A stretch of 64,000 nucleotides of DNA from positions 124,001 through 188,000 of the forward strand of contig NZ_QCZF01000007.1 of assembly GCF_003075095.1 (NCBI RefSeq). Direction: 5' to 3'. Below are positions 1 to 64,000 of this stretch, one piece after another. Source of the stretch: Blastococcus litoris. GTDB lineage: Bacteria; Actinomycetota; Actinomycetes; Mycobacteriales; Geodermatophilaceae. The notes below the pieces were generated by a model, which saw nothing but the letters and a program-made list of their open reading frames with translations, ran no database searches and was not told the DNA's origin. Position 1 is the stretch's first letter. Every line of letters begins with the position of its first letter. The translations under genes were made by a program, and so were the position numbers.

Positions 1-187
1 CGGCCGGAACACGAACAAGAAGACGGCGGGCGGCGTCGACGCCAACGCCACCAAGGACCACCTGCTCAAGCTGGCGAAGAAGCTCGACATCTCCGGCCGC
101 TCGACGATGAAGAAGAAGCAGCTGGTCGAGGCCATCGAGAAGGCCAACACCAAGAAGACGGCCGACGCCCGCAAGAAGAAGAAGTAG
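1..187 (+). CDS. C-terminal end of a ChaB-family / Rho-N-like protein (5' end outside window)
   Basis: The reading frame enters at base 2 and runs 61 codons to a TAG at 185-187. The visible tail has a TAGGVDANATKDHL stretch, then a helix-turn-helix-like segment with GRSTMKKKQLVEAIEKAN, and ends in a lysine run. From memory this matches the C-terminal Rho-N/SAP-like extension on actinobacterial ChaB-family proteins, which are small basic proteins of unclear role that are probably nucleic-acid binding. The N-terminal ChaB domain would lie outside the window, so the family call rests on the tail alone. Transcription probably ends at the hairpin just downstream. Confidence 0.6.
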   Translation, partial: GRNTNKKTAGGVDANATKDHLLKLAKKLDISGRSTMKKKQLVEAIEKANTKKTADARKKKK

Positions 188-195
188 CCCGCCGG

Positions 196-224
196 GCGCT
201 CCCCGCGGAGGCTGCGGGGAGCGC
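196..224. terminator. Hairpin between convergent genes
   Basis: A perfect 11-bp inverted repeat (196-206 and 214-224, arm GCGCTCCCCGC) with a 7-nt loop lies between the end of the ChaB-type gene and the end of the M24 peptidase gene. There is no T-run, as is common for GC-rich actinobacterial terminators, so bidirectional termination is inferred from stem strength and position. Confidence 0.6.
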
Positions 225-1532
225 TCAGGCCGGGATGAGGATGAGCTCGGTCTGCCGGCCGTCGAGGTACTCGACGCCGTCGTCGGTCAGCGCGATGCCC
301 TGCTCGAGCGCCATCCGGACGCACTGACCGCCCCACTCGGGGACGGACCGGCGCACTGCCAGCTCGAGCGCGTAGACGGTGTCGGCGTGCACCGGGTAGT
401 CGCCGGCGCCGGGTACCCCGCCCTGCTCGTCCCACAGGCCGATCGCCGGACCGGCGCCGTGGCCGTGGAAACCGACGGGGTGGGAGTAGACGTCCGCGTC
501 GATGCCGTCGGCGGCGGCGGCCGCCCGGGCGGTCGCGAGCACCTCGTTGCCCGTGCGGCCGACGGCGAGCGCGGCGGTCGTCAGGTCCTGCATCCGGTTG
601 CCGGTGCGCAGCGCCGCACGGAGCCCCTCCGGGGCGTCGGTCTCCCCGGGCCGCAGCACGTAGCCGTTGCGCTGGGTGTCGGTGCGCAGGCCGAGGCTGG
701 ACAGCCCGACGTCGCAGTGGACGAGGTCGCCGGGTTCGATCACCGTCCCGTACGGCACGGCAGGCAACAGGGCGCCGCGCTCCTCGACCAGGGGAACGCC
801 GTGCCGCTGGAGCGTGACGCTGGGCTGGAACCACGGCTCGACACCGAGGTCGTGGAAGCGCTGGCGGATCCACCAGGCCAGGTCCTGCGCCGTCGTCGTC
901 CCCGGCACCAGGACGGCGGGGGAGTAGGCCTCGGCGATGACGTCGTGGACCAGGCGGTTGAGGGCGTGCAGCGCCCGGATCTCCTCGGGCAGCCGGGTCT
1001 CCAGCCATCCGACGACGAGGCCCTCCGCCGGCACCAGGCGGTCGGCGTAGGGCCCGAGAGCCTCCACCAGCAGCCGGTGGTCGGTGTGGCTGAGCCCGTC
1101 GGCGAGCGCGAAGGTCTCGGAGACGTCGATGCCGATCCGCGGTGGGTCGGCCTGCTCGACGATCCGGCGCACCGCCGCCCACTGCGACTGCTCGAACGAC
1201 AGGCCCGGGGCGTCGTCGGGGGACCAGGCGGCCAGGAACTGGCCCACCGGGTAGGGGGAGACGGCCGCGGCGGTGACGCCGTCGTCGCTGCGGTGCAGGA
1301 CCAGGATCGTGCGGCGGCGGGCCGAGAGCCACGTGGCCGGCAGCAGGGTGGGCAGCACCGGGTCCTCGTTGTACTCGCGGCCGACGACGAGCCACAGGTC
1401 GATCCCGGCCCGGTCCATCAGGCCGGGCAGGAGGTCGAGCAGGCGCTGGGTGAGCCAGCGGTCGCGGACGTCCGCCTGCTCGCGCAGCGGCAGCGGCACC
1501 GTGCGGGTGGGGTCGGGCGCCACCAGCGTCAT
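225..1532 (-). CDS. M24-family metallopeptidase (Xaa-Pro aminopeptidase type)
   Basis: This 435-aa protein has a creatinase-like N-terminal half (about 20-180) and a pita-bread M24 fold (about 185-435). All five dinuclear-metal ligands of the family can be placed: D274 and D285 (CDVG...RTDTQR), H358 (GHGAGP), E390 (ALELAV) and E410 (ALEQG). It is therefore expected to be an active cytoplasmic metal-dependent aminopeptidase or prolidase-like enzyme; the substrate cannot be told from sequence. The ATG start sits 6 nt after an AACGCT box, which would suit a leaderless transcript. It is monocistronic and converges on the ChaB-type gene. Confidence 0.85.
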   Translation of the reverse strand: MTLVAPDPTRTVPLPLREQADVRDRWLTQRLLDLLPGLMDRAGIDLWLVVGREYNEDPVLPTLLPATWLSARRRTILVLHRSDDGVTAAAVSPYPVGQFLAAWSPDDAPGLSFEQSQWAAVRRIVEQADPPRIGIDVSETFALADGLSHTDHRLLVEALGPYADRLVPAEGLVVGWLETRLPEEIRALHALNRLVHDVIAEAYSPAVLVPGTTTAQDLAWWIRQRFHDLGVEPWFQPSVTLQRHGVPLVEERGALLPAVPYGTVIEPGDLVHCDVGLSSLGLRTDTQRNGYVLRPGETDAPEGLRAALRTGNRMQDLTTAALAVGRTGNEVLATARAAAAADGIDADVYSHPVGFHGHGAGPAIGLWDEQGGVPGAGDYPVHADTVYALELAVRRSVPEWGGQCVRMALEQGIALTDDGVEYLDGRQTELILIPA

Positions 1533-1580
1533 GCCCGAAGCGTTGCAAAGAACCGGCGGCTTCGCCGGTCGAGCGGGGCG

Positions 1581-2723
1581 TCAGGCGTCGAGGGCGGCCG
1601 GGAGGGGGACCCCATCGGTCAAGGGTGAGCGGGCGCGGGGGACCCACAGGGCGACGATGCGGTCGCGGCCCTGCTGCTTGGCCTCGTACATCGCGGCGTC
1701 GGCCCGGTCGACCAGCCGCCACAGCTCGTCGGTGGGGCTCTCGGCGTCGGAGGGGCGGGTGAGCGCGACCCCGATCGAGGCCGTCACCGCGTGCCCGTCG
1801 TCCGTCCGGCTGCCCGAGACCGCAGTCCGGAGGCGCTCGGCCAGGTGCGCCGCCTCGTCGGGGTCGCTGACGAGACCCAGGACCACCAGCTCCTCGCCGC
1901 CGGTGCGGGCCAGGATGTCGCTGGGGCGGACGGCGGCGGACAGCGCGCCGGCGACCTGCTGCAGGACGGCGTCCCCCGCCGCGTGACCGTGCGCGTCGTT
2001 GAGCCGCTTGAAGTGGTCCAGGTCGAGCACCAGGGCGGCGACCCGGCTGCCGTCGCGGCGGGCCTGCCGCCACACCCGCGGGGCCTGCTCGACCAGGAAC
2101 CGGCGGTTGAACAGGCCGGTGAGCGGGTCGAGCCGGGTCAGGTTCTCGGTGGCGACCAGCAGGCGCTGCACGCGGCGGCGCAGGACGAACACCGCCAGCG
2201 ACATGAAGTTCAGCATCCCGGCGCTGACACCGACCTGGACGACCAGCCCGACGGGGTCGCTGTGGCTGGGCCACAGCCCGACCAGGCAGGCGGCCGCCGT
2301 GGCCACGAAGTTGATGCCGAGCTCCCAGGGTCCGAGGAACCAGGCGGCGACCAGGGAGGGGAAAAGCAGCATGAGCGGCGTGGCGTACAGCTGCGGGTCG
2401 TCGATGCACAGCACGACGACGACGTAGATGAGATCGCCCAGCAGGACCAGCCCGAACATGTGCCACCGGCCGGCCCGCTGCCGGACGACCAGCGGCGCCG
2501 CCATCACCACGAGCAGGCCCATGGTGGCGGCGTACACCCACCGCCAGGCGCCGTCGCGCAGCACGCCGTCGACGAACAGGTTGACGCCACCCATCAGGGC
2601 GCCGAGCACGAGCATGGTCGCGAGCGTCAGGGCGGCCACCCGGTGCTCGGGGCCGCGGCCGACGGCGACCAGGCCGGAAGAGGGGAGACCGCGATCGAGG
2701 TCGCGCTGCCACCGGCCGGTCAT
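1581..2723 (-). CDS. Membrane GGDEF-domain protein, putative diguanylate cyclase
   Basis: This 380-aa protein has about six N-terminal membrane segments (about 30-182), a short linker and a GGDEF domain (about 195-360). The signature reads GGEEL (275-279) rather than GGDEF/GGEEF: the catalytic acidic pair is kept but the last aromatic residue is Leu. The inhibitory I-site RPSD (266-269) sits at the usual position. It probably makes c-di-GMP with product inhibition, although the Leu leaves some doubt about activity. The membrane part matches no sensor family I can name. The ATG at 2723 lies 6 nt behind a CATCCT box. No matching phosphodiesterase is adjacent; a GGDEF-EAL protein is encoded at about 38-41 kb. 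Confidence 0.85.
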   Translation of the reverse strand: MTGRWQRDLDRGLPSSGLVAVGRGPEHRVAALTLATMLVLGALMGGVNLFVDGVLRDGAWRWVYAATMGLLVVMAAPLVVRQRAGRWHMFGLVLLGDLIYVVVVLCIDDPQLYATPLMLLFPSLVAAWFLGPWELGINFVATAAACLVGLWPSHSDPVGLVVQVGVSAGMLNFMSLAVFVLRRRVQRLLVATENLTRLDPLTGLFNRRFLVEQAPRVWRQARRDGSRVAALVLDLDHFKRLNDAHGHAAGDAVLQQVAGALSAAVRPSDILARTGGEELVVLGLVSDPDEAAHLAERLRTAVSGSRTDDGHAVTASIGVALTRPSDAESPTDELWRLVDRADAAMYEAKQQGRDRIVALWVPRARSPLTDGVPLPAALDA

Positions 2724-2846
2724 GACCGAAGGATGCCTCACGGAGAGCGTTCTGTAACCGGTTGTGCGCTTCTCATCTGCGGAAAATCGCAGGCTGGGGA
2801 CGCGGCGGGGCTGTCGCGGCCGCGTCCGGGCTGCCAGGGTTCCCCC

Positions 2847-3320
2847 ATGTCGCACGTCGATCCGGCCCTCGTCGACGTCCGCACGGTGGCGGACCACCCG
2901 CTGGTGCTCAACGGCGCCACGAGCAAGCTGCGGATGGTCGCGCCCGGGTCGGTGACCGCCGGCCGGTACGGGTTGGTCGAGTACCACGTCGCGCCGCACA
3001 GCCCCGGGGCGGCGCCGCACTTCCACCAGACGTTCTCGGAATCCTTCTACGTGCTGTCCGGGCAGCTGACCGTCTACCACGCCGGATCGTGGGACCCCTT
3101 CGGCCCGGGCGACTACGCGCTGGTCCACGAGGGCGGGGCGCACGGCTTCCGCAACGACGGCGACGAGTGGACGTCGTTCCTCATCCTGTTCGCACCCGGC
3201 ATCGCGCGCGAGAAGTTCTTCCTCGAGATGGCCGAGCTGCGGCGCAGCGGCCGCACCCTCACGCCCGAGGAGATGACGGCCTTCTACGCCCGGCACGACC
3301 AGGTGATGGTCGACGGCTGA
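2847..3320 (+). CDS. Single-domain cupin protein
   Basis: This 157-aa protein is a small beta-barrel cupin. Cupin motif 1 is visible as HFHQTFSESFYVLSG (His-x-His, then Glu) and motif 2 as GPGDYALVHEGGAHGFRN (second His and the Asn), so a 3-His/1-Glu metal site is likely. The C-terminal 35 residues form a helix. Function cannot be narrowed beyond a metal-binding cupin (isomerase, dioxygenase or ligand-binding). The ATG at 2847 follows a CAGGGT box by 6 nt. The gene is divergent from the GGDEF gene and ends in a strong hairpin. Confidence 0.8.
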   Translation: MSHVDPALVDVRTVADHPLVLNGATSKLRMVAPGSVTAGRYGLVEYHVAPHSPGAAPHFHQTFSESFYVLSGQLTVYHAGSWDPFGPGDYALVHEGGAHGFRNDGDEWTSFLILFAPGIAREKFFLEMAELRRSGRTLTPEEMTAFYARHDQVMVDG

Positions 3321-3355
3321 GCGGGCCGCGGGGCGCCGCAGGCGCGGCGGCCCGC
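3321..3355 (+). terminator. Long hairpin after the cupin gene
   Basis: Arms GCGGGCCGC (3321-3329) and GCGGCCCGC (3347-3355) pair perfectly and enclose a second 5-bp stem (GCGCC/GGCGC). The structure begins on the base after the stop codon. There is no T-tract. Confidence 0.6.
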
Positions 3356-3520
3356 TGCCTGAGCTCTCCCGCCTGCGAGGTCCCACGCCGGCCCCCTCCA
3401 CGCCGGTCGGCAGGCCGCCCACCTGCGCGGTCACCGCCGGGAGGGGCCGCCGGCGCTCCCGGGCGTGGGTAGGGTCGGAGCAGGACGCCGGTGGCGCCGA
3501 TCGCGACGAGGAGGCTGTCC

Positions 3521-3703
3521 ATGCCCCAGGGACCATGGTTCTTCTGCCTGAAGCACCACACCGTCGAGACGCGCGACGGCTGCGCCGAGCGGCACCGCCT
3601 CGGCCCGTACGAGACCCGCGAGCAGGCCGAGCACGCGCTCCAGTCGGTGGCCGAGCGCAACGAGCAGCTCGACGCCGAGGACCGCAGGTGGGAAGGCGAC
3701 TGA
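3521..3703 (+). CDS. Small conserved actinobacterial protein, function unknown
   Basis: This is a 60-aa protein starting MPQGPWFFCLKHH. The pattern Cys-Leu-Lys-His-His, then Cys, then a LGPYETREQAEHAL helix is one I recall in a small protein found across actinobacteria, sometimes mislabelled methionine aminopeptidase. The C and H residues near the N-terminus could bind metal, but no function is known to me. The ATG at 3521 is chosen over an in-frame GTG at 3491 because GAGGAGG (3508-3514) lies 6 nt upstream of it. It stands alone between the cupin gene and npdG. Confidence 0.7.
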   Translation: MPQGPWFFCLKHHTVETRDGCAERHRLGPYETREQAEHALQSVAERNEQLDAEDRRWEGD

Positions 3704-3807
3704 CCCCGTTCACCGGCTGAACCCGCCCGCGTGCGGGGGCGGCTGCCCGGCTCAGGGATGATCGGACGTGTGGCGCCGGGCGGTCCGGGCCGATGGAGGG
3801 GGCTTTC

Positions 3808-4503
3808 GTGACTGACGGGCGCACTGTCGAGGAGCTGGTCGTCGGGGTCCTGGGCGGGACGGGGCCGCAGGGCCGTGGCCTGGCCGTCCGGCTGGCCGCC
3901 GCCGGGCAGCGCATCCTGCTGGGCAGCCGGGACGCCGACCGCGCCTCCGAGGTCGCCGCAGAGGTCGCCGAGCGCGCCGCCACCGCGGCCGGCGGGACCG
4001 AGGTGTCCGTGCAGGGCGGCTCGAACGTCGACGTCGCCGGTGCCGCGGACCTGGTGATCGTCGCCGTCCCCTACGACGGGCACGCCGCCACACTCGCCGA
4101 GCTGGCCACGCCGCTGGCCGGGAAGATCGTCGTCGACTGCGTGGTGCCCATGGGCTTCGACGAGCTGGGTGCCTACGTCCTCGACGTGGAGGAGGGCAGC
4201 GTGGCGCAGCAGGCGGCGGCGCTGCTGCCCGACAGCCACGTGGTCGGGGCCTTCCACCACCTCTCCGCCGTCCTGCTCGAGGACCTCTCCCGGCCCACCC
4301 TGGACGGCGACGTGATGGTCGTGGGCGACGACCGTGCCTCGATGGACACGGTGCAGGCGCTCGCCGGCCGGCTCCCGGGCATGCGCGGCATCTACGCCGG
4401 CCGGCTGCGCAACGCCCGCCAGGTCGAGGCGCTCACCATCAACCTCGTGTCGGTCAACCGCCGGTACAAGGTGCACGCCGGTATCCGCATCACCGACGTC
4501 TGA
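3808..4503 (+). CDS. npdG: NADPH-dependent F420 reductase
   Basis: This 231-aa protein belongs to the F420-dependent NADP reductase family (TIGR01915 type), which moves hydride between NADPH and coenzyme F420. The N-terminal Rossmann motif is VGVLGGTGPQGRGLA, followed by LLGSRD, the usual NADP-phosphate recognition region. DLVIVAVPYDGH and a C-terminal VEALTINLVSVNRRYK segment are also typical. GTG at 3808 is preferred to the in-frame ATG at 3793 because GGAGGGGG (3795-3802) sits 5 nt before it. It could supply reduced F420 to the F420-type enzymes encoded at 32.0, 35.7 and 43.8 kb. Confidence 0.85.
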   Translation: MTDGRTVEELVVGVLGGTGPQGRGLAVRLAAAGQRILLGSRDADRASEVAAEVAERAATAAGGTEVSVQGGSNVDVAGAADLVIVAVPYDGHAATLAELATPLAGKIVVDCVVPMGFDELGAYVLDVEEGSVAQQAAALLPDSHVVGAFHHLSAVLLEDLSRPTLDGDVMVVGDDRASMDTVQALAGRLPGMRGIYAGRLRNARQVEALTINLVSVNRRYKVHAGIRITDV

Positions 4504-4649
4504 AGCACCGCGTCACGGCCGCCCCCTGGTGCCGGCCCGGTCTCACTCGTTCGGGGTGCCGCGCCGCAGGCCCCTCGCCCCGGTGCCTTGCCGCGCGTCA
4601 GAGTTCCCCCGGCGGTGGGAACCGCCCGGATCCGGAACCGGAGGCAGAC

Positions 4650-5624
4650 GTGCGAGGACGAGGGCTGCGTGCCGCCGTGCTGGGCGGCGTGGTGTCGGTC
4701 GCGCTCGCCGGGTGCACCACCGTGGTCGGCGGTCACGCCACGGCCGAGGCCGCCTCGGTCGCGGCAGGCCTGTGCTACATGACCGCGAATCCGGAACTGC
4801 TCAGCCCGGGCAACGTCGCCGGCTGCGACGCCGAGCACAGCGTCGAGGTGCTCGGCGTCCGACGCCTCCCGGCGGACCTCGCGGCGCACGACAGGCGTGA
4901 CCTGATGAGCACCGTGGACGGCCCCTCGCCGCTGTTCGGCCCCTACGGAATGGACGTGTGCGGCGACGTCCTCCTGACCAGCAGCGGTCTGGCCGACGTC
5001 CTCGATCTGCCCGAGGACCCGGCCAGGCGGAAGGCCCTGGCGGTCACCCCGATCGCCAGCGCGTGGAACTTCTTCACCGTTCCGCAGGAGACGTTCTGGT
5101 CACGGGGTGAGCGCACCGTGGTCTGCGGCGTCGCCTACAGCGACAAGCTCGGGGCTCCGCAGACGCTCGCCTGGACGGAGGACGAGCCGATGTTCGCGGC
5201 GTTCACCACGAGCGGGTACCGGGCCGACCTCCGGTGGTGCGAGCGCTACGGCAAGGACCCGGCGGCGGCGTCCATCGTGGGCTGCGACGACCCCCACGAC
5301 TGGGAGGCGATCTTCGAGTTCGACGCCGCCGCGGTGCTCGACCCCGACATGCTGCCCCGCATCTCCGTGGGAGCGGAGACGGCCGGGCAGTACCGGCTGC
5401 TGGCTGGGGCGTGCGAGGAGCTGGCGCCGGAACTGGTGCCCGATGCGGTCCGCCACGGGCTGGTGGGGGCCCAGATCGTCGGGGCGCCGGCTCTCGACTG
5501 GGGCACGCCACGGACCGCCGGTGGGGAGCCGGTGCACCGGGCGTCCTGCGGGGTGATCTCGCCACCCGGTCGGCTGATCGAGGGGTCCGTCTTCGACGAG
5601 GACGTCCGCTTCGAACCGCGCTGA
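4650..5624 (+). CDS. Secreted lipoprotein with two septum-formation-type repeats
   Basis: This is a 324-aa lipoprotein. The signal peptide carries lipobox LAGC (Cys22), so it should be anchored outside the membrane. Two segments share the Cys-Asp...His-x-x-Glu pattern of the septum-formation domain family (AGCDAEHSVEV near 60 and VGCDDPHDWEA near 210), each with further conserved Cys, suggesting disulfides. Family members occur in mycobacteria and streptomycetes; a direct role in septation is not established here. GTG at 4650 is used. The gene converges on panB with only 6 bp between stop codons. Confidence 0.7.
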   Translation: MRGRGLRAAVLGGVVSVALAGCTTVVGGHATAEAASVAAGLCYMTANPELLSPGNVAGCDAEHSVEVLGVRRLPADLAAHDRRDLMSTVDGPSPLFGPYGMDVCGDVLLTSSGLADVLDLPEDPARRKALAVTPIASAWNFFTVPQETFWSRGERTVVCGVAYSDKLGAPQTLAWTEDEPMFAAFTTSGYRADLRWCERYGKDPAAASIVGCDDPHDWEAIFEFDAAAVLDPDMLPRISVGAETAGQYRLLAGACEELAPELVPDAVRHGLVGAQIVGAPALDWGTPRTAGGEPVHRASCGVISPPGRLIEGSVFDEDVRFEPR

Positions 5625-5630
5625 CCCGGC

Positions 5631-6461
5631 TCAGTCGAAGGAGTGCTCGGGGCCGGGGAACACCCCGGTGCGCACCTCGTCCGCGTACTCCTGGGCCGCG
5701 CGCAGCAGCTCTCCGCGCAGGTCGGCGTACTTCTTCACGAACTTCGGCACGCGGCCGCCGTTGAGCCCCGCCATGTCGGGCCAGACCAGCACCTGGGCGT
5801 CGCAGTCCACGCCGGCGCCGATGCCGATGGTCGGGATGGACAGCTCCTTGGTCACCTGCCCGGCCAGCTCCGCCGGCACCATCTCCAGGACGACGGCGAA
5901 GGCGCCGGCCTCCTGGACGGCGTGCGCGTCGGCCAGCAGCTGCTCGGCGCCCGTGCCGCGGCCCTGCACCCGGAAGCCGCCCAGGGTGTGCTCGCTCTGC
6001 GGCGTGAAGCCGATGTGCGCCATCACGGGGATGCCGGCGTCGTGCAGGAGCCTGATCTGCGGTGCCACGCGGACGCCGCCCTCGAGCTTGACCGCCTGCG
6101 CGCCGCCCTCCTTCATGAACCGGACGGCGGTCTCGAACGCCTGCTGGGGGCCGGACTCGTAGGAGCCGAACGGCATGTCGGCCACGACCAGCGAGCGCTG
6201 GGTGGACCGGGTGACGGCCTTGACCATCACCAGCAGGTCCTCGACGGTGACCGGCACGGTGCTGGAGTAGCCGAGCACGACGTTGCCCGCGGAGTCGCCG
6301 ACCAGCATCACCGGGATGCCGGCCTCCTCGAACACCGCGGCGCTGTAGGTGTCGTAGGCGGTGAGCATCGCCCACTTCTCGCCCCGCTCCTTGGCCTGCT
6401 GCAGGTGGTGCACGCGCACCCGGGCGGTCGACCGGCCGCCGTACAGCACCGACTCGCTCAT
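5631..6461 (-). CDS. panB: 3-methyl-2-oxobutanoate hydroxymethyltransferase
   Basis: This 276-aa enzyme carries out the first committed step of pantothenate synthesis, transferring a hydroxymethyl group from 5,10-methylene-THF to ketoisovalerate. Typical PanB stretches are [19 protein letters not shown] (metal-binding Asp), [24 protein letters not shown] and IGIGAG. Length matches the family. Its ATG overlaps the stop of nadE by 4 nt (ATGA), so the two are probably translated together, linking CoA and NAD synthesis. Confidence 0.97.
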
Positions 6462-8305
6462 GCTCGTGCTCCTTCGCGGACCGTGGGGAGGGTCTCCCGC
6501 CACCGGTTGGTGATCGGCAGGCGCCGGTCCCGGCCGAACGCCTTGAGGCTGATCTTCGTCCCGGGCGCCGACTGCCGGCGCTTGAACTCGGCGGCGTCCA
6601 CCAGTCGGAGGACCCGCGCCACCACCTCGGCGTCGTGCCCGCGCTCGAGCAGCTCGGCCATCCCCAGGTCGCGGTCGACGTAGTCGGCGATGACGGCGTC
6701 GAGCTCTTCGTAGGAGGGGAGCGAGTCGGTGTCGACCTGGCCGGGTGCCAGCTCCGCCGACGGGGGCTTGTCGATGCAGTGCTGGGGGATCGGCTCGACC
6801 TGACCGCGGTCGGCGGCGTACCGGTTGCGCCAGCGGGCCAGCTCCCACACGAGCGTCTTGGGCACGTCCTTGATCGGCGCGTACCCGCCGGCCGAGTCGC
6901 CGTAGAGCGTCGAGTAGCCGACGGCGATCTCGCTCTTGTTGCCCGTGGTCAGCAGCAGGTGCCCGTGCTGGTTGGACAGCCCCATGAGCAGGGTGCCCCG
7001 CACGCGGGCCTGCAGGTTCTCGGCGGCGACCCCGGTGAGCTCCACCGACGCGTGGTACGCGTCCACCATCGGGGCGATCGGCACGACCGAGTAGTGCAGG
7101 CCGAGCCGGCGCGCCTCGTCCTCGGCGTCGAACAGCGAGTGGTCGCTGGACCACTTCGAGGGCAGGCCCACGCCGTGCACGCGGTCGGCGCCCAGGGCGT
7201 CGACGGCGAGGGAGGCCACGACGGCGGAGTCGATGCCGCCGGACATCCCGAGGACGACCGAGGGCATGCCGTTCTTCTCGATGAAGTCGCGCAGGCCGAG
7301 GACGAGCGCCCGCCACACCTCCTCGCAGTCCTCCAGCGGATCGGCGACGGTCCCGGGCCGGGCCTCGAACGAGGGGGCCGGCTCCTCGGAGACCACCGAG
7401 CGGGTCACCGTCATCGCGCCGACGCGCCCGTCGCGGCGTCCCTCGGTCGACCCGGCGAAGGTGAGGTCGACGGTCATGAGGTGCTCGACGAACTGCGGCG
7501 CACGCGCGAGCAGCTCGCCGTCGGCGGCCACGACCATCGAGTCGCCGTCGAAGACCAGCTCGTCCTGGCCGCCCACCTGGTTGCAGTAGACGACGGGGGC
7601 GTGCGCCTCGGCGGCCCGGCGGCGCACCATGGGCAGCCGCAGGTCGTCCTTGGCCCGCTCGTACGGCGAGGCGTTGGGCGAGACGACGAGGTCGACGCCG
7701 GCCTCCCCGGCGACACCGCAGGGGCCGTTCTCGACCCAGAGGTCCTCGCAGATCGTCAGCGCGACGTCGACGCCGTGCAGGCGGACGACGGCCAGGTCCG
7801 TGCCCGGCACGAAGTAGCGCGCTTCGTCGAAGACGCCGTAGTTGGGCAGGTGGCGCTTGTAGTAGCGGGCGACGACGCGGCCGCCGTGCAGCAGGGCGGC
7901 GGCGTTGCGCGGCTGGCTGCTGCGGGGGTTGGCGTCACCGGGCAGCTCCTCGGCGTCCTCCCGCTCGGAACCCTGCGGTCCGTCGGCCGGGCCGGGAGCC
8001 CCGTCCTGGCTGTGCGCCAGGTAGCCGACGACGACAGCGACGTCCCCGAGGCCGCGCTCGGCGAGGGTGCCGGCCAGGTCGACCACGCCCTGCTCGCTGG
8101 CCCGCGCGAACGACTCGCGGAGCACCAGGTCCTCGGGCGGGTAGCCGGTCAGGGTCATCTCGGGGAACACCACCAGGTGGACGTCGGCCCCGGCCGCCGT
8201 CGCCGTCCAGGCGGTCACCAGCTCGGCGTTGCCCTCGATGTCGCCGACGCGGGTGTCGACCTGGGCCAGACCCACCCGCAACTGACGAGGCTGCTGATCG
8301 CTCAC
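6458..8305 (-). CDS. nadE: Glutamine-dependent NAD+ synthetase
   Basis: This 615-aa two-domain enzyme converts deamido-NAD to NAD using glutamine. The N-terminal nitrilase-type glutaminase (about 8-300) shows the Glu-Lys-Cys triad: E49 (VVFPEM), K150 ([11 protein letters not shown]) and C186 (LTICEDLW). The C-terminal synthetase has the ATP pyrophosphatase loop SGGIDSA near 357. GTG at 8305 is chosen because the glutaminase fold starts directly after it and a CAGACT box lies 6 nt upstream. An in-frame upstream extension looks non-coding. It is first in an operon with panB. A 7-bp inverted repeat sits about 55 nt upstream. Confidence 0.95.
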
Positions 8306-8359
8306 CCGGTCAGTCTGGTCGTCCACCAGGGCGCACGGCCAGGCGGGGCGCCCACGACC

Positions 8360-8379
8360 GGGTGTCTGATCGGACACCC
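8360..8379 (-). promoter_or_regulatory. Inverted repeat upstream of nadE-panB, possible operator
   Basis: GGGTGTC (8360-8366) and GACACCC (8373-8379) form a perfect 7-bp inverted repeat with a 6-nt spacer, 55-74 bases upstream of the nadE start and 76-95 upstream of the divergent regulator. Its two-half-site geometry fits a dimeric regulator. The factor is unknown; control by NAD status is only a guess from the neighbour. Confidence 0.4.
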
Positions 8380-8426
8380 CGGCGTCGCCCGGACGGGGTG
8401 CAGGCGACGCTCCGCTCTTCTTCCGC

Positions 8427-8448
8427 GAACCTGGATTGGTTCTAGACT
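8427..8448 (+). promoter_or_regulatory. Promoter and candidate autoregulatory operator of the SufR-type regulator
   Basis: GAACC (8427-8431) and GGTTC (8438-8442) make a 5-bp inverted repeat with a 6-nt spacer, directly followed by a -10-like TAGACT (8443-8448) and, 6 nt later, the ATG at 8455. The transcript is thus likely leaderless and the repeat occupies the -35/-10 spacer. The core AAC(C/T)-N6-GGTT followed by nTAGA recurs in the folE promoter. Confidence 0.55.
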
Positions 8449-8454
8449 TCCGGC

Positions 8455-9147
8455 ATGGACGACGCACGGACCGCCCAGGTGGCCGCGGTCGCCGCGCTGG
8501 CCGAGCCGACCCGCCGCCTGCTGTACGAGCACGTCGTCCGCCGGCCCGGCGCGGTGAGCCGGGACGAGGCGGCCCGGGCCACCGAGGTTCCTCGGGCGAC
8601 GGTCGCCTTCCACCTCGACAAGCTGGTGGAGGAGGGCCTCCTCGACGTCGTCTTCGAGCGGCGCACCGGTCGCAGCGGCCCGGGCGCCGGCCGGCCGGCG
8701 AAGCTCTACCGGCGGGCGGGGTGCGACGTCGCGGTGTCCTTCCCGGAGCGGCACTACGACCTGGCCGGGGGGCTGCTGGCCGCGGCGATGGAAGAGGCCC
8801 AGTCGACCGGCGAGCCGCCCCGGGCGGTCCTCGGCCGGCTGGCGTTCACGCGCGGCCGGGAGCTGGGGGCGGCCGCTCGGACGGGCGCCCCGGCCGCAGG
8901 GAGCCCGGACGTCGCGCTGGGTGCGCTCGAACGGCACGGCTTCGAGCCCCGGGTCGAGGGCGGGGCCGTCACTCTGGCCAACTGCCCGTTCCACCGGCTG
9001 GCCCGCGAGCACACCGAGCTCGTCTGCGGCATGAACCTCCGCCTGCTCGAGGGCGTGCTGGACGGCGCCGGCGACGCGAGGCGCGTCGCCCGGCTGCAGC
9101 CGTCGCCCGGGCGCTGCTGCGTCCGGCTGGAGCCCGCTGACGGGTAG
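8455..9147 (+). CDS. SufR-type (COG2345) winged-helix regulator with a cysteine cluster
   Basis: This 230-aa protein has an ArsR/MarR-like winged helix at 10-75 (AEPTRRLLYEHV, then recognition helix PRATVAFHLDKL) and a C-terminal effector domain. Cysteines C177 (NCPFH), C191 (LVCGMN) and C221/C222 (GRCC) have spacings close to the Fe-S-ligating cysteines of cyanobacterial SufR, so an Fe-S cluster or metal sensor is inferred. It lies immediately upstream of folE and a FAD reductase and shares an operator-like motif with their promoter, so it probably controls them and itself. No suf operon is present in this window. Other DeoR/ArsR-type functions remain possible. Confidence 0.75.
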   Translation: MDDARTAQVAAVAALAEPTRRLLYEHVVRRPGAVSRDEAARATEVPRATVAFHLDKLVEEGLLDVVFERRTGRSGPGAGRPAKLYRRAGCDVAVSFPERHYDLAGGLLAAAMEEAQSTGEPPRAVLGRLAFTRGRELGAAARTGAPAAGSPDVALGALERHGFEPRVEGGAVTLANCPFHRLAREHTELVCGMNLRLLEGVLDGAGDARRVARLQPSPGRCCVRLEPADG

Positions 9148-9150
9148 CCG

Positions 9151-9204
9151 TTGACAGCCGGGCCGTCGCAGGTCTGTACTTCTAACTCTCGCTGGTTTTA
9201 GAAG
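9151..9204 (+). promoter_or_regulatory. folE promoter with overlapping inverted-repeat operator
   Basis: A consensus -35 TTGACA (9151-9156) is followed after 18 nt by TGTACT (9175-9180). The perfect inverted repeat CTTCTAA (9179-9185) / TTAGAAG (9198-9204) with 12-nt spacer covers the -10 edge and probable start site and runs into the ribosome-binding site AAGGAG (9202-9207). Within it is the same AACT-N6-GGTT-nTAGA core as in the regulator promoter. Binding here would block transcription. Confidence 0.6.
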
Positions 9205-9213
9205 GAGTCCGCG

Positions 9214-9852
9214 ATGACGAGCACCGTCAGCGCCCCGGATCCGCTCGGCGTGGTCACCGCACCCACCCGTCTGCGCGTCGTCCGCAACCGCGCCGCCGTG
9301 GATCCCGCCACGGCCGAGCGCGCGGTCGCCGACCTCCTCCGCGCGCTGGGCCGCGATCCGGACGATCCGCACCTGGCCGACACCCCGCGCCGGGTCGCCG
9401 ACGCCTTCGCCGAGCTGCTGACCCCTGCGTCGTTCGACCTCACGACCTTCCCCAACGACGGGGGCTACGACGAACTGGTCATGGCGACGGCCATCCCGGT
9501 GCAGTCCCTGTGCGAGCACCACCTCCTGCCCTTCACGGGCGTCGCCCACATCGGCTACCTGCCCGGCGAGCGCATCCTCGGTCTGTCGAAGCTGGCCCGG
9601 GTCCTGGACCTGTTCGCCCGCGACCTCCAGGTGCAGGAGCGGCTGACCCAGCAGGTGGCCGACTGGTTGCAGGAGAACCTCGCACCGCGCGGGGTGGGCG
9701 TGGTGATCGAGGCCGAGCACCTGTGCATGACGCTGCGCGGCGTCCGGGCCCGTGGTTCCCGCACGACGACGTCGGCCCTGCACGGGGTCCTCCGGGAGGA
9801 CGCTCGGTCCCGTCAGGAGTTCTTCGCTCTCTCCGGAGGTGGGCGGCGATGA
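9214..9852 (+). CDS. folE: GTP cyclohydrolase I
   Basis: This 212-aa type I enzyme converts GTP to dihydroneopterin triphosphate, the entry to folate and pterin synthesis. The zinc ligands are in place: C100 and H103 (SLCEHHLLPF) and C171 (HLCMTLRG). ILGLSKLAR and the C-terminal GSRTTTSAL are also family signatures. The start is fixed by AAGGAG 6 nt before the ATG. It overlaps the next gene by 4 nt. Folate genes (folP, folB, folK) are not adjacent, and the regulator upstream is an Fe-S/metal type, so this may be an accessory, stress-controlled folE copy. Confidence 0.92.
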   Translation: MTSTVSAPDPLGVVTAPTRLRVVRNRAAVDPATAERAVADLLRALGRDPDDPHLADTPRRVADAFAELLTPASFDLTTFPNDGGYDELVMATAIPVQSLCEHHLLPFTGVAHIGYLPGERILGLSKLARVLDLFARDLQVQERLTQQVADWLQENLAPRGVGVVIEAEHLCMTLRGVRARGSRTTTSALHGVLREDARSRQEFFALSGGGRR

Positions 9853-11078
9853 CCGCTGCGGAGCCGTACGTGATCGTCGGTGGGGGACTGGCCGGGGCCA
9901 AGGCGGCGGAGACGCTGCGCGCCGAGGGCTTCGACGGCCCCGTCGTCCTGGTGGCGGGGGAGCCGGAGGTCCCCTACGAGCGGCCGCCCCTCTCCAAGGA
10001 CCACCTGCTGGGCAAGGCGGACCGGGAGAGCGCGCGGGTGCACGCGGCCGACTGGTACGCCGAGCAGGACGTCGAGCTGCGCACCGGCATCCGGGCCACC
10101 TCCCTCGACCCGGCCGCGCACCGGCTCGGCCTGGAGACCGGCGAGGAGCTCCCGTACGCGAAGCTCCTGCTGGCCACCGGGTCGTCGGCGCGCCGGCTGC
10201 CGGTCCCCGGCGCGGACCTCGAGGGCGTCCGCTACCTGCGCACGCTGGCCGACTCCGACCAGCTGCTGGCCCACCTCTCCGGCGGTGGACGGCGGGTGGT
10301 CGTCGTGGGAGCGGGCTGGATCGGGCTCGAGGTCGCGGCCGCGGCCCGGCACCACGGCGACGACGTGACCGTCGTCGAGCCGCAGCCCACGCCGCTGCAC
10401 GCGGTGCTCGGGCCGGAGATGGGGCGGGTGTTCGCCCGGCTGCACCGCGACCACGGCGTGGACCTGTTCACCGACACCGTCGTCCGGGAGTTCCGGGGCG
10501 CGGGTGGCCGGGTGACCTCCGTGGTCACCGACCGGCACGCCGGGCTGCCCGCCGATCTCGTCGTCGTGGGCATCGGGGCGACGCCGAACGTCGAGCTCGC
10601 CGCCTCCGCCGGGCTCGAGGTGGACAACGGGATCGTCACCGACGACGCGCTGCGGGCCTCGGCCCCCGACGTCTTCGCGGCCGGCGACGTCGCGTCGTCC
10701 TTCCACCCGCTCTACGGGCGGTACGTGCGCGTCGAGCACTGGGCCAACGCCCTCAACGGCGGGCCGGCGGCGGCGCGGTCGATGCTGGGGCGGCCGGTCA
10801 GCTACGACCGGGTGCCGTACTTCTTCACCGACCAGTACGACCTGGGCATGGAGTACTCCGGGCTGGGCGGGCCCACCGACGCCGTCGTCACCCGTGGCGA
10901 CGTCGACGGCGGGGAGTTCATCGCCTTCTGGCTGCACGACGGCCGCGTGGTCGCGGGCATGAACGTCAACGTCTGGGACGTCACGGACCCCATCCAGGCG
11001 TTGATCCGCGCCCGGCGGCAGGTGCCGGTGGCCTCGCTGAGCGACCCCGCCGAGCCGCTGGAACGCCTGGCCGCCTGA
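9849..11078 (+). CDS. FAD/NAD(P)H ferredoxin-reductase-type oxidoreductase
   Basis: This 409-aa flavoprotein is of the rhodocoxin/putidaredoxin reductase group. FAD-binding VIVGGGLAGAKAAETLR is at the N-terminus, the NAD(P) Rossmann motif VVVVGAGWIGLEVAAA is near 155, and VFAAGDVA (second FAD contact) is near 280. The reductase C-terminal domain follows from about 320. It lacks a CxxC disulfide, so it should pass electrons to a ferredoxin or similar partner, which is not encoded nearby. The ATG overlaps the folE stop (ATGA), so they are co-translated. Its partner and its link to pterin synthesis are unknown. Confidence 0.88.
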   Translation: MTAAEPYVIVGGGLAGAKAAETLRAEGFDGPVVLVAGEPEVPYERPPLSKDHLLGKADRESARVHAADWYAEQDVELRTGIRATSLDPAAHRLGLETGEELPYAKLLLATGSSARRLPVPGADLEGVRYLRTLADSDQLLAHLSGGGRRVVVVGAGWIGLEVAAAARHHGDDVTVVEPQPTPLHAVLGPEMGRVFARLHRDHGVDLFTDTVVREFRGAGGRVTSVVTDRHAGLPADLVVVGIGATPNVELAASAGLEVDNGIVTDDALRASAPDVFAAGDVASSFHPLYGRYVRVEHWANALNGGPAAARSMLGRPVSYDRVPYFFTDQYDLGMEYSGLGGPTDAVVTRGDVDGGEFIAFWLHDGRVVAGMNVNVWDVTDPIQALIRARRQVPVASLSDPAEPLERLAA

Positions 11079-11134
11079 TCGTCCGGTGTGGCCAGATGCG
11101 CCGGATGCCCCGGAAGGGGCAGGCTGGCGGGGAC

Positions 11135-11150
11135 GTCACATCCCGGAAAC
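11135..11150 (+). promoter_or_regulatory. GlnR-box-like element upstream of glnA2
   Basis: GTCAC (11135-11139)-N6-GAAAC (11146-11150) matches the actinobacterial GlnR half-box consensus gTnAC-n6-GaAAC at every defined position. It lies 24-39 nt before the ATG at 11174, overlapping where a -35 would be if the transcript is leaderless (GATCAT at 11161-11166 is a possible -10). Regulation by GlnR is inferred from the motif and target. Confidence 0.5.
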
Positions 11151-11173
11151 GAGCGGACGCGATCATGGCGAGC

Positions 11174-12514
11174 ATGGACCGACAGCAGGAGTTCGTCCTG
11201 CGGACCCTGGAAGAGCGCGACATCCGCTTCGTGCGGCTGTGGTTCACCGACGTCTCGGGCTACCTCAAGGCCGTCGCCGTGGCCCCGGCCGAGATCGAGG
11301 CCGCGTTCGCTGAGGGCATCGGTTTCGACGGCTCGGCGATCGAGGGCTTCGCCCGCGTCTACGAGTCCGACATGCTCGCCAAGCCCGACCCCGGCACCTT
11401 CCAGGTGATGCCCGCGACCAAGGGGGCCACCAGTGACACGGCGCGGATGTTCTGCGACATCACGCTGCCCGACGGCTCGCCGGCGTGGGCGGACCCCCGG
11501 CACGTGCTGCGCCGGACGCTGGCCAAGGCCGCCGACATGGGCTTCACCTTCTACACGCACCCCGAGGTGGAGTTCTTCCTGCTGAAGAACCTGCCCTCGG
11601 ACGGCTCGCCGCCCGAGCCCGCCGACACCGGCGGCTACTTCGACCTGTCCACGCACAACGTGGCGCACGACTTCCGCCGCGAGGCGGTCTTCGCACTCGA
11701 GGCGATGGGCATCTCCGTAGAGTTCAGCCACCACGAGGTCGCGCCCGGCCAGCAGGAGATCGACCTGCGCTACGCCGACGCGCTGTCGATGGCGGACAAC
11801 ATCATGACGCTGCGGCACGTCGTCCGCGAGGTGGCGCTGGCCCAGGGCGTGCACGCCACCTTCATGCCCAAGCCGTTCACCGAGCTGGCCGGGTCGGCCA
11901 TGCACACCCACGTCTCGCTGTTCGAGGGCGACCGCAACGCCTTCCACGACGCCGCGGACCCGATGCGGCTCTCGACCACCGGCAAGCAGTTCATCGCCGG
12001 CCTGCTCACCCACGCCCGCGAGTACACCGCCGTCACGAACCAGACGGTCAACTCCTACCGCCGGCTGCTGGCCGGCACCGAGGCGCCGACCGCCGCCACC
12101 TGGGGCCGGGCCAACCGCTCGGCGCTGGTGCGGCTGCCCTCGTACAAGCCGAGCAAGGCGCAGTCGGCGCGGGTGGAGATCCGGTCGCCCGACTCGGCGT
12201 GCAACCCGTACCTGACCTTCGCCGTCCTGCTCGCCGCCGGGCTCCGGGGGATCGAGAAGGGCTACGAGCTGCCGCCCGAGGCCGAGGACGACGTCTGGTC
12301 GCTCACCGACACCGAGCGCCGCGCGGCCGGGTACGAGGACCTGCCGGTCTCCCTCGGCGAGGCGCTCACCGCGATGCAGGGCAGCGAGCTGGTCGCCGAG
12401 ACCCTGGGCGAGCACGTCTTCGAGTTCTTCCTCCGCAACAAGTGGGAGGAGTTCAACTCCTACCGGCAGAACGTGACGCCCTTCGAGCTGCGCCGCTACC
12501 TGCCCGGCCTGTAG
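11174..12514 (+). CDS. glnA2: Glutamine synthetase, GlnA2 type
   Basis: This 446-aa type I glutamine synthetase matches, from memory, M. tuberculosis GlnA2 in length and in its start MDRQxEFVLRTLEERDIRFVRLWFTDV. Catalytic stretches include GFDGSAIEGF, EVEFFL, HHEVAPGQQEI, NSYRR, NRSALVRLP and RSPDSACNPYL. At the adenylylation loop it reads DDVWSLTDTER, with Trp where GlnA1 has Tyr, so GlnE should not modify it. A second in-frame ATG lies at 11165; 11174 is chosen by homology. It is followed directly by an amidotransferase gene and then glnE, the order seen in mycobacteria except for the amidotransferase. Confidence 0.93.
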   Translation: MDRQQEFVLRTLEERDIRFVRLWFTDVSGYLKAVAVAPAEIEAAFAEGIGFDGSAIEGFARVYESDMLAKPDPGTFQVMPATKGATSDTARMFCDITLPDGSPAWADPRHVLRRTLAKAADMGFTFYTHPEVEFFLLKNLPSDGSPPEPADTGGYFDLSTHNVAHDFRREAVFALEAMGISVEFSHHEVAPGQQEIDLRYADALSMADNIMTLRHVVREVALAQGVHATFMPKPFTELAGSAMHTHVSLFEGDRNAFHDAADPMRLSTTGKQFIAGLLTHAREYTAVTNQTVNSYRRLLAGTEAPTAATWGRANRSALVRLPSYKPSKAQSARVEIRSPDSACNPYLTFAVLLAAGLRGIEKGYELPPEAEDDVWSLTDTERRAAGYEDLPVSLGEALTAMQGSELVAETLGEHVFEFFLRNKWEEFNSYRQNVTPFELRRYLPGL

Positions 12515-12586
12515 ATGGCCTCGTCGCAGCGGCCCGTGCCGAGCCTGCGGGGCACGGGGGGCGACGAGGTCTTTACGCTCGCAGGC

Positions 12587-13318
12587 GTGGCCCGCCTGCT
12601 CGTCGTCGTCCTGCACGAGACCGATCCGCCCGCGCGGCTGGGGGAGTGGCTGCGCGGCGCCGGGGCCGAGCTCGACGCACGCCACGTCGGGCGGGGGGAC
12701 GAGCTCCCGGCAACTCTCGAGGGCTACGACGGCCTCGTGGTCCTCGGCGGCCCGCAGTCGGCGATGGACGACGAGGAGACCAGCCCCGAGCTGACCGGCG
12801 CACGGGCCCTGCTCGCGCAGGCGCTGCAGGCCGATCTCCCGACGCTGGCCATCTGCCTGGGCGCCCAGCTGCTGGCCCAGGTGGGCGGCGGCACGGTCCG
12901 CGAGGGCGTGGAGGGCCCGGAGGTGGGGGCCCTGCTGGTGGCCAAGCGGGACGCCGCGGACAGCGACCCGCTGTTCGCCCCGCTGCCGCTCTCGCCCGAC
13001 GTCCTGCAGTTCCACCACGACGAGATCTCCCAGCTGCCCACCGGGGCGACGCTGCTGGCGAGCAGCCCCGTGTACGCCCACCAGGCGTTCCGCGTGGGCC
13101 GGCACGTCTACGGGCTGCAGTTCCACATCGAGACGGCGCCCGAGATCATCCACGAGTGGGCCGAGCGGGACACCGTCGGAGTCGCGGCCAGCCCCTGGGA
13201 CCGCGAGACGATCTGCCGCATGTCCGACGCCGCCCACCCGCACGTCGAGGAGGCGTGGCGGCCGTTCGCGGAGCGTTTCACCGAGCTGGCCCGCACCCGA
13301 GCGCAGCAGGCAGCGTGA
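12587..13318 (+). CDS. Class I glutamine amidotransferase (GMP-synthase-like)
   Basis: This 243-aa single-domain class I amidotransferase has the nucleophile elbow ICLGAQLLAQV (Cys), GLVVLGGPQSAMDD (oxyanion region) and a C-terminal catalytic HIE in LQFHIETAPEI. With no partner synthase domain it may hydrolyse gamma-glutamyl or glutamine-like substrates; the substrate is unknown. GTG at 12587 follows a TACGCT box by 7 nt and begins the conserved fold. An ATG at 12515, immediately after the glnA2 stop, would add 24 unconserved residues but could allow coupled translation. It lies between glnA2 and glnE and overlaps glnE by 4 nt, so a nitrogen-related job is likely. Confidence 0.85.
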   Translation: MARLLVVVLHETDPPARLGEWLRGAGAELDARHVGRGDELPATLEGYDGLVVLGGPQSAMDDEETSPELTGARALLAQALQADLPTLAICLGAQLLAQVGGGTVREGVEGPEVGALLVAKRDAADSDPLFAPLPLSPDVLQFHHDEISQLPTGATLLASSPVYAHQAFRVGRHVYGLQFHIETAPEIIHEWAERDTVGVAASPWDRETICRMSDAAHPHVEEAWRPFAERFTELARTRAQQAA

Positions 13319-16300
13319 CGACCGCCGAGGCGGAGATCCCGCGTCGCGCCGTCGTCCGGCTGGTGCGGTTCGGCTTCGAGGACGGCGCCCGCGCGGCGCT
13401 GCTGCTGTCGGACCCCTCCCTCGGGCTCTGGGACCTCGAGCGGAACGAACCGGCCGATCCGGAGGCAGGTCCGGTCGTGGCGGCGCTGGCCCGGGCCGGC
13501 GACCCTGACCTCGCGCTCCGCTCGCTGCACCGGCTGGTCGAGGCGCTGGACAGCTCCGATCCGCACGGGAGCGCCGCCGCGGCGCTCCTGGCCGGCCTGC
13601 GCGGGTCGGGTCTGCTGCGCAGCCGGCTGCTCGCCGTCCTCGGCGCCAGCTCCGGGCTCGCCGACCACCTGGCGGCCCACCCGGGGGACTGGACCGTCCT
13701 CGACGACGACGCCGACGGCATGCCACGCGGCTCCGCCCGACCGGCGCCCGAGGAGCTGCGCGGCCAGATGCTGGCCGCCGTCGGCGCGGACCCCGACGAT
13801 CCGCCGTGGGGCGTGCGCCTGGGCAAGGCGGCGCCGGACGCCTCGCCCGAGCGGATCCGTCGGCTCCGGCTGGCCTACCGCCGGGCGATCCTCTCCCTCG
13901 CCGGCCGAGACCTCGGCGACGGCGTGCCCACGGAGCAGGTGGCCGCCGAGCTCGCCGACATCGCCGCCGCCGTCCTCACCGCCGGTCTCGCCCTGGCGGT
14001 CGCCGAGCAGCCGGCCTCGGCGTCACCGTGCCGGCTCGGCGTCATCGCCATGGGCAAGACGGGGGGCCGCGAGCTCAACTACGTCAGCGACGTCGACGTC
14101 GTCTTCGTCGCCGAGCCGGTCGACCCGAGCGACTCCGAGAGCGCCGCCCTGTCCAGCGCCACGCGCGTGGCGGCCGCCCTCATGCGCATCTGCAAGGAGG
14201 CCGCCTGGGAGGTCGACGCCGCGCTCCGGCCGGAGGGCAAGGCCGGCGCCCTGGTCAGGACCCTCGCCGGGCACCAGGCGTACTACGAGCAGTGGGCGAG
14301 CACCTGGGAGTTCCAGGCGCTGCTGAAGATGCGCCCGGTGGCCGGGGACCCCGACCTCGGGCTGGCGTACGTCGAGGCGCTCTGGCCGATGGTCTGGAAG
14401 GCCGGCGACCGGCCGGGCTTCGTCGCCGAGGTGCAGGCCATGCGGCGCCGCGTGGAGGCCAACATCCCGCCGGCCCAGGCCGAGCGGGAGCTCAAACTGG
14501 GCCGCGGTGGCCTGCGCGACGTCGAGTTCGCCGTCCAGCTGCTGCAGATGGTGCACGGACGGGCGGACCCCACGCTGCGCGTCGGAGGCACCCTGCCGGC
14601 CCTGCAGGCGCTCTCGGCCGGCGGGTACGTCGGCCGCGAGGACGCCGCGACGCTGATCGCCTCCTACCGCTTCCTGCGCACCGTCGAGCACCGGCTGCAG
14701 CTGCTCCGCCTGCGCCGCACGCACCTCCTGCCCACCGACGAGCAGCAGCTGCGGTGGCTGGCCCGCGCGCTCGGCTACAAGCCCGACTCCCGGGGCAGCG
14801 CGGTCGACGTCCTCGACGCCGAGCTGGCGCTGCACACCCGCGAGGTGCGCCGGCTGCACGAGAAGCTCTTCTACCGGCCGCTGCTGTCGGCGGTGGCCCG
14901 CGTCCCGGGCGAGCACCTCGCCCTGGGGTCCAAGGCGGCCGGTGACTGGTTGCGGGCGCTCGGCTTCGCCGACCCCGACGGCGCGCTGCGGCACCTGGCG
15001 GCGCTGACCGGCGGGGTGTCCCGCTCGGCGTCGATGCAGAAGTACCTCCTGCCGGTGCTGCTGCAGACCTTCGCCTCGTGCCCCAACCCCGACGCCGGGC
15101 TGCTGGCCTACCGCCAGGTCAGCGAGGCGCTCGGCGGCAACCAGTGGTTCCTCCGGCTGCTGCGCGACGAGGGCCAGGTGGCCGAGCGGCTCGCCCAGCT
15201 CCTGGGCTCGAGCCAGTACATCGCCTCGCTGCTGACCCGGACCCCCGAGGCCCTGCGGCTGCTCGCCGACGACGCCGAGCTGGAGCCCCGCGGAGCCGCC
15301 GGGCTCGCCAAGGCGTGGCGGGCGGCGGCCGGTCGTGCGTCCGACCCCCAGGAGGCCATCCGGGTGGTGCGGGGCCTGCGCCGGCAGGAGCTGCTGCGGG
15401 TGGCGGCCGCCGACCTGCTCGGCCGGCTCGACGTCGTCCGCCTGGGACAGGCGCTGACCGACATCGCCGCGGCCACGCTGCAGGTGGGCCTCGACGTGGC
15501 GGTGCGGGCGCACGCCCTGGAGACCGGGGCCGACCCGGCCGCGATGCCGATGGAGATGGCGGTCATCGGCATGGGCCGGCTCGGCGGCGGGGAGATGGGG
15601 TTCGGGTCCGACGCCGACGTGCTGTTCGTGCACCGCCCGCGAGAGGGCGCCGACGAGGCGAAGGCGACGTCCACGGCCAACGCCGTCGCCCACACGCTGC
15701 GCCGCCTGCTGTCGGAGCCGGCGCCCGATCCGGCGTTCGAGGTGGACGCCGACCTGCGCCCCGAGGGCCGTCAGGGCGCGCTGGTGCGGAGCCTCTCGGC
15801 CTTCCGCGAGTACTACGAGCGGTGGGTGTCGGTCTGGGAGGTGCAGGCGCTGCTGCGCGCCGTCCCGGTGGCCGGCGACGAGCAGCTGGGTGCGGACTTC
15901 GTCGCGATGATCGACCCGATCCGCTACCCGGAGGACGGGCTCACCGACGAGCAGGTGGCGGAGATCCGGCGGATCAAGGCGCGGGTCGAGCGCGAGCGGC
16001 TGCCCCGCGGCGCCGACCCGGCGACGCACACCAAGCTCGGCCGTGGCGGACTGGCCGACGTCGAGTGGACCGTCCAGCTCCTCCAGCTGCAGCACGCCGC
16101 CGAGGTCCCGGCCCTGCGGGTCCAGCCGACCGTCGAGGCGCTGGCCGCGCTCGGGGACGCCGACCTGCTGCACGCCGACGAGGCGGCGGCCCTGCGGTCG
16201 GCCTGGGACATGGCGACCCGGGCGCGGAACGCCATCTTCCTGGTGCGGGGCCGGCCCAGCGACCAGCTGCCGCGTCCGGGGCTGGAGCTGGCCGGCGTGG

Positions 16301-16425
16301 CCCGGGCCTCCGGATACGGGCCGGACACCGATCCCGGCCAGTTCATGGACGACTACCGCCGCACGACCCGGCACGCCCGGTCGGTGGTCGAGCGCGTCTT
16401 CTACGGCCAGTCCCCGACGGGCTGA
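13315..16425 (+). CDS. glnE: Bifunctional glutamine-synthetase adenylyltransferase/deadenylase
   Basis: This 1036-aa protein adds AMP to, and removes it from, glutamine synthetase according to nitrogen supply. It has two nucleotidyltransferase halves: the N-terminal adenylyl-removing domain with MGKTGGRELNYVSDVDVVF (near 245) and the C-terminal adenylyltransferase with MGRLGGGEMGFGSDADVLF (near 750), each with the D-x-D metal pair. KLGRGGLRDVEFAVQLLQ and a KLGRGGLADVEWTVQLLQ copy are family hallmarks. Its probable target is GlnA1 at 30-31.4 kb. The GTG start overlaps the preceding amidotransferase stop (GTGA). Length is slightly above the mycobacterial protein. Confidence 0.97.
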   Translation: MTTAEAEIPRRAVVRLVRFGFEDGARAALLLSDPSLGLWDLERNEPADPEAGPVVAALARAGDPDLALRSLHRLVEALDSSDPHGSAAAALLAGLRGSGLLRSRLLAVLGASSGLADHLAAHPGDWTVLDDDADGMPRGSARPAPEELRGQMLAAVGADPDDPPWGVRLGKAAPDASPERIRRLRLAYRRAILSLAGRDLGDGVPTEQVAAELADIAAAVLTAGLALAVAEQPASASPCRLGVIAMGKTGGRELNYVSDVDVVFVAEPVDPSDSESAALSSATRVAAALMRICKEAAWEVDAALRPEGKAGALVRTLAGHQAYYEQWASTWEFQALLKMRPVAGDPDLGLAYVEALWPMVWKAGDRPGFVAEVQAMRRRVEANIPPAQAERELKLGRGGLRDVEFAVQLLQMVHGRADPTLRVGGTLPALQALSAGGYVGREDAATLIASYRFLRTVEHRLQLLRLRRTHLLPTDEQQLRWLARALGYKPDSRGSAVDVLDAELALHTREVRRLHEKLFYRPLLSAVARVPGEHLALGSKAAGDWLRALGFADPDGALRHLAALTGGVSRSASMQKYLLPVLLQTFASCPNPDAGLLAYRQVSEALGGNQWFLRLLRDEGQVAERLAQLLGSSQYIASLLTRTPEALRLLADDAELEPRGAAGLAKAWRAAAGRASDPQEAIRVVRGLRRQELLRVAAADLLGRLDVVRLGQALTDIAAATLQVGLDVAVRAHALETGADPAAMPMEMAVIGMGRLGGGEMGFGSDADVLFVHRPREGADEAKATSTANAVAHTLRRLLSEPAPDPAFEVDADLRPEGRQGALVRSLSAFREYYERWVSVWEVQALLRAVPVAGDEQLGADFVAMIDPIRYPEDGLTDEQVAEIRRIKARVERERLPRGADPATHTKLGRGGLADVEWTVQLLQLQHAAEVPALRVQPTVEALAALGDADLLHADEAAALRSAWDMATRARNAIFLVRGRPSDQLPRPGLELAGVARASGYGPDTDPGQFMDDYRRTTRHARSVVERVFYGQSPTG

Positions 16426-16546
16426 CCGCCGGCAGTGGCGAAAGGCCCTGTCGGGCCGCTACGGACGGCGACAGGCTGTGCGCACCCGCACCGCGGTGCC
16501 ACACGGGTGGCGCGGGCGCAGTTGCGGTCGGCCCCGGAGGTCGTCG

Positions 16547-17380
16547 GTGTCTCCCACCCTTGCCCGATCGCTGGCCGCCGAGTTCCTCGGCACCGCCCTG
16601 CTGGTCGTCGTCGCGGTCGGTTCGGCCGTCGTCGGGATCGACGCCATCGGGCCGCTCGGCGTCGCCCTCGCGTTCGGCCTCACCCTGCTCGCCCTCGCCT
16701 ATGCGATCGGTCCCGTGTCCGGGTGCCACGTCAACCCGGCGGTCACCCTGGGGGTGCTGCTCTCCGGAGGCATGACGGTGCGGGAGGCCGCCGGCTACTG
16801 GGGGGCCCAGTTCGCCGGGGGGATCGCCGGTGCGGCGGTGCTGCAGCTGCTGACCAGCGGCTTCGGCGACGTCGTGGACCAGACCGGCACCCTCGGCGCC
16901 AACGACTACGGCCTGACGATCAGCATGGGCGGGGCCTTCCTCGTCGAGGCGCTGCTCACGTTCGTCTTCGTCGCCGTGATCCTGATGGTCACCGGGAAGG
17001 CGGCGGCCCCGGGCTTCGCGGGGCTGGCGATCGGGCTGACGCTCGCCGCGGTGCACCTGGTCGGCATCCCGCTGACCGGCACCTCGGTCAACCCCGCCCG
17101 CTCGCTGGGTCCCGCCCTGTTCGCCGGCGGCGACCCGCTGGCCCACGTCTGGCTGTTCCTCCTGGCGCCGCTGGTCGGCGGTGCGATCGCCGTCGTCGTC
17201 GTCCGGGCGATCTCGGCGCCCGCGCTGACGGTGGAGCGGGCCGGAGCCGCCGGCGAGCTGGACGAGACGGGCGTGCAGCTGCCCGAGGAGGAGCAGCCCG
17301 GTACGGCCCTCCCGCGGGCCCGTTCGTCGGTCGAGGCCGGTACGGAGGCGGCCCGCAGACGGCACCGGTCGAACAGCTGA
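16547..17380 (+). CDS. MIP-family channel (aquaporin Z type)
   Basis: This 277-aa membrane channel has six membrane helices and both NPA half-helices: HVNPAVT (N63) and SVNPARS (near 183). The Arg after the second NPA is the selectivity-filter arginine. The narrow-pore look is closer to water channels (AqpZ) than glycerol facilitators, though I cannot prove selectivity. A hydrophilic 45-residue tail rich in Glu, Arg and Ala follows the last helix. GTG at 16547 is set by GGAGG (16536-16540) 6 nt upstream. It appears monocistronic. Confidence 0.9.
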   Translation: MSPTLARSLAAEFLGTALLVVVAVGSAVVGIDAIGPLGVALAFGLTLLALAYAIGPVSGCHVNPAVTLGVLLSGGMTVREAAGYWGAQFAGGIAGAAVLQLLTSGFGDVVDQTGTLGANDYGLTISMGGAFLVEALLTFVFVAVILMVTGKAAAPGFAGLAIGLTLAAVHLVGIPLTGTSVNPARSLGPALFAGGDPLAHVWLFLLAPLVGGAIAVVVVRAISAPALTVERAGAAGELDETGVQLPEEEQPGTALPRARSSVEAGTEAARRRHRSNS

Positions 17381-17406
17381 GCCCCCGTCACCCGTGCGGG
17401 TCGGGT

Positions 17407-17434
17407 CCCCCCGCGCACGTGTGCGCGCCGGGGG
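17407..17434 (+). terminator. Hairpin between aquaporin and CDGSH genes
   Basis: CGCGCAC (17412-17418) pairs with GTGCGCG (17421-17427) across a 2-nt loop, and flanking CCCCC/GGGGG (17407-17411, 17430-17434) extends the stem past a 2-nt bulge. It could terminate aquaporin transcription or form in the CDGSH 5' leader, which begins 20 nt later. Confidence 0.45.
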
Positions 17435-17453
17435 AGCGGGGCAGAGGAGGAGC

Positions 17454-17777
17454 GTGTCGCGCCCCCTGTCCGCCCAGCCCGACCTGCCCGACGACGTCGA
17501 GGCGGGTCCTCCCGGGGAGGAGGGCGCGACCATCACGCCCTACCGGGACGGGCCGCTGATCGTGCGCGGCGACTTCCGGTTGCTCGACCAGGACGGCGAC
17601 GAGATCGACCCCGGCCGCCGGACCATCGCGCTCTGCCGGTGCGGCAAGTCCGGTATCAAGCCGTTCTGCGACGGCTCGCACAAGCGGTCGGGGTTCTCCG
17701 CGCCCAGCGCGCCGAGCCGGCCACGCCCCGCGGCCCGGATCGTGCGCGAGGGCCGCGGGGGGACCGCGCCCGCCTGA
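17454..17777 (+). CDS. CDGSH-type [2Fe-2S] protein
   Basis: This 107-aa protein carries the full CDGSH cluster motif CRCGKSGIKPFCDGSH (about 62-77): three Cys and one His that ligate a pH-labile [2Fe-2S] cluster, as in mitoNEET-like proteins. It is a single domain with no membrane anchor, so it is probably a cytoplasmic electron or cluster carrier. GTG at 17454 follows AGGAGG (17445-17450). The tail is basic and Pro/Arg-rich. Converging stop codons with the chemoreceptor gene are only 10 bp apart. Confidence 0.88.
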   Translation: MSRPLSAQPDLPDDVEAGPPGEEGATITPYRDGPLIVRGDFRLLDQDGDEIDPGRRTIALCRCGKSGIKPFCDGSHKRSGFSAPSAPSRPRPAARIVREGRGGTAPA

Positions 17778-17787
17778 GCCGCCGGGC

Positions 17788-19341
17788 TCAGCGGCGGGTG
17801 TCGAACGCCTTCGCCATCTCCACCTGCTCCTCGAGCACCTCGCCGATGCGGGTCTGGACGGCGTCCAGCTCCCCGATGACCTCGCTGGTGGCGTGGATGC
17901 CCTCGGACACCGAGCGGCTGCTGCTCTGGATGCCCGCGACCTGCTCGGAGACCCGCTGGGTGGCACCGGCGGTCTCGCGGGCGAGGTCCTTCACCTCGCT
18001 GGCGACGACGGCGAAGCCCCTGCCCAGCTCGCCGGCGCGCGCCGCCTCGATCGTGGCGTTGAGGGCCAGCAGGTTGGTCTGGTCGGCGATGGCACCGATG
18101 ATCCGGATGACGTCGTCCACGGCGGCCGACGCCGTCCCGAGCGCCTCGACCTCGGCGGTCATGGACGACGCCTGCGCGACCGCTCGCTCGGCCACGCGAC
18201 CGGCGTCGTCGGCGGCCTGACGGAGCCGGTCGACGGTCTCCAGCAGCGCGCGCGAGTTGACCGCGTCCGCCTGGGCCCGGCGCAGGATGTCCAGCCGCTG
18301 GGAGACCAGCTGGGCGACGTTGCGCAGCGCGGAGGCCCGCGAGTCCGACAGCTCGATGGTCTCGGTGACGAAGAAGTCCATGGTGCCGATGACCTGGCCG
18401 CCCGCGGTGATGGGGAAGCAGACGCCCGAGCGGACGCCGGCGCGCTGAGCGGCCGGGGCCCGCACGCAGTCGGTCACCTCCGCCAGGTCGCGGACGAAGA
18501 CGAGGTCGCGCTCCCGCCACGCGCGTCCGGAGAGGCCGACGCCCTCGGCGAAGCTCGCCGCCAGGGTGACCGTGCGGAACTCCTCGCCGGCGGAGCCGGA
18601 CTCGACGTCGAACTTCAGCAGGTTGTCGGTGCGGTCCAGCGCCCAGAACGAGCCGTAGGCCCAGCCGAACGCGGTGCGCACCGTCTCCAGGGCGGTCCGC
18701 AGCGCCTCCGCCTCGTCCCTGGCCTCACCGACCTCGGCGACGACGGTGGTGACCGCCAGCCGGTCGTCGAGGTTCTCCCGCAGCGTGGCGGTGGCCACGG
18801 CGCTGCGCCGGGCGTGGGCGACGAGCCGGCCGATGGCCTCCCACTTCTCGGTCCGGCCGCCGAAGAAGGGGAGCTCGCGGCGGGAGTAGTACTCGAGCAC
18901 GGCGGTCACCCGGCCGTCCTCGACGACGGGCAGGAAGCAGCCCTGCCGCGCCCCGGCCGCGGCGGCGGTCCGCCAGCGCAGGCAGCCGGCCGTGCTCGAG
19001 CTGTCGTCCATGAGCACCGTGCGGTGGTCGCGGAGCGCCTCGCCGCCGTAGCCCGCCCCGGACACCATGGCCTCGCCGTCGGTCCAGGCCGCCGCCATCG
19101 CGGACGCGAACTCGCCCTCGGTGACCCGGAGGACGAAATCACCGGAGTGGTCGGGGAGCCACGCGGCGCCGTAGGCCAGGTCCAGCGAGTCCACCAGGCT
19201 GTGCATGATGCGCTCGTGCGCGACGATCTCGTCGCTGACCTCGCTGCCCAGCGCCGCGATCACCCGTTCCAGGGCCTCGACGTCCTTCGGGAAACCGCCG
19301 GCGGCCGCCGGCTGCGCCGATGTGCCCTGACGACCCCACAT
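17788..19341 (-). CDS. Soluble GAF-domain methyl-accepting chemotaxis protein
   Basis: This is a 517-aa protein with no membrane segment or signal peptide. Two GAF-like sensor domains (about 35-180 and 200-345) precede a short coiled-coil signalling domain (about 370-515) with the chemoreceptor hairpin tip [20 protein letters not shown] and [17 protein letters not shown]. It should sense a cytoplasmic ligand or redox/light cue and drive CheA. No che genes are in the window. GAF cysteines (GCLRW, RQGCFLP) could bind a cofactor but match no known chromophore motif. AGGAG lies 5 nt before the ATG at 19341. The upstream haem-oxygenase-like gene is on the same strand, 105 bp away. Confidence 0.87.
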
Positions 19342-19446
19342 GTGCGCTCCTGATGTTCCGGTACTGCCGGTCTCGGCCGAATGGAGGTTCGGCATCGGCG
19401 GTCCGGACTCCAGTCGTACGCGGCGCGACGTCGTGCAGCGGTCCGG

Positions 19447-20460
19447 TCAGGCGGCCAGGCTGCGCTCCCGGCGCAGCGCCGACCGGCCGCTCTCCCACGC
19501 GCCGAGCAGGTGCAGCGCGGCCAGCCCGTCCATCGCGAGGGAACAGGCGGCGCCGAAGAGGACGTCGGCGGCCAGCTCGGGCTCCCCGGCGACCAGGGAA
19601 CCGCACATGTCCACCGACGCGATCTGCTCGTGGACGGCGTCGGCCTCGACGTGCTCGTCGTAGAAGACCGTCACCCGCTCGTCGAAGCCGAGCCGGCGCA
19701 GCCCGGCCGAGTAGCGGCGGCTGGGCTCCGAGGACGTCATCTCCACCGCGGTGAGGTGCCCGAGCGCCGCTCCGCGCCACCGCCGGTGCAGCCCGAACAG
19801 CGACATCGTGTTGACCGACGCGAAGGCGGCCGCGGGGGCGTCGTCCCAGAGCGCGCCGTACGTCGCGTCGAGGCCGAGCGAGGTCATCAGCCCGGCGAAG
19901 AGCTCGCTGTGCATGCGGGCGGCGGAGCCGCCGCCGTACTCGTCGGCCTGGATCTCGACCATGGCCGCCTTCGCCCGGCCGGACAGGCGGGGGATGGCGA
20001 AGGTGTGGGGATCGGCCTCCTTGAGGTGGTAGACCGACCGGAGGGCCAGGTACTCGCGCCACTGCTCGAGGCTGCCCTGCTTGCTCATGAACGACGACAG
20101 CGACGGCCCGTCGTCGGCCGCGATGAGCGCGCTGAGCTGCCGGTCGACCGGCTCGCCGGTGACCTCGATCGGGCCGACCAGCTCCCGCAGCGCCGCCAGG
20201 TGCCGGCGCTCCAGCGCGGCACGCACCCGGAGGAGGGCGGGATCCCACTCCCAGTCCTCGGAGACACCGTCGAAGCCGCGGTAGTGGAGCTCGTACAGGA
20301 CGGCGAGGCTGATCTGCAGGTCCTCGTCGGTGAGGGCGCACGCTCCGGCGCCGGCCACCCGGTCGGCCCGCTCGATCGTCTCGGCGGACAGGGACGTCCG
20401 GGTGGCCAGATCGCGGCAGAGGGCAACGCTGAGAGGGCCCCGGGGCTCGGGCAGCTGCAT
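19447..20460 (-). CDS. Haem-oxygenase-like iron-containing redox enzyme family protein
   Basis: This 337-aa all-helical protein is of the haem-oxygenase-like fold (Haem_oxygenas_2 type). Candidate di-iron ligands occur in ALYELHYRGFD, MVEIQADEYGGG, FYDEHVEADAVHE and the MHSELF helix, all Glu/His/Asp-rich. Members of this superfamily include non-haem di-iron oxidases acting on fatty acids or amino acids; the substrate here is unknown. The start at 20460 (MQLPEPRGPLS) is preferred to 20472 because a CATGAT box lies 7 nt upstream. It may be co-transcribed with the GAF chemoreceptor downstream, raising the possibility that its product is sensed. Confidence 0.75.
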   Translation of the reverse strand: MQLPEPRGPLSVALCRDLATRTSLSAETIERADRVAGAGACALTDEDLQISLAVLYELHYRGFDGVSEDWEWDPALLRVRAALERRHLAALRELVGPIEVTGEPVDRQLSALIAADDGPSLSSFMSKQGSLEQWREYLALRSVYHLKEADPHTFAIPRLSGRAKAAMVEIQADEYGGGSAARMHSELFAGLMTSLGLDATYGALWDDAPAAAFASVNTMSLFGLHRRWRGAALGHLTAVEMTSSEPSRRYSAGLRRLGFDERVTVFYDEHVEADAVHEQIASVDMCGSLVAGEPELAADVLFGAACSLAMDGLAALHLLGAWESGRSALRRERSLAA

Positions 20461-20534
20461 GCACCCGATCATGCCCAGGGACCGGTGTTCGATGCGTCGG
20501 GGCGTGTGATGTCCCCCGCGGGTAGTACGGGGCC

Positions 20535-21380
20535 ATGCCCCATCCGTGGAACCGCGTCGTCCTCGTCACCGGCGGTAGCGCCGGCATCGGCCGTGCCGCC
20601 GTCACCAGGCTCGTCCGCGACGGTCACCTCGTCCTCACCTGCGCCCGGCACGGCGACCGCCTCGAGGAGGCCGTCGGCGACCTGCCCGGGGTGACACCGG
20701 TGGTGGCCGACGTCGCCGACGCCCGCGACCGGAGGGCGCTGGTCGAGCGGGTCCTCGAGGAGCACGGCCGGCTGGACGCCGTCGTGCTCGACGCGGGGCG
20801 GGGGTGGGCAGGCCTGCTGGGGGACATGCCCGGGGATGCCGTGGAGGGGATCGTCGCCCTGAACCTCACCGGCACGATCGAGCTGACCCGGCTGGCGCTC
20901 CCGCACCTGCTGGCGTCGGCCGGCCGGAGCGGACGCGCCGACGTCGTCGCCGTGTCGTCGGTGGCGGCGTGGTCGCAGGTGCCGCCGCTGACCGTCTACT
21001 CCGCGACCAAGGCGGGGGTGCACGGCTTCGTGAAGGGCCTGCGGCGCGAGGTGACCGCCCGGGGAGTCCGGGTCCACACGGTGAACCCGTTCTTCGTCGA
21101 GACCGAGTGGCTGGCCCGTGGGCACGGCTCCGCGCCGGTCTCGGACGCCGACGCCCGGGGGCGGCTGTCGCGCGGCATCGCGCCCGACCGGGTCGCCGAC
21201 CAGATCGCTGCCTGCCTCGGCGCCCACGGCTCGCGCACCGTCGCGGTGCCCCGGTGGGCCGGCCTGGCCCGGCTGGGCGAGCTGCCGCCCATCGGCCGCG
21301 CGATGGACCGGGTGCTGTCCGCGAACGCCCACCGGGTCCGGTCGGCGGCGGCGCGGGCGGTCGAGCGGCGGGTCGGCTGA
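20535..21380 (+). CDS. Short-chain dehydrogenase/reductase
   Basis: This 281-aa classical SDR has NAD(P)-binding TGGSAGIG (12-19), VVADVAD (Asp for adenine), a VVAVSSVAAW catalytic Ser, and Y155-SAT-K159. An Arg in the CARHGDR segment after the second strand suggests NADPH. A C-terminal 60-residue extension is basic. The substrate is unknown. It is divergent from the haem-oxygenase-like gene, with 74 bp between start codons, and precedes the molybdenum hydroxylase cluster on the same strand by 104 bp. Confidence 0.85.
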   Translation: MPHPWNRVVLVTGGSAGIGRAAVTRLVRDGHLVLTCARHGDRLEEAVGDLPGVTPVVADVADARDRRALVERVLEEHGRLDAVVLDAGRGWAGLLGDMPGDAVEGIVALNLTGTIELTRLALPHLLASAGRSGRADVVAVSSVAAWSQVPPLTVYSATKAGVHGFVKGLRREVTARGVRVHTVNPFFVETEWLARGHGSAPVSDADARGRLSRGIAPDRVADQIAACLGAHGSRTVAVPRWAGLARLGELPPIGRAMDRVLSANAHRVRSAAARAVERRVG

Positions 21381-21420
21381 CGCGGTTGCTCTCGGTCCGG
21401 TGACGGACGCCGCGCCACCC

Positions 21421-21449
21421 TTGCCAGGCCTCGTCGGGCGCGGTTGTCT
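21421..21449 (+). promoter_or_regulatory. Possible promoter of the molybdenum hydroxylase operon
   Basis: TTGCCA (21421-21426) and TTGTCT (21444-21449) are 17 bp apart, 36 nt before the FAD-subunit start. The -35 is good and the -10 is poor, so this is a tentative call. Confidence 0.3.
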
Positions 21450-21484
21450 CAGCAGCACTTCCGGCGGACCGGCGAGAGGCAGCC

Positions 21485-22369
21485 ATGGATTTCCTGCAAC
21501 CGACGTCGTGGACCGATGCCCTCGCCGTGCGCGCGGAGCGGCCCGACGCCGTGCCGATCGCCGGCGGCACGGACGTGATGGTGGACCTGAACTTCGACCG
21601 CCGCCGGCCCGGTGCCCTGCTGGACCTGGGCCGGGTGCCCGAGCTGCGGGAGTGGGCCGTCGACGACGGGCAGGTGCGCCTGGGCGCCGGTGTGCCCTAC
21701 TCCCGGATCATCGACGAGCTCGGCGACCGGCTGCCGGGGCTGGCGATGGCCGCCCGCACCGTGGGCTCGCCGCAGATCCGGATCCGGGGCACCGTCGGCG
21801 GCAACCTGGGGTCGGCCTCCCCGGCCGGCGACGCGCACCCGCCGCTGCTGGCGGCCGGAGCGGTGGTCGAGGTCGAGTCGGCCGCGCGCGGGGTGCGGCA
21901 GCTCGCCGCGGCGGACTTCTACACCGGCGTGAAGCGCAACGCGCTGGCCGACGACGAGCTGGTCGCGGCGGTGCTGGCGCCCGTCGCGGCCGGGCCGCAG
22001 CAGTTCTGCAAGGTGGGCACCCGCAACGCCATGGTGATCGCGGTGTCGGCGTTCGCCTGCGCGCTGCACCCCGACCGGAGAGCCGTCGGCACCGGCATCG
22101 GCTCGGCCGCGCCCACCCCGCGCCGGGCGACCGACGCCGAGGAGTTCCTCGCCGGCGAGCTCGAGTCGGCGGGCCTCTGGGACACCCGCGGCGAGCTGCC
22201 CGACGCGCTCGCCCGCGCCTTCGGGGAACGGGTGGCGGCCGCCGCCTCGCCGATCGACGACGTCCGGGGCAGTGCGGCCTACCGGCGGCACTCCCTGTCG
22301 GTGATGGCGCGTCGCGCCGCCACCTGGGCGTGGACCGAGTACCGGCACGACCGGCGGAAGGCGGCCTGA
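21485..22369 (+). CDS. Molybdenum hydroxylase FAD-binding subunit (xanthine dehydrogenase type)
   Basis: This 294-aa subunit carries the FAD of a three-part xanthine dehydrogenase-family enzyme. FAD-binding signatures are PIAGGTDVMVDL near 20 and RGTVGGNLGSASPAGD near 100, with the CO-dehydrogenase flavoprotein C-terminal domain afterwards. It transfers electrons from the [2Fe-2S] subunit to an acceptor. It is first in an operon with the small and large subunits, 3 bp from the next start. Confidence 0.92.
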   Translation: MDFLQPTSWTDALAVRAERPDAVPIAGGTDVMVDLNFDRRRPGALLDLGRVPELREWAVDDGQVRLGAGVPYSRIIDELGDRLPGLAMAARTVGSPQIRIRGTVGGNLGSASPAGDAHPPLLAAGAVVEVESAARGVRQLAAADFYTGVKRNALADDELVAAVLAPVAAGPQQFCKVGTRNAMVIAVSAFACALHPDRRAVGTGIGSAAPTPRRATDAEEFLAGELESAGLWDTRGELPDALARAFGERVAAAASPIDDVRGSAAYRRHSLSVMARRAATWAWTEYRHDRRKAA

Positions 22370-22372
22370 CCG

Positions 22373-22843
22373 ATGCGCATCACCACGACCGTCAACGGGA
22401 CCGTCCACGAGGTCGACGACGTCTGGCCCGGCGAGAGCCTGCTCTACGTGCTGCGCGAGCGCATGGGCCTGCCCGGTTCGAAGAACGCCTGCGAGCAGGG
22501 CGAGTGCGGCTCCTGCACCGTCTACCTCGACGGCGAGCCGGTCTGCTCCTGCCTGGTGGCCGCCGGTCAGGCGATCGGCCGCGAGGTCACCACCGTCGAG
22601 GGACTGGCCGGCGACGGGGGCCTGCACCCCGTGCAGGAGGCGTTCGTCGAGGCCGGCGCGGTCCAGTGCGGCTTCTGCACGCCGGGGCTGCTCGTCGCGG
22701 CCCACGACCTGCTCGAACGGGTCCCCGATCCCTCCGACCTGGAGATCCGCGAGGCGCTGGCGGGAAACCTCTGCCGCTGCACGGGGTACGAGAAGATCCT
22801 CGACGCGGTCCGGCTGGCCGCGGCCCGGCAGGCGCAGTCGTGA
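22373..22843 (+). CDS. Molybdenum hydroxylase [2Fe-2S] subunit
   Basis: This 156-aa small subunit has two [2Fe-2S] domains. The plant-ferredoxin-type cluster uses CEQGECGSC plus a later Cys (EPVCSC); the second uses CGFCTPG and CRCTGY. It links the molybdenum centre to FAD. The ATG starts directly after the FAD subunit stop, and the stop overlaps the GTG of the large subunit (GTGA), so the three should be made in fixed ratio. Confidence 0.94.
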   Translation: MRITTTVNGTVHEVDDVWPGESLLYVLRERMGLPGSKNACEQGECGSCTVYLDGEPVCSCLVAAGQAIGREVTTVEGLAGDGGLHPVQEAFVEAGAVQCGFCTPGLLVAAHDLLERVPDPSDLEIREALAGNLCRCTGYEKILDAVRLAAARQAQS

Positions 22844-25134
22844 GCACCGACGCCGGCACGCGGACCACGGCCCCGACGTCCGGGCGCATCGGGGACAGCC
22901 CGCTCCGCCCGGACGGCACGCTCAAGGTCACCGGCGAGTTCGCCTACGCCAGCGACCTCTGGCACGACGACATGGTGTGGGGGGTGACCCTGCGCAGCCC
23001 GCACCCGCACGCGCGGATCCGGGGCATCGACGTCACCGAGGCGCTCGCGGTGCCCGGCGTGAGCGCCGTCCTCACCGCCGACGACGTCCCGGGCGAGAAC
23101 GCGGTCGGCCTCGAGCACGCCGACCAGCCGGTGCTGGCATCGGAGTTCGTCCGGTACGAGGGGGAGCCGGTCGCACTGGTGGCCGCCGACCACCCCGATA
23201 CCGCCCGCCGGGCGGCGAAGCGGATCCGGGTCGACTACGAGGTGCTGCCGGCGGTCACCGACCCGCGCCGGGCCATGGACGACGACGCCCCGCCGGTCCA
23301 CCGGCCCGGCAACCTCGTCCGGCACCTGCACCTCCAGCGGGGCGACCAGGCGGCCACCGCGCCGGTCGTCGTCTCGCTCGACCTCGAGGTCGGCATGCAG
23401 GACCAGGCGTTCCTGGGCCCGGAGTCGGGGCTCGCCGTCCCGGCCGAGGACGGCGGGGTCGACCTCTACGTGGCGACCCAGTGGCTGCACGTCGACCAGC
23501 GGCAGATGTGCCTGGCGCTGGGCATGCCCCCCGAGAAGGTGCGGCTGCACCTGGCCGGCGTGGGCGGCGCGTTCGGCGGGCGCGAGGACCTCTCCGTGCA
23601 CGTGCACGCCTGCCTGCTGGCCCTGCGCACCCGCAAGCCGGTGAAGATGAGCTACGGCCGCGAGGAGTCGTTCTTCGGCCACGTCCACCGCCACCCGGCC
23701 TGGCTGACCTACGAGTTCGGGGCCGAGCGCGACGGCACGCTGGTCTACGCCCGCGCCCGGCTGCTGTTCGACGGCGGCGCCTACGCCTCCTCGACCGCCG
23801 CCGTCGTCGGCAACGGCGGCACGCTGGGGCTCGGCCCGTACCGCATCCCGAACGTGACCGTCGACGCCTACGGGGTGTTCACCAACAACCCGCCCTGCGG
23901 CGCGATGCGGGGCTTCGGCTGCGTCCAGGCCGCGTTCGCGCACGAGGCCCTGATGGACGAGCTCGCCGACACCGTCGGTGTGGACCGGGTCGCGATCCGG
24001 CAGCTCAACGGCATGCGCGAGGGCGACCTCAACATCACCGGCCAGGTGATCGACTCCGCCGCGCCGGTCGCCGAGCTCCTGGAGATCGTGTCCGGCCTGC
24101 CGATGCCGCCGGAGCGGTCGGCGGACCCCGACCTCCGGTCGCTGCCCGGGGCGGTCGGCAACACGACGCATGGCGAGGGCGTCGTGCGGGGCGTCGGCTA
24201 TGCCGTCACCTACAAGAACATCGGGTTCTCCGAGGGGTTCGACGACTACTCGACCGCCCGCGTCCGCCTGGAGATGACCGGCGGGGAGGCCGTCGCCACG
24301 GTGCACACCGCGGCGGCCGAGGTCGGCCAGGGGCTCATCACGGTGGAGCAGCAGATCTGCCGCACCGAGCTCGGGGTGGAGCGGGTCGTCGTGCACCCGA
24401 AGAACACCGCGGTCGGCTCGGGCGGGTCGACGTCGGCGTCGCGGCAGACCTACGTCACCGGGGGAGCGGTGAAGGCGGCGTGCGAGGCGGTGCGTGCCGT
24501 CGTCCTCGACCGGGCGGCGCTGCGGCTCGGCCGGGACGCCGCCGAGCTGCGGCTCGACGGCGAGAAGATCGTCGGCGCCTCCGGCGAGGTGCTCGCCGGG
24601 CTGGCGGAGGTGCTCGGCGCCGATGCCGTCGAGGAGACCCGGGAGTACCGGCACCGGCCCACCCACGCGATCGACCCGGTGACGGGGCAGGGCGACGCGC
24701 ACGTGCAGTTCGCGTTCTCCGCGCACCGGGCGGTGGTGGACGTCGACGTGGAGCTCGGCCTGGTGAAGGTGGTCGCGCTCGACACGGCGCAGGACGTCGG
24801 CAAGGCGATCAACCCCGACGCGGTGGTCGGCCAGATCCACGGCGGCTCGGCGCAGGGCATGGGGCTGGCGCTGATGGAGGAGATCGTGGTGACCGACGGG
24901 CACGTGCGGAACCCGTCGTTCACCGACTACCTGATCCCGACGATCCTCGACATGCCGCCGATGCAGGTCCAGGTGCTCGAGTACGCCGACCCGCACGCGC
25001 CCTACGGCGTCCGCGGGGTGGGGGAGCCGCCGACGATCTCCTCCGGTCCCGCCGTCGCCGCCGCGGTGCGCGCCGCGTGCGGCAAGGCGCTCCGCCGCGT
25101 CCCGATCCGCCCGGAGCACATCACCGGCACCTGA
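22840..25134 (+). CDS. Molybdenum hydroxylase large (molybdopterin) subunit, xanthine dehydrogenase/PucD-like
   Basis: This 764-aa subunit has an N-terminal a/b-hammerhead domain (about 25-130) and the molybdopterin-binding domains. GGAFGGRED binds the cofactor, GAMRGFG is the substrate-channel Arg loop in the form seen in purine hydroxylases rather than CO dehydrogenase, and the catalytic base is the Glu of GVRGVGEPP near the C-terminus. Purine oxidation is therefore likely but not certain; aldehyde or N-heterocycle oxidation is possible. GTG at 22840 overlaps the small-subunit stop. No XdhC-type maturation gene or other purine catabolic gene lies next to it. Confidence 0.9.
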   Translation: MSTDAGTRTTAPTSGRIGDSPLRPDGTLKVTGEFAYASDLWHDDMVWGVTLRSPHPHARIRGIDVTEALAVPGVSAVLTADDVPGENAVGLEHADQPVLASEFVRYEGEPVALVAADHPDTARRAAKRIRVDYEVLPAVTDPRRAMDDDAPPVHRPGNLVRHLHLQRGDQAATAPVVVSLDLEVGMQDQAFLGPESGLAVPAEDGGVDLYVATQWLHVDQRQMCLALGMPPEKVRLHLAGVGGAFGGREDLSVHVHACLLALRTRKPVKMSYGREESFFGHVHRHPAWLTYEFGAERDGTLVYARARLLFDGGAYASSTAAVVGNGGTLGLGPYRIPNVTVDAYGVFTNNPPCGAMRGFGCVQAAFAHEALMDELADTVGVDRVAIRQLNGMREGDLNITGQVIDSAAPVAELLEIVSGLPMPPERSADPDLRSLPGAVGNTTHGEGVVRGVGYAVTYKNIGFSEGFDDYSTARVRLEMTGGEAVATVHTAAAEVGQGLITVEQQICRTELGVERVVVHPKNTAVGSGGSTSASRQTYVTGGAVKAACEAVRAVVLDRAALRLGRDAAELRLDGEKIVGASGEVLAGLAEVLGADAVEETREYRHRPTHAIDPVTGQGDAHVQFAFSAHRAVVDVDVELGLVKVVALDTAQDVGKAINPDAVVGQIHGGSAQGMGLALMEEIVVTDGHVRNPSFTDYLIPTILDMPPMQVQVLEYADPHAPYGVRGVGEPPTISSGPAVAAAVRAACGKALRRVPIRPEHITGT

Positions 25135-25198
25135 CCCCCGCCGCGTCGGTCACCGGCTCCCGCCGGGCGGTGCGGCGCTCCACGTCGCAGAGTGAGCC

Positions 25199-25735
25199 GT
25201 GCCCTTCCAGCCCGGATCGCTGACCGTCAGCCGCGTCGACGCCGACCGCTGGGAGCTCGTCGACGCGCTGGTCTACCAGGGGCGCCGGGACCGGTTCGTC
25301 GTACCGGCCGGCTTCCGCACCGACTTCGCCACCGTGCCGGCCCCGGTGCGCTGGCTGGTGCCGCGCTTCGGCACCTACACGCTGGCGGCGATCCTGCACG
25401 ACTGGCTGGTCACCGAGGGCCTGGCCACCGGCGCGGTCACCTCGCGGGACGCCGACGGCATCTTCCGCCGGGTGATGCGCGAGAGCGGGGTGCCCCTCCT
25501 GCGCCGCTGGTTGATGTGGGCCGGCGTCCGGTGGGGTGCCCTGTTCAACGAGCGACGGCGCCCCGGCTGGCTGTGGAGCGCGCCCGGGGTGCTGGCGATC
25601 TCGCTCGCCGCGGCACCCCTGGTGCTGCCACCCGCGGTGCTCGTCCTGCCCGCGCTCGCGGTCTACGCCCTGGCCGAGCGCCTGGTGGCGACGGTGGTGC
25701 CGGCACGCCGGGAGCAGCTGGTCCTCCGCATGTGA
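25199..25735 (+). CDS. DUF1353-family protein
   Basis: This is a 178-aa protein. The front half has the DUF1353 pattern: beta strands, then VPAGFRTDFATVPAPVRWLVPRFGTYTLAAILHDWL, with His-Asp and a later FRRVMRE helix. The family also occurs in phage and conjugative contexts; no activity is established. The C-terminal 60 residues include one or two hydrophobic segments (LAISLAAAPLVLPPAVLVLPAL), so it may sit on the membrane. GTG at 25199 is used. It follows the hydroxylase operon by 64 bp and might be a passenger of it. Confidence 0.75.
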   Translation: MPFQPGSLTVSRVDADRWELVDALVYQGRRDRFVVPAGFRTDFATVPAPVRWLVPRFGTYTLAAILHDWLVTEGLATGAVTSRDADGIFRRVMRESGVPLLRRWLMWAGVRWGALFNERRRPGWLWSAPGVLAISLAAAPLVLPPAVLVLPALAVYALAERLVATVVPARREQLVLRM

Positions 25736-25834
25736 CGATCCCGTTGAGACCCGGTCGCGGGGGTTCGGGACGGGGCTGCGCCGGTCACAGGACGAGGGAC
25801 CGATCCGTCCTCCCGGGAAGAGGTTCCATCCCGT

Positions 25835-26410
25835 ATGCGCCACTTCGTCGCCGGAGCGTGCTCGCTCCTGCTCCTGACCGCGTGCGGTGGGACCGTCAGC
25901 GGCAGCGCCACGACCTCGTCGGTGGGTGCCCTGGGCGGTGCGGCAGCCGAGGGCGCCGGGACGGCACGCTGCACCAGCCCTGCGGGGTTCTCGGTCGCCC
26001 ACCCGGCGGACTGGTCGGTGAACCCCGGCGAGGTCCTGCCGGGCTGCAGCTGGTTCGGGTCCGAGCCGTTCACCGTCCCGGAGGCGTCGGACGTGCGGAT
26101 CGCCGACGTGGCGCTCGTGGTGGAGAGCGGAGCCCACGGGGGCCGCGCGTGGCCCGACGCGACCGCCCGCACGACCGTCGAGGTCGCCGGGCGGCCCGGC
26201 GTGCGCGTGGAGCAGGTGGCCGCCCCGGGCTTCTACCCCGAGGGCACGCGCATCACGACGTACGTGGTCGACCTGGACCCCGGCCGCCCCGACGGCGCCG
26301 TGCTCGTCGCCGACACCGTCGGCCTGCCCGGCTTCGACTACGAGCGCAACGTCGAGGTGCTCGACGCGATGATGTCCTCCCTGACACTGGACGCCGCCGA
26401 GCGGGTCTGA
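25835..26410 (+). CDS. Small secreted lipoprotein, function unknown
   Basis: This is a 191-aa lipoprotein with signal peptide and lipobox LTAC (Cys17). The mature domain starts with a Ser/Thr/Gly-rich linker and then a compact alpha/beta domain with two Cys (ARCTSPAG and LPGCSW) that may form a disulfide. It contains FSVAHPADWSVNPG, a pattern common in surface lipoproteins of actinobacteria of unknown role. GGAAGAGG lies upstream of the ATG. It converges on the VOC gene across a short hairpin. Confidence 0.7.
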   Translation: MRHFVAGACSLLLLTACGGTVSGSATTSSVGALGGAAAEGAGTARCTSPAGFSVAHPADWSVNPGEVLPGCSWFGSEPFTVPEASDVRIADVALVVESGAHGGRAWPDATARTTVEVAGRPGVRVEQVAAPGFYPEGTRITTYVVDLDPGRPDGAVLVADTVGLPGFDYERNVEVLDAMMSSLTLDAAERV

Positions 26411-26429
26411 CCAGGCCGCTGCGGTCCGG

Positions 26430-26446
26430 GGCGGACGGGGTCCGCC
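26430..26446. terminator. Short hairpin between convergent genes
   Basis: GGCGGAC (26430-26436) and GTCCGCC (26440-26446) pair perfectly around a GGG loop, between the lipoprotein stop and the VOC stop. There is no T-run. Confidence 0.45.
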
Positions 26447-26447
26447 G

Positions 26448-26837
26448 TCAGCCCGTGGCGACCTGGTCGATGCACAAGGTGTTCCCCTCGCTGTCGGTGA
26501 ACCAGGCCGCGCGGCCCAGGCCCTCCAGCGAGGCGATCACGCCGTCCCAGTGCACCCCGGGCATCTCGTAGGTCTCGAACGCGACGCCCTTGGCCTCCAG
26601 GTCGTGCACCTCCGACTCGATGTCGGCCACGTGGAACTGGGCGATGGTGTGCCCGGCCCGGCCGGCGTACTCGGTCCGGTAGACCTGGAAGTCGGTGCCC
26701 CCCGCGGTCCGGTACACGAGTGCTTCCCCGCCGAGTTCCTGCACCGGGGTGAGCCCCAGCTTGTCCGCGTAGAAGTCCCGCGCCCGCCTCAGGTCGGCTG
26801 CCGGGATGTTGGCCGTCACCGTGCTGTCGTTCAGCAT
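26448..26837 (-). CDS. VOC-superfamily (glyoxalase-like) protein
   Basis: This 129-aa protein has one vicinal-oxygen-chelate module made of two beta-alpha-beta-beta-beta units: VTANIPAADLRRARDFYADKLGL, then HTIAQFHVADIESEVHDLEAKG and the closing WFTDSEGNTLCIDQ. His and Glu residues could form the metal site of a dimer. This subtype acts as glyoxalase, dioxygenase or drug-binding protein; the specific role is unknown. The ATG at 26837 has GAGGAG about 7 nt upstream, so the longer in-frame opening is unlikely. Confidence 0.82.
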   Translation of the reverse strand: MLNDSTVTANIPAADLRRARDFYADKLGLTPVQELGGEALVYRTAGGTDFQVYRTEYAGRAGHTIAQFHVADIESEVHDLEAKGVAFETYEMPGVHWDGVIASLEGLGRAAWFTDSEGNTLCIDQVATG

Positions 26838-26966
26838 GGGCCCGCTCCTCACCGATGGATCCGTTCCCCCGCGACGATGGCGCCGGAAGCTAGTCCCACC
26901 CGGGGAGCGGGACAACGGGACCTGGTGCGTCCGCCCCTTCTCGGGACCGACCTAGGATCGGCGGTC

Positions 26967-27695
26967 GTGCGGCCCTTCCTCCTGCTGTCCTCCCGCGCCG
27001 AGGACCTGGCCGCCGACGGGGAGTACGAGGCCTTCCTGCGCTTCTCCGGCCTGACCCCCGAGCGCCTGCGACGGATCCGCATGGAAGCCGGCCCGTTGCC
27101 GGCGATCGACCTCGACGACTACGCGGGCGTCCTCGTCGGAGGCGGACCGTTCAACTCCAGCGACCCGCCGCTGGACAAGTCCGCGACCCAGCGCCGGGTC
27201 GAGCGGGAGCTGTCGGCCCTGCTCGACGAGATCGTGGCGCGGGACTTCCCGTTCTTCGGCGCCTGCTACGGCGTCGGCACGCTCGGGGTGCACCAGGGCG
27301 GGGTCATCGACCGCACGTACGCCGAGCCCATCTCCGCGGTCCGCATCACGCTCACCGCAGCAGGGGCGGCCGACCCGGTCCTGGCCGGCATGGCGCCGCA
27401 GTTCGACGCCTTCGTCGGACACCGGGAGGCCTGCAGCGTCCTGCCGCCCGGCGCCGTCCTGCTGGCGAGCTCGGACGCCTGCCCGGTGCAGATGTTCCGG
27501 ATCAAGCGGAACCTGTACGCCACGCAGTTCCACCCCGAGCTCGACGTCGACGGGATCATCACGCGCGTCCACGTCTACCAGCACGCCGGCTACTACCCGC
27601 CCGACGAGCGCGACGACCTGATCGCGCGGCTGACCCCGGCGGTGATCACCGAGCCGGGGCGGATGCTGGCCAACTTCGTGGCGCGGTACGGCTGA
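26967..27695 (+). CDS. Class I glutamine amidotransferase-like protein
   Basis: This 242-aa single amidotransferase domain has YAGVLVGGGPFNSSD (oxyanion turn), FFGACYGVGTLGVHQGG (nucleophile Cys elbow) and ATQFHPELD (catalytic His-x-Glu). It differs from the amidotransferase at 12.6 kb in carrying CYG rather than CLG and a long C-terminal YQHAGYYPPDERDDL segment. There is no partner subunit nearby and the substrate is unknown. GTG at 26967 lies 8 nt after TAGGAT (26953-26958), the pattern of a leaderless mRNA. Confidence 0.83.
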   Translation: MRPFLLLSSRAEDLAADGEYEAFLRFSGLTPERLRRIRMEAGPLPAIDLDDYAGVLVGGGPFNSSDPPLDKSATQRRVERELSALLDEIVARDFPFFGACYGVGTLGVHQGGVIDRTYAEPISAVRITLTAAGAADPVLAGMAPQFDAFVGHREACSVLPPGAVLLASSDACPVQMFRIKRNLYATQFHPELDVDGIITRVHVYQHAGYYPPDERDDLIARLTPAVITEPGRMLANFVARYG

Positions 27696-27761
27696 CGGCA
27701 CGGGTCCCGAGCCTCGTCGCCGGAGCCAGGCCCGCGCGGCCCTGAGCGACCCGGACGCGCT

Positions 27762-27795
27762 GCGGCCCCTCACCTCGTCCGAGGTGAGGGGCCGC
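27762..27795. terminator. Strong hairpin between convergent genes
   Basis: A perfect 16-bp inverted repeat (27762-27777 and 27780-27795) leaves a 2-nt gap, giving about 15 usable pairs with a 4-nt loop. It is centred between the amidotransferase stop and the stop of the next, opposite-strand gene. No T-tract follows on either strand. Confidence 0.7.
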
Positions 27796-27809
27796 GGTCC
27801 GTCGAGGGC

Positions 27810-28178
27810 TCAGCGCTCGCGGGAGGGCGTCCCGGCGTTGAACACCTCGAGCGTGTAGCGGTCGAAGCGCTGCAGGGACCGGCGGGCGAAGGACCCCACG
27901 CGGCCCGGACGGCGTGCGGCGTCCCCCCGGCCTGGCGTGCGGCGTCCGGCCGTCCGCCGGTCGGCGTGCGTGCGGGCGGAGGCGCTGGTCTCTTCCTCGA
28001 AGGTCCGCGCGAGCTCGTGGGCGAGGTCGTCGTCGCCGGAGGCCACGACGGCGTTGACCTTGTGGACGTACGCCGCGTGCATCCGCACGTGCCGGTCCTG
28101 GTCCGTGGGGACCGGGGTGGGGGCGGGGACGGCGCCGGGGAACCGGTCGCCGTGGTCGTCGTTCAGTGCTGTGGTCAT
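27810..28178 (-). CDS. Hypothetical basic protein
   Basis: This is a 122-aa protein I do not recognise. The N-terminal half is acidic with a predicted helix (HVRMHAAYVHKVNAVVASGDDDLAHELARTFEEE); the second half is Arg-rich (repeated RRT/GR) and ends FDRYTLEVFNAG. There is no signal peptide or membrane segment. The ATG at 28178 overlaps the stop of a possible upstream leader frame. A -10-like TAGACT at 28373-28378 (minus strand) would leave a long 5' leader if used. Third-position GC is high, supporting real coding. Confidence 0.5.
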   Translation of the reverse strand: MTTALNDDHGDRFPGAVPAPTPVPTDQDRHVRMHAAYVHKVNAVVASGDDDLAHELARTFEEETSASARTHADRRTAGRRTPGRGDAARRPGRVGSFARRSLQRFDRYTLEVFNAGTPSRER

Positions 28179-28456
28179 GCGTGGTCCATCCGTCTCGGAT
28201 CGGGCGACCGGGTCGCCGCAGGGAGCGCCGGCGGCCAGGGCCGGGCGCGAGTCGTGGGTTCGCAACGCTGCGAGGCCGGCGTCGGTGCCGGGAACCGGGG
28301 GCCTCGCGCGCTGCTCGCCGTCGTGCGGTGCGCGGTCGTCGGGCCGGTTCGTGCCGTTCGAGGCACGAGTCCAGTCTAGGGGCGCAGACGTTGCCCAGCC
28401 GTCACGACGCGGGGAACCCTGGGTGACGTTCGTCCCGTGGACTCGGAGGTGGGCCG

Positions 28457-29002
28457 GTGACCGATGGGTACGGCCGGGCCCCGCGGTGGCAGACGCTGTG
28501 GCTGCCGCTCGGGGTCGTGGCGCTGGTCGTGCTGGCGGTCGCGGCGCTCCTGGTGATCGACCGCGGAGAGCCCACGGGTCCCGGGGCGGTCGCACCGGCG
28601 ACCATGGCGGGCCCCGTCGAGGACGCCGCGCTGGAGGGCGAGTGGACCGGCGGGGGCACCGTGCAGCGCTGTGCCGGGTTCGACGACGACGACTGCTCCG
28701 GGACGCGGGCGATCCGGCTCGCGATCGCGTGCCCGGCCGCGGGCTGCGTGGTCGCGCCCTTCGACGGCAGCTACGGCAGCCCGCCGCTGCGGTTCGAGGA
28801 CGGGGTCTACCGGGCGGCCGGCCCCGTGCCGCCGGACGTCGCGCCCCGCTGCGGTGGGAGCCCGACCCGGAGCGCGCTGTGGCGGCTGGAGCTGGTCCTC
28901 GCCGACGGCCGGCTGACCGGCAGCTACGCCGAGTCGACGATCCAGGGCTTCGACTGCGGTGCCACCGGCGTCGCGTGGGACGTCGCCCTCGACCGGGGGT
29001 GA
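28457..29002 (+). CDS. Single-pass membrane protein with a Cys-rich exported domain
   Basis: This is a 181-aa protein of unknown function. One membrane helix near the N-terminus (LPLGVVALVVLAVAALLVI, about 17-35) is followed by an exported beta-rich domain with six cysteines (RCAG, DCSG, ACPAAGC, RCGG, DCG), probably as disulfides. LEGEWTGGGTVQRC and GRLTGSYAESTI resemble small lipocalin-like secreted domains. GTG at 28457 has GGAGGT (28445-28450) 6 nt upstream. Confidence 0.65.
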   Translation: MTDGYGRAPRWQTLWLPLGVVALVVLAVAALLVIDRGEPTGPGAVAPATMAGPVEDAALEGEWTGGGTVQRCAGFDDDDCSGTRAIRLAIACPAAGCVVAPFDGSYGSPPLRFEDGVYRAAGPVPPDVAPRCGGSPTRSALWRLELVLADGRLTGSYAESTIQGFDCGATGVAWDVALDRG

Positions 29003-29010
29003 GGCCCTGC

Positions 29011-29877
29011 TCAGGGTTGCGGTGGGGCGGGCGCCTCGACGGCGGCCCGGCGGCGCGCCATGCGCACCGGCACCAGCACCGCGGCGCTGACGAGCCCGGC
29101 GGCGACGAGCCAGGGGAGGGCGAACCCCAGGACGACGACCACGCCGCCCAGCGCGGCGATCAGGGCCCGCCAGCCGGTGCCGAGCCCGTCGAGGAAGCCG
29201 TCAGGGCCGCCGGCCGGAGCCACGCCGAACGGCTCCAGGTGCAGGCTCAGGGTGGACAGCTCCACCTGGTCGGCGAGCAGCGTCCGCTGCGACTGCAGCG
29301 CCTCCAGCTCCTCCTGGCGCTCGGACAGCGCCGCCTCCGCGGCCAGCAGCGCCTCGGTGTCGGCCGCCTGGTCCATCAGCGACTGCAGACGCGCCACCGA
29401 CGTCCGCAGCGCCGCGATCCGGGCGTCGAGGTCGACCGCCGTGGCGGTGACGTCCGAACGCGACACGGACACGTCCTCGATGTCGCCGATGTCCTCGAGG
29501 TCGGCCAGCAGGTCGGTCAGCGCGTCCGAGGGCACCCGCACCACGAGGTCGGCGGCTGCGCCGTCCCCGTCCTCCCCGGACGCCGTCCGTTCGGCACGCT
29601 GCTCCACCCGACCGCCGGCGGACTCCACCAGCTCGCTGACCCGCTGGGCGCCGTCGGCGGGGTCGTCCACGGCCAGGGACGCCGACGCGGTCGTGACCAC
29701 CTGCCGGTCGGCGTCGGCGGGAGCTGCCTCCGGATCGCCCGGGGCGGCGGGGTCGGGAGCGACGGCGCCCGTGCCGGAGCCGGAGTCCGCGCCGCCGGAG
29801 TCCCCGGACGGCCCCGAGCAGCCGACGACCACCGCGACGGCGAGCGCGGCGATCACGGTGCCCGGGAGGCGCCTCAC
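29011..29877 (-). CDS. DUF4349-family lipoprotein with C-terminal membrane segment
   Basis: This 288-aa protein has a signal peptide with lipobox VVGC (Cys20), an acidic Gly/Ser/Pro linker, a DUF4349 domain (about 65-225) with a long coiled coil (about 150-215), and a C-terminal membrane helix pair (about 228-270) ending in a basic tail. It should span the cell envelope with the coiled coil outside. The family is widespread, of unknown function. GTG at 29877 is used because TACCGT lies exactly 7 nt upstream; the longer opening to 29928 lacks such support. Confidence 0.82.
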   Translation of the reverse strand: MRRLPGTVIAALAVAVVVGCSGPSGDSGGADSGSGTGAVAPDPAAPGDPEAAPADADRQVVTTASASLAVDDPADGAQRVSELVESAGGRVEQRAERTASGEDGDGAAADLVVRVPSDALTDLLADLEDIGDIEDVSVSRSDVTATAVDLDARIAALRTSVARLQSLMDQAADTEALLAAEAALSERQEELEALQSQRTLLADQVELSTLSLHLEPFGVAPAGGPDGFLDGLGTGWRALIAALGGVVVVLGFALPWLVAAGLVSAAVLVPVRMARRRAAVEAPAPPQP

Positions 29878-29943
29878 GGTGCGGACGGTAGGCCCGTCGG
29901 TTCGCGGCTGACCAGGCTCGATGCCCAATCGTGACGCGGACGC

Positions 29944-29983
29944 ACCGCGGCCCCCGTCCTCGGGCGAGGACGGGGGCCGCGGT
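29944..29983 (-). terminator. Terminator of glnA1
   Basis: A perfect 18-bp stem (29944-29961 and 29966-29983) with GGGC loop begins 11 bases after the glnA1 stop, read on the minus strand. It should separate glnA1 from the DUF4349 gene downstream. Confidence 0.75.
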
Positions 29984-29994
29984 GGGCGGACGAC

Positions 29995-31428
29995 TCAGAT
30001 GTCGTAGTACATGGCGAACTCGTGCGGGTGCGGGCGGAGGCGGATCGGGTCGATCTCGTTCTCCCGCTTGTACTCGATCCACGTCTCGATCAGGTCGGGG
30101 GTGAACACCCCGCCGTCGATCAGGTAGTCGTGGTCGACCTCGAGCCGGTCGAGGACGGCGTCCAGCGACGCGGGCACCTTGTCGATGCCCAGGGCCTCCT
30201 CGGGCGGCAGCTCGTAGAGGTCCTTGTCCACGGGGGCCGGCGGCTCGATCTTGTTCTTGATGCCGTCGAGACCGGCCATCAGCATCGCCGAGAAGGCCAG
30301 GTAGGGGTTGGCCGACGGGTCGGGCACGCGGAACTCGATGCGCTTGGCCTTGGGGCTGTCACCCGAGATCGGGATGCGGCAGCAGGCCGAGCGGTTGCGC
30401 GCGGAGTAGACGAGGTTGATCGGCGCCTCGTAGCCGGGCACCAGGCGGTGGTAGCTGTTGACCGTCGGGTTGGTGAAGGCCAGCAGCGACGGGGCGTGGG
30501 CCAGCAGACCGCCGATGTAGTGGCGGGCGGTGTCGGACAGGCCCGCGTAGCCGGTCTCGGCGTGGAAGAGCGGCTCGCCGTCCTTCCAGAGGCTCTGGTG
30601 GCAGTGCATGCCGGAGCCGTTGTCGCCGTAGAGCGGCTTGGGCATGAAGGTGGCCGTCTTGCCGTGCGCCCAGGCGGTGTTCTTGATGATGTACTTGAAC
30701 AGCATCAGGCTGTCGGCCGACCGCAGCAGCGTGTCGAACTTGTAGTTGATCTCGGCCTGGCCACCGGTGCCGACCTCGTGGTGACCGCGCTCGAGCTCCA
30801 GCCCGGCGTTGGTCAGGTTGGTCATCATCGTCGAGCGCAGGTCGCTGTAGTGGTCGTAGGGCTCGACCGGGAAGTAGCCGCCCTTGGCCCGCGTCTTGTA
30901 GCCGAGGTTCGGGCCGCCGTTCTCCCCGGTCAGGGCGCCGGAGTTCCAGGAGCCCTCGACGGAGTCGATGTGGTAGTAGCCCTCGTTGATGCCGGTGGAG
31001 TGCCGGATCGAGTCGAAGATGTAGAACTCGGCCTCGGGGCCGAAGTACGCGGTGTCGGCGATCCCGCTGCTGGCGAGGTACGCCTCGGCCTTCTTCGCCA
31101 CGTTCCGCGGGTCGCGGCTGTAGGCCTCGCGCGTGATCGGGTCGTGGATGAAGAAGTTGACGTTCAGCGTCTTGTGCCGGCGGAACGGGTCCAGGAACGC
31201 GCTGTTGGCGTCGGGCAGCAGGAGCATGTCCGACTCGTTGATCGCCTGGAAGCCGCGGATCGAGGACCCGTCGAAGCCCAGGCCCTCGGAGAACGTGTCC
31301 TCACCGAAGGTCGACGCGGGGATGGTGAAGTGCTGCATGACGCCGGGGAGATCGCAGAAGCGGACGTCGACGTACTCGACGTCGTTGTCGCGGATGTAGG
31401 CGGCGACCTCGTCGGGGCTGGTGAACAT
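29995..31428 (-). CDS. glnA: Glutamine synthetase type I, GlnA1
   Basis: This 477-aa dodecameric glutamine synthetase makes glutamine from glutamate, ammonia and ATP. Family stretches are [53 protein letters not shown] and [10 protein letters not shown]. The adenylylation tyrosine is Y405 in [10 protein letters not shown], so activity should be controlled by GlnE (13-16 kb). The ATG is fixed by GGAGG 6 nt upstream. A two-unit GlnR-like box lies 51-88 nt before the start, and an 18-bp terminator follows the stop. It is the main housekeeping copy, divergent from an RDD gene. Confidence 0.97.
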
Positions 31429-31478
31429 CGATCCTCCGGGATTGGGCTGACTGCCGAACCGCAAGTTACGAGGGCGGA

Positions 31479-31516
31479 GTTGCCCCGGGGTGTCCCGAGT
31501 GTTTCGGAGGCGTAAC
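31479..31516 (-). promoter_or_regulatory. GlnR-like double box upstream of glnA1
   Basis: On the minus strand the sequence reads GTTAC-N6-GAAAC-N6-GACAC-N6-GCAAC, exactly the spacing of the a1-b1-a2-b2 GlnR box consensus (gTnAC-n6-GaAAC repeated). The first pair is perfect and the second differs at one position in each half. A TAACTT at 31463-31468 could be the -10. Activation or repression of glnA1 by GlnR under nitrogen limitation is inferred. Confidence 0.7.
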
Positions 31517-31592
31517 AACGCTCCCGGCGTGTCGCCGGGTCACCTCGTCGAGGCATTCGGGCACCGCTCGAACCTGGTCCTACGCTTGTCGC

Positions 31593-32012
31593 ATGGTCAA
31601 CGACGTGCAGCCACCCTCTCAGGACCGCGTGCGCGGCGCCTCTCTGGGGTTGCCGGCGGAGGGCCCGGGGTCGCTGGCGACGTTCAGCACGCGGGTCGTG
31701 GCCTTCCTCGTCGACGCCCTCGGCTCCGCCCTGGTCGCGGGTCTGTTCACCGCACCGGAGCTGCCGGGGAACTGGGCGCTGGCCGCCTTCGCCGGGCTCA
31801 CCGTCGTCACCCTGGTGCTCTTCGGTCAGACCCCCGGCATGCGGCTCACCGGCCTGCGGCTGGCGCACCCGCGGCCCGGTGAGCGGCTGGCCCTGTGGCG
31901 GGCCGTCGTCCGCACCGCGCTGCTCTGCCTGCTGATCCCGGCGCTGGTCGTCGACGCCGACGGGCGCGGCCTGCACGACCGCGTCACCGACACCGCGGTC
32001 GTCCGCGGCTGA
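31593..32012 (+). CDS. RDD-family membrane protein
   Basis: This 139-aa RDD protein has three hydrophobic segments (about 40-52, 60-78 and 104-120) and the conserved start RVVAFLVDALGS plus LFGQTPGMRLTGLRL between them. Some RDD proteins act as Na+(Li+)/H+ antiporters, but most are of unknown function. The ATG at 31593 is 6 nt after TACGCT (31581-31586). An RDD protein also neighbours glnA1 in mycobacteria (Rv2219A, from memory), so the linkage is old. Confidence 0.85.
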   Translation: MVNDVQPPSQDRVRGASLGLPAEGPGSLATFSTRVVAFLVDALGSALVAGLFTAPELPGNWALAAFAGLTVVTLVLFGQTPGMRLTGLRLAHPRPGERLALWRAVVRTALLCLLIPALVVDADGRGLHDRVTDTAVVRG

Positions 32013-32024
32013 CCTGCCGACGGG

Positions 32025-32504
32025 TCAACCGGCCGGTTCCAGGACGACGACCGGGGTCTGCGTCGACCTGCGGCCGGCGTAGCCGTCGAGGCGCGGGTCG
32101 ACCGCCCTCCAGCGCGCCCACAGGCGCTCCCGCTCGTCGCCCGCGGCCAGGCGTGCCCGCACGTGCCGGGGCGGCTGGCCTGGCAGCCGGACGACGGCGT
32201 CGGGGTGGGTCTCCAGGTTGAGCCACCAGGCGGGGTGGCCCTCCTCCCAGCCGTTCATCGCGATCGCGACCAGGCGCGGACCGTCCTCGAGGTAGCCGAT
32301 GATCACGCCGCGCGGCCGGCCGGTCCGCCGTCCGACGGTGGTGAGGTGCAGCGCACCCCAGCCCCGCTCGTTCGACGGCGTCCAGAGGAAGCGGCCGCCG
32401 CTGAACCGGTGCAGCGCCCGGTGGAAGCGCCAGGCCGAGTGCACGAACCAGGACGGCGGGACCCGCGGCGGACGAGTGGGGGTGGGGCCGGCCACGGCTG
32501 CCAC
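32025..32504 (-). CDS. Deazaflavin (F420)-dependent nitroreductase-family protein
   Basis: This is a 159-aa Ddn-like split-barrel protein. LHLTTVGRRTGRPRGVIIGYLEDGPRLVAIAMNGWEEGHPAWWLNLETHPDAVVRLPG is the typical F420-binding core; the Lys/Arg-rich TxGRxTG loop holds the deazaflavin phosphates. Such enzymes reduce quinones or nitro compounds with F420H2. The start is a GTG at 32504 with CAGTGT 7 nt upstream. It converges on the RDD gene with a 12-bp gap. Confidence 0.82.
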   Translation of the reverse strand: MAAVAGPTPTRPPRVPPSWFVHSAWRFHRALHRFSGGRFLWTPSNERGWGALHLTTVGRRTGRPRGVIIGYLEDGPRLVAIAMNGWEEGHPAWWLNLETHPDAVVRLPGQPPRHVRARLAAGDERERLWARWRAVDPRLDGYAGRRSTQTPVVVLEPAG

Positions 32505-32536
32505 ACTGGCACGGGCGACGACCCGCGAGAAGGGAA

Positions 32537-32567
32537 GAACGCCCCGTCCGAACCGGACGGGGCGTTC
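32537..32567 (-). terminator. Intrinsic terminator of the DUF4191 gene
   Basis: A perfect 14-bp stem (32537-32550 and 32554-32567) with AAC loop is followed on the minus strand by a pyrimidine-rich TTCCCTTCT run. It begins 19 nt past the stop of the DUF4191 gene and is the most classical terminator in the window apart from the leuS leader. Confidence 0.75.
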
Positions 32568-32585
32568 GACGCGGGGAGTCGGCGG

Positions 32586-33389
32586 TCAGCCGCGGCGGCG
32601 TACCTGGCGCTGGCTGACGCTCATCTGCTTGCCGCCGGGGAGCGGGCCACCGGGCACGGGCATCCGGGCGCCGCCCAGGGCGCTCATCCGGCGGCCCAGC
32701 GCGTTGACCTCCGCGGCGCTCAGGTTGCGGGGCAGCTTCATGACATGGGTGCTGAGCTTGCGCAGCGGGATCTGGCCCTCGTCGTCGCCGACGACGATGT
32801 CGTAGATCGGGGCGTCGCCCACGACGCGGGCGATCTTCTTCTTCTCCTGCGCGAGCAGCCCGCGTACCCGCCCGGGCACGCCCTCGGCCACCAGGATCAC
32901 GCCGGGCCGGCCCAGGACGCGGTGGACCGCGTCCATCTGCTGCGTGCCGGCGACGCCGGAGGTGACGCGCCAGTCACCGCGCATGCCCTCCAGCACCCAC
33001 GCAGCGGCACCGGGCTGGCCCTCGACCTGCCGGTAGGCCGAGCCCTGCGCACGGCGGCCGAAGACGATCAGGGCCGCGAGGCCACCGGTGATCAGCGCCA
33101 GGGGCAGGAAGACGAAGGGGGAGTCGAGCAGGATGCCGATGAGCTCGACCACCGCGGCGACCGCGACGAACCAGATCAGCATGACCCAGGGCAGCTTCGG
33201 GTCGTTGCGACGGGTGAGCGAGTAGGCCTGCTTGATCATGCGGGCCTGGCCGCCGAGCTTCTTCAGCCGGCCCACCTTGGGCTGACCGTTCTTGTCGAGC
33301 TTCGGGGCCTTGCCGGAACCCTTGCCGGAACCCTTGCCGGAACCCTTGCCGCTCGGAGCGGTCGAGTCTGCGGGCTTGCTGCGTGCCAT
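32586..33389 (-). CDS. DUF4191 membrane protein
   Basis: This 267-aa protein has a basic, low-complexity N-terminus containing four GSGK repeats, then two adjacent membrane helices (about 68-110) and a long cytoplasmic domain (AYRQVEGQPGAAAWVLEGMRGDW...VVGDAPIYDIVVGDDEGQIPLRKL). It matches the DUF4191 family that lies beside lipA and glnA1 in mycobacteria (Rv2219). Function is unknown. The ATG at 33389 is 6 nt after TATCCT on the minus strand, a textbook leaderless start. Confidence 0.88.
   Translation of the reverse strand: MARSKPADSTAPSGKGSGKGSGKGSGKAPKLDKNGQPKVGRLKKLGGQARMIKQAYSLTRRNDPKLPWVMLIWFVAVAAVVELIGILLDSPFVFLPLALITGGLAALIVFGRRAQGSAYRQVEGQPGAAAWVLEGMRGDWRVTSGVAGTQQMDAVHRVLGRPGVILVAEGVPGRVRGLLAQEKKKIARVVGDAPIYDIVVGDDEGQIPLRKLSTHVMKLPRNLSAAEVNALGRRMSALGGARMPVPGGPLPGGKQMSVSQRQVRRRG
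33309..33351. repeat. 12-bp in-frame tandem repeat coding for GSGK units
   Basis: The 12-mer CTTGCCGGAACC is repeated three full times plus 7 bases without a mismatch (33309-33351). It lies inside the DUF4191 gene and encodes repeated Gly-Ser-Gly-Lys in the cytoplasmic N-terminus. Copy-number change would keep frame. Confidence 0.8.
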
Positions 33390-33439
33390 GCCCCCAGGAT
33401 AGGGGCGCGTGCGCGGCTTTCCGCGCCGATCCCGCCGGG

Positions 33440-34414
33440 TCAGCTCTGGTGGGTGAGCCCGCGCGCCTCGATCGCCTGCTGGTACAGGCGCCCGGCGCGG
33501 TAGGAGCTGCGCACGAGGGGTCCGGCGAGGACGCCCGGGAAGCCGATCCGCTCGGCCTCGGTCTGGAAGCCCACGAACTCGTCCGGCTTCACCCACCGGA
33601 CGACGGGGTGGTGCCGCGGCGAGGGGCGGAGGTACTGGGTGATCGTCAGCAGGTCGCAGCCGGCGTCGTGCAGCGCCTGCATGGTCTCGACGACCTCGTG
33701 CGGCTCTTCACCCATGCCCAGGATGAGGTTGGACTTGGTGACCAGGCCGGCCTCGCGGGCGGCGGTGATGACGGCGAGCGAGCGCTCGAAGCGGAAGCCG
33801 GGGCGGATGCGCTTGAAGATGCGCGGCACCGTCTCGACGTTGTGCGCCAGCACCTCCGGCCGGGCGGAGAACACCTCGGCCAGCTGCTCGGGGTCGGCGT
33901 TGAAGTCGGGGATGAGCAGCTCCACACCGCATCCGGGGAGCTGGGCGTGGATCTGGCGCACGGTCTCGGCGTAGAGCCAGGCGCCGCCGTCGGGCAGGTC
34001 GTCCCGGGCGACGCCGGTGACCGTGGCGTACTTGAGGCCCATCGTCGCGACGCTCTCGGCGACCCGGCGGGGCTCGTCGGCGTCGAACGCGGCGGGCTTG
34101 CCCGTGTCGATCTGGCAGAAGTCGCAGCGCCGCGTGCACTGGTCGCCACCGATGAGGAACGTGGCCTCCCGGTCCTCCCAGCACTCGTAGATGTTGGGGC
34201 AGCCGGCCTCTTCGCAGACCGTGTGCAGGCCCTCGCGGCGGACCAGCGACTTCAGCTCGGTGTACTCGGGGCCGGTCTTCAGCCGCGTCTTGATCCACTC
34301 GGGCTTGCGCTCGATCGGGACCTGGCTGTTGCGCACCTCGAGGCGGAGCAGTTTGCGGCCGGCCGGCTCGAGCGGGGAACCCGAAGAATGCGCCGGAGCG
34401 GCCGTCTCACTCAT
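33440..34414 (-). CDS. lipA: Lipoyl synthase
   Basis: This 324-aa radical-SAM enzyme inserts two sulfurs into octanoyl groups on lipoyl domains. The auxiliary [4Fe-4S] cluster ligands are C67, C72 and C78 ([12 protein letters not shown]); the radical-SAM CxxxCxxC is C93, C97, C100 (CTRRCDFC). The third auxiliary-site serine is in VRSSYRAG. The ATG at 34414 is used, with GGAG about 6 nt upstream; a GTG at 34423 is also in frame. Targets in this window are SucB (two lipoyl domains). lipB lies 10 kb away, unlike the close pair in mycobacteria. Confidence 0.97.
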
Positions 34415-34440
34415 GATCTCCACGGTACTCCCGGACGTGC

Positions 34441-34473
34441 GACGCCCCCGCTGCCGAAGGCAACGGGGGCGTC
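34441..34473 (-). terminator. Hairpin after the Ala-rich helical protein gene
   Basis: 15-nt arms (34441-34455 and 34459-34473) pair with one mismatch around a GAA loop, 17 nt beyond the stop at 34490 and upstream of lipA. It probably separates the two genes. Confidence 0.65.
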
Positions 34474-34489
34474 GGATGTGATGAGGTGC

Positions 34490-35599
34490 TCAGACCTGCT
34501 TGTCGGCCGGTCCCGCGGTCGGCCCCGCGTCCGAGCCGCCGTTGCCGGAGGTGAAGGGCTCGGGGGCGTCGGAGCCGTTCACGGTCGAGTCGTCGGGGCC
34601 GTCGCCGTCGACGAGCTGGGCGTCCCGGACCCCCATGTCGGACTCGGCCGGGGCGGAGTCGCTGGTCGTCGAAGCCGTCGACACGGTCTTGCCGGAGGTG
34701 CTGTCGGAGCTGGGCACGGGGTCCTCTCGGTAGCTGGGCACCGGGCCGTCGCCCGCCGGGGCGGGGGTCCAGGTGTCGTCCTTCTTGCGGCGCAGCAGGA
34801 CGAACGCTGCCGTACCCAGCGCGAAGGCCAGGAACACCCACGGCCAGCGCCGCGGCTCCTTCTCGATCCCAGCCTTGCGCTTGACCGTCTTCGCGGTCGA
34901 GGCGGCGGCCTTCTCGAACTCCCGGCGCTTCTTGACCGCCGTCTTGCGGGCCTTCTTCGCGCCCTTGCGCGCCTTGCGGGTCGACTTCTCCGCCGTGGCG
35001 ACGAGCTCGGCGCGGCGGGCGTCCAGCTCGCTCAGCGCGCTGTCCACGCCGGCGGCCAGCGTCTCGCGGGCGCTCTCCAGCGCGGGCGTCACGGCCTCCC
35101 GGGCGGCGACCACCTTGGGCGTGGCGTAGGCGAGCGCGGCGACCTGGGCGGCCTCGAGCCGGGGGACCACGTCGTCCTTGAGCGCCTTCTGCGCCGCCTT
35201 CTGGGCCGCCTCCACCCGGGGGGCGAGGTCGGCGGCGGCCTTGGCGGCGGCTGCCTGCGCGGCGGCGACCCGCGGACCGGCGGCCTCGCGGGCGGCCTCC
35301 ACCCGAGGGGCGATCGCGTCGCGGGCGGCCTCCACCTTCGGGGCCAGGGAGTCACGGGCGGTCGCGACGGCCGGGGCGGCGGCAGCGGCGGCCGCGGCGA
35401 CCTTCGGCGCCACCTTGAGCGCGACGGCCGTCTGCGCCGCGTCGAGAGCCGGACCGGCTGCCTCGCGGGCCGCGGTCACCCGCGGCCCCAGCTGCTCGGC
35501 CGCGAGGCGGCCGGCCTCGGTGGCCGCCACCCCGATGTGGGCGAGACCCTCCTGGAGCTCGGCACCGATGACCTGACCACGCGTCTTCTTGCGGAACAC
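34490..35599 (-). CDS. Ala-rich repetitive helical membrane-anchored protein
   Basis: This is a 369-aa protein of unknown function. Residues 15-200 are an almost continuous amphipathic helix built from variants of P(R/K)VEAAR(D/E)A(I/A), resembling apolipoprotein- or LEA-like repeats that bind lipid surfaces. A Lys/Arg-rich stretch (215-245) leads to one membrane helix (WPWVFLAFALGTAAFVLL, about 252-270) and a disordered acidic tail. GTG at 35599 is chosen because GGAGGT lies about 7 nt upstream. Envelope association or stress protection is a guess. Confidence 0.65.
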   Translation of the reverse strand: MFRKKTRGQVIGAELQEGLAHIGVAATEAGRLAAEQLGPRVTAAREAAGPALDAAQTAVALKVAPKVAAAAAAAAPAVATARDSLAPKVEAARDAIAPRVEAAREAAGPRVAAAQAAAAKAAADLAPRVEAAQKAAQKALKDDVVPRLEAAQVAALAYATPKVVAAREAVTPALESARETLAAGVDSALSELDARRAELVATAEKSTRKARKGAKKARKTAVKKRREFEKAAASTAKTVKRKAGIEKEPRRWPWVFLAFALGTAAFVLLRRKKDDTWTPAPAGDGPVPSYREDPVPSSDSTSGKTVSTASTTSDSAPAESDMGVRDAQLVDGDGPDDSTVNGSDAPEPFTSGNGGSDAGPTAGPADKQV

Positions 35600-35712
35600 G
35601 AGCTGCACCTCCGAGTTGATCGTCTCGCGATCATCCTGCCCGGTCCGGGCGGTGAGCACACCCCGGAGGGGCCCGGCCAGCGGTGGCGGCCCCCGCTGGT
35701 TAGCGTCGGCGT

Positions 35713-36642
35713 GTGCTGCTGCGCATCTTCACCGAGCCCCAGATGGGCGCCACGTACGACGACCTGCTCGCCGTCGCCCGGCGCACCGAGGAGACCGGCT
35801 TCGACGCCTTCTTCCGGTCCGACCACTACCTGACGATGGGTGGGGACGGGCTGCCCGGCCCCACCGACGCGTGGGTGACCCTCGCCGGTCTGGCGCGCGA
35901 GACCAGCCGCATCCGCCTCGGCACGCTCATGACGGCCGGCACCTTCCGGCTGCCGGGGCCGCTGGCGATCTCGGTGGCCCAGGTCGACCAGATGAGTGGC
36001 GGGCGGGTCGAGCTGGGCATCGGCGCCGGCTGGTTCGAGGCAGAGCACACCGCGTACGGCATCCCGTTCCCGCCGCTCGGCGAGCGCTTCGACCGCTACG
36101 AGGAGCAGCTCGCCGTCGTCACCGGGCTGTGGGGCACCCCGGCGGGGGAGACCTTCGACTTCGACGGGAGGTACTACCCGGTGTCGGGCTCGCCGGCGCT
36201 GCCCAAGCCGGTCCAGGACGGCGGCATCCCGGTGATCGTCGGCGGCGCCGGCAAGAAGCGGACACCGCGGTTGGCGGCCCGGTACGCGGGCGAGTTCAAC
36301 GTGCCGTTCCTGTCGGCGGCCGACAACGCCCGCCTGTTCGCCGGGGTGCGCGAGGCGTGCGAGGAAGCCGGCCGCGACCCCGGGTCGATGGTCTGCAGCT
36401 CGGCACTGGTGCTGTGCGTCGGCAGGGACGAGGCGGAGCTCGCGCGCCGCGCGGCAGCCATCGGACGTGAGGTGGACGAGCTGCGCGAGCACGGCGTCGC
36501 CGGCACCCCGGCCGAGGCGGTCGACACCATCGGGCGCTACGCCGAGGCCGGGGCGCAGCGCGTGTACCTGCAGGTGCTCGATCTCTCCGACCTCGACCAC
36601 CTCGACCTGGTGGCCGGCGAGGTGGCGCCCCAGCTCGGCTGA
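35713..36642 (+). CDS. F420-dependent LLM-class oxidoreductase
   Basis: This 309-aa luciferase-like TIM-barrel enzyme has the signatures of the F420 branch: FRSDHYLTMGG, LAGLARETSRIRLGTLMTAGTFRLPGPLAISVAQVDQMSGGRVELGIGAGWFEAEH, and VIVGGAGKKRTPRLAARYA near the phosphate site. The substrate is unknown. GTG at 35713 lies 6 nt behind TAGCGT (35701-35706), so the transcript is probably leaderless. F420H2 could come from NpdG. Confidence 0.9.
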   Translation: MLLRIFTEPQMGATYDDLLAVARRTEETGFDAFFRSDHYLTMGGDGLPGPTDAWVTLAGLARETSRIRLGTLMTAGTFRLPGPLAISVAQVDQMSGGRVELGIGAGWFEAEHTAYGIPFPPLGERFDRYEEQLAVVTGLWGTPAGETFDFDGRYYPVSGSPALPKPVQDGGIPVIVGGAGKKRTPRLAARYAGEFNVPFLSAADNARLFAGVREACEEAGRDPGSMVCSSALVLCVGRDEAELARRAAAIGREVDELREHGVAGTPAEAVDTIGRYAEAGAQRVYLQVLDLSDLDHLDLVAGEVAPQLG

Positions 36643-36660
36643 GACGCCACCGCCCTCCAC

Positions 36661-37287
36661 TCAGGTCGAGGGCTGCCAGTGGGGATCGCGCCCCTGCCAG
36701 GCGACGAGCTGGTCGACGACCGGGGCCCCGTCGGGGACGGGGACGGCGTCGCCGAACGGGACGCCGGGTGGGCGCTGGGGCGTCGGCAGCTTGCGGCGGA
36801 CGGCGTCGAGCGCGCGACCCAGCACCGCCTCGTCCCACTCCGGGGTCTGGCCGGTCGCGGCGGCGAGGTCCCAGGTGTGGGTGCTGATCTCGGCGGTCCA
36901 ACCGGCCAGTGCGGCGGCACCGGGCATGGTCCCGAACGGCAGCTGCATCTCCCGGTCGAGCACGGCCGGATCGGCCCACGCCGCCTCCACGTCGCGCACG
37001 GCGGCCCCCAGCGTCGCGCTCCAGCCGTCGTCCGGGACGCCGGTCACGGGCGCGACCGGCCCCACCGCGGGGACACCGCCGGCGGCCGCGGTGATCCGGC
37101 GCAGCACGCCGAGCACGTGCCCGAGCAGGGCCCGCACGTCGAACTCGTCGCACGGTGTGGGGGCGCTCAGCCGGCCGGTGGGGACCGCGTCGAGCGTGGC
37201 GAGGGCGAGGCCGGTGGCGACGCCGAAGTCCGGGCGGGGGTCGGAGGGGAGGAGGGGGCGCTGGGTGAGGGATGTCGTGGTCGTCAT
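36661..37287 (-). CDS. TIGR03086-family metal-binding protein (maleylpyruvate isomerase-like, DinB fold)
   Basis: This 208-aa four-helix-bundle protein is of the mycothiol-dependent maleylpyruvate isomerase-like group. Typical stretches are TPCDEFDVRALLGHVLGVLRR and WTAEISTHTWDLAAATGQ, whose His residues (with a later partner) form the metal site. Members may be mycothiol-dependent detoxification enzymes. It is divergent from the WYL regulator with 62 bp between start codons that hold a perfect palindrome, so it is the likely regulatory target. Confidence 0.85.
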   Translation of the reverse strand: MTTTTSLTQRPLLPSDPRPDFGVATGLALATLDAVPTGRLSAPTPCDEFDVRALLGHVLGVLRRITAAAGGVPAVGPVAPVTGVPDDGWSATLGAAVRDVEAAWADPAVLDREMQLPFGTMPGAAALAGWTAEISTHTWDLAAATGQTPEWDEAVLGRALDAVRRKLPTPQRPPGVPFGDAVPVPDGAPVVDQLVAWQGRDPHWQPST

Positions 37288-37304
37288 GGACGCACCCTCG
37301 CAGC

Positions 37305-37331
37305 GAAAGTGGCCACCTCCTGGCCACTTTC
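37305..37331. promoter_or_regulatory. Palindromic operator between TIGR03086 and WYL genes
   Basis: GAAAGTGGCCA (37305-37315) and TGGCCACTTTC (37321-37331) are perfect 11-bp inverted repeats with a 5-nt spacer, sitting 18-44 nt upstream of both divergent starts. The size and symmetry fit binding by the WYL regulator dimer to control both genes. Repression is inferred from overlap with the promoter region. Confidence 0.7.
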
Positions 37332-37349
37332 TCCAGCATTCTCCTTGTC

Positions 37350-38318
37350 GTGCGCGCCGAACGGCTGATCGCCGTCCTCCTGCTGCTGCAGACCCGTGAG
37401 CGGATCACCGTCGCCGAGGTGGCCCGTGAGCTCGAGGTGTCGCCGCGCACCGCGCGCCGTGATCTCGAGGCGCTGGGGATGGCCGGTGTGCCGGTCTACA
37501 GCTCGGCGGGGCGCGGTGGTGGGTGGTCGCTGGTGGGTGGCGCGCGGACGGATCTGTCGGGGCTCACCGTGGACGAGGCCAAGGACCTGTTCCTCGCCGC
37601 CGGTCCGTCGGCGGCCGGTGCTCCGGGCGCCCAGACGGCCCTCCGGAAGCTGCTGGCCGCCCTCCCGGCGCAGCTGCGGCGGGGGGCCGAGGCGGCGAGC
37701 GCGGCGGTCGTCGTCGACGCGGCCACCTGGGGACGCACGTCGCCGCCGGAGCCTCCGTTCCTCGCCGACCTGCGCCGCGCCGTCCTCGACCAGCGGCAGG
37801 TCGTGCTCGGGTACACCGGGCGAGAGGGTGAGCAGTCCTCCCGGCCGGTCTCGCCGCTGGGTCTCGTGGTGAAGTCCGGCGTCTGGTACCTGCTCGCCGG
37901 CACGGCTGCCGGCGTCCGGACGTTCCGCGTCGGACGGGTGACCGCGGTGATGCCCACGGACGACGCCGTGCTGCGGCCGGAGGGCTTCGACCTCGCCGCC
38001 GCATGGCAGGAGAGCTCGGCCGCGGTCGAGGCCCGGCGTGGGCAGGTGCGGGTGAGTGGATCGGCCGATCCGGAGCTGCTGCCCGTGCTGCGGGCCCGGC
38101 TCGGCCGGAGGCTGACGGTGGGCGGTGCGGACGCCGACGGGTGGGTGCCGGTCGAGGTCGCCGGCCCGTCGGTCGGCATGCTCGTCAGCGAGCTGGCCGG
38201 GTACGGCGCGCGGTTCGTCGTGGTGGGGCCGGCGGAGGCCCGCGCCCGGCTGGCCGAGGTGGCCGCGGAGCTGGTCCAGCTCTACGGCGACCAGGGCACT
38301 GAGGTCCCGGCGGGCTGA
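37350..38318 (+). CDS. WYL-domain transcriptional regulator
   Basis: This 322-aa protein has an N-terminal helix-turn-helix (about 3-55, with VAEVARELEVSPRTARRDLEAL) followed by a WYL domain (about 135-205) that contains the literal W-Y-L (KSGVWYLLAG), and a WCX-like C-terminal domain. WYL domains sense small molecules or nucleic acid ends. GTG at 37350 is 7 nt after a CATTCT box and starts right at the DNA-binding domain (VRAERLIAVLLLLQ). It is divergent from the TIGR03086 gene and probably autoregulated through the palindrome between them. Confidence 0.88.
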   Translation: MRAERLIAVLLLLQTRERITVAEVARELEVSPRTARRDLEALGMAGVPVYSSAGRGGGWSLVGGARTDLSGLTVDEAKDLFLAAGPSAAGAPGAQTALRKLLAALPAQLRRGAEAASAAVVVDAATWGRTSPPEPPFLADLRRAVLDQRQVVLGYTGREGEQSSRPVSPLGLVVKSGVWYLLAGTAAGVRTFRVGRVTAVMPTDDAVLRPEGFDLAAAWQESSAAVEARRGQVRVSGSADPELLPVLRARLGRRLTVGGADADGWVPVEVAGPSVGMLVSELAGYGARFVVVGPAEARARLAEVAAELVQLYGDQGTEVPAG

Positions 38319-38322
38319 AGGT

Positions 38323-40698
38323 TCAGGAGCTCTCGTCCACCAGTGCGCGCCGGGGCGCCGCCAGCCACTGCAGGAAGTCGGTCACCGGCATCGGGCGGGC
38401 GATGGCGTAGCCCTGCGCGACGTCGCAGCCCAGCCGCGCGAGCGCGGCGCCGGTCGCGTCGTCCTCCACGCCCTCGGCGACCAGGCGCAGGCCCAGGGCG
38501 TGCGCCAGCGCCGCGGTGTGCTCGACGATCGCGGCGGCACGGTCGTCGCGATCGACGTCGGCGGTCAGGCTCCGGTCGAGCTTGAGCTCGTCGGCGGGCA
38601 GGTGCCGCAGGTAGGCCAGCGAGCTGTACCCGGTGCCGTAGTCGTCGATCGAGGTCCGGACGCCGAGGCGCCGGAGCTGGCCGAGCACCTGCCGGCCGCG
38701 CTCGGGGTCGGCCATGAGGGTGTCCTCGACGAGCTCGAGGGTCAGGGCGTCGGCGGGCAGGCCGTGCCGTGCCAGGGCGGCCGCGACCTTCGAGGGCAGG
38801 TCGATGTCGTTCACGTTCGCCGCCGCCAGGTTCACCGACACCGGCACGCGGTCGGTCCGCCACCAGCGCGCGGTCGCCGTCATCGCCAGCTCGAGGACGG
38901 TGTCGGTGAGCGGCCGCAGCAGGCCGGCCTGCTCGGCGGCCGGGAGCAGCTCGGCGGGGGAGAGCAGCCCGCGCACCGGGTGCTGCCAGCGCACGAGGGC
39001 CTCCACGCCGACGACGCGGCCGTCGCCGAGGTCGACCTGCGGCTGCAGGTGGACGACGAGCTGGTCGGACTGCAGCGCCGTCCGCAGCTCCTCCATCGTG
39101 CGCAGCCGGTCGCCGCTGCCCCCGTGCGGGTCGGGCACGTACACGTGCACGCCCTCGCGAGCGGCCTTCGCGGCGTACATGGCGACGTCGGCGCAGCGCA
39201 GCATCTCCTGCACCGTCGCCGCGGGAACCGGTGCGGTGGCGATGCCGATGCTGACCCCGACGTGCAGCCGGATGTCCTCGACGGAGAAGGGGAGCAGCAG
39301 GAGCTTGCGCAGCCGTTCGGCGCGGTCCTGGGCCTCGTCGAGCGACGCCTCCGGCAGCAGGACGGCGAACTCGTCCCCGCCCAGCCGGGCCAGCAGCTCT
39401 CCCTCGCGCAGCGCGGGCTGCAACCGCGGGCCGATCTGGGCCAGGAGCTGGTCGCCGGCGGTGTGGCCGAGGCTGTCGTTGACCTCCTTGAACCCGTCCA
39501 GGTCGAGGAGGAGGAGCGCGGCGGGCGTGCGGGCGGTCGCCGAGGCCAGGACGCGCTCGGCCCGCTCCAGCAGGGCCCGTCGGTTGGGCAGGCCGGTCAG
39601 CTCGTCGGTGCGCGCCTGCTCCCGCACCTCGTTGAACGCCCGGACCTCGCGGAAGGTGATGCCGGTGCGGGCGATCGCCGCGACGACGCAGCCGATGGCC
39701 AGCCAGGCGGCCGCGGCCGGCAGTTCGTCGCCCCAGCCGATGGCGAGGACGACGAGGCTGGCCACGTTGCACGCCAGGGGGAGGGCGAGCAGGCGCCAGC
39801 CCAGGCGCGTGCGGCTCTCCGCCGCTGCCGGTGGCTGCGGCCGCGGGCGCGCGAGGTGCGCCGACAGCGCGACGACGACGATCGCCGACAGCCAGGTCAG
39901 CTCCAGCAGGCCGCCGTCGACGTAGGTGCCGAGGACGGTCCGGGCGAAGAGGACCAGGTCGCCGACCATCATCAGGCCGAGCGCCGAGGCGACCAGCACG
40001 AGCGTGCGGTCGAGGCGCACCCCCAGGATGGAGCCGACCGCCACGAGCAGCGCCAGCAGCAGGACGTCGGTCGCCGGCATGCCCAGCTGGAGCAGGGGGA
40101 TGGGATCCCGTCCGGGCGCCGGGTCGAGGTACGGGCCGAGCAGGAAGGCGACGCCCACCGCGGTGGCACCGAGGGCGCCGATGACGCCGTCGAGCCACAT
40201 GCTCGGGTGGAAGCGCGGCACGCGGGCGCGGATGAAGCCGACGAGGGTGAGGTAGAGGGTCAGGTAGGCCAGGAGCGCGAGCCCGTCGACGGCGACCGAA
40301 CCGTTCGCGGCGCCGTCGACCCCGGCACCCGCGGTGCGGATCGTGTTGGCCGTGGCGCTCATGAGCAGCGCGACGGACAGGGCCCGCCAGGCGATCCGCT
40401 CGCGCGGCACCCGCCGGCCGGCCAGCCAGCAGAGCGCCGCGGCCGGCAGGTAGGTGGCGTTGTAGAGGACGACGTCGTACGCCGCGTCCCAGCCCGCGCC
40501 CGCCGGGCGCCAGGCGACCCCGCAGGCGAAGGTCAGGAGGCCCAGCAGGGCGAGTCCCAGCAGCACGATCGACGGCGTGCTGCGCGTCGTCGTCCGGTGC
40601 TGGTCCTGGTCCACGGGAACGTCATCGGCGGCGATCGACCGCGACCACAGTCGAAACCGGCCGATTCCGGCCCGGACGGGTGAGACGCGCTCCGTCAC
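38323..40698 (-). CDS. Membrane GGDEF-EAL protein (c-di-GMP cyclase/phosphodiesterase)
   Basis: This 791-aa protein has about eight to ten membrane helices (about 42-345), a GGDEF domain (365-525; intact GGDEF at 440-444) and an EAL domain (535-785). The residue at the I-site is REGE (431-434), so product inhibition is probably lost. The EAL side has EAL (566-568), VSVNLA, LELVED, IDDYGTGYSSL, KLDRS, AEGVED and AQGY, that is, all metal and catalytic residues, so phosphodiesterase activity is likely. The net direction cannot be predicted. The GTG at 40698 overlaps the promoter region of the leuS leader. It converges with the WYL gene. Confidence 0.92.
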   Translation of the reverse strand: MTERVSPVRAGIGRFRLWSRSIAADDVPVDQDQHRTTTRSTPSIVLLGLALLGLLTFACGVAWRPAGAGWDAAYDVVLYNATYLPAAALCWLAGRRVPRERIAWRALSVALLMSATANTIRTAGAGVDGAANGSVAVDGLALLAYLTLYLTLVGFIRARVPRFHPSMWLDGVIGALGATAVGVAFLLGPYLDPAPGRDPIPLLQLGMPATDVLLLALLVAVGSILGVRLDRTLVLVASALGLMMVGDLVLFARTVLGTYVDGGLLELTWLSAIVVVALSAHLARPRPQPPAAAESRTRLGWRLLALPLACNVASLVVLAIGWGDELPAAAAWLAIGCVVAAIARTGITFREVRAFNEVREQARTDELTGLPNRRALLERAERVLASATARTPAALLLLDLDGFKEVNDSLGHTAGDQLLAQIGPRLQPALREGELLARLGGDEFAVLLPEASLDEAQDRAERLRKLLLLPFSVEDIRLHVGVSIGIATAPVPAATVQEMLRCADVAMYAAKAAREGVHVYVPDPHGGSGDRLRTMEELRTALQSDQLVVHLQPQVDLGDGRVVGVEALVRWQHPVRGLLSPAELLPAAEQAGLLRPLTDTVLELAMTATARWWRTDRVPVSVNLAAANVNDIDLPSKVAAALARHGLPADALTLELVEDTLMADPERGRQVLGQLRRLGVRTSIDDYGTGYSSLAYLRHLPADELKLDRSLTADVDRDDRAAAIVEHTAALAHALGLRLVAEGVEDDATGAALARLGCDVAQGYAIARPMPVTDFLQWLAAPRRALVDESS

Positions 40699-40739
40699 CG
40701 CGGCGGACCGGCCGCACCGGCTCGCGGTAGGCTGGCGGC

Positions 40740-40775
40740 GTGACCAGGCGGCTCCTGCTCCACCGGCCGTGCTGA
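40740..40775 (+). CDS. leuS leader peptide (three consecutive Leu codons)
   Basis: A short frame of 11 codons plus stop, encoding VTRRLLLHRPC, starts at GTG 40740, 6 nt after a -10-like TAGGCT (40728-40733), so it would be read from a leaderless mRNA. It has three Leu codons in a row (CTC CTG CTC) and stops inside the 5' arm of a large hairpin that is followed by a terminator, upstream of leuS. This is the layout of a ribosome-mediated attenuation leader that senses charged tRNA-Leu. The peptide itself probably has no other function. Confidence 0.65.
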   Translation: MTRRLLLHRPC

Positions 40776-40826
40776 CCTGAGACGTTCAGACCAGCACGGC
40801 GACCCCTCCTGCGTGAGGGGTTTCTT
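40766..40826 (+). promoter_or_regulatory. leuS attenuator: hairpin plus intrinsic terminator
   Basis: A first hairpin pairs GCCGTGCTG (40766-40774) with CAGCACGGC (40792-40800), with an inner CTGA/TCAG stem. Directly after it, ACCCCTC (40802-40808) pairs with GAGGGGT (40815-40821) and is followed by TTTCTT: a Rho-independent terminator 49 nt before leuS. With the Leu-rich leader frame this predicts transcription attenuation. I could not find an obvious antiterminator pairing by eye, so the switch mechanism is open. Confidence 0.65.
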
Positions 40827-40874
40827 CATGTCTGCCGCCGGTACGTGTACTGCGATGACCCGGGAGCACCAGCG

Positions 40875-43772
40875 ATGAGCCAGACCGCCGATCAGCCCAA
40901 CGCCGAGCAGGCGGCCGCTGACGTGCCGCCGCACCGCTACACGCCGGCGCTGGCGCAGCAGATCGAGCTCGCCTGGCAGGACCGCTGGGAGGCCGAGGGC
41001 ACCTTCCACACGCCCAACCCGACCGGCCGGCTGAGCGCGGGCTTCGAGCGGGTCGCCGATCGGCCCAAGTACTTCCTGATGGACATGTTCCCGTACCCCT
41101 CGGGTGCCGGGCTGCACGTCGGCCACCCGCTGGGCTACCTGGGCACCGACGTCACCAGCCGGTTCCGCCGCATGGACGGCGACAACGTGCTGCACCCGAT
41201 GGGCTACGACGCGTTCGGCCTGCCCGCCGAGCAGTACGCCGTGCAGACCGGGCAGCACCCGCGGATCACCACCGAGGCCAACATCAGGGCCATCAGGGCG
41301 CAGCTGCGCCGGCTGGGCGTCGACCACGACGACCGCCGCAGCTTCGCCACGATCGACCCGGGCTACTACAAGTGGACCCAGTGGATCTTCCTGCAGCTGT
41401 TCGGCTCGTGGTTCGACGAGACCGCCGGCAAGGCCCGCCCGATCGACGACCTGGTCGCCGAGCTGGACGCGGGCACCCGTGAGCCGGCCGCCGGCACCAA
41501 TCCCTCGGGCCTGCCCTGGGCGGAGCTGGACGAGGTGTCGCGCCGCAAGGTCGTCGACGCCCACCGGCTGGCCTACCTGCACGAGGCGCCGGTGAACTGG
41601 TGCCCGGGTCTGGGGACGGTGCTCTCGAACGAGGAGGTCACCGCCGACGGCCGCTCCGAGCGCGGCAACTTCCCGGTGTTCCGGCGTCCGCTGAAGCAGT
41701 GGATGATGCGGATCACCGCCTACGCCGACCGGCTGATCGACGACCTGGACCGGCTGGACTGGTCGGACTCGCTGAAGCTGATGCAGCGGAACTGGATCGG
41801 CCGGTCGAGCGGCGCGAAGGTCCGTTTCGGCTGCGCTGACCAGACCATCGAGGTCTTCACCACCCGGCCCGACACGCTGTTCGGCGCCACCTACATGGTG
41901 CTGGCGCCGGAGCACCCGCTGGTCGAGGCGCTGACGGCGGCTGCCTGGCCCGACGGCACCGACCCGCGGTGGACCGGTGGGGCCGCGACGCCGGCCGAGG
42001 CGGTGCGCGAGTACCAGCGCCAGGCCTCCCGGCGCTCGGAGCTCGACCGCCAGGACACCGGCCGGGAGAAGACCGGTGTCTGGCTGGGCGTCACCGCGGT
42101 GAACCCGGTCAACGGCCGGGAGCTGCCGGTCTTCATCGCCGACTACGTGCTGACCGGCTACGGCACGGGCGCGATCATGGCCGTGCCCGGTGAGGACACC
42201 CGCGACTGGGAGTTCGCGCGCGAGTTCGGCCTGGAGGTCGTCCCGACCGTCGAGCGACCCGACGGCTTCGACGAGGAGTCCGGCGCCTGGACCGGTCCCG
42301 GCCGCATGATCAACTCCTCGAACGACGAGATCTCGCTGGACGGGCTGGACAAGGCCGCCGCCATCGCGGCGATCACCGAGTGGCTGGTCGGGAAGGGCGC
42401 CGGCGAGGCGACCACCACCTACAAGCTGCGCGACTGGCTGTTCAGCCGGCAGCGCTACTGGGGCGAGCCGTTCCCGATCGTCTACGACGAGGACGACCTG
42501 CCGATCGCGGTCCCGCAGTCGATGCTGCCGGTGCTGCTGCCCGAGGTCGACGACTACTCGCCCAAGACCTTCGCCGACGACGACGCCGACTCCTCCCCGG
42601 AGCCGCCGCTGTCGCGCGCCACGGAGTGGACGACGGTCGAGCTGGACCTGGGCGACGGGCCCAAGAAGTACCGGCGCGAGACGAACACGATGCCCAACTG
42701 GGCCGGCTCCTGCTGGTACTACCTGCGCTACCTGGACCCCGCCGACGACGAGCGGATGGTCGACCCGGCGCTGGAGGAGTACTGGCTGGGCCCGCGCGAG
42801 CCCGGGGACGTGGGCGGCGTCGACCTGTACGTCGGCGGCGTCGAGCACGCCGTCCTGCACCTGCTCTACGCCCGGTTCTGGCACAAGGTGCTGCACGACC
42901 TGGGCCACGTCTCCAGCGAGGAGCCGTTCCGCCGGCTGGTCAACCAGGGCTACATCTCCGCCTTCGCCTACACCGACGAACGCGGCTTCTACGTGCCCGC
43001 GGCCGACGTGGTGGAGAAGGACGGGCAGTTCTTCTACGAGGGCAAGCCGGTCAACCGCGAGTACGGGAAGATCGGCAAGAGCCTGAAGAACATGGTCACG
43101 CCGGACGAGATGATCGGCGCGTACGGCGCGGACACCTTCCGCGTGTACGAGATGTCGACCGGCCCGCTGGACCAGTCGCGGCCGTGGGAGACCAAGGCCG
43201 TCGTCGGCTCGCAGCGCCTGCTGCAGCGCATCTGGCGCGTGGTGGTCGACGAGGTGTCGGGCTCCGTGCGGGCTTCCGACGACGTCGAGCCGGCCGAGGA
43301 GACCCTGCGGGCGCTGCACCGCACGATCGCCGGGGTGCGTGACGGCTTCGCCACGCTGCGGTTCAACATCGCGATCGCTCGGATCACCGAGCTGACCAAC
43401 CACCTGACGCAGGCCTACGGGGCGACGTCCCCGGTGCCGCGCGAGGTCGCCGAGGGTCTGGTGCTCATGGTGGCCCCGCTGGCGCCGCACCTGGCCGACG
43501 AGTTGTGGACCCGGCTGGGCCACGAGGGCTCGTCGGCGTGGACGCCGTTCCCGGTGGCCGACGAGCGCTGGCTGGTCGACGACACCGTGCAGGTGGCGGT
43601 CCAGGTCAACGGCAAGGTGCGCTCGCAGGTGAGCGTGCCGGCGGACGCCGACGCCGCCGCGCTGGAGGCGGCCGCGCGGGCGGACGAGAAGATCGCCGGC
43701 TACCTGGACGGGGCGACCGTGCGCCGCGTCGTCGCCGTCCCGGGCCGGCTGGTCAACTTCGTCCTCGGCTGA
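40875..43772 (+). CDS. leuS: Leucyl-tRNA synthetase
   Basis: This 965-aa class Ia synthetase charges tRNA-Leu. The HIGH-equivalent is HVGH (81-84, in [15 protein letters not shown]) and the KMSKS-equivalent is KIGKS (near 731, [12 protein letters not shown]). Between them is the CP1 editing domain ([34 protein letters not shown]). The C-terminal anticodon and tail domains end [12 protein letters not shown]...[14 protein letters not shown]. The ATG at 40875 is used with a weak GGGAG upstream. Expression is likely controlled by the leader in front. M. tuberculosis leuS is elsewhere relative to this block, so its position here is lineage-specific. Confidence 0.97.
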
Positions 43773-43775
43773 GGC

Positions 43776-44159
43776 TCAGGCGGGGCTGATCCGGATCAGC
43801 TCGTGCCGCTCCCCGGGGCGGCGCAGCAGCCGGTGCCACAGCCGCGAGGCGGTGTCGCCGAGGGTGAACCTCAGCCCGTAGGCGCGGCGCAGGGCCGCCC
43901 GGGCCTCGGCGTGCGCGGTGGCCGGCAGCAACTCGGCTGTGCCGTCGACCGCCGGGCCCTTGGTCCGGCCTCGGACGTCGCACGGGGCCACGGTGACGCG
44001 GCTCGTGTGCCGCAGCCGCTTCACCTTGCCGCTGTCGGCGCGCGTCCAGACCACGAGGCCGTCGCCGTCGGGCGCCGCCCAGACCGGTGTGGCGACCGGC
44101 GCGCCGGTCCGCCGGAACGTGGTGAGGCTGACGTACTCGCTGCGGGGGAGCGGCGTCAT
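43776..44159 (-). CDS. PPOX-class F420-dependent enzyme (Rv2061-like)
   Basis: This 127-aa split-barrel protein has [54 protein letters not shown], which matches the TIGR03666-type family of small F420-dependent oxidoreductases. The Ser-Gly-Lys-x-Lys-Arg loop is the cofactor phosphate site. The substrate is unknown. Its ATG overlaps the lipB stop by 4 nt (ATGA), so the two are co-translated. It converges with leuS, with 3 bp between. Confidence 0.85.
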
Positions 44160-44800
44160 GCAGGTGTTGCCGCGCCGGTCAGCACCTGCGTCATCGCGGC
44201 CTCGACGGCGTCGATGACCTCGGCGACGGGGACGTCGCGGCCGAGCTCCGCGGTCAGCGAGGTGACGCCGGCGTCGGGGATGCCGCACGGGATCATGTTG
44301 GCGAAGGCGGACATGTCGGGGTCGCAGTTGAGCGCGAACCCGTGCATGGTCACGCCCCGGGCGACGCGCACCCCGATGGCGGCGATCTTGCGGTCGGGCC
44401 CGCGCTGGTCGGCCCGCACCCACACGCCGCTTCGACCCTCGACGCGATCGGTGGCCAGACCGAGACCGGCGCAGACGTCGATGAGCGCGCCCTCCATCCG
44501 GCGGACGTGGGCGACGACGTCGACCGGGTCGGGCAGCCGGACGATGGGGTAGCCGACCAGCTGGCCGGGCCCGTGCCAGGTGATCTTGCCGCCGCGGTCG
44601 ACGTCGATCACCGGCGTGCCGTCGAACGGCCGCTCGTGCGGCTCGGTGCGCTTGCCCGCGGTGTAGACCGGCGGGTGCTCCAGCAGCAGGAGGGTGTCGG
44701 GGCCGGTGCCCTCGACGACCGCGGCGTGCAGCTCGCGCTGGCGGGCCCACGCCTCCTCGTAGGGCACGAGACCGGCACGCACGATCTGCAAGTCGCTCAC
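44156..44800 (-). CDS. lipB: Octanoyl-[acyl-carrier-protein] transferase
   Basis: This 214-aa enzyme moves octanoate from ACP to lipoyl domains, the step before LipA. Signatures are [31 protein letters not shown], a catalytic Lys in [11 protein letters not shown] and a Cys in [14 protein letters not shown] at 44800 is 6 nt after TACGCT on the minus strand, a leaderless pattern; the longer in-frame opening is unlikely. Co-translated with the F420/PPOX gene. It works with LipA and SucB encoded in this window. Confidence 0.96.
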
Positions 44801-44846
44801 GGGCCCAGCGTAGGCCGCGACGGGAGGCGGAACCGGCGGACGGCGG

Positions 44847-45329
44847 TCAGGGCGAGAGGTCCTTCCGCATCTGCTGCGAGACCACCCGGTAGCCATGGGA
44901 CGAGTAGAGGGCGATGGCCCGCGCGTTGCCGCCGAAGACGTTCAGCTCGAGCGCCTCGGCCCCGTGCGCCCGCGCGACCTCCTCGCCCGCGGTCAGCAGA
45001 GCCCGTCCGTGGCCGGCGCCCTGGTGCTCCGGGGCGACCTCGATGTCGTAGACGAACGCGCAGTGCGGGACCCCCCGGGGGTGGCGCAGCCCGATCCACA
45101 GGTGTCCGATCGGGCGGCCGTCGTCGAGCACCCCCACCATGAGCAGCATGTCCGGGGTGGCGAGGCCCTGCGGCAGCAGGGCGGCATTGCCCTCGGCGGC
45201 GAGTCGCAGGGCGTCGTCGGGCGGCCAGTTCCCCGCCGCGATCTGGTCGTCGGCGTAGGCGCGGGCGAGCGCGTCCTGCCATTCCTGGAACTCGAGATCG
45301 GTCATCGGGCGCAGGGTCAGCGCGGGCAC
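44847..45329 (-). CDS. GNAT-family N-acetyltransferase
   Basis: This 160-aa acetyltransferase has acetyl-CoA binding motif A visible as [27 protein letters not shown] and the following [21 protein letters not shown], typical of GNAT enzymes. The substrate is unknown. GTG at 45329 follows a CAGCAT box by 6 nt. It lies 46 bp upstream of the lipB start on the same strand; lipB has its own -10 in that gap. Confidence 0.85.
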
Positions 45330-45377
45330 CGGGCGATGCTGGCACGGACGACGCCACGGCGGAACGACGACTCCGTC

Positions 45378-45404
45378 CGGGCCGGGGACGGTCGGCCCGG
45401 CCCG
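45378..45404 (-). terminator. Hairpin after peptidase E gene
   Basis: CGGGCCGGG (45378-45386) and CCCGGCCCG (45396-45404) are perfect 9-bp arms with a 9-nt loop, starting 5 nt past the stop of the peptidase E gene on the minus strand. There is no T-run. Confidence 0.55.
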
Positions 45405-45409
45405 TTGGA

Positions 45410-46144
45410 TCAGGGCAGCCGTCGGGGCTCCACGCGGGTCTCGACCGCCGTGCCGTCGGGGCCGCGCTCGACCCGGTACGCCGCTGCACCTGGCCGGTCG
45501 GCGACCGCCTCGACGAGCCCGGTGCCCCGGTAGACCAGGCCGACGCCGTCGTCGGTCGCGTGCCCGCCCGGGAGGGCGCCCTCGGCGACGAGCCGCTGGT
45601 ACAGCGGGCGGCGCTGCTCCTCGGAGTCGTAGTGCACGCCGTTCGAGGTCGGGATGAGACCCAGCCCGTTCGTGACCGGCCGCAGGTCGGGCCCGTAGGA
45701 GTCGGTGGTGCCGCCGACGTGCCAGCACAGCGAGCCGGCCGAGACGCCGCCCAGCACCACGCCTGCCTCCCAGACCTCGCGGAAGATCTCGTCGAGGCCG
45801 TGCACGCGCCAGACCGCGAGGAGGTTCGCGACGCTGCCGCCGCCCACCCAGACGACGTCCTGGGCCAGCAGGTGGGCGCGCATGTCCGGCACGGTGGGCA
45901 TGGTGAACAGGCTGAGGTGGCTGACCTGGACGGAGCTGCCGGCGAAGGCGCCGTAGACGCCGGCGACGCGCACCGGGTCGTCGCCGGTCGCTGTGCCCAG
46001 GTAGCAGAGACGGGGGCGCTCCGGGGCGCCCGAGAGCTCGAAGGCCAGGTCGAACACCGGACCGGGACGCCAGTCGTAGGGCCCCCTGCCGCGGGAGGCG
46101 AACCCCATGCTCGTGGCGAGGATCGTCGGCTGGGCTGCGGGCAT
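45410..46144 (-). CDS. Peptidase E-type serine hydrolase (S51)
   Basis: This 244-aa protein is of the S51 family (aspartyl dipeptidase or cyanophycinase type). The nucleophile elbow is GGVSAGSLCWHVGG (Ser), with VVWVGGGSVANLLA before it and GVGLVYRG plus AVETRVEP at the end. It may cleave Asp-x dipeptides; cyanophycinase-like activity is less likely given the absence of cyanophycin genes here. The ATG overlaps the upstream flavoprotein stop by 1 nt (TGATG), and GGAGAAG precedes it, so the two are coupled. Confidence 0.83.
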   Translation of the reverse strand: MPAAQPTILATSMGFASRGRGPYDWRPGPVFDLAFELSGAPERPRLCYLGTATGDDPVRVAGVYGAFAGSSVQVSHLSLFTMPTVPDMRAHLLAQDVVWVGGGSVANLLAVWRVHGLDEIFREVWEAGVVLGGVSAGSLCWHVGGTTDSYGPDLRPVTNGLGLIPTSNGVHYDSEEQRRPLYQRLVAEGALPGGHATDDGVGLVYRGTGLVEAVADRPGAAAYRVERGPDGTAVETRVEPRRLP

Positions 46145-47394
46145 CAGGTGCTTCTCCGGTCGTCGGGCGGGGTGGTCGGGCGGAGGGCGCGCAGGACGGC
46201 GCGGGCGGTCCGCGCGCCGCTGGCCATCGCGCCCTGGATGGACGGGGTGTCGCGGTGGTCGCCGCAGACGTACAGCCCGTCCCCGAGGTCGACCGGCCGG
46301 CGCAGCTGCAGGGGTGGGAGAGCGGCGGGCTGAGCACCCGGCACGGTCACCGTCGTGAGGTGGTCGAGGTCGGACGGCGCGACGCCGTGGGCCGCCGCGA
46401 CCTCGGCGCGGACCTCGTCCTCCCGTGTGGGCGACAGCGTGGAACTCGCCACCAGCGCACGACCGTCGGGGCTGTAGCGCGGCTGCGCGTCGGACAGCAC
46501 GACGCTGTTGACCAACCGGCTGCCGGGCTGACCGAGCACGATGAGCGGCAGGCGCCACGGCGACCCCGGCAGCACGTGGAGGTGCGTCGTGACCTGTCGC
46601 GGTGCCGCCGCCTCGACGCCCGGCAGCAGCCGGGCCGCCGTCCCCGGGTCGGTCGCGACGACGACGGCGTCCGCGGCCCAGCGGCCGTCGTCGGTGAGCA
46701 CGGATCCGGGCGCGACGGCGCGGACGGCCGTGTGCGGGTGCAGCCGTCCAGGAGCCAGCCGGGCTGCCAGCTGCTCGCCGACTGCCTGCATGCCCTCGGC
46801 GGGCAGCCCGATCGACCCGCGGACGAAGCTGCGCCAGAGCAGGTCGAGGTAGCGGCTCGACGTCTCCAGATCGTCTTCCAGCAGCACGCCGGCGAGGAAC
46901 GGCCGGAAGAACCGCTCCAGGGCGGTGTCACCGACGCCGGCCGCGCGCAGCGCCTGCTCGGCGGTCCGCTCGCGGGCGGCGAGCAGCCGGCCGACGGGGG
47001 AGTAGCCGGCGCGCAGGGAGAAGGCCGCGAGGGCTGCCTTGTCCCGCGCTGACCCGATGGGGGCTGTCGCGGTCCCGATGACGTCGGCCGGGCGCCGGCG
47101 GGGGTCGACAACCCGGTGCGCCGTGCCGTCGACCCGGACGATGGCCCCGCGCTCGAACCAGCCGAGTTCGAGGGCGTCGAGGTCGAGGTCGGCGGCCCGG
47201 GGGTAGCCGGTGTTGAGCACCTGGAAGCCCCGGTCGACGACGAAGCCGTCGATCCGCTCGGTGGCCAGGCGGCCGCCCGCGTGACCGCCGGACTCGAGGA
47301 CGTGGACGTCGACGCCGGCCGCCGCCAGCCGGGTCGCCGCCGAGAGACCGGCCAGGCCGGCCCCGACCACCACGACCTCGGCACCCGACGACAT
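46144..47394 (-). CDS. FAD-dependent amine-oxidase/phytoene-desaturase-type oxidoreductase
   Basis: This 416-aa flavoprotein has the dinucleotide-binding motif VVVVGAGLAGLSAATRLAAAGVDVHVLE (about 8-35), GGRLATERIDGFVVDRGFQVLNTGYP (substrate-side Arg-Arg pattern of the family) and C-terminal GLYVCGDHRDTPSIQGAMASG. It could oxidise an amine, porphyrinogen or carotenoid-like substrate; no pathway genes are adjacent. The ATG at 47394 is 6 nt after TACGGT. It is divergent from the kinase gene and coupled to peptidase E. Confidence 0.85.
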   Translation of the reverse strand: MSSGAEVVVVGAGLAGLSAATRLAAAGVDVHVLESGGHAGGRLATERIDGFVVDRGFQVLNTGYPRAADLDLDALELGWFERGAIVRVDGTAHRVVDPRRRPADVIGTATAPIGSARDKAALAAFSLRAGYSPVGRLLAARERTAEQALRAAGVGDTALERFFRPFLAGVLLEDDLETSSRYLDLLWRSFVRGSIGLPAEGMQAVGEQLAARLAPGRLHPHTAVRAVAPGSVLTDDGRWAADAVVVATDPGTAARLLPGVEAAAPRQVTTHLHVLPGSPWRLPLIVLGQPGSRLVNSVVLSDAQPRYSPDGRALVASSTLSPTREDEVRAEVAAAHGVAPSDLDHLTTVTVPGAQPAALPPLQLRRPVDLGDGLYVCGDHRDTPSIQGAMASGARTARAVLRALRPTTPPDDRRST

Positions 47395-47512
47395 CGTCCG
47401 ACCGTATCCGTACGACCCGATCCGCCGGCCGCACAGTTCCGGGTGGTGGACAGCGCCTGTCCCTGTGGACAGCCAGGCCGGTAGCGGCGTTCGGCGCCCT
47501 ACGGTCCGGGGC

Positions 47513-49138
47513 ATGCCTGCCGCTGGACCGCCGGACGCACCGGGACCCCCGCCTCCCCCCGTGGTGCCCGGGTACAGGCTCGAGGAGCTGCTCGGCAGAG
47601 GCGGCTCCGGTGAGGTCTGGCGGGCCGTGCCGCGTCGGGGCGGCGAGCCGGTCGCGGTGAAGGTGCTGGTGGCCGGTGATCCCGAGCGGCAGGCGCGGGA
47701 GGCGGCGCTGCTCGGCGGGCTCGACCACCCGCACCTCGTGCGGTTGATCGAGGTCGTGCACCAGCCCCAGCGCGGCGGGGCGGCCCGGGTCGCCCTCGTC
47801 CTCGAGCTCCTGGCGGGCGGCAGCCTCGCCGCGCTGCTGGCGAGGCGCGGCCGGCTGCGGCCGGGGGAGGTGGTGACGGCCATCGCGCCCGTGGCCGCGG
47901 CCGTCGCGCACGCCCACGCGGGCGGTGTCGTCCACGGCGACCTGTCCCCGGGCAACATCGTCTTCACCGCCGAAGGGCGCCCCGTCCTGACCGACCTCGG
48001 TGTGGCGCGGGTGCTGGGGGAGGTCGCGGCGGCGGAGGTGACCCCTCCGTACGTGGACCCGACGGTCGCCCGCGGTGGCGCACCGGGGCCGGCCTCCGAC
48101 GTCTTCGGGATCGCTGCCGCGGCGTTCCACGCGCTCACCGGGATCGCGCCGTGGAACGCCGCGACCCCGGGCGACACGCTGGCCGTCGCGGCGACCGGGC
48201 ACCTGCCCGACCTGGCGGAGCTGGCGCCGGAGGCGCCGGCCGAGCTGATCGCCGTCATCGACCGGGGGCTGTCCCCGGATCCGCACGACCGCGGGTCGGC
48301 GGCGGCGTTCGCCCTCGACCTGCGGCACGCCTGCCGCCCCGAACCGGTGCGGCTGCCCGCCGACGATGTCGCCGACGCCGACCTCGGCCGCACGGGCCGG
48401 GGGCCGCGCACGGAGCTGACCCACCAGGTCCCCGGCCGCCGCGCCCGACCCGCCCCCGTCGTGGTGGGGCCGCCGGAGCGGCGGTTCCGCCGGTGGCCCG
48501 CGCCCCGCCCGACCAGTCGCGCGGTCCTCGTCGCCGCGGCGACGGTGGTCCTCGTCGGAACCGGCTGGCTCGGTGTCCGCTGGGCAGGGGGACCGCCGGA
48601 CGCCGGCGGGCCCGTGGAGGCGGCCGTGGCGTCCCACCTCCCTCCGGCCGGCGAGCAGATCACCGCCTCGCCGAGACCCTCACCGCCGGCGGCGGCCGCC
48701 GAGGACGGGGCCGGGCCCGCCGACAGCCAGGAACGTCCCGACTCGGTGTCCGGCTGGCGAGCGGTCGTCGGCGATCTCTACGACCGCCGGGCCGCGGCGT
48801 TCGGCACGGCCTCGCCGGACGCCCTCGCCGAGGTCTACACGGCCGGGAGCGAGCTGCGGGCGGTCGACGAGGCGCACATCCGCGATCTGGCCGGAGCAGA
48901 GGAGGCGCTGCGGGGGTTCGCCCCCCTCGTGGTGGCCGTGACCGCGGTCGACGGAGGGGCCGACCGGGTGGAGATCGACCTCGTCGACAGGTGGGCCGGC
49001 TACGACGTCGTCCCCGCCGCGGCGCCCGACGGCCCGGCGCTGCGCACGCTGCCCGGGCGGCCGGAGACCACCGTCCGGATGGTGCTGGTGCGCACCCCGG
49101 AGGGCTGGCGCATCGAGAGCGCGCAGCGCCTGGGATGA
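47513..49138 (+). CDS. Membrane-anchored Ser/Thr protein kinase (non-RD type)
   Basis: This 541-aa protein has an N-terminal kinase domain (about 21-275), a linker, one membrane helix (about 336-357) and an extracytoplasmic SnoaL/NTF2-like domain (about 420-541). The glycine loop is LGRGGSGEVW, with K50 (VAVK) and E63. The catalytic loop is HGDLSPGN (D143, N148) and the metal motif is DLG (161-163) instead of HRD and DFG, so it is a non-RD kinase; essential Asp, Asn and Lys are kept and activity is likely. ATG 47513 is 7 nt after TACGGT (47500-47505). The partner or signal is unknown. Confidence 0.87.
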   Translation: MPAAGPPDAPGPPPPPVVPGYRLEELLGRGGSGEVWRAVPRRGGEPVAVKVLVAGDPERQAREAALLGGLDHPHLVRLIEVVHQPQRGGAARVALVLELLAGGSLAALLARRGRLRPGEVVTAIAPVAAAVAHAHAGGVVHGDLSPGNIVFTAEGRPVLTDLGVARVLGEVAAAEVTPPYVDPTVARGGAPGPASDVFGIAAAAFHALTGIAPWNAATPGDTLAVAATGHLPDLAELAPEAPAELIAVIDRGLSPDPHDRGSAAAFALDLRHACRPEPVRLPADDVADADLGRTGRGPRTELTHQVPGRRARPAPVVVGPPERRFRRWPAPRPTSRAVLVAAATVVLVGTGWLGVRWAGGPPDAGGPVEAAVASHLPPAGEQITASPRPSPPAAAAEDGAGPADSQERPDSVSGWRAVVGDLYDRRAAAFGTASPDALAEVYTAGSELRAVDEAHIRDLAGAEEALRGFAPLVVAVTAVDGGADRVEIDLVDRWAGYDVVPAAAPDGPALRTLPGRPETTVRMVLVRTPEGWRIESAQRLG

Positions 49139-49151
49139 GGCCTCGCCGGTC

Positions 49152-50057
49152 TCACCGGGTCGTGGCCGCCGCCAGCGCCGAGGCGAGATCCGGGTGGGTG
49201 AACCGGTAGCCGGACTCCTCCAGCCGGGTGGGGACCGCGCGCTGGCCGGCGAGCACGCTGGAACGGCCGAACTCGCCGAGCCCCAGCCGCACCGCGAAGG
49301 CCGGCACCGGCAGGGCCGCCGGTCGGTGCACCTGCCGCGCCAGCTCCTGCGTGAACTCGGCGTTGGTGGCCGGCTCGGGTCCGGTGAGGTTGACCGCACC
49401 CGACACGTCCGCGGTCAGCAGGTGACGCATCGCGCCCACCTCGTCGGCCAGGCTGATCCACGGCCAGTACTGCCGGCCGCTGCCGATCCGCCCACCGAGG
49501 CCGAGCCGGAACACCGTGCCCAGCACCTGCATCAGCATCGCCTTGCGGTCGAGCACCAGGCCGGTCCGCATCCGCACCACTCGCACCCCTGCCTCCTCGG
49601 CCGGCGCGGTCGCCGCCTCCCACTGCGCGCAGACCTGGGCGAGGAAGTCCGATCCGGCAGGGTCCTCCTCGGTGACCGTCCGGGAGCCGGTGTCGCCGTA
49701 GTACCCCACCGCGGACGCCGACAGCAGCACCCGAGGGCGCGAGCGGTCGGCGGCCGCCACGGCGGCGAGCGCCTCGCTGAGGGTGGTCGTCGCGTCGACC
49801 CGGCTGCTCAGCAGCTGCGCCTTGTAGCCCGCGGTGAACGGCCGCGGGCGGATCGGGGTGCCGCCGAGGTTGATGACCGCGTCCACGTCGGTGAGCAGAC
49901 CCGGGTCGATGCGGCGGTGCTGCGGGTCCCACCGGTGCTCGTCGGCCGTCCGCGGCGTGCGGCGGACCATCACGAGCACGTCATGGCCGTCGGCCCGCAG
50001 CGCCGGCAGCAGTGCGCCGCCGATCAGGCCCGAGGCACCGGACACGGCGATCTTCAC
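49152..50057 (-). CDS. TIGR01777-family NAD-dependent epimerase-like protein
   Basis: This 301-aa extended SDR starts VKIAVSGASGLIGGAL (dinucleotide motif). The TIGR01777 signatures are INLGGTPI, SASAVGYYGDTG (Tyr of the active site), WEAATAPAEEAGVRVVRMRTGLVL, ISLADEVGAMRHLL and the C-terminal LEESGYRFTHPDLASAL. Function is unknown, though its place beside the sucB/lipB/lipA region is shared with mycobacteria (Rv2216). GTG at 50057 has GGGAGGACC upstream. It converges on the kinase gene. Confidence 0.88.
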   Translation of the reverse strand: MKIAVSGASGLIGGALLPALRADGHDVLVMVRRTPRTADEHRWDPQHRRIDPGLLTDVDAVINLGGTPIRPRPFTAGYKAQLLSSRVDATTTLSEALAAVAAADRSRPRVLLSASAVGYYGDTGSRTVTEEDPAGSDFLAQVCAQWEAATAPAEEAGVRVVRMRTGLVLDRKAMLMQVLGTVFRLGLGGRIGSGRQYWPWISLADEVGAMRHLLTADVSGAVNLTGPEPATNAEFTQELARQVHRPAALPVPAFAVRLGLGEFGRSSVLAGQRAVPTRLEESGYRFTHPDLASALAAATTR

Positions 50058-50091
50058 GGCAGGGTCCTCCCGGGGACGAGGTGGCTGAACG

Positions 50092-50127
50092 CGATCGGGG
50101 CCCCGGCTCGCGCCGGGGCCCCGATCG
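50092..50127 (-). terminator. Terminator of sucB
   Basis: A perfect 16-bp stem (50092-50107 and 50112-50127) with a 4-nt loop begins 9 nt after the sucB stop codon on the minus strand and before the epimerase gene. Confidence 0.72.
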
Positions 50128-50136
50128 GGAGTGCTG

Positions 50137-51972
50137 CTAGGCGAGCCCGAGCTCGCCCTCGAACTGACCGGCCTCCAGCCGCTCCCGCACGGTGGTGAGG
50201 AAGCGTGCGGCATCGGCACCGTCGACGATCCGGTGGTCGTAGGTCAGGGCCAGGTAGACCATCGAGCGGATCGCGATGACCTCCCCGAGGTCGGGGTCCT
50301 GCACGACCACCGGCCGCTTCACCACCGAGCCGACGCCGAGGATGGCGACCTGCGGCTGGTTGATGATCGGGGTGTCGAACAGGGCGCCCCGGCTGCCGGT
50401 GTTGGTGAGCGTGAACGTCCCGCCACCGAGCTCGTCCGGCGTCACCTTGTTGGTGCGCGTCCGCTCCGCCAGGTCGGCGATCTTGCGGGCGATCCCACCG
50501 AGGCTGAGGTCGCCGGCGTCGTGGATGACCGGCACGAGCAGGCCGCGCTCGGTGTCCACCGCGATGCCGAGGTTCTCGGTGTCGTGGTAGGTGACGGTGC
50601 CCGCCTCCTGGTCGATGGAGGAGTTCACCGACGGGTGCACTTTGAGCGCCTCGATGGCGGCCTTGGCGAAGAACGGCAGGAACGACAGCTTGACGCCCTC
50701 GCGGGTCTCGAAGTCGCTCTTGGCCCTCGACCGGAGCCGGGCGATCTTGGTGACGTCGGCCTCGACCACCGTGGTGAGCTGGGCGCTGACCTGCAGCGAC
50801 TCGACCATCCGGCGGGCGATGACCGAGCGCAGCCGCGACATCTTCTCCGTGCGGCCGCGCACCGAGGTGTCGGGCATGGCGGCCGGCGAGGGGGTGCGCA
50901 TCCCGCTCGAGGCGGCGGCCGGTGCGGCGGCGGGCGCCGGCGCCGACGTCCTCTCCGCAGCGGCGAGCACGTCCTGCTTGCGGATGCGGCCCCCCACGCC
51001 GCTGCCGGACACGGAGCCCAGGTCCACGCCCTTCTCCGCCGCCAGGCGCCGCACCAGCGGCGTGACGTAGGCGCCGGCGCCGTTGTCGGACGACTGCTGG
51101 GCAGCCGGCGCCTGCGGCGCCACCTGCGGCGGCGGGGCCGAGGTGGGCGACTGGGCGGGCTGGGCACCGCTGGCGCCGTAGTCGCCACCCGGCTGCTCCG
51201 TCGAGGGCGCGGGCGCGGCGGGCTTGGCCTCGGGAGCAGCCTGCGGCTGCTCCTCGGCGGGGGCCTCCTGCTTCGGCGCCTCCTGCTGGGGGGCGGCCGG
51301 GGCGGACCCGCCGCCGGCGGCACCGATCACCGCCAGCTGCGCACCGACGTCGACTGTCTCGTCCTCGTTGACGGTGATCTCGAGCAGGGTGCCGCTGACC
51401 GGCGAGGGGATCTCGGTGTCGACCTTGTCGGTGGAGACCTCCAGCAGCGGCTCGTCGGCGGAGACCTCGTCACCGACGGCCTTCAGCCAGCGGGTGACCG
51501 TGCCCTCGGTGACGCTCTCGCCCAGGGCGGGCATGGTGACCGGGGTGCCCTCGCCGCCACCGCCCCCACCGCCGGAGCCGCTGTCCGCGGACGCCGGTGC
51601 CGGCTCCTCCTGCTGCGCGGGCTCCTCGGACTCCGACGACCCGGGGCCGGCGTCCTCGACCTGCTCGTCCGGCGTCTGCGGCTCCTCGGCGTCCTCGGCG
51701 GAGGCCGGAGGCGCGGCGTCCCCGCCGCCGTCGCCGTCGCCACCGATGACCGCGAGCTCCGCGCCGACCTCGACCGTCTCGTCCTCGGCGACCAGGATCT
51801 TGGTCAGGACGCCGGCCGCGGGCGAGGGGATCTCGGTGTCGACCTTGTCGGTCGAGACCTCGAGGAGGGGCTCGTCGGCCTCGACCTGCTCACCCTCCTG
51901 CTTGAGCCAGCGGGTGACCGTGCCCTCGGTGACGCTCTCGCCCAGGGCGGGCATGGTGACGGACGTCGGCAT
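50137..51972 (-). CDS. sucB: Dihydrolipoyl acyltransferase (2-oxoglutarate/pyruvate dehydrogenase E2)
   Basis: This 611-aa E2 carries two lipoyl domains (1-76 and about 145-220), each with the modified lysine in [12 protein letters not shown] (K43 in the first), Pro/Ala/Gln-rich linkers, a peripheral subunit-binding domain (about 300-340, [16 protein letters not shown]...) and the catalytic core with [15 protein letters not shown]. It transfers acyl groups to CoA in the 2-oxoacid dehydrogenase complex. In actinobacteria this E2 (DlaT/SucB) can serve pyruvate dehydrogenase; the substrate cannot be fixed here. lpdA, its E3 partner, is 51 bp upstream on the same strand. Confidence 0.95.
51485..51540. 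repeat. 56-bp exact direct repeat, copy 1 (second lipoyl domain of sucB)
   Basis: These 56 bases are identical to 51905-51960, 420 bp away, and code for the first residues of the second lipoyl domain (from [10 protein letters not shown] to TRWL). Identity at all wobble positions suggests recent duplication or gene conversion rather than protein selection alone. Confidence 0.85.
51905..51960. repeat. 56-bp exact direct repeat, copy 2 (first lipoyl domain of sucB)
   Basis: This is the partner of 51485-51540, at the N-terminal lipoyl domain. Recombination between the copies would delete or add exactly one lipoyl domain in frame (420 bp = 140 codons). Confidence 0.85.
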
Positions 51973-52023
51973 CGGGGCAGTGCTCCTTCTGGCGCTGTGC
52001 GGGGATGGGGGAGTGGTGGTCGA

Positions 52024-53403
52024 TCAGCCGTGCACGTGCAGCGGCTTGCCGGCGAGGGCCAGGTGGGCCTCGCCGAGCGCCTCGCTCTGGGTCGGGTGCG
52101 GGTGGATGAGGCTGGCGACGTCGTCGGCCTCGGCCTCCCAGTTGTAGATGAGCTGGGCCTCGGCGATGAGTTCGCCGACGCGGCTGCCCACCATGTGGAT
52201 GCCGACGACCGGGCCGTCGGGGGCCTGGATCAGCTTCACCGCGCCGGTGGTCTTGAGGATCTGGCTGCGCCCGTTGCCCGCGAGGTCGTAGGTCAGGGTC
52301 TTGACCTCGCCGTACCGCTCCTTGGCCTGCGCCTCGGTGAGGCCGACCGAGGCGACCTCGGGGTCGGAGTAGGTGATGCGCGGGACGCCGGCGTAGTCGA
52401 TCGGCGCCGGCTCCAGCCCGGCCACCCGCTCGGCGACGAGGATGCCCTCGCCGAACCCGACGTGGGCCAGCTGCAGCGTGGGGATCAGGTCGCCGACGGC
52501 GGAGATGGTGGGGACGTTGGTCCGGCAGTACTCGTCGACGAGGACGTAGCCGCGGTCCATGGCCACGCCGGCCTCCTCGTAACCGAGGCCCTGGCTGACC
52601 GGGCCGCGGCCGACGGCGACGAGCAGCAGCTCGGCCTCGAACTCCTTGCCGTTCTCCAGCGAGACCTTGACCCCGTTCTCGGTGTCCTGGACGCCGGAGA
52701 AGCGGTTGCCGAGCTCGAAGGCGATCTTGCGGCGGCGGAAGGCGCGCTCCAGCAGCTTCGACGAGGCCTCGTCCTCGAGCGGGACGAGGTGGGGGAGGGC
52801 CTCGATGATGGTGACGTCGACGCCGAAGGACTTCCAGGCGCTGGCGAACTCGCAGCCGATGACGCCGCCGCCGAGGATGATCGCCGAGGCCGGCACGCGG
52901 TCGAGGTTGAGGGCGTGGTCGCTGGTGATGACCTTCTTGCCGTCGATCTCCAGGCCCGGCAGCGAGCGGGCGTAGGAGCCGGTCGCCAGCAGGATGTGCT
53001 TGCCCTCGTAGGTCTGGCCGTTCACCTCGACGGTCGTCGGCGAGGTCAGCCGCCCCTCGCCTTCGACGTAGGTGATCTTGCGGGCCTTCACCAGGCCCTG
53101 CAGCCCCTTGTAGAGCTTGGAGATGACGCCGTCCTTGTAGGAGTTGACGCCGTCCATGTCGATGCCGGCCAGCGACGTCTTCACGCCGAACTGCTCGCCC
53201 TCGCGGGCCAGGTCGGCGACCTCGCCGGCGTGCAGCAGCGCCTTGGTCGGGATGCAGCCGCGGTGCAGGCAGGTGCCGCCGACCTTGTCCTTCTCGATGA
53301 GGACGACGTTCAGGCCCAGCTCGGTCGCGCGGAAGGCCGCTGCGTAGCCACCGGAGCCACCACCGAGGATGACCAGGTCGGCGGGGGAGGTGGGTGAGCT
53401 CAC
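52024..53403 (-). CDS. lpdA: Dihydrolipoyl dehydrogenase (E3)
   Basis: This 459-aa flavoprotein re-oxidises dihydrolipoyl groups of E2 and reduces NAD+. FAD-binding ILGGGSGGYAAAFRA is at the start, the redox disulfide is C45/C50 (GGTCLHRGCIPTK), NAD-binding IILGGGVIGCEFASAW is near 180, and the active-site His-Glu is in HPHPTQSEALGEA. GTG at 53403 is fixed by GAGGAG 5 nt upstream. It is probably in one transcription unit with sucB. Mycobacteria have lpdC at another locus, so this arrangement is lineage-specific. Confidence 0.96.
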   Translation of the reverse strand: MSSPTSPADLVILGGGSGGYAAAFRATELGLNVVLIEKDKVGGTCLHRGCIPTKALLHAGEVADLAREGEQFGVKTSLAGIDMDGVNSYKDGVISKLYKGLQGLVKARKITYVEGEGRLTSPTTVEVNGQTYEGKHILLATGSYARSLPGLEIDGKKVITSDHALNLDRVPASAIILGGGVIGCEFASAWKSFGVDVTIIEALPHLVPLEDEASSKLLERAFRRRKIAFELGNRFSGVQDTENGVKVSLENGKEFEAELLLVAVGRGPVSQGLGYEEAGVAMDRGYVLVDEYCRTNVPTISAVGDLIPTLQLAHVGFGEGILVAERVAGLEPAPIDYAGVPRITYSDPEVASVGLTEAQAKERYGEVKTLTYDLAGNGRSQILKTTGAVKLIQAPDGPVVGIHMVGSRVGELIAEAQLIYNWEAEADDVASLIHPHPTQSEALGEAHLALAGKPLHVHG

Positions 53404-53566
53404 GAGTTCTCCTCGATGCAGTCGTCGGCGCCCCGCTCGTGCGGGCGGGGGCTCGCTCCCATCCTGCCACTCCGGGAACGACCCGGCCCGGAGCGCCGTT
53501 GCCTCGACGGGCGTGCCGATGATCACGACGCCGTCGTGGGGCGGTGCGGACGACGGGAGAGGCGAC

Positions 53567-53926
53567 ATGGGGTTGTTCGACCGGCTGCGCGGCCGCGGCG
53601 GCCGTCCGGGTCGCGGGCGGGACGACGGCCGTCGCGGCACCCTCGACAGGGGCTCCCAGCGGACGGACCTGAAGCACCTCGAGGAGTTCGTGGCCACCCG
53701 GCGAGGGGTGGAGGGCTACGTGGAGCCGCGGACCGCCGTCACCGAGACCACGATCGTGCTCGTGGCCGCCGACGGCGAGTGGACGCGGCGCCGCATCGAC
53801 GGCCCCGACGTGGCGCGGAGGCTCTCCCGCGACCTCTCGATCCCCGTCTACGACGCCCAGGTGACCGGCTACCCGCAGCGCATGCGCGACTGGAGCGCCC
53901 GCCAGAAGCAGAACCGGCTGTCCTAG
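53567..53926 (+). CDS. Small conserved protein of unknown function
   Basis: This is a 119-aa protein starting MGLFDRLRGRGG, with an Arg/Gly-rich amphipathic N-terminus, then a compact domain with LKHLEEFVATRRGVEGYVEPRT, a beta strand pair (TTIVLVAADGEWTRRRI) and a closing VYDAQVTGYPQRMRDW. I recall similar small proteins near lpd in actinobacteria, but no function. GGGAGAGG lies 4-5 nt before the ATG at 53567. It is divergent from lpdA with 163 bp between. Confidence 0.68.
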   Translation: MGLFDRLRGRGGRPGRGRDDGRRGTLDRGSQRTDLKHLEEFVATRRGVEGYVEPRTAVTETTIVLVAADGEWTRRRIDGPDVARRLSRDLSIPVYDAQVTGYPQRMRDWSARQKQNRLS

Positions 53927-53935
53927 CTCACCATC

Positions 53936-53975
53936 CCGGGTCCTGGCTCACCGTCCACCGTGAGCCAGGACCCGG
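53936..53975. terminator. Strong hairpin between convergent genes
   Basis: A perfect 16-bp stem (53936-53951 and 53960-53975) with an 8-nt loop is followed by a smaller GATCAGG/CCTGATC hairpin. It lies between the small protein gene and the pepA stop and could act on both strands. Confidence 0.7.
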
Positions 53976-54007
53976 ATCGATCAGGCGACCTGATCATCAC
54001 GGCGCGG

Positions 54008-55516
54008 TCAGGCGATGAGGGCCTCGATGGTCGCGAGCAGGGTCCGCACGGGGACGCCGGTGCCGCCCTTGGGCGTGTAGCCCCACGGCGCGCCGGTGTT
54101 GTAGCTCGGGCCGGCGATGTCGATGTGCGCCCACGGCAGGCCGTCGGGCACGAACTCCGCGAGGAAGTGGCCGCCCACGAGCATGCCGCCCATCCGGTCG
54201 GCGTTCGAGTTCACGAAGTCGGCGATGGGCGACTCCAGGCCGCGGCGGAGCTCGGCGGGCAGCGGCATCGGCCACATGCCCTCACCGCTGCGCTCGGACG
54301 CGGCGATCACCGCGTCGCGCAGGTCGTCGGTGCCCATCACTCCCGCGGTGCGGGTGCCGAGCGCGACCAGCTGGGCGCCGGTGAGCGTCGACGTCTCGAG
54401 CAGGAAGTCGGGCTCGTCCTCGGCGGCGCGCGAGATCGCGTCGGCCAGGACGACCCGGCCCTCGGCGTCGGTGTTGGTGATCTCGGCCTTCTTGCCGTTG
54501 CGGAACGTGACCACGTCGGCGGGCCGGTAGGCGGTGCCGCTGGGCAGGTTCTCGGCGATGGGCACGGTGGCCACGACGTCGACGGGCAGGCGCAGCTGGG
54601 CGACGAGGCACACGGTCGCGATCACGGCCGCGGCGCCGGCCATGTCGCTCTTCATGTCCTCCATCTTCAGCGCGGGCTTGATCGAGAGACCGCCGCTGTC
54701 GAAGGTGATCCCCTTGCCGACGAGCGCGACCTTCTTGCGCGCGCCCGGGCCCGAGTAGGCCAGCCGCAGCAGGCGGGGCTTGCGGGTCGAGCCCTGGCCC
54801 ACGGCGAGGATGCCGCCGTAGCCGCCCGCGACCAGCGCGTCCTCGTCGAGGATCTCCGCGGCCAGCCCGGCCTTCTCGCCCGCTGCGGCGCCGCGGGCGG
54901 CGAGCTCGGCGGGGAAGAGGTCGTTGGGCGGGGTGTTGACGAGGTCCCGCACGAGGGCGACGGCGTCGGCCACGGCCCGCACCCGGCGCAGGGCCTCCTC
55001 GGCGGCTCCCGCGTCGGGCACGACGATCGTGAACTCGCTCGGCGGCGCCGGGCGGTTGGCCGGCAGGTCGGACTTGTAGGCGGTGAACTCGTAGGCACCG
55101 AGCAGCGCGCCCTCGCCGACGGCGTGCAGGCGGGCGCTGTCCGGCGTCCCGCCGACGGCGGCGAGCAGGCTGACGACCGACCGGCGTCCGCCCAGCGCGC
55201 GGCTGGCGGCACCGGCGGCGCGGCGAACGGCCTCGGGCCGGTAGGCGCCGGCGGCGTCGGGGGCACCGAGCCCGGCCACGGCGACGACCGGGAAGGGGCC
55301 CTGGCCGAACGACGGCATGCGGGTGACCTCGTCCTCGGCACCGCGCGCGCCCAGGTCGGCGAGAGCGGGGAGGAGCCGGCCGCCGAGCAGCCGGTCGACG
55401 GCCTCGGCTCCGGGTGTCGGGAGCGGCCCGTCCGGGCCCTTGCCGACGGCGACGACGACGGCGTCTCCGGTCAGCTTCTCGAGGGGGTGGTCGGTGGCGG
55501 TGATCGTCGGCGGCAC
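54008..55516 (-). CDS. pepA: Leucyl aminopeptidase (M17)
   Basis: This 502-aa M17 aminopeptidase has an N-terminal domain (about 1-170) and a C-terminal catalytic domain with the two-metal site: [10 protein letters not shown] (Lys, Asp), KSDMAGAA (Asp) and [13 protein letters not shown] (Asp, Glu, Arg), all intact. It removes N-terminal residues in cytoplasmic protein turnover. The equivalent in mycobacteria (PepB, Rv2213) lies at the same place relative to gcvT. GTG at 55516 is 6 nt after TAGGAT on the minus strand, so it is probably leaderless; only 35 bp separate it from gcvT. Confidence 0.94.
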
Positions 55517-55551
55517 CGCTGGATCCTATGTGCCTCGGTAGCGTGCCACCC
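55517..55551. promoter_or_regulatory. Compact back-to-back promoters of pepA and gcvT
   Basis: The 35 bp between the divergent start codons hold two -10-like boxes: TAGGAT on the minus strand (55523-55528) and TAGCGT on the plus strand (55539-55544), each 6-7 nt from its start. Any -35 contacts would fall inside the opposite gene's -10 or start codon, so the two polymerases should exclude each other. Confidence 0.55.
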
Positions 55552-56670
55552 GTGAGCCCGCTGACCTCCCCACTGCACGATCGGCACGTCGCGGCCGGCG
55601 CGAAGCTCGCCGACTTCAGCGGGTGGTCGATGCCCATCGAGTACGCGGGAGGCGGTGTCCTGGCCGAGCACGCAGCGGTGCGCTCGGCGGTCGGGCTCTT
55701 CGACGTCTCGCACCTGGGCACGGCGACGGTCCGCGGCCCCGGGGCGGCAGCCTTCGTCGACTCCTGCCTGACCAACGACCTGTCGCGCATCGGCCCCGGC
55801 CAGGCCCAGTACACGCTGTGCTGCCTGCCCGACGGCGACCCGCGGGCGGGGGGAGTGGTCGACGACCTGATCGTCTACCTGCACGCCGACGACCACGTGC
55901 TCCTCGTGCCCAACGCGGCGAACGCCGCCGAGGTGCTCCGCCGCCTGGCCGACGAGGCGCCGGCCGGGGTGGGCGTCAGCGACCGGCACGCGGAGGTCGC
56001 CGTCCTGGCGCTGCAGGGACCGCGGTCCCTGCAGGTGCTGGAGCTGCTCGGCCTGCCGGGCGAGCTGGGCTACATGTCGTTCGTGACGGGCACCGGCGCC
56101 GGCGGCGCCGAGGTCACGGTGTGCCGCACCGGCTACACCGGCGAGCACGGGTACGAGCTGCTGGTCGACGCCGGGCACGCGGGCGGCCTGTGGGACGCGG
56201 TGCTCGAGGCGGGCCAGGACCAGGGGATCCGGCTGTGCGGGCTCGGTGCCCGGGACACGCTGCGCACCGAGATGGGCTACCCGCTGCACGGGCACGAGCT
56301 GTCGCAGGACATCACCCCGAACCAGGCGCGCGCGGGCTGGGCGGTGGGTTGGGGCAAGCCCGCGTTCTGGGGCCGGGACGCGCTGCTCGCGGAGAGGGAG
56401 GCGGGGCCCGCCCGCCTGCTGTGGGGTCTGCGTGCCGACGGCCGCGGCATCCCCCGGCCCGGGATGGCCGTACTCGACGCGAGCGGTGAGCGGGTCGGCG
56501 AGGTCACCAGCGGCACGTTCTCGCCGACCCTGCGGACCGGGATCGCCCTGGCGCTGGTCGACGCGGCAGCCGGCGTCTCGGCCGGCGACCCGCTCGCCGT
56601 CGACGTGCGCGGCCGGCCGCAGGCGGTCGAGGTGGTCAGGCCGCCGTTCGTCGAGTCGCACGTCCGCTAG
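55552..56670 (+). CDS. gcvT: Aminomethyltransferase of the glycine cleavage system
   Basis: This 372-aa T-protein releases ammonia from aminomethyl-lipoyl H-protein and passes the one-carbon unit to THF. Signatures are [32 protein letters not shown]-type [18 protein letters not shown] and [22 protein letters not shown] at 55552 lies 7 nt after TAGCGT. H- and P-proteins (gcvH, gcvP) are not in the window. Lipoate for H-protein would come from LipA/LipB. Confidence 0.95.
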
Positions 56671-56673
56671 CGG

Positions 56674-57819
56674 TTACTTCCGCGTGGGGTCGCTGTCGCC
56701 CTCCCGCGGCTCGGGGGAGTCGGGCAGCGTGTCGGCCATCTTCGCGTCGCGCGAGCCCATGGGCTCGGGCTCGCCGGTCGTGCTGTCGTGCGCCGTCTGG
56801 TGCTCGGCCTCGGAGTTGATCTCCGCACCGAGCAGCACCAGGTAGCAGGTCAGGTACAGCCACAGCATCAGCACGATGACGCCGGCGATGGCGCCGTAGG
56901 TCTTGTCGTAGGACCCGAAGTTGTTGACGTAGAGGGCGAAGCCGACGCTGACGACCGCCCAGACGACGGTGACGACGACCGAGCCGAGGCTGACCCACGC
57001 GAGGCGGGGTGCGTCGCGGTCGGGCGCCACCCGGTAGAGGACGGCGAGGCCGCCGGCGAACGCCGCCAGCAGGAGGACCCACCGGACCACCTGGGCCAGG
57101 ATCGTGCCGACGACACCGAGCCCGAGCGCCTCGATCACCGCCGGGACGACGGCCAGCAGGCCGAAGGCGACGAGGACGAAGACGATCGCGCCGAGGGTGA
57201 GCGCCAGCGAGGTGGCCTTGAGCTTGACGAAGTTCCGCGCCTCGACCTCGTCGTAGGCGATGTTCACAGCGGTGATGACGTTGCCGACCCCGCCCGACGC
57301 GCTCCAGAGCGCCGCGAGGATCGAGACGACCAGGCTGATGCTCAGCGCGCTCCCGCTGTTGGCCACGATCGCCGTCAGCTGATCGCCGATCAGGCTGGCC
57401 GCGTCGTCCGGGAGCTGGGCGGAGAGGTCCTCGACCTGCCGGGCGACCGTCTCCGGGGACGCCACGAGGCCGTAGATGGAGACGAGCGCGATCAGCGCCG
57501 GGAAGATCGACAGGAAGCCGAAGAAGGCGACGCCGCCGGCGATGATCGGCATGTTGTCGGCCTTGTTCTCGGCCCACGCCCGCTTGACGATCTGCTTCCA
57601 GCCCGCCCACGGGATCTGCGTCGGCTTCTCCGCGTGGATCCCCGGCAGCTCGCTCGGTGACGGCGAGCCGGGGGGCGGCCGGTCGGGGTCGGCGGGGGGC
57701 GCGGTGCCGCGCTCCTTCTCGGCGGCCGCCTTCGCGGCGGCCGCCCGGCGGGCAGCCTTCTCCTCGACCCGTTCGCGGATCCGCTCGACGGCGCTCTCGT
57801 GCTGCCTCGTGCCGGCCAC
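56674..57819 (-). CDS. YihY/BrkB-family membrane protein
   Basis: This 381-aa protein has a charged N-terminal region (Ala/Lys-rich coil, then Pro-rich), six or so membrane helices (about 90-340) and an acidic tail. GGVAFFGFLSIFPALIALVSIYGL and IWSASGGVGNVITAVNIAYDE are typical of the BrkB (once called RNase BN) family, probably transporters or envelope proteins. The substrate is unknown. It converges on gcvT with 3 bp between. Confidence 0.88.
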   Translation of the reverse strand: MAGTRQHESAVERIRERVEEKAARRAAAAKAAAEKERGTAPPADPDRPPPGSPSPSELPGIHAEKPTQIPWAGWKQIVKRAWAENKADNMPIIAGGVAFFGFLSIFPALIALVSIYGLVASPETVARQVEDLSAQLPDDAASLIGDQLTAIVANSGSALSISLVVSILAALWSASGGVGNVITAVNIAYDEVEARNFVKLKATSLALTLGAIVFVLVAFGLLAVVPAVIEALGLGVVGTILAQVVRWVLLLAAFAGGLAVLYRVAPDRDAPRLAWVSLGSVVVTVVWAVVSVGFALYVNNFGSYDKTYGAIAGVIVLMLWLYLTCYLVLLGAEINSEAEHQTAHDSTTGEPEPMGSRDAKMADTLPDSPEPREGDSDPTRK

Positions 57820-57914
57820 CTGATGACTCCTCTGTGCTGCGGGGGACGAGGTCGACCCTCCTGCCGGGGCCCGCCGCGAGCTCGCGAGCGGTGAGGGGGC
57901 AGGAGGGGCACCTG

Positions 57915-58208
57915 TCAGTCGCCGGGCCAGGCGCCGGTGAGCTGCTTGAACCCGCGGGCGCCCGCGCGGTCGATGGCGGCCTTGGTCGCGGCGAAGATCG
58001 CGCCCTGGATGGCCGCGGCCAGCACGACCTCCTTCATCGAGTACTCGCTCTGCAGGGCGCTCGGCGCGTCGTCCTCGTTCGACACCGCCTTCCAGACCTG
58101 CTTGAACACGATGCCGGACAGCGTTCCGGCCAGGATCCCGCCGATCAGACCGATGGGCCGGTATGCCAGCTTTGCGCCCTTGCTCTTCTTCTTGACTTCC
58201 TTGCTCAA
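57915..58208 (-). CDS. DUF4235 membrane protein
   Basis: This 97-aa protein has a basic N-terminus, then two hydrophobic segments (about 17-38 and 60-80) around KQVWKAVSNEDDAPSAL, the DUF4235 pattern found in actinobacteria. It starts at TTG 58208, overlapping the upstream stop by 4 nt (TTGA), with GAGGAAG just upstream. It is the third gene of a small membrane-protein operon with DUF3618 and holin-like genes. Function is unknown; envelope stress is a guess. Confidence 0.83.
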   Translation of the reverse strand: MSKEVKKKSKGAKLAYRPIGLIGGILAGTLSGIVFKQVWKAVSNEDDAPSALQSEYSMKEVVLAAAIQGAIFAATKAAIDRAGARGFKQLTGAWPGD

Positions 58209-58471
58209 CGCTTCCTCCTCTGTGCCGCGCGCTTGCGGCGCAAGATGATCACCCCGAGGACCAGTCCCGCCAGTGCGGCGACGGCGCCGATCACCGCCGG
58301 CGGGCTCTCGCGGTAGGTCTCGACGGCGGTGTCGCGGGCGCGGTAGGCCTTCTCCTTCGCGCGGGCGGGGACGTCGAGCCGGGCGCTGAGCTCGTCGACC
58401 GTCCGCCCGAGCTGCGCGCGGGTCGCCTCGATCTCTGCCTGGATCTGCGCCGGGTCGTTCGGCTCGCTCAC
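58205..58471 (-). CDS. DUF3618 small membrane protein
   Basis: This 88-aa protein has the DUF3618 N-terminal helix (DPAQIQAEIEATRAQLGRTVDELSARLD) and one C-terminal membrane helix (AVIGAVAALAGLVLGVIIL) with a very basic end. It is commonly next to holin-like and DUF4235 genes in actinobacteria. GTG at 58471 overlaps the preceding stop (GTGA), and its own stop overlaps the next TTG start, so all three are translationally coupled. Confidence 0.85.
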   Translation of the reverse strand: MSEPNDPAQIQAEIEATRAQLGRTVDELSARLDVPARAKEKAYRARDTAVETYRESPPAVIGAVAALAGLVLGVIILRRKRAAQRRKR

Positions 58472-58917
58472 CGCGACAGCCCCTGCTTCACGGTGGCGAC
58501 GTCGGCCTGCACGCCCGCGATCGCCTGGGTCGGCAGCGGGGGAGAGGCCTGGGCGACGTCCCTCTTGCCGACGAGGGCCAGCACGCCGGCGACGGCGAAC
58601 AGCACGACGGCCACGATCAGGGCCGCCAGCCACGCGGGCAGCACCTCCGCCAGCCCGAGGACGGCGGCGCTGATCAGGACGGCAAGGCCGAAGAAGCCCA
58701 CGAGCCCGGCCCCGCCGAAGAGGCCGGCGCCGACGCCGAGCCGCTTGGCCTTCTGGGTGACCTCGGCCTGGGCGAGCCGGGCCTCGTTGCGGACGAGCGT
58801 GCTCAGCTGCTCGGTGAGCTGACCGATCAGCTCACCGGTGGAGGCGTTGGCGGGGTCGGGTGCCACCTGCGCGCGGGTCGCCCCGCCGGCGTCGGGCTCT
58901 GGCGTCGGTGCAGTCAT
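58468..58917 (-). CDS. Phage-holin-like (DUF1469) membrane protein
   Basis: This 149-aa protein is of the putative holin-X/Actinobacterial holin family: STGELIGQLTEQLSTLVRNEARLAQAEVTQKAKRLGVGAGLFGGAGL, then two membrane helices (about 75-95 and 105-125). No phage genes are near; these chromosomal members are envelope proteins of unknown role. The ATG at 58917 has GGAGGACC upstream, so the longer opening is not used. First gene of the three-gene operon. Confidence 0.82.
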   Translation of the reverse strand: MTAPTPEPDAGGATRAQVAPDPANASTGELIGQLTEQLSTLVRNEARLAQAEVTQKAKRLGVGAGLFGGAGLVGFFGLAVLISAAVLGLAEVLPAWLAALIVAVVLFAVAGVLALVGKRDVAQASPPLPTQAIAGVQADVATVKQGLSR

Positions 58918-59027
58918 CGGTCCTCCGGCTGGGACGGGTCGATGGACTGCCATGCCCGCGCTCGTGCGGACGTAACCGACCGGTCGGTCACAGCACGGGC
59001 ACGGCCCGGTCACTAGCCTCTGGGGCC

Positions 59028-59240
59028 ATGACCTGGCGTTGGCGTCTCGAGGACAGCTCCGGAGCGGCCGTCGAGCCCTCGACCATCGGCGTGGAGGTGC
59101 CGTCCGCCGACAACCAGGGCGACGCCGAGTCGTGGCTGGGGGAGAACTGGCGGGAGCTGCTCGAGAAGGGCGTCGCGACCGTCACGCTGTTCGACGGCGA
59201 CGACGAGGTCTACGGCCCGATGGGGCTCGCCGCCCCCTGA
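59028..59240 (+). CDS. Small conserved actinobacterial protein
   Basis: This is a 70-aa soluble protein starting MTWRWRLEDSSG, with a single alpha/beta pattern (AESWLGENWRELLEKGVATVTLFDGDDEVYGPMGL). I recall this family as a widespread hypothetical of actinobacteria with no known function. The ATG at 59028 is 8 nt after TAGCCT (59014-59019). It is divergent from the holin-like operon and converges with the aldo/keto reductase gene. Confidence 0.72.
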   Translation: MTWRWRLEDSSGAAVEPSTIGVEVPSADNQGDAESWLGENWRELLEKGVATVTLFDGDDEVYGPMGLAAP

Positions 59241-59262
59241 TCGGGAGCGGCGAGCCGCCGGC

Positions 59263-60246
59263 TCACCCGCGAGCGGTCTTGGTGGGGTCGCGCTCCACCA
59301 CCTCGCCGAGGACGTCGTCGATCCGGCGCAGGACGTCGTCGTCGAGCCGGACTCCCGAGGCCTTGACGTTGTCGTGGACCTGCTCGGGACGGGTGGCCCC
59401 GATGATGGCGGCGCCGACGTTCGGGTTCTGGAGCACCCACGCGATGGCCAGCTGCGCCATGGAGAGCCCGAGGTCGTCCGCGACGGGCCGCAGCTCCTGC
59501 ACGCGGGTGAGGATGTCGTCGCGCAGGAAGCCCTTCATGGAGCCGCCGGCCTCGGCGTGACCCCCGCGGCTGTCGGCCGGGGGCTGCTGCCCGGGCAGGT
59601 ACTTGCCGGTGAGCACGCCCTGGGCGAGCGGCGACCAGACGATCTGGGAGAGACCTTCCTTCTCCGACGTCGGCACGACCTCGGGCTCGATCACCCGCCA
59701 GAGCATCGAGTACTGCGGCTGGTTGCTGATCAGCTGGACGCCCAGCTCACGGGCGAGCGCAGCGCCGGCCGCGATCTGCTCGGCGTTCCACTCGGAGACG
59801 CCGATGTAGAGGACCTTGCCCGCCCGCACGAGGTCGGCGAAGGCGGTCATCGTCTCCTCGAGCGGCACCGTCGTGTCGTAGCGGTGGGCCTGGTAGAGGT
59901 CGACGTAGTCGGTCTTCAGCCGCTCGAGGGAGGCGTGGCAGCTCTCGATGACGTGCTTGCGGGACAGGCCGCGGTCGTTCCGGCCCGGACCTGTCGGCCA
60001 GTACACCTTGGTGAACAGCTCGTAGGAGGAGCGGCGCTGCCCCTCCAGCGCGCGACCGAGGACGGCCTCGGCGCGCGTGCCGGCGTAGACGTCGGCGGTG
60101 TCGAAGGTGGTGATGCCGGCGTCGAGGGCGGCGCGCACGCATGCGAAGGCGGCGTCCTCCTCGACCTGGCCACCGTGGGTGAGCCAGTTGCCGTAGGCGA
60201 TCTCGGAGATGTTCAGGCCGGAGCGGCCGAGGCGTCGGAATTCCAC
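59263..60246 (-). CDS. Aldo/keto reductase
   Basis: This 327-aa TIM-barrel oxidoreductase is of the YghZ/KCNAB-like group. The catalytic tetrad is visible as D49 and Y54 (FDTADVYAGT), K80 (LFTKVYWP) and H121 (YQAHRYD). The C-terminal NADPH contacts include GATRPEQVHDNVKAS. The carbonyl substrate is unknown. It is 11 bp from the MBL hydrolase gene on the same strand and probably co-transcribed. Confidence 0.92.
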   Translation of the reverse strand: MEFRRLGRSGLNISEIAYGNWLTHGGQVEEDAAFACVRAALDAGITTFDTADVYAGTRAEAVLGRALEGQRRSSYELFTKVYWPTGPGRNDRGLSRKHVIESCHASLERLKTDYVDLYQAHRYDTTVPLEETMTAFADLVRAGKVLYIGVSEWNAEQIAAGAALARELGVQLISNQPQYSMLWRVIEPEVVPTSEKEGLSQIVWSPLAQGVLTGKYLPGQQPPADSRGGHAEAGGSMKGFLRDDILTRVQELRPVADDLGLSMAQLAIAWVLQNPNVGAAIIGATRPEQVHDNVKASGVRLDDDVLRRIDDVLGEVVERDPTKTARG

Positions 60247-60257
60247 GTCCTGCGACG

Positions 60258-61067
60258 TTAGGCGCCGCGCGGGACCGCCGCCTGCCCGGCCCTGACCGGG
60301 ACCGTCGTCCCGTCCGCGACGGTGCGCGCGCCGCAGGTGCCCAGCCGCCGTTCCAGCTCCACCGCCGGCGGGTTGTGGTGGCTCAGGTGCACCGCGACCA
60401 CGTCGGTGCCGCCGGTGACCGCGCCGGCGTGCCGCAGGCGGTCCAGCTGCTCGGGGAACGTGACCAGGTCCAGGTGGGCCGTGCCGTGGTCGAGCCGGTC
60501 CCCGAACGTCTGCTCGAGCAGGACCAGGTCGTAGGCCGCCCCGGCCACGGCCGTCATCGTCGATGCCGGGAGGGGGCCGGTGTCCGTCGCGTAGAGCAGC
60601 CGGGCGCCGTCCCGCCCGGTGACGTCGTAGAGCACCGTGGGCACCTCGTGCGCGGCGGCCAGCACGCGCACCGCGTGCTCACCGCACCGGAGGACGTCGC
60701 CCGGGTCGACCTGCACCAACCGCACCGGGTCGTGCGGCGCGAGCCACGGCCGGCACTCCTCGACCACCTGCGCAGGTCCGACGAGCGTCAGCGGTTCGGG
60801 CAGCTGCGCCCAGTGCCGCCAGAGCAGCGAGAACGGCGAGCAGTGGTCGGGGTGCGCGTGGGTGACCAGCACAGTGCGCACGCCGTGCAGGGAGATGCCG
60901 TCAGGTGGGAGCCCCGGGGCCAGGTCCAGCAGGAGGACGCCGTCCACGAGGGCCGAGGTGGGGCGGCGCTGCCGGCCCTCCTCGCGGGCCTCGGTGCACG
61001 ACGGGCACGCGCACCAGGGGTTGGGCAGGCCGTCGGCCGCTCCCGTGCCCAGGAGCGTGACCTCCAT
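60258..61067 (-). CDS. MBL-fold metallo-hydrolase (PhnP-like)
   Basis: This 269-aa metallo-beta-lactamase-fold protein has the metal motif HAHPDH (H70, H72, D74, H75) and later VLAAAHEVP, ATDTG and AVHLSHHN ligands. Cys19, Cys21 and Cys24 (CACPSC) form an extra zinc knot as in PhnP-type cyclic phosphodiesterases. No phn or cobalamin genes adjoin, so the substrate is open. It lies between the DUF3043 gene and the aldo/keto reductase gene, all on the minus strand with short gaps. Confidence 0.85.
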   Translation of the reverse strand: MEVTLLGTGAADGLPNPWCACPSCTEAREEGRQRRPTSALVDGVLLLDLAPGLPPDGISLHGVRTVLVTHAHPDHCSPFSLLWRHWAQLPEPLTLVGPAQVVEECRPWLAPHDPVRLVQVDPGDVLRCGEHAVRVLAAAHEVPTVLYDVTGRDGARLLYATDTGPLPASTMTAVAGAAYDLVLLEQTFGDRLDHGTAHLDLVTFPEQLDRLRHAGAVTGGTDVVAVHLSHHNPPAVELERRLGTCGARTVADGTTVPVRAGQAAVPRGA

Positions 61068-61075
61068 CGAGCAGG

Positions 61076-61693
61076 TCAGACCTCCGCGCCCAGCGGCACC
61101 TCGGGCTTCGGGAAGCGCCAGCGGCGGATCATGGTCGAACGGCTGATGCCGTACCAGACCAGGCCGCGGGTCTTCTTGGCCTGCGGGTCGTCGGGGAACC
61201 GCTCCGCGACCTTGCGCTTGAGCTTCCGGCTGAGGATCACCGAGTCGACGATCATCAGCAGGAAGAAGCCGAACAGCAGGAAGCTCGCGTAGTTGCGGAC
61301 CACCATGCTCGGGGCGATCGTGCCGATCAGCGCGACGGCGGCGATGGCGAGGAAGAAGCTGCCCACGTTGCGCCGCGAGTCGACGACGTCGCGGACCAGC
61401 TTGCGCACCGGGCCGCGGTCGCGGGCCGGGAGGTAGGCGTCGTCGCCGCGGGCCGCACCCTGGCGGGTCTCGGCCCGGCGGAGGGCCTGCTGCTCCCGCA
61501 TCCGCTTGTAGGCCTCCTTGCGGGTGGTCGGCGGAGGCGGCGGCGGACCCTGGCGACGGCCCTGGGCCTCGCTCCGCTTCGGCGTCGGCCGGCCCTTGCC
61601 GGCGGTGCGCACCAGCTGCTCGGTGAGGTCGGCGGACGCGTCGGTCGCGGTCGCTTCGGCGCGGTCACGGCGGCCGGGGAGGCGGAGCTTCAC
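61076..61693 (-). CDS. DUF3043 membrane protein
   Basis: This 205-aa protein has a basic, Pro-rich N-terminal half (PTPKRSEAQGRRQGPPPPPP, then RKEAYKRMREQQALRRAE) and two or so membrane helices (about 118-165), with a conserved basic end (SRKLKRKVAERFPDDPQAKKTRGLVWYGISRS). It matches DUF3043, an actinobacterial membrane family of unknown role. GTG at 61693 is 8 nt after TAGACT on the minus strand. It is divergent from erpA with 142 bp between. Confidence 0.87.
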   Translation of the reverse strand: MKLRLPGRRDRAEATATDASADLTEQLVRTAGKGRPTPKRSEAQGRRQGPPPPPPTTRKEAYKRMREQQALRRAETRQGAARGDDAYLPARDRGPVRKLVRDVVDSRRNVGSFFLAIAAVALIGTIAPSMVVRNYASFLLFGFFLLMIVDSVILSRKLKRKVAERFPDDPQAKKTRGLVWYGISRSTMIRRWRFPKPEVPLGAEV

Positions 61694-61835
61694 AGGCTCG
61701 AAGTCTACGTGTGTGGGGAAGGAGACCGGGGAAACGCGCATTCGCGCCGTACAGTGGAAGAAGCTCCGCCACGGCGGTGTTGGGTCGCTGCGGGACGTGC
61801 CGCAGCGGGCACCCAGGGATGTGGGAGGACAGAAC

Positions 61836-62189
61836 ATGACGGTGCAGGACACGACCGACGCCGCCACCGGCGTCATCCTCAGCGACCCGGCGGCCGCCAA
61901 GGTCAAGGCGCTGCTGGACCAGGAGGGTCGCGACGACCTGCGGCTGCGCATCGCCGTCCAGCCGGGCGGCTGCTCCGGCCTTCGCTACCAGCTGTTCTTC
62001 GACGAGCGCTTCCTCGACGGCGACCAGACCTACGAGTACGGCGGCGTCGAGGTCATCGTCGACCGCATGAGCGGGCCCTACCTCGGCGGCGCGACGATCG
62101 ACTTCGTCGACAGCATCGAGAAGCAGGGCTTCACGATCGACAACCCCAACGCGGGCAGCTCCTGCGCGTGCGGCGACTCGTTCAGCTGA
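61836..62189 (+). CDS. erpA: A-type iron-sulfur cluster carrier (HesB/ErpA)
   Basis: This 117-aa A-type carrier delivers Fe-S clusters to apo-enzymes. The three cluster cysteines are C46 (GGCSGLRY), C110 and C112 (SSCACGDSF). The ATG at 61836 has GGAGG (61824-61828) 7 nt upstream; a TACAGT near 61750 is a possible -10. LipA, the hydroxylase subunit and other Fe-S proteins in the window are possible clients. Its neighbours asnB and DUF3043 are in the same order as in other actinobacteria. Confidence 0.94.
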   Translation: MTVQDTTDAATGVILSDPAAAKVKALLDQEGRDDLRLRIAVQPGGCSGLRYQLFFDERFLDGDQTYEYGGVEVIVDRMSGPYLGGATIDFVDSIEKQGFTIDNPNAGSSCACGDSFS

Positions 62190-62214
62190 TCGCCCGCTCG
62201 CAGGTCGAGCGTTG

Positions 62215-62261
62215 AACCATCGAGGCCCGGAATCGCATCGATTCCGGGCCTCGGTGGTTCA
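62215..62261. terminator. 22-bp hairpin between erpA and asnB
   Basis: Arms 62215-62236 and 62240-62261 pair over 22 positions with a single U-G wobble and a 3-nt loop, between the convergent ends of erpA and asnB. It is the longest stem in the window. No T-run follows. Confidence 0.75.
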
Positions 62262-62282
62262 CGGCCGCTAGTGCCGAGGGGC

Positions 62283-64000
62283 TCAGAGGCGCACGGGGTA
62301 GACCGTCTCCGGGATCTCGGGCTTGATCCGCTCCTCCACGAAGATCCCGTGCCAGATCATGAAGACCAGCACCGTCCAGAGCTGGCGGGCGGTCCGCTTG
62401 GCGCCGACGGTCGTCGGGTCGGCGCCGGGCAGCGTCGCCAGGAGGCGGCGCAGCACGTCGCGGTCGAGCCACTCGTCGGTCTGGCTGTCGGTGATGACCT
62501 GCTGGGCCCACTCGTGCAGCGGCCCGCCGAGGAACTCCGCGGTCGGCACCGGGAAGCCGAGCTTGCGCCGGTTCATGATCCGCGGCGGGACAATCTGCTC
62601 CATGGCCCGGCGCAGCGCGTACTTCGTCGCGTCACCCCGGCGCGGGACGCGCATCTCCAGCGGCAGCGTGCTGGCCAGCGCGAACACCTCGGTGTCCAGG
62701 AAGGGCACGCGCAGCTCGAGCGAGTTGGCCATCGTCATCTTGTCGGCCTTGACGAGGATGTCACCGCGCAGCCAGGTGAACAGGTCGACGTACTGCATCG
62801 CCGTGACGTCGTCGTAGCCGGCCTCGCGCGTGCGCCGGTACAGGTCCTCGGTCACCTGCACGTGCGAGAGGTCCGGGTCGTGCCCGCGCAGCATCGCGGC
62901 CAGCTCGTCGTCGCGCATGTTCCGGGCGTTGCCGTAGTACCGCTGCTCCAGCGGGGTCGAGGCCCGACGCAGCAGGTCCTGGCCCCGCACGCCCTCCGGG
63001 AGCATCCGGGCGAGCGCACCGAGGGCCCGCCGGCCCTGCGGGGGCAGCTTCGTGGCCCACGCCAGGCTGAGCGGCTCCCGGTAGATCGTGTAGCCGCCGA
63101 ACAGCTCGTCGGCGCCCTCCCCGGAGAGCACCACCTTCACGTGCTTGCGGGCTTCGCGGGCGACGAAGTACAGCGGCACCAGCGCGGGGTCGGCGACGGG
63201 GTCGTCGAGGTACCAGACGACCAGGGGGATCGCGTCGGCGAACTCCTGCGCCGTCACCTCCACCGGCACGTGCCGCACCCCGAGGATCGCGGCGGACTCG
63301 GCGGCGATCTCGATCTCCGACTGCGCCTGCCGCTGGAAGCCGACCGTGAAGGTCATCAGGTCGCTGTTGTAGCGGTGGGCGAGCGCGGCGATCGCCGTGG
63401 AGTCGATGCCGCTGGACAGGAACGAACCCACGGTCACGTCGGCGCGCATGTGCATGCGGACCGAGTCGTCGAGGACGTCGGCGATGCGGTCGAACAGGGC
63501 CTGCTCCTCGCCCTTCGGCACCGGCCGGACGGGGAACGTCGGGTGGAAGTAGCGCCGGGTGCGCAGCTCGCCGTCCACGACGGTGAAGCTCGTGCCGCTC
63601 TCGATGCGGCTGATGCCCGCGTGCAGCGTCGCCGGCTCCGGCACGTACTGCAGCGTCAGGTAGTGCTGCAGCGAGGCGGCGTCCACGCCGCCGGCGGCCT
63701 TGCTGCCGCCGAGGAGCTCGAGCAGCGCCTTCTTCTCCGAGGAGAAGGCCAGCGCGCCGTCGGCCAGCCGGGTGGTGAACAGCGGCTTGATGCCGAACGG
63801 GTCGCGGGCACCGAAGACCGTCCGCGTCTCGGTGTCCCAGATGAGGAAGGCGAACATGCCGCGGAGGCGGTCGACCACGTCCTCGCCCCACAGGTGGTAG
63901 CCCGCGACGATCGCCTCGGTGTCGCCCTCGGTGGCGAAGGTCGCACCCGCGGCCTTCAGCTCGGCGCGCAGCTCCACGTAGTTGTAGATCTCGCCGTTGA
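62283..64000 (-). CDS. asnB: Asparagine synthase, glutamine-hydrolysing (5' end outside window)
   Basis: The last 572 codons of an AsnB-type enzyme are present; the gene runs off the window end. The N-terminal glutaminase part shows NGEIYNYVELRAEL (the catalytic Cys2 is outside the window) and ARDPFGIKPLF. The synthetase part has the ATP loop FLSSGIDSTAIAALA and the later SGEGADELFGGY. It makes asparagine from aspartate, glutamine and ATP; some actinobacterial AsnB homologues instead amidate cell-wall diaminopimelate. It converges on erpA across the 22-bp hairpin. Confidence 0.95.
   Translation of the reverse strand, partial: NGEIYNYVELRAELKAAGATFATEGDTEAIVAGYHLWGEDVVDRLRGMFAFLIWDTETRTVFGARDPFGIKPLFTTRLADGALAFSSEKKALLELLGGSKAAGGVDAASLQHYLTLQYVPEPATLHAGISRIESGTSFTVVDGELRTRRYFHPTFPVRPVPKGEEQALFDRIADVLDDSVRMHMRADVTVGSFLSSGIDSTAIAALAHRYNSDLMTFTVGFQRQAQSEIEIAAESAAILGVRHVPVEVTAQEFADAIPLVVWYLDDPVADPALVPLYFVAREARKHVKVVLSGEGADELFGGYTIYREPLSLAWATKLPPQGRRALGALARMLPEGVRGQDLLRRASTPLEQRYYGNARNMRDDELAAMLRGHDPDLSHVQVTEDLYRRTREAGYDDVTAMQYVDLFTWLRGDILVKADKMTMANSLELRVPFLDTEVFALASTLPLEMRVPRRGDATKYALRRAMEQIVPPRIMNRRKLGFPVPTAEFLGGPLHEWAQQVITDSQTDEWLDRDVLRRLLATLPGADPTTVGAKRTARQLWTVLVFMIWHGIFVEERIKPEIPETVYPVRL

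Follow-up and report, generated by a model that had tools for sequence, protein, structure and literature searches.

A leucine-codon leader with abutting hairpins upstream of leuS in Blastococcus litoris and other actinobacteria: a putative attenuator

The leader region of leuS in Blastococcus litoris

In the window, by which we mean the whole analysed stretch of 64,000 nucleotides, the leucine--tRNA ligase gene leuS is separated by a short intergenic stretch from a divergent frame (window 38323-40698, minus strand) which, judging by motifs in its translation, we take to encode a GGDEF/EAL cyclic-di-GMP protein. Packed into this stretch are a -10-like hexamer, a short frame with a run of leucine codons, and two hairpins, denoted P1 and T, the second of which is followed by a T-rich tail (Table 1).

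Table 1. Features of the leuS leader region in the window and the related leaders elsewhere in the same genome
Feature	Position (in the window unless stated)	Strand	Details
Intergenic stretch	between 40698 and 40875		176 nt, between the divergent GGDEF/EAL-type frame (start 40698, minus) and the leuS ATG at 40875
-10-like hexamer TAGGCT (TANNNT)	40728..40733	+	6 nt 5' of the start codon
GTG start codon of the leader peptide	40740-40742	+	
Leader-peptide frame, putatively leaderless	40740..40775	+	MTRRLLLHRPC*, 11 codons
Three Leu control codons	40752..40760	+	CTC 40752, CTG 40755, CTC 40758; -15, -12 and -9 from P1
Leader stop codon TGA	40773-40775	+	within the 5' arm of P1
Hairpin P1	40766..40800	+	9 bp (40766-40774/40792-40800) plus inner 4 bp; base GCCG/CGGC
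Predicted intrinsic terminator hairpin T	40801..40822	+	8 bp (40801-40808/40815-40822), 6-nt loop
T-rich tail TTTCTTC	40821..40827	+	
Possible Shine-Dalgarno GGGAG of leuS	40862..40866	+	by reading the sequence
leuS, leucine--tRNA ligase	40875..43772	+	ATG start; TIGR00396, 887.7 bits (cut-off 548.4)
cimA leader	L201:1483-1572 (C11 of the window's genome, about 19815-19904)		match of model R1
ilvB leader	L296:313-390 (C11:11312-11389 of the window's genome)		CTC GTA GTC GCC TAG; abutting hairpins; cimA follows after about 8.5 kb

Most details of the original prediction for this region are borne out. The GTG-initiated frame of 11 residues lies 6 nt after TAGGCT, contains three consecutive leucine codons (CTC CTG CTC) and stops inside the 5' arm of a hairpin of 9 bp plus 4 bp, all as predicted. 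A terminator placed directly behind this hairpin is indeed present before leuS, with its first base at 40801 rather than at 40802, so that T begins at the base right after P1 and the two hairpins abut. In silico, T qualifies as an intrinsic terminator ahead of leuS, and the minimum-energy fold of P1 and T together (-36.6 kcal/mol) contains both stems. The spacing of the -10-like hexamer in leuS leaders appears compatible with leaderless transcription; the distance from the -10 element to the transcription start averages 6.3 nt in S. lividans, according to an excerpt of PMC8079986. In the window, transcription would start at or next to the GTG, and the leader mRNA would thus be leaderless.

Hairpins alone were rejected as evidence for the element. 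Both strands of the window were scanned for pairs of abutting hairpins, the first of at least 7 bp and the second of at least 6 bp and followed by a T-rich tail. The window has 3 such places, compared with 3.4 on average in 60 dinucleotide-preserving shuffles; stems by themselves prove little because shuffles of GC-rich DNA give as many. When a leaderless frame ending in the first hairpin was additionally required, 1 place remained in the window, against none in the 60 shuffles. The proof lies in the combination of the parts and in the conservation of this combination, and of the two, conservation is the stronger.

Spread and conservation of the leuS leader

A rule-based search recovered the element in 125 of the 149 regions upstream of leuS: 16 of 16 same-genus loci, 25 of 27 further loci of the family and order, 45 of 60 order-level regions, our own selection from a larger set, and, among the named loci, 39 of the 46 that remained for examination once 34 of 80 had been removed before counting as non-actinobacterial. 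The finder requires GCC[GA] at the base of P1 and at least 2 leucine codons at -15, -12 and -9 (nt from P1), and confines the search for T to a range from 1 nt inside the end of P1 to 3 nt past it. The sequence of the P1 base and the range of linkers are therefore partly fixed by construction, whereas the identity of the codons, the place of the stop and the presence of T are not; by the finder rule, 4 of the 125 elements lack T. The 24 misses comprise 7 named loci, 15 of the order-level regions, and the loci L048 and L055, both of which are matched by the covariance model. The same model recovers 3 of the 15 order-level misses (L140, L151 and L163), and the remaining 12 gave no match at E values up to 0.01. 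Among the named loci, no model match was obtained at E values up to 1 for Nocardia (2), Mycolicibacterium, Aeromicrobium, Buchananella, Aeriscardovia and an Acidimicrobiaceae MAG.

The leuS covariance model R1, built from 33 sequences, matches 191 of 394 genomes of the class and 86 of its 138 genera (E up to 0.01). Among the matches listed, LeuS is encoded just downstream and on the same strand in 28 of the 29 class loci checked; the 29th, a locus of 1613 bases, yielded no LeuS match. The window's element scores 77.6 bits, and elements from the named Streptomyces loci align with its P1 and T, so that one model covers both. Within the window's genome, R1 detects the leuS leader (E 4e-21), a leader upstream of cimA (E 5e-7) and the antisense of the leuS P1 (E 9e-4); there is also a weak fourth match at C1:552355-552436 (L203; E 0.73). 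The leuS leader is found, too, ahead of divergent LeuS proteins that are 38-42% identical to that of the window (L211, L213, L215, L217, L218 and L231), which indicates that the leader has been retained with more than one type of LeuS.

Two separate sets, both of 121, underlie the comparisons that follow: the distinct segments, used for leader geometry and codons, and the elements with a called T, used for linkers and folding. Across the 121 distinct elements, leucine codons are held at -15, -12 and -9 from P1, and the stop codon is located either at +6, within P1 (117), or at -3, right at the P1 base (4); both places would put the terminating ribosome over the 5' arm of P1. When TANNNT was sought 3-9 nt before a start codon lying at most 45 nt upstream, it was found in 118 of the 121 elements, at a distance of 6 nt (75), 7 nt (40) or 8 nt (3) from the start codon, which is ATG in 65 leaders and GTG in 53. 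The other 3 elements have TANNNT further upstream, giving peptides of 24-26 residues; these are L157, L166 and L172 of family f13, which keep the leucine run, P1 and the stop.

At -9, 111 of the 121 elements have CTT and 10 have CTC, the window's element belonging to this minority; CTG never occurs there. Across 39 leuS coding regions (2850 nt each), CTT accounts for 1 of 2928 leucine codons and CTG for 2811, and the leuS of the window contains no CTT and 6 CTC among its 79 leucine codons. According to the part of PMC1183508 cited here, the view that leaders such as that of the leu operon use rare codons, once taken as a rule, is an oversimplification; the codon bias of leaders is explained there by selective charging of isoacceptors, the leaders favouring the codon most sensitive to starvation.

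Both stems show the marks of conserved structure. The base of P1, the sequence of which is partly fixed by the finder, is GCCG/CGGC in 124 of 125 elements and GCCG/TGGC in 1. In an alignment of 33 sequences, the fifth pair of P1 is T-A in 18 rows and C-G in the other 15, without mismatches, and the proportion of paired bases is 92% in register compared with 38-54% in slid controls. Three measures exceed all 500 shuffles of these sequences, namely the percentage paired, the covariation score and the count of cells in which both sides changed. Two do not: how many pairs changed on both sides, reached by 52 of 500 shuffles, and how many pair types occur, reached by 138. In the model-fitted alignment A3 (113 rows, 14 of which are partial antisense matches of P1), four of the five measures lie above every one of the 500 shuffles and the fifth above all except 1, shuffle counts that, in an alignment of this kind, lean towards structure. 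Thus the related leuS upstream regions, aligned as the original prediction had proposed, preserve the leucine run and the position of the stop as well as both stems, each of which covaries, and this supports its reading of the region as a leucine leader peptide with an attenuator.

Among the 121 elements with a called T, the linker between P1 and T, searched from -1 to 3 nt, measures 0 nt in 93, 1 nt in 12, 2 nt in 11, 3 nt in 1 and -1 nt in 4. P1 spans from 25 to 87 nt and T differs between families; that the gap is mostly 0 nt even though both hairpins vary suggests selection on their contact.

Two points singled out in the original prediction are not unusual. Attenuation of leuS had been predicted in 2005 for S. 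coelicolor and S. avermitilis in the form of classical attenuators (PMC1262725, from an excerpt); a leaderless leader peptide is not unusual either, given that the LeuL2 peptide of S. lividans TK24, MRAVRLLLSEPR*, is reported in the cited portion of PMC8079986 to precede leuS, to be transcribed leaderless and to be followed by a hairpin and uridines. The Streptomyces elements share with that of the window the leucine leader peptide, the hairpin, the T-rich terminator and the downstream leuS, and leuL2 in addition shares the three leucine codons and is, by that account, leaderless, as is predicted for the leader of the window. Conversely, the window's element shows the hallmarks of the Streptomyces type, namely a leader with a leucine run upstream of leuS and homologous P1 and T. 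Most Streptomyces elements differ from it in having a longer P1 loop, and the available text of PMC1262725 describes them as classical, with an antiterminator, whereas the folds obtained here contain none that overlaps T. This type of element is therefore already known; sequence comparison here shows its spread over many actinobacterial families. No priority is claimed for this spread, since an article by Lopatovskaya from 2010 (Mol Biol 44:128) may deal with leuS attenuators as well.

Related leaders upstream of cimA and ilvB

The second leader found by R1 in the window's genome encodes MHTVGTIIIS*, with three isoleucine codons; its TAG lies at the base of P1, and T abuts P1. The gene that follows is cimA, encoding citramalate synthase (TIGR00977, 481.1 bits; cut-off 450). 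DNA matching this leader is present, at partial length for many, in 48 of 57 genomes of the family. P1 and T could be called in 29 of 30 cimA loci, with linkers of 0 (20), 1 (5) and 2 (4); three consecutive isoleucine codons are found in 18 of the 29 leaders, and the rest have I-x-I, II or LII. Three cimA leaders of family f15 (L310, L311 and L314) keep the isoleucine codons, with the TAG at the P1 base replaced by the sense codons GGG, CAG and AAG; in these, an in-frame TAG or TAA occurs three codons further, at the apex of P1. No published cimA attenuator was recognised among the papers listed in a literature search.

The cimA model R2 matches 113 of 200 genomes of the order (E up to 0.001), leaders of the cimA and ilvB types being counted together. 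Inspection of 25 R2 places outside the first set yielded 16 of the cimA type and 9 of the ilvB type. Of the former, all outside the family, 14 could be resolved, with a linker of 0 in 12, 1 in 1 and 2 in 1; the downstream gene was confirmed as a citramalate synthase in one case (partial, 298.5 bits) and identified by eye in the others. Among the ilvB-type leaders, 8 of 9 were resolved, with a linker of 1 in 7 and 2 in 1. The gene downstream of the ilvB-type leader encodes the large subunit of acetolactate synthase in the window's genome and in one relative (partial, 390.3 and 351.5 bits). GTA, which occurs in the ilvB leader of this genome, makes up 55 of the 3018 valine codons in the 39 leuS genes.

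Proposed mechanism and alternatives

The conserved arrangement makes it likely that the leader is a leucine-responsive, ribosome-mediated attenuator that controls leuS via leucyl-tRNA. The 11-codon peptide would be translated from the GTG of a leaderless mRNA. When leucyl-tRNA is ample, the ribosome would reach the stop codon in P1 and hold P1 open, so that T could fold and transcription would end; when leucyl-tRNA is scarce, the ribosome would stall on the leucine codons 9-15 nt upstream, P1 would form and leuS would be transcribed. In the latter state, the GC-rich base of P1, lying against T, would hinder the closing of T in the exit channel of RNA polymerase. P1 could act as an antiterminator by contact because T has to close up to the RNA-DNA hybrid, so that a stem at its foot would be an obstruction; since P1 and T have no base in common, steric hindrance by the P1 base is the likely step. 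This step is our preferred mechanism, to which we assign roughly even chances provided that the element is an attenuator.

Parts of this scheme have parallels elsewhere. Leaderless short ORFs encoding polycysteine in mycobacteria, reportedly described as attenuators by Canestrari in 2020, would resemble the leuS leaders in their leaderless leader peptides and differ in that they are cited as cases of translation attenuation. For ilvB1 of M. tuberculosis, a different gene with the control codons LVVI, the cited part of PMC13236596 describes the same logic as proposed for leuS, a ribosome at the stop codon blocking the antiterminator, in this case with mutually exclusive structures. Similar in layout is the three-hairpin model for another operon, ilvBNC of C. 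glutamicum, in which, as described in an excerpt of PMC11857589, adjacent antiterminator and terminator hairpins overlap by only 3 nt and the control codons are CUU and GUA; CUU is thus a control codon there as well, whereas in 117 of the 121 leuS elements, over the range searched, the hairpins share no base.

The preferred mechanism has to be weighed against a classical attenuator, in which P1 would be the protector (1:2) hairpin and, upon a stall, the 3' arm of P1 would pair with the 5' arm of T to form the antiterminator. Classical is the term that PMC1262725, in the portion cited, applies to the Streptomyces leuS elements, and in the window there is a CACG/CGTG complementarity between the 3' arm of P1 and the loop region of T. 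An all-against-all scan of alignment columns (99 rows, Neff 37, antisense rows left out), in which the best 25 pairs were considered, points the other way: the top five pairs all belong to P1 or T, the four strongest to T, and no pair joins an arm of P1 to T among the 25. Four column pairs link the leader or the P1 loop to T (z 3.2-3.9), with complementarity of only 31-55%. The model-fitted alignment favours the stems of P1 and T but should not hide another helix. In minimum-energy folds, P1 and T coexist in 115 of the 121 elements, and only P1 is called in the other 6. Capture of T was assessed by partition-function folding of the RNA from the stalled ribosome to the apex of T, the upstream pairing of the T 5' arm being scored. 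With the ribosome edge set at +13, mean capture across the 121 leuS elements is 0.00 for a stall at -15, 0.02 at -12 and 0.09 at -9, and the fraction of elements with capture above 0.5 is 0, 0 and about 4%, respectively; with edges at +10 and +16, the corresponding counts are 0 and 0 at -15, 0 and 5 at -12, and 0 and 10 at -9. Over all nine stall settings, capture above 0.5 thus ranges from 0 of 121 (6 settings) to 10 of 121, and an antiterminator of the trp type, which would pair with the T 5' arm while the ribosome is stalled, is found in at most these 10 of 121 for the stalls and edges tried. The E. coli controls gave 0.71 for trpL, 0.49-0.75 for thrL and 0.60 for leuL in the same test; these trp, thr and leu attenuators, the leaders of which are not known to be leaderless, share control codons, a leader peptide and an intrinsic terminator with leuS and differ in that an overlapping antiterminator captures the 5' arm of T. 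For the cimA leaders, capture is at most 0.03 (29 loci). Folding with and without a ribosome on the leucine codons, which the original prediction had also proposed, hence leaves the 5' arm of T mostly uncaptured under stalls, and its remark that an antiterminator partner is not obvious holds: neither the folds nor the covariation scan yield an overlapping one. Two results qualify the picture. Without any ribosome, the T 5' arm pairs upstream in 29 of the 121 elements, and a ribosome at the stop, with a mean capture of 0.24 and 17% of the elements above 0.5, does not favour T. Further, when the edge is moved from +10 to +16, mean pairing of the P1 base beside the stall falls from 0.99 to 0.73 at -15, from 1.00 to 0.30 at -12, and from 0.73 to 0.00 at -9; the formation of P1 beside the stalled ribosome accordingly depends on the assumed edge, particularly at -9, the most conserved codon, where a long footprint disrupts the P1 base, as the classical scheme would have it. 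Altogether, we consider the classical scheme distinctly unlikely.

Other roles of P1 and T have to be considered as well. P1 could be mainly a pause hairpin that couples the ribosome and RNA polymerase; during the pause, the RNA-DNA hybrid would contain the 5' arm of T, and the RNA would end within the T loop. This possibility is somewhat unlikely and may combine with the best explanation; by itself, it accounts for neither the control codons nor regulation. Hairpin pauses have a spacing of 10-12 nt, and TG follows the P1 base at 10-11 nt in 94 of 122 elements; a YG of some kind at 9-12 nt is present in 116 of the 122. The TG could, however, be inherited sequence of the T loop; at 10/11, family f2 has it in only 3 of 12 elements, f13 in 1 of 5, f12 in 0 of 2 and f4 in 4 of 9. 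In the cimA leaders, as read from their sequences without a count, CG stands at 9/10 instead. It is quite improbable that the leader is translated with T acting as a constitutive partial terminator, with no response to leucine: the near-fixed CTT at -9, the fixed stop and the fixed distance from the leucine codons to P1 are hard to explain without sensing. This reading draws on the ilvB leader of S. coelicolor, in which, according to an excerpt of PMC1262725, changes of the candidate control codons had no effect; a leader rich in leucine and valine therefore need not work by codon sensing, and, for one sister element at least, the result speaks against simple codon sensing. A T-box or another riboswitch binding tRNA or a ligand has a negligible chance. 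In Firmicutes, leuS is a common T-box target; here, only about 60 nt separate the start codon from T, and T-boxes and other Rfam families gave no match at the gathering level or at E values up to 1, in line with the absence of a T-box noted in the original prediction.

Extending the preferred abutting-hairpin mechanism to the sister leaders, we tentatively suggest a common actinobacterial design for leuS (leucine), cimA (isoleucine) and ilvB (leucine and valine), in which an abutting, GC-rich hairpin would sterically block a terminator with which it shares no base, and the near-invariant, rare CTT would set the stall in leuS.

Altogether, the leuS attenuator, earlier predicted in a few Streptomyces, emerges from these comparisons as an element conserved across many actinobacterial families. 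The switch may use hairpins that touch rather than overlap, a precise and testable claim; if it is true, attenuator finders that insist on overlap between antiterminator and terminator would overlook or misinterpret elements of this kind. With CTT nearly fixed at a single position, the element also offers a clean test of how codon choice determines the sensitivity of amino-acid sensors.
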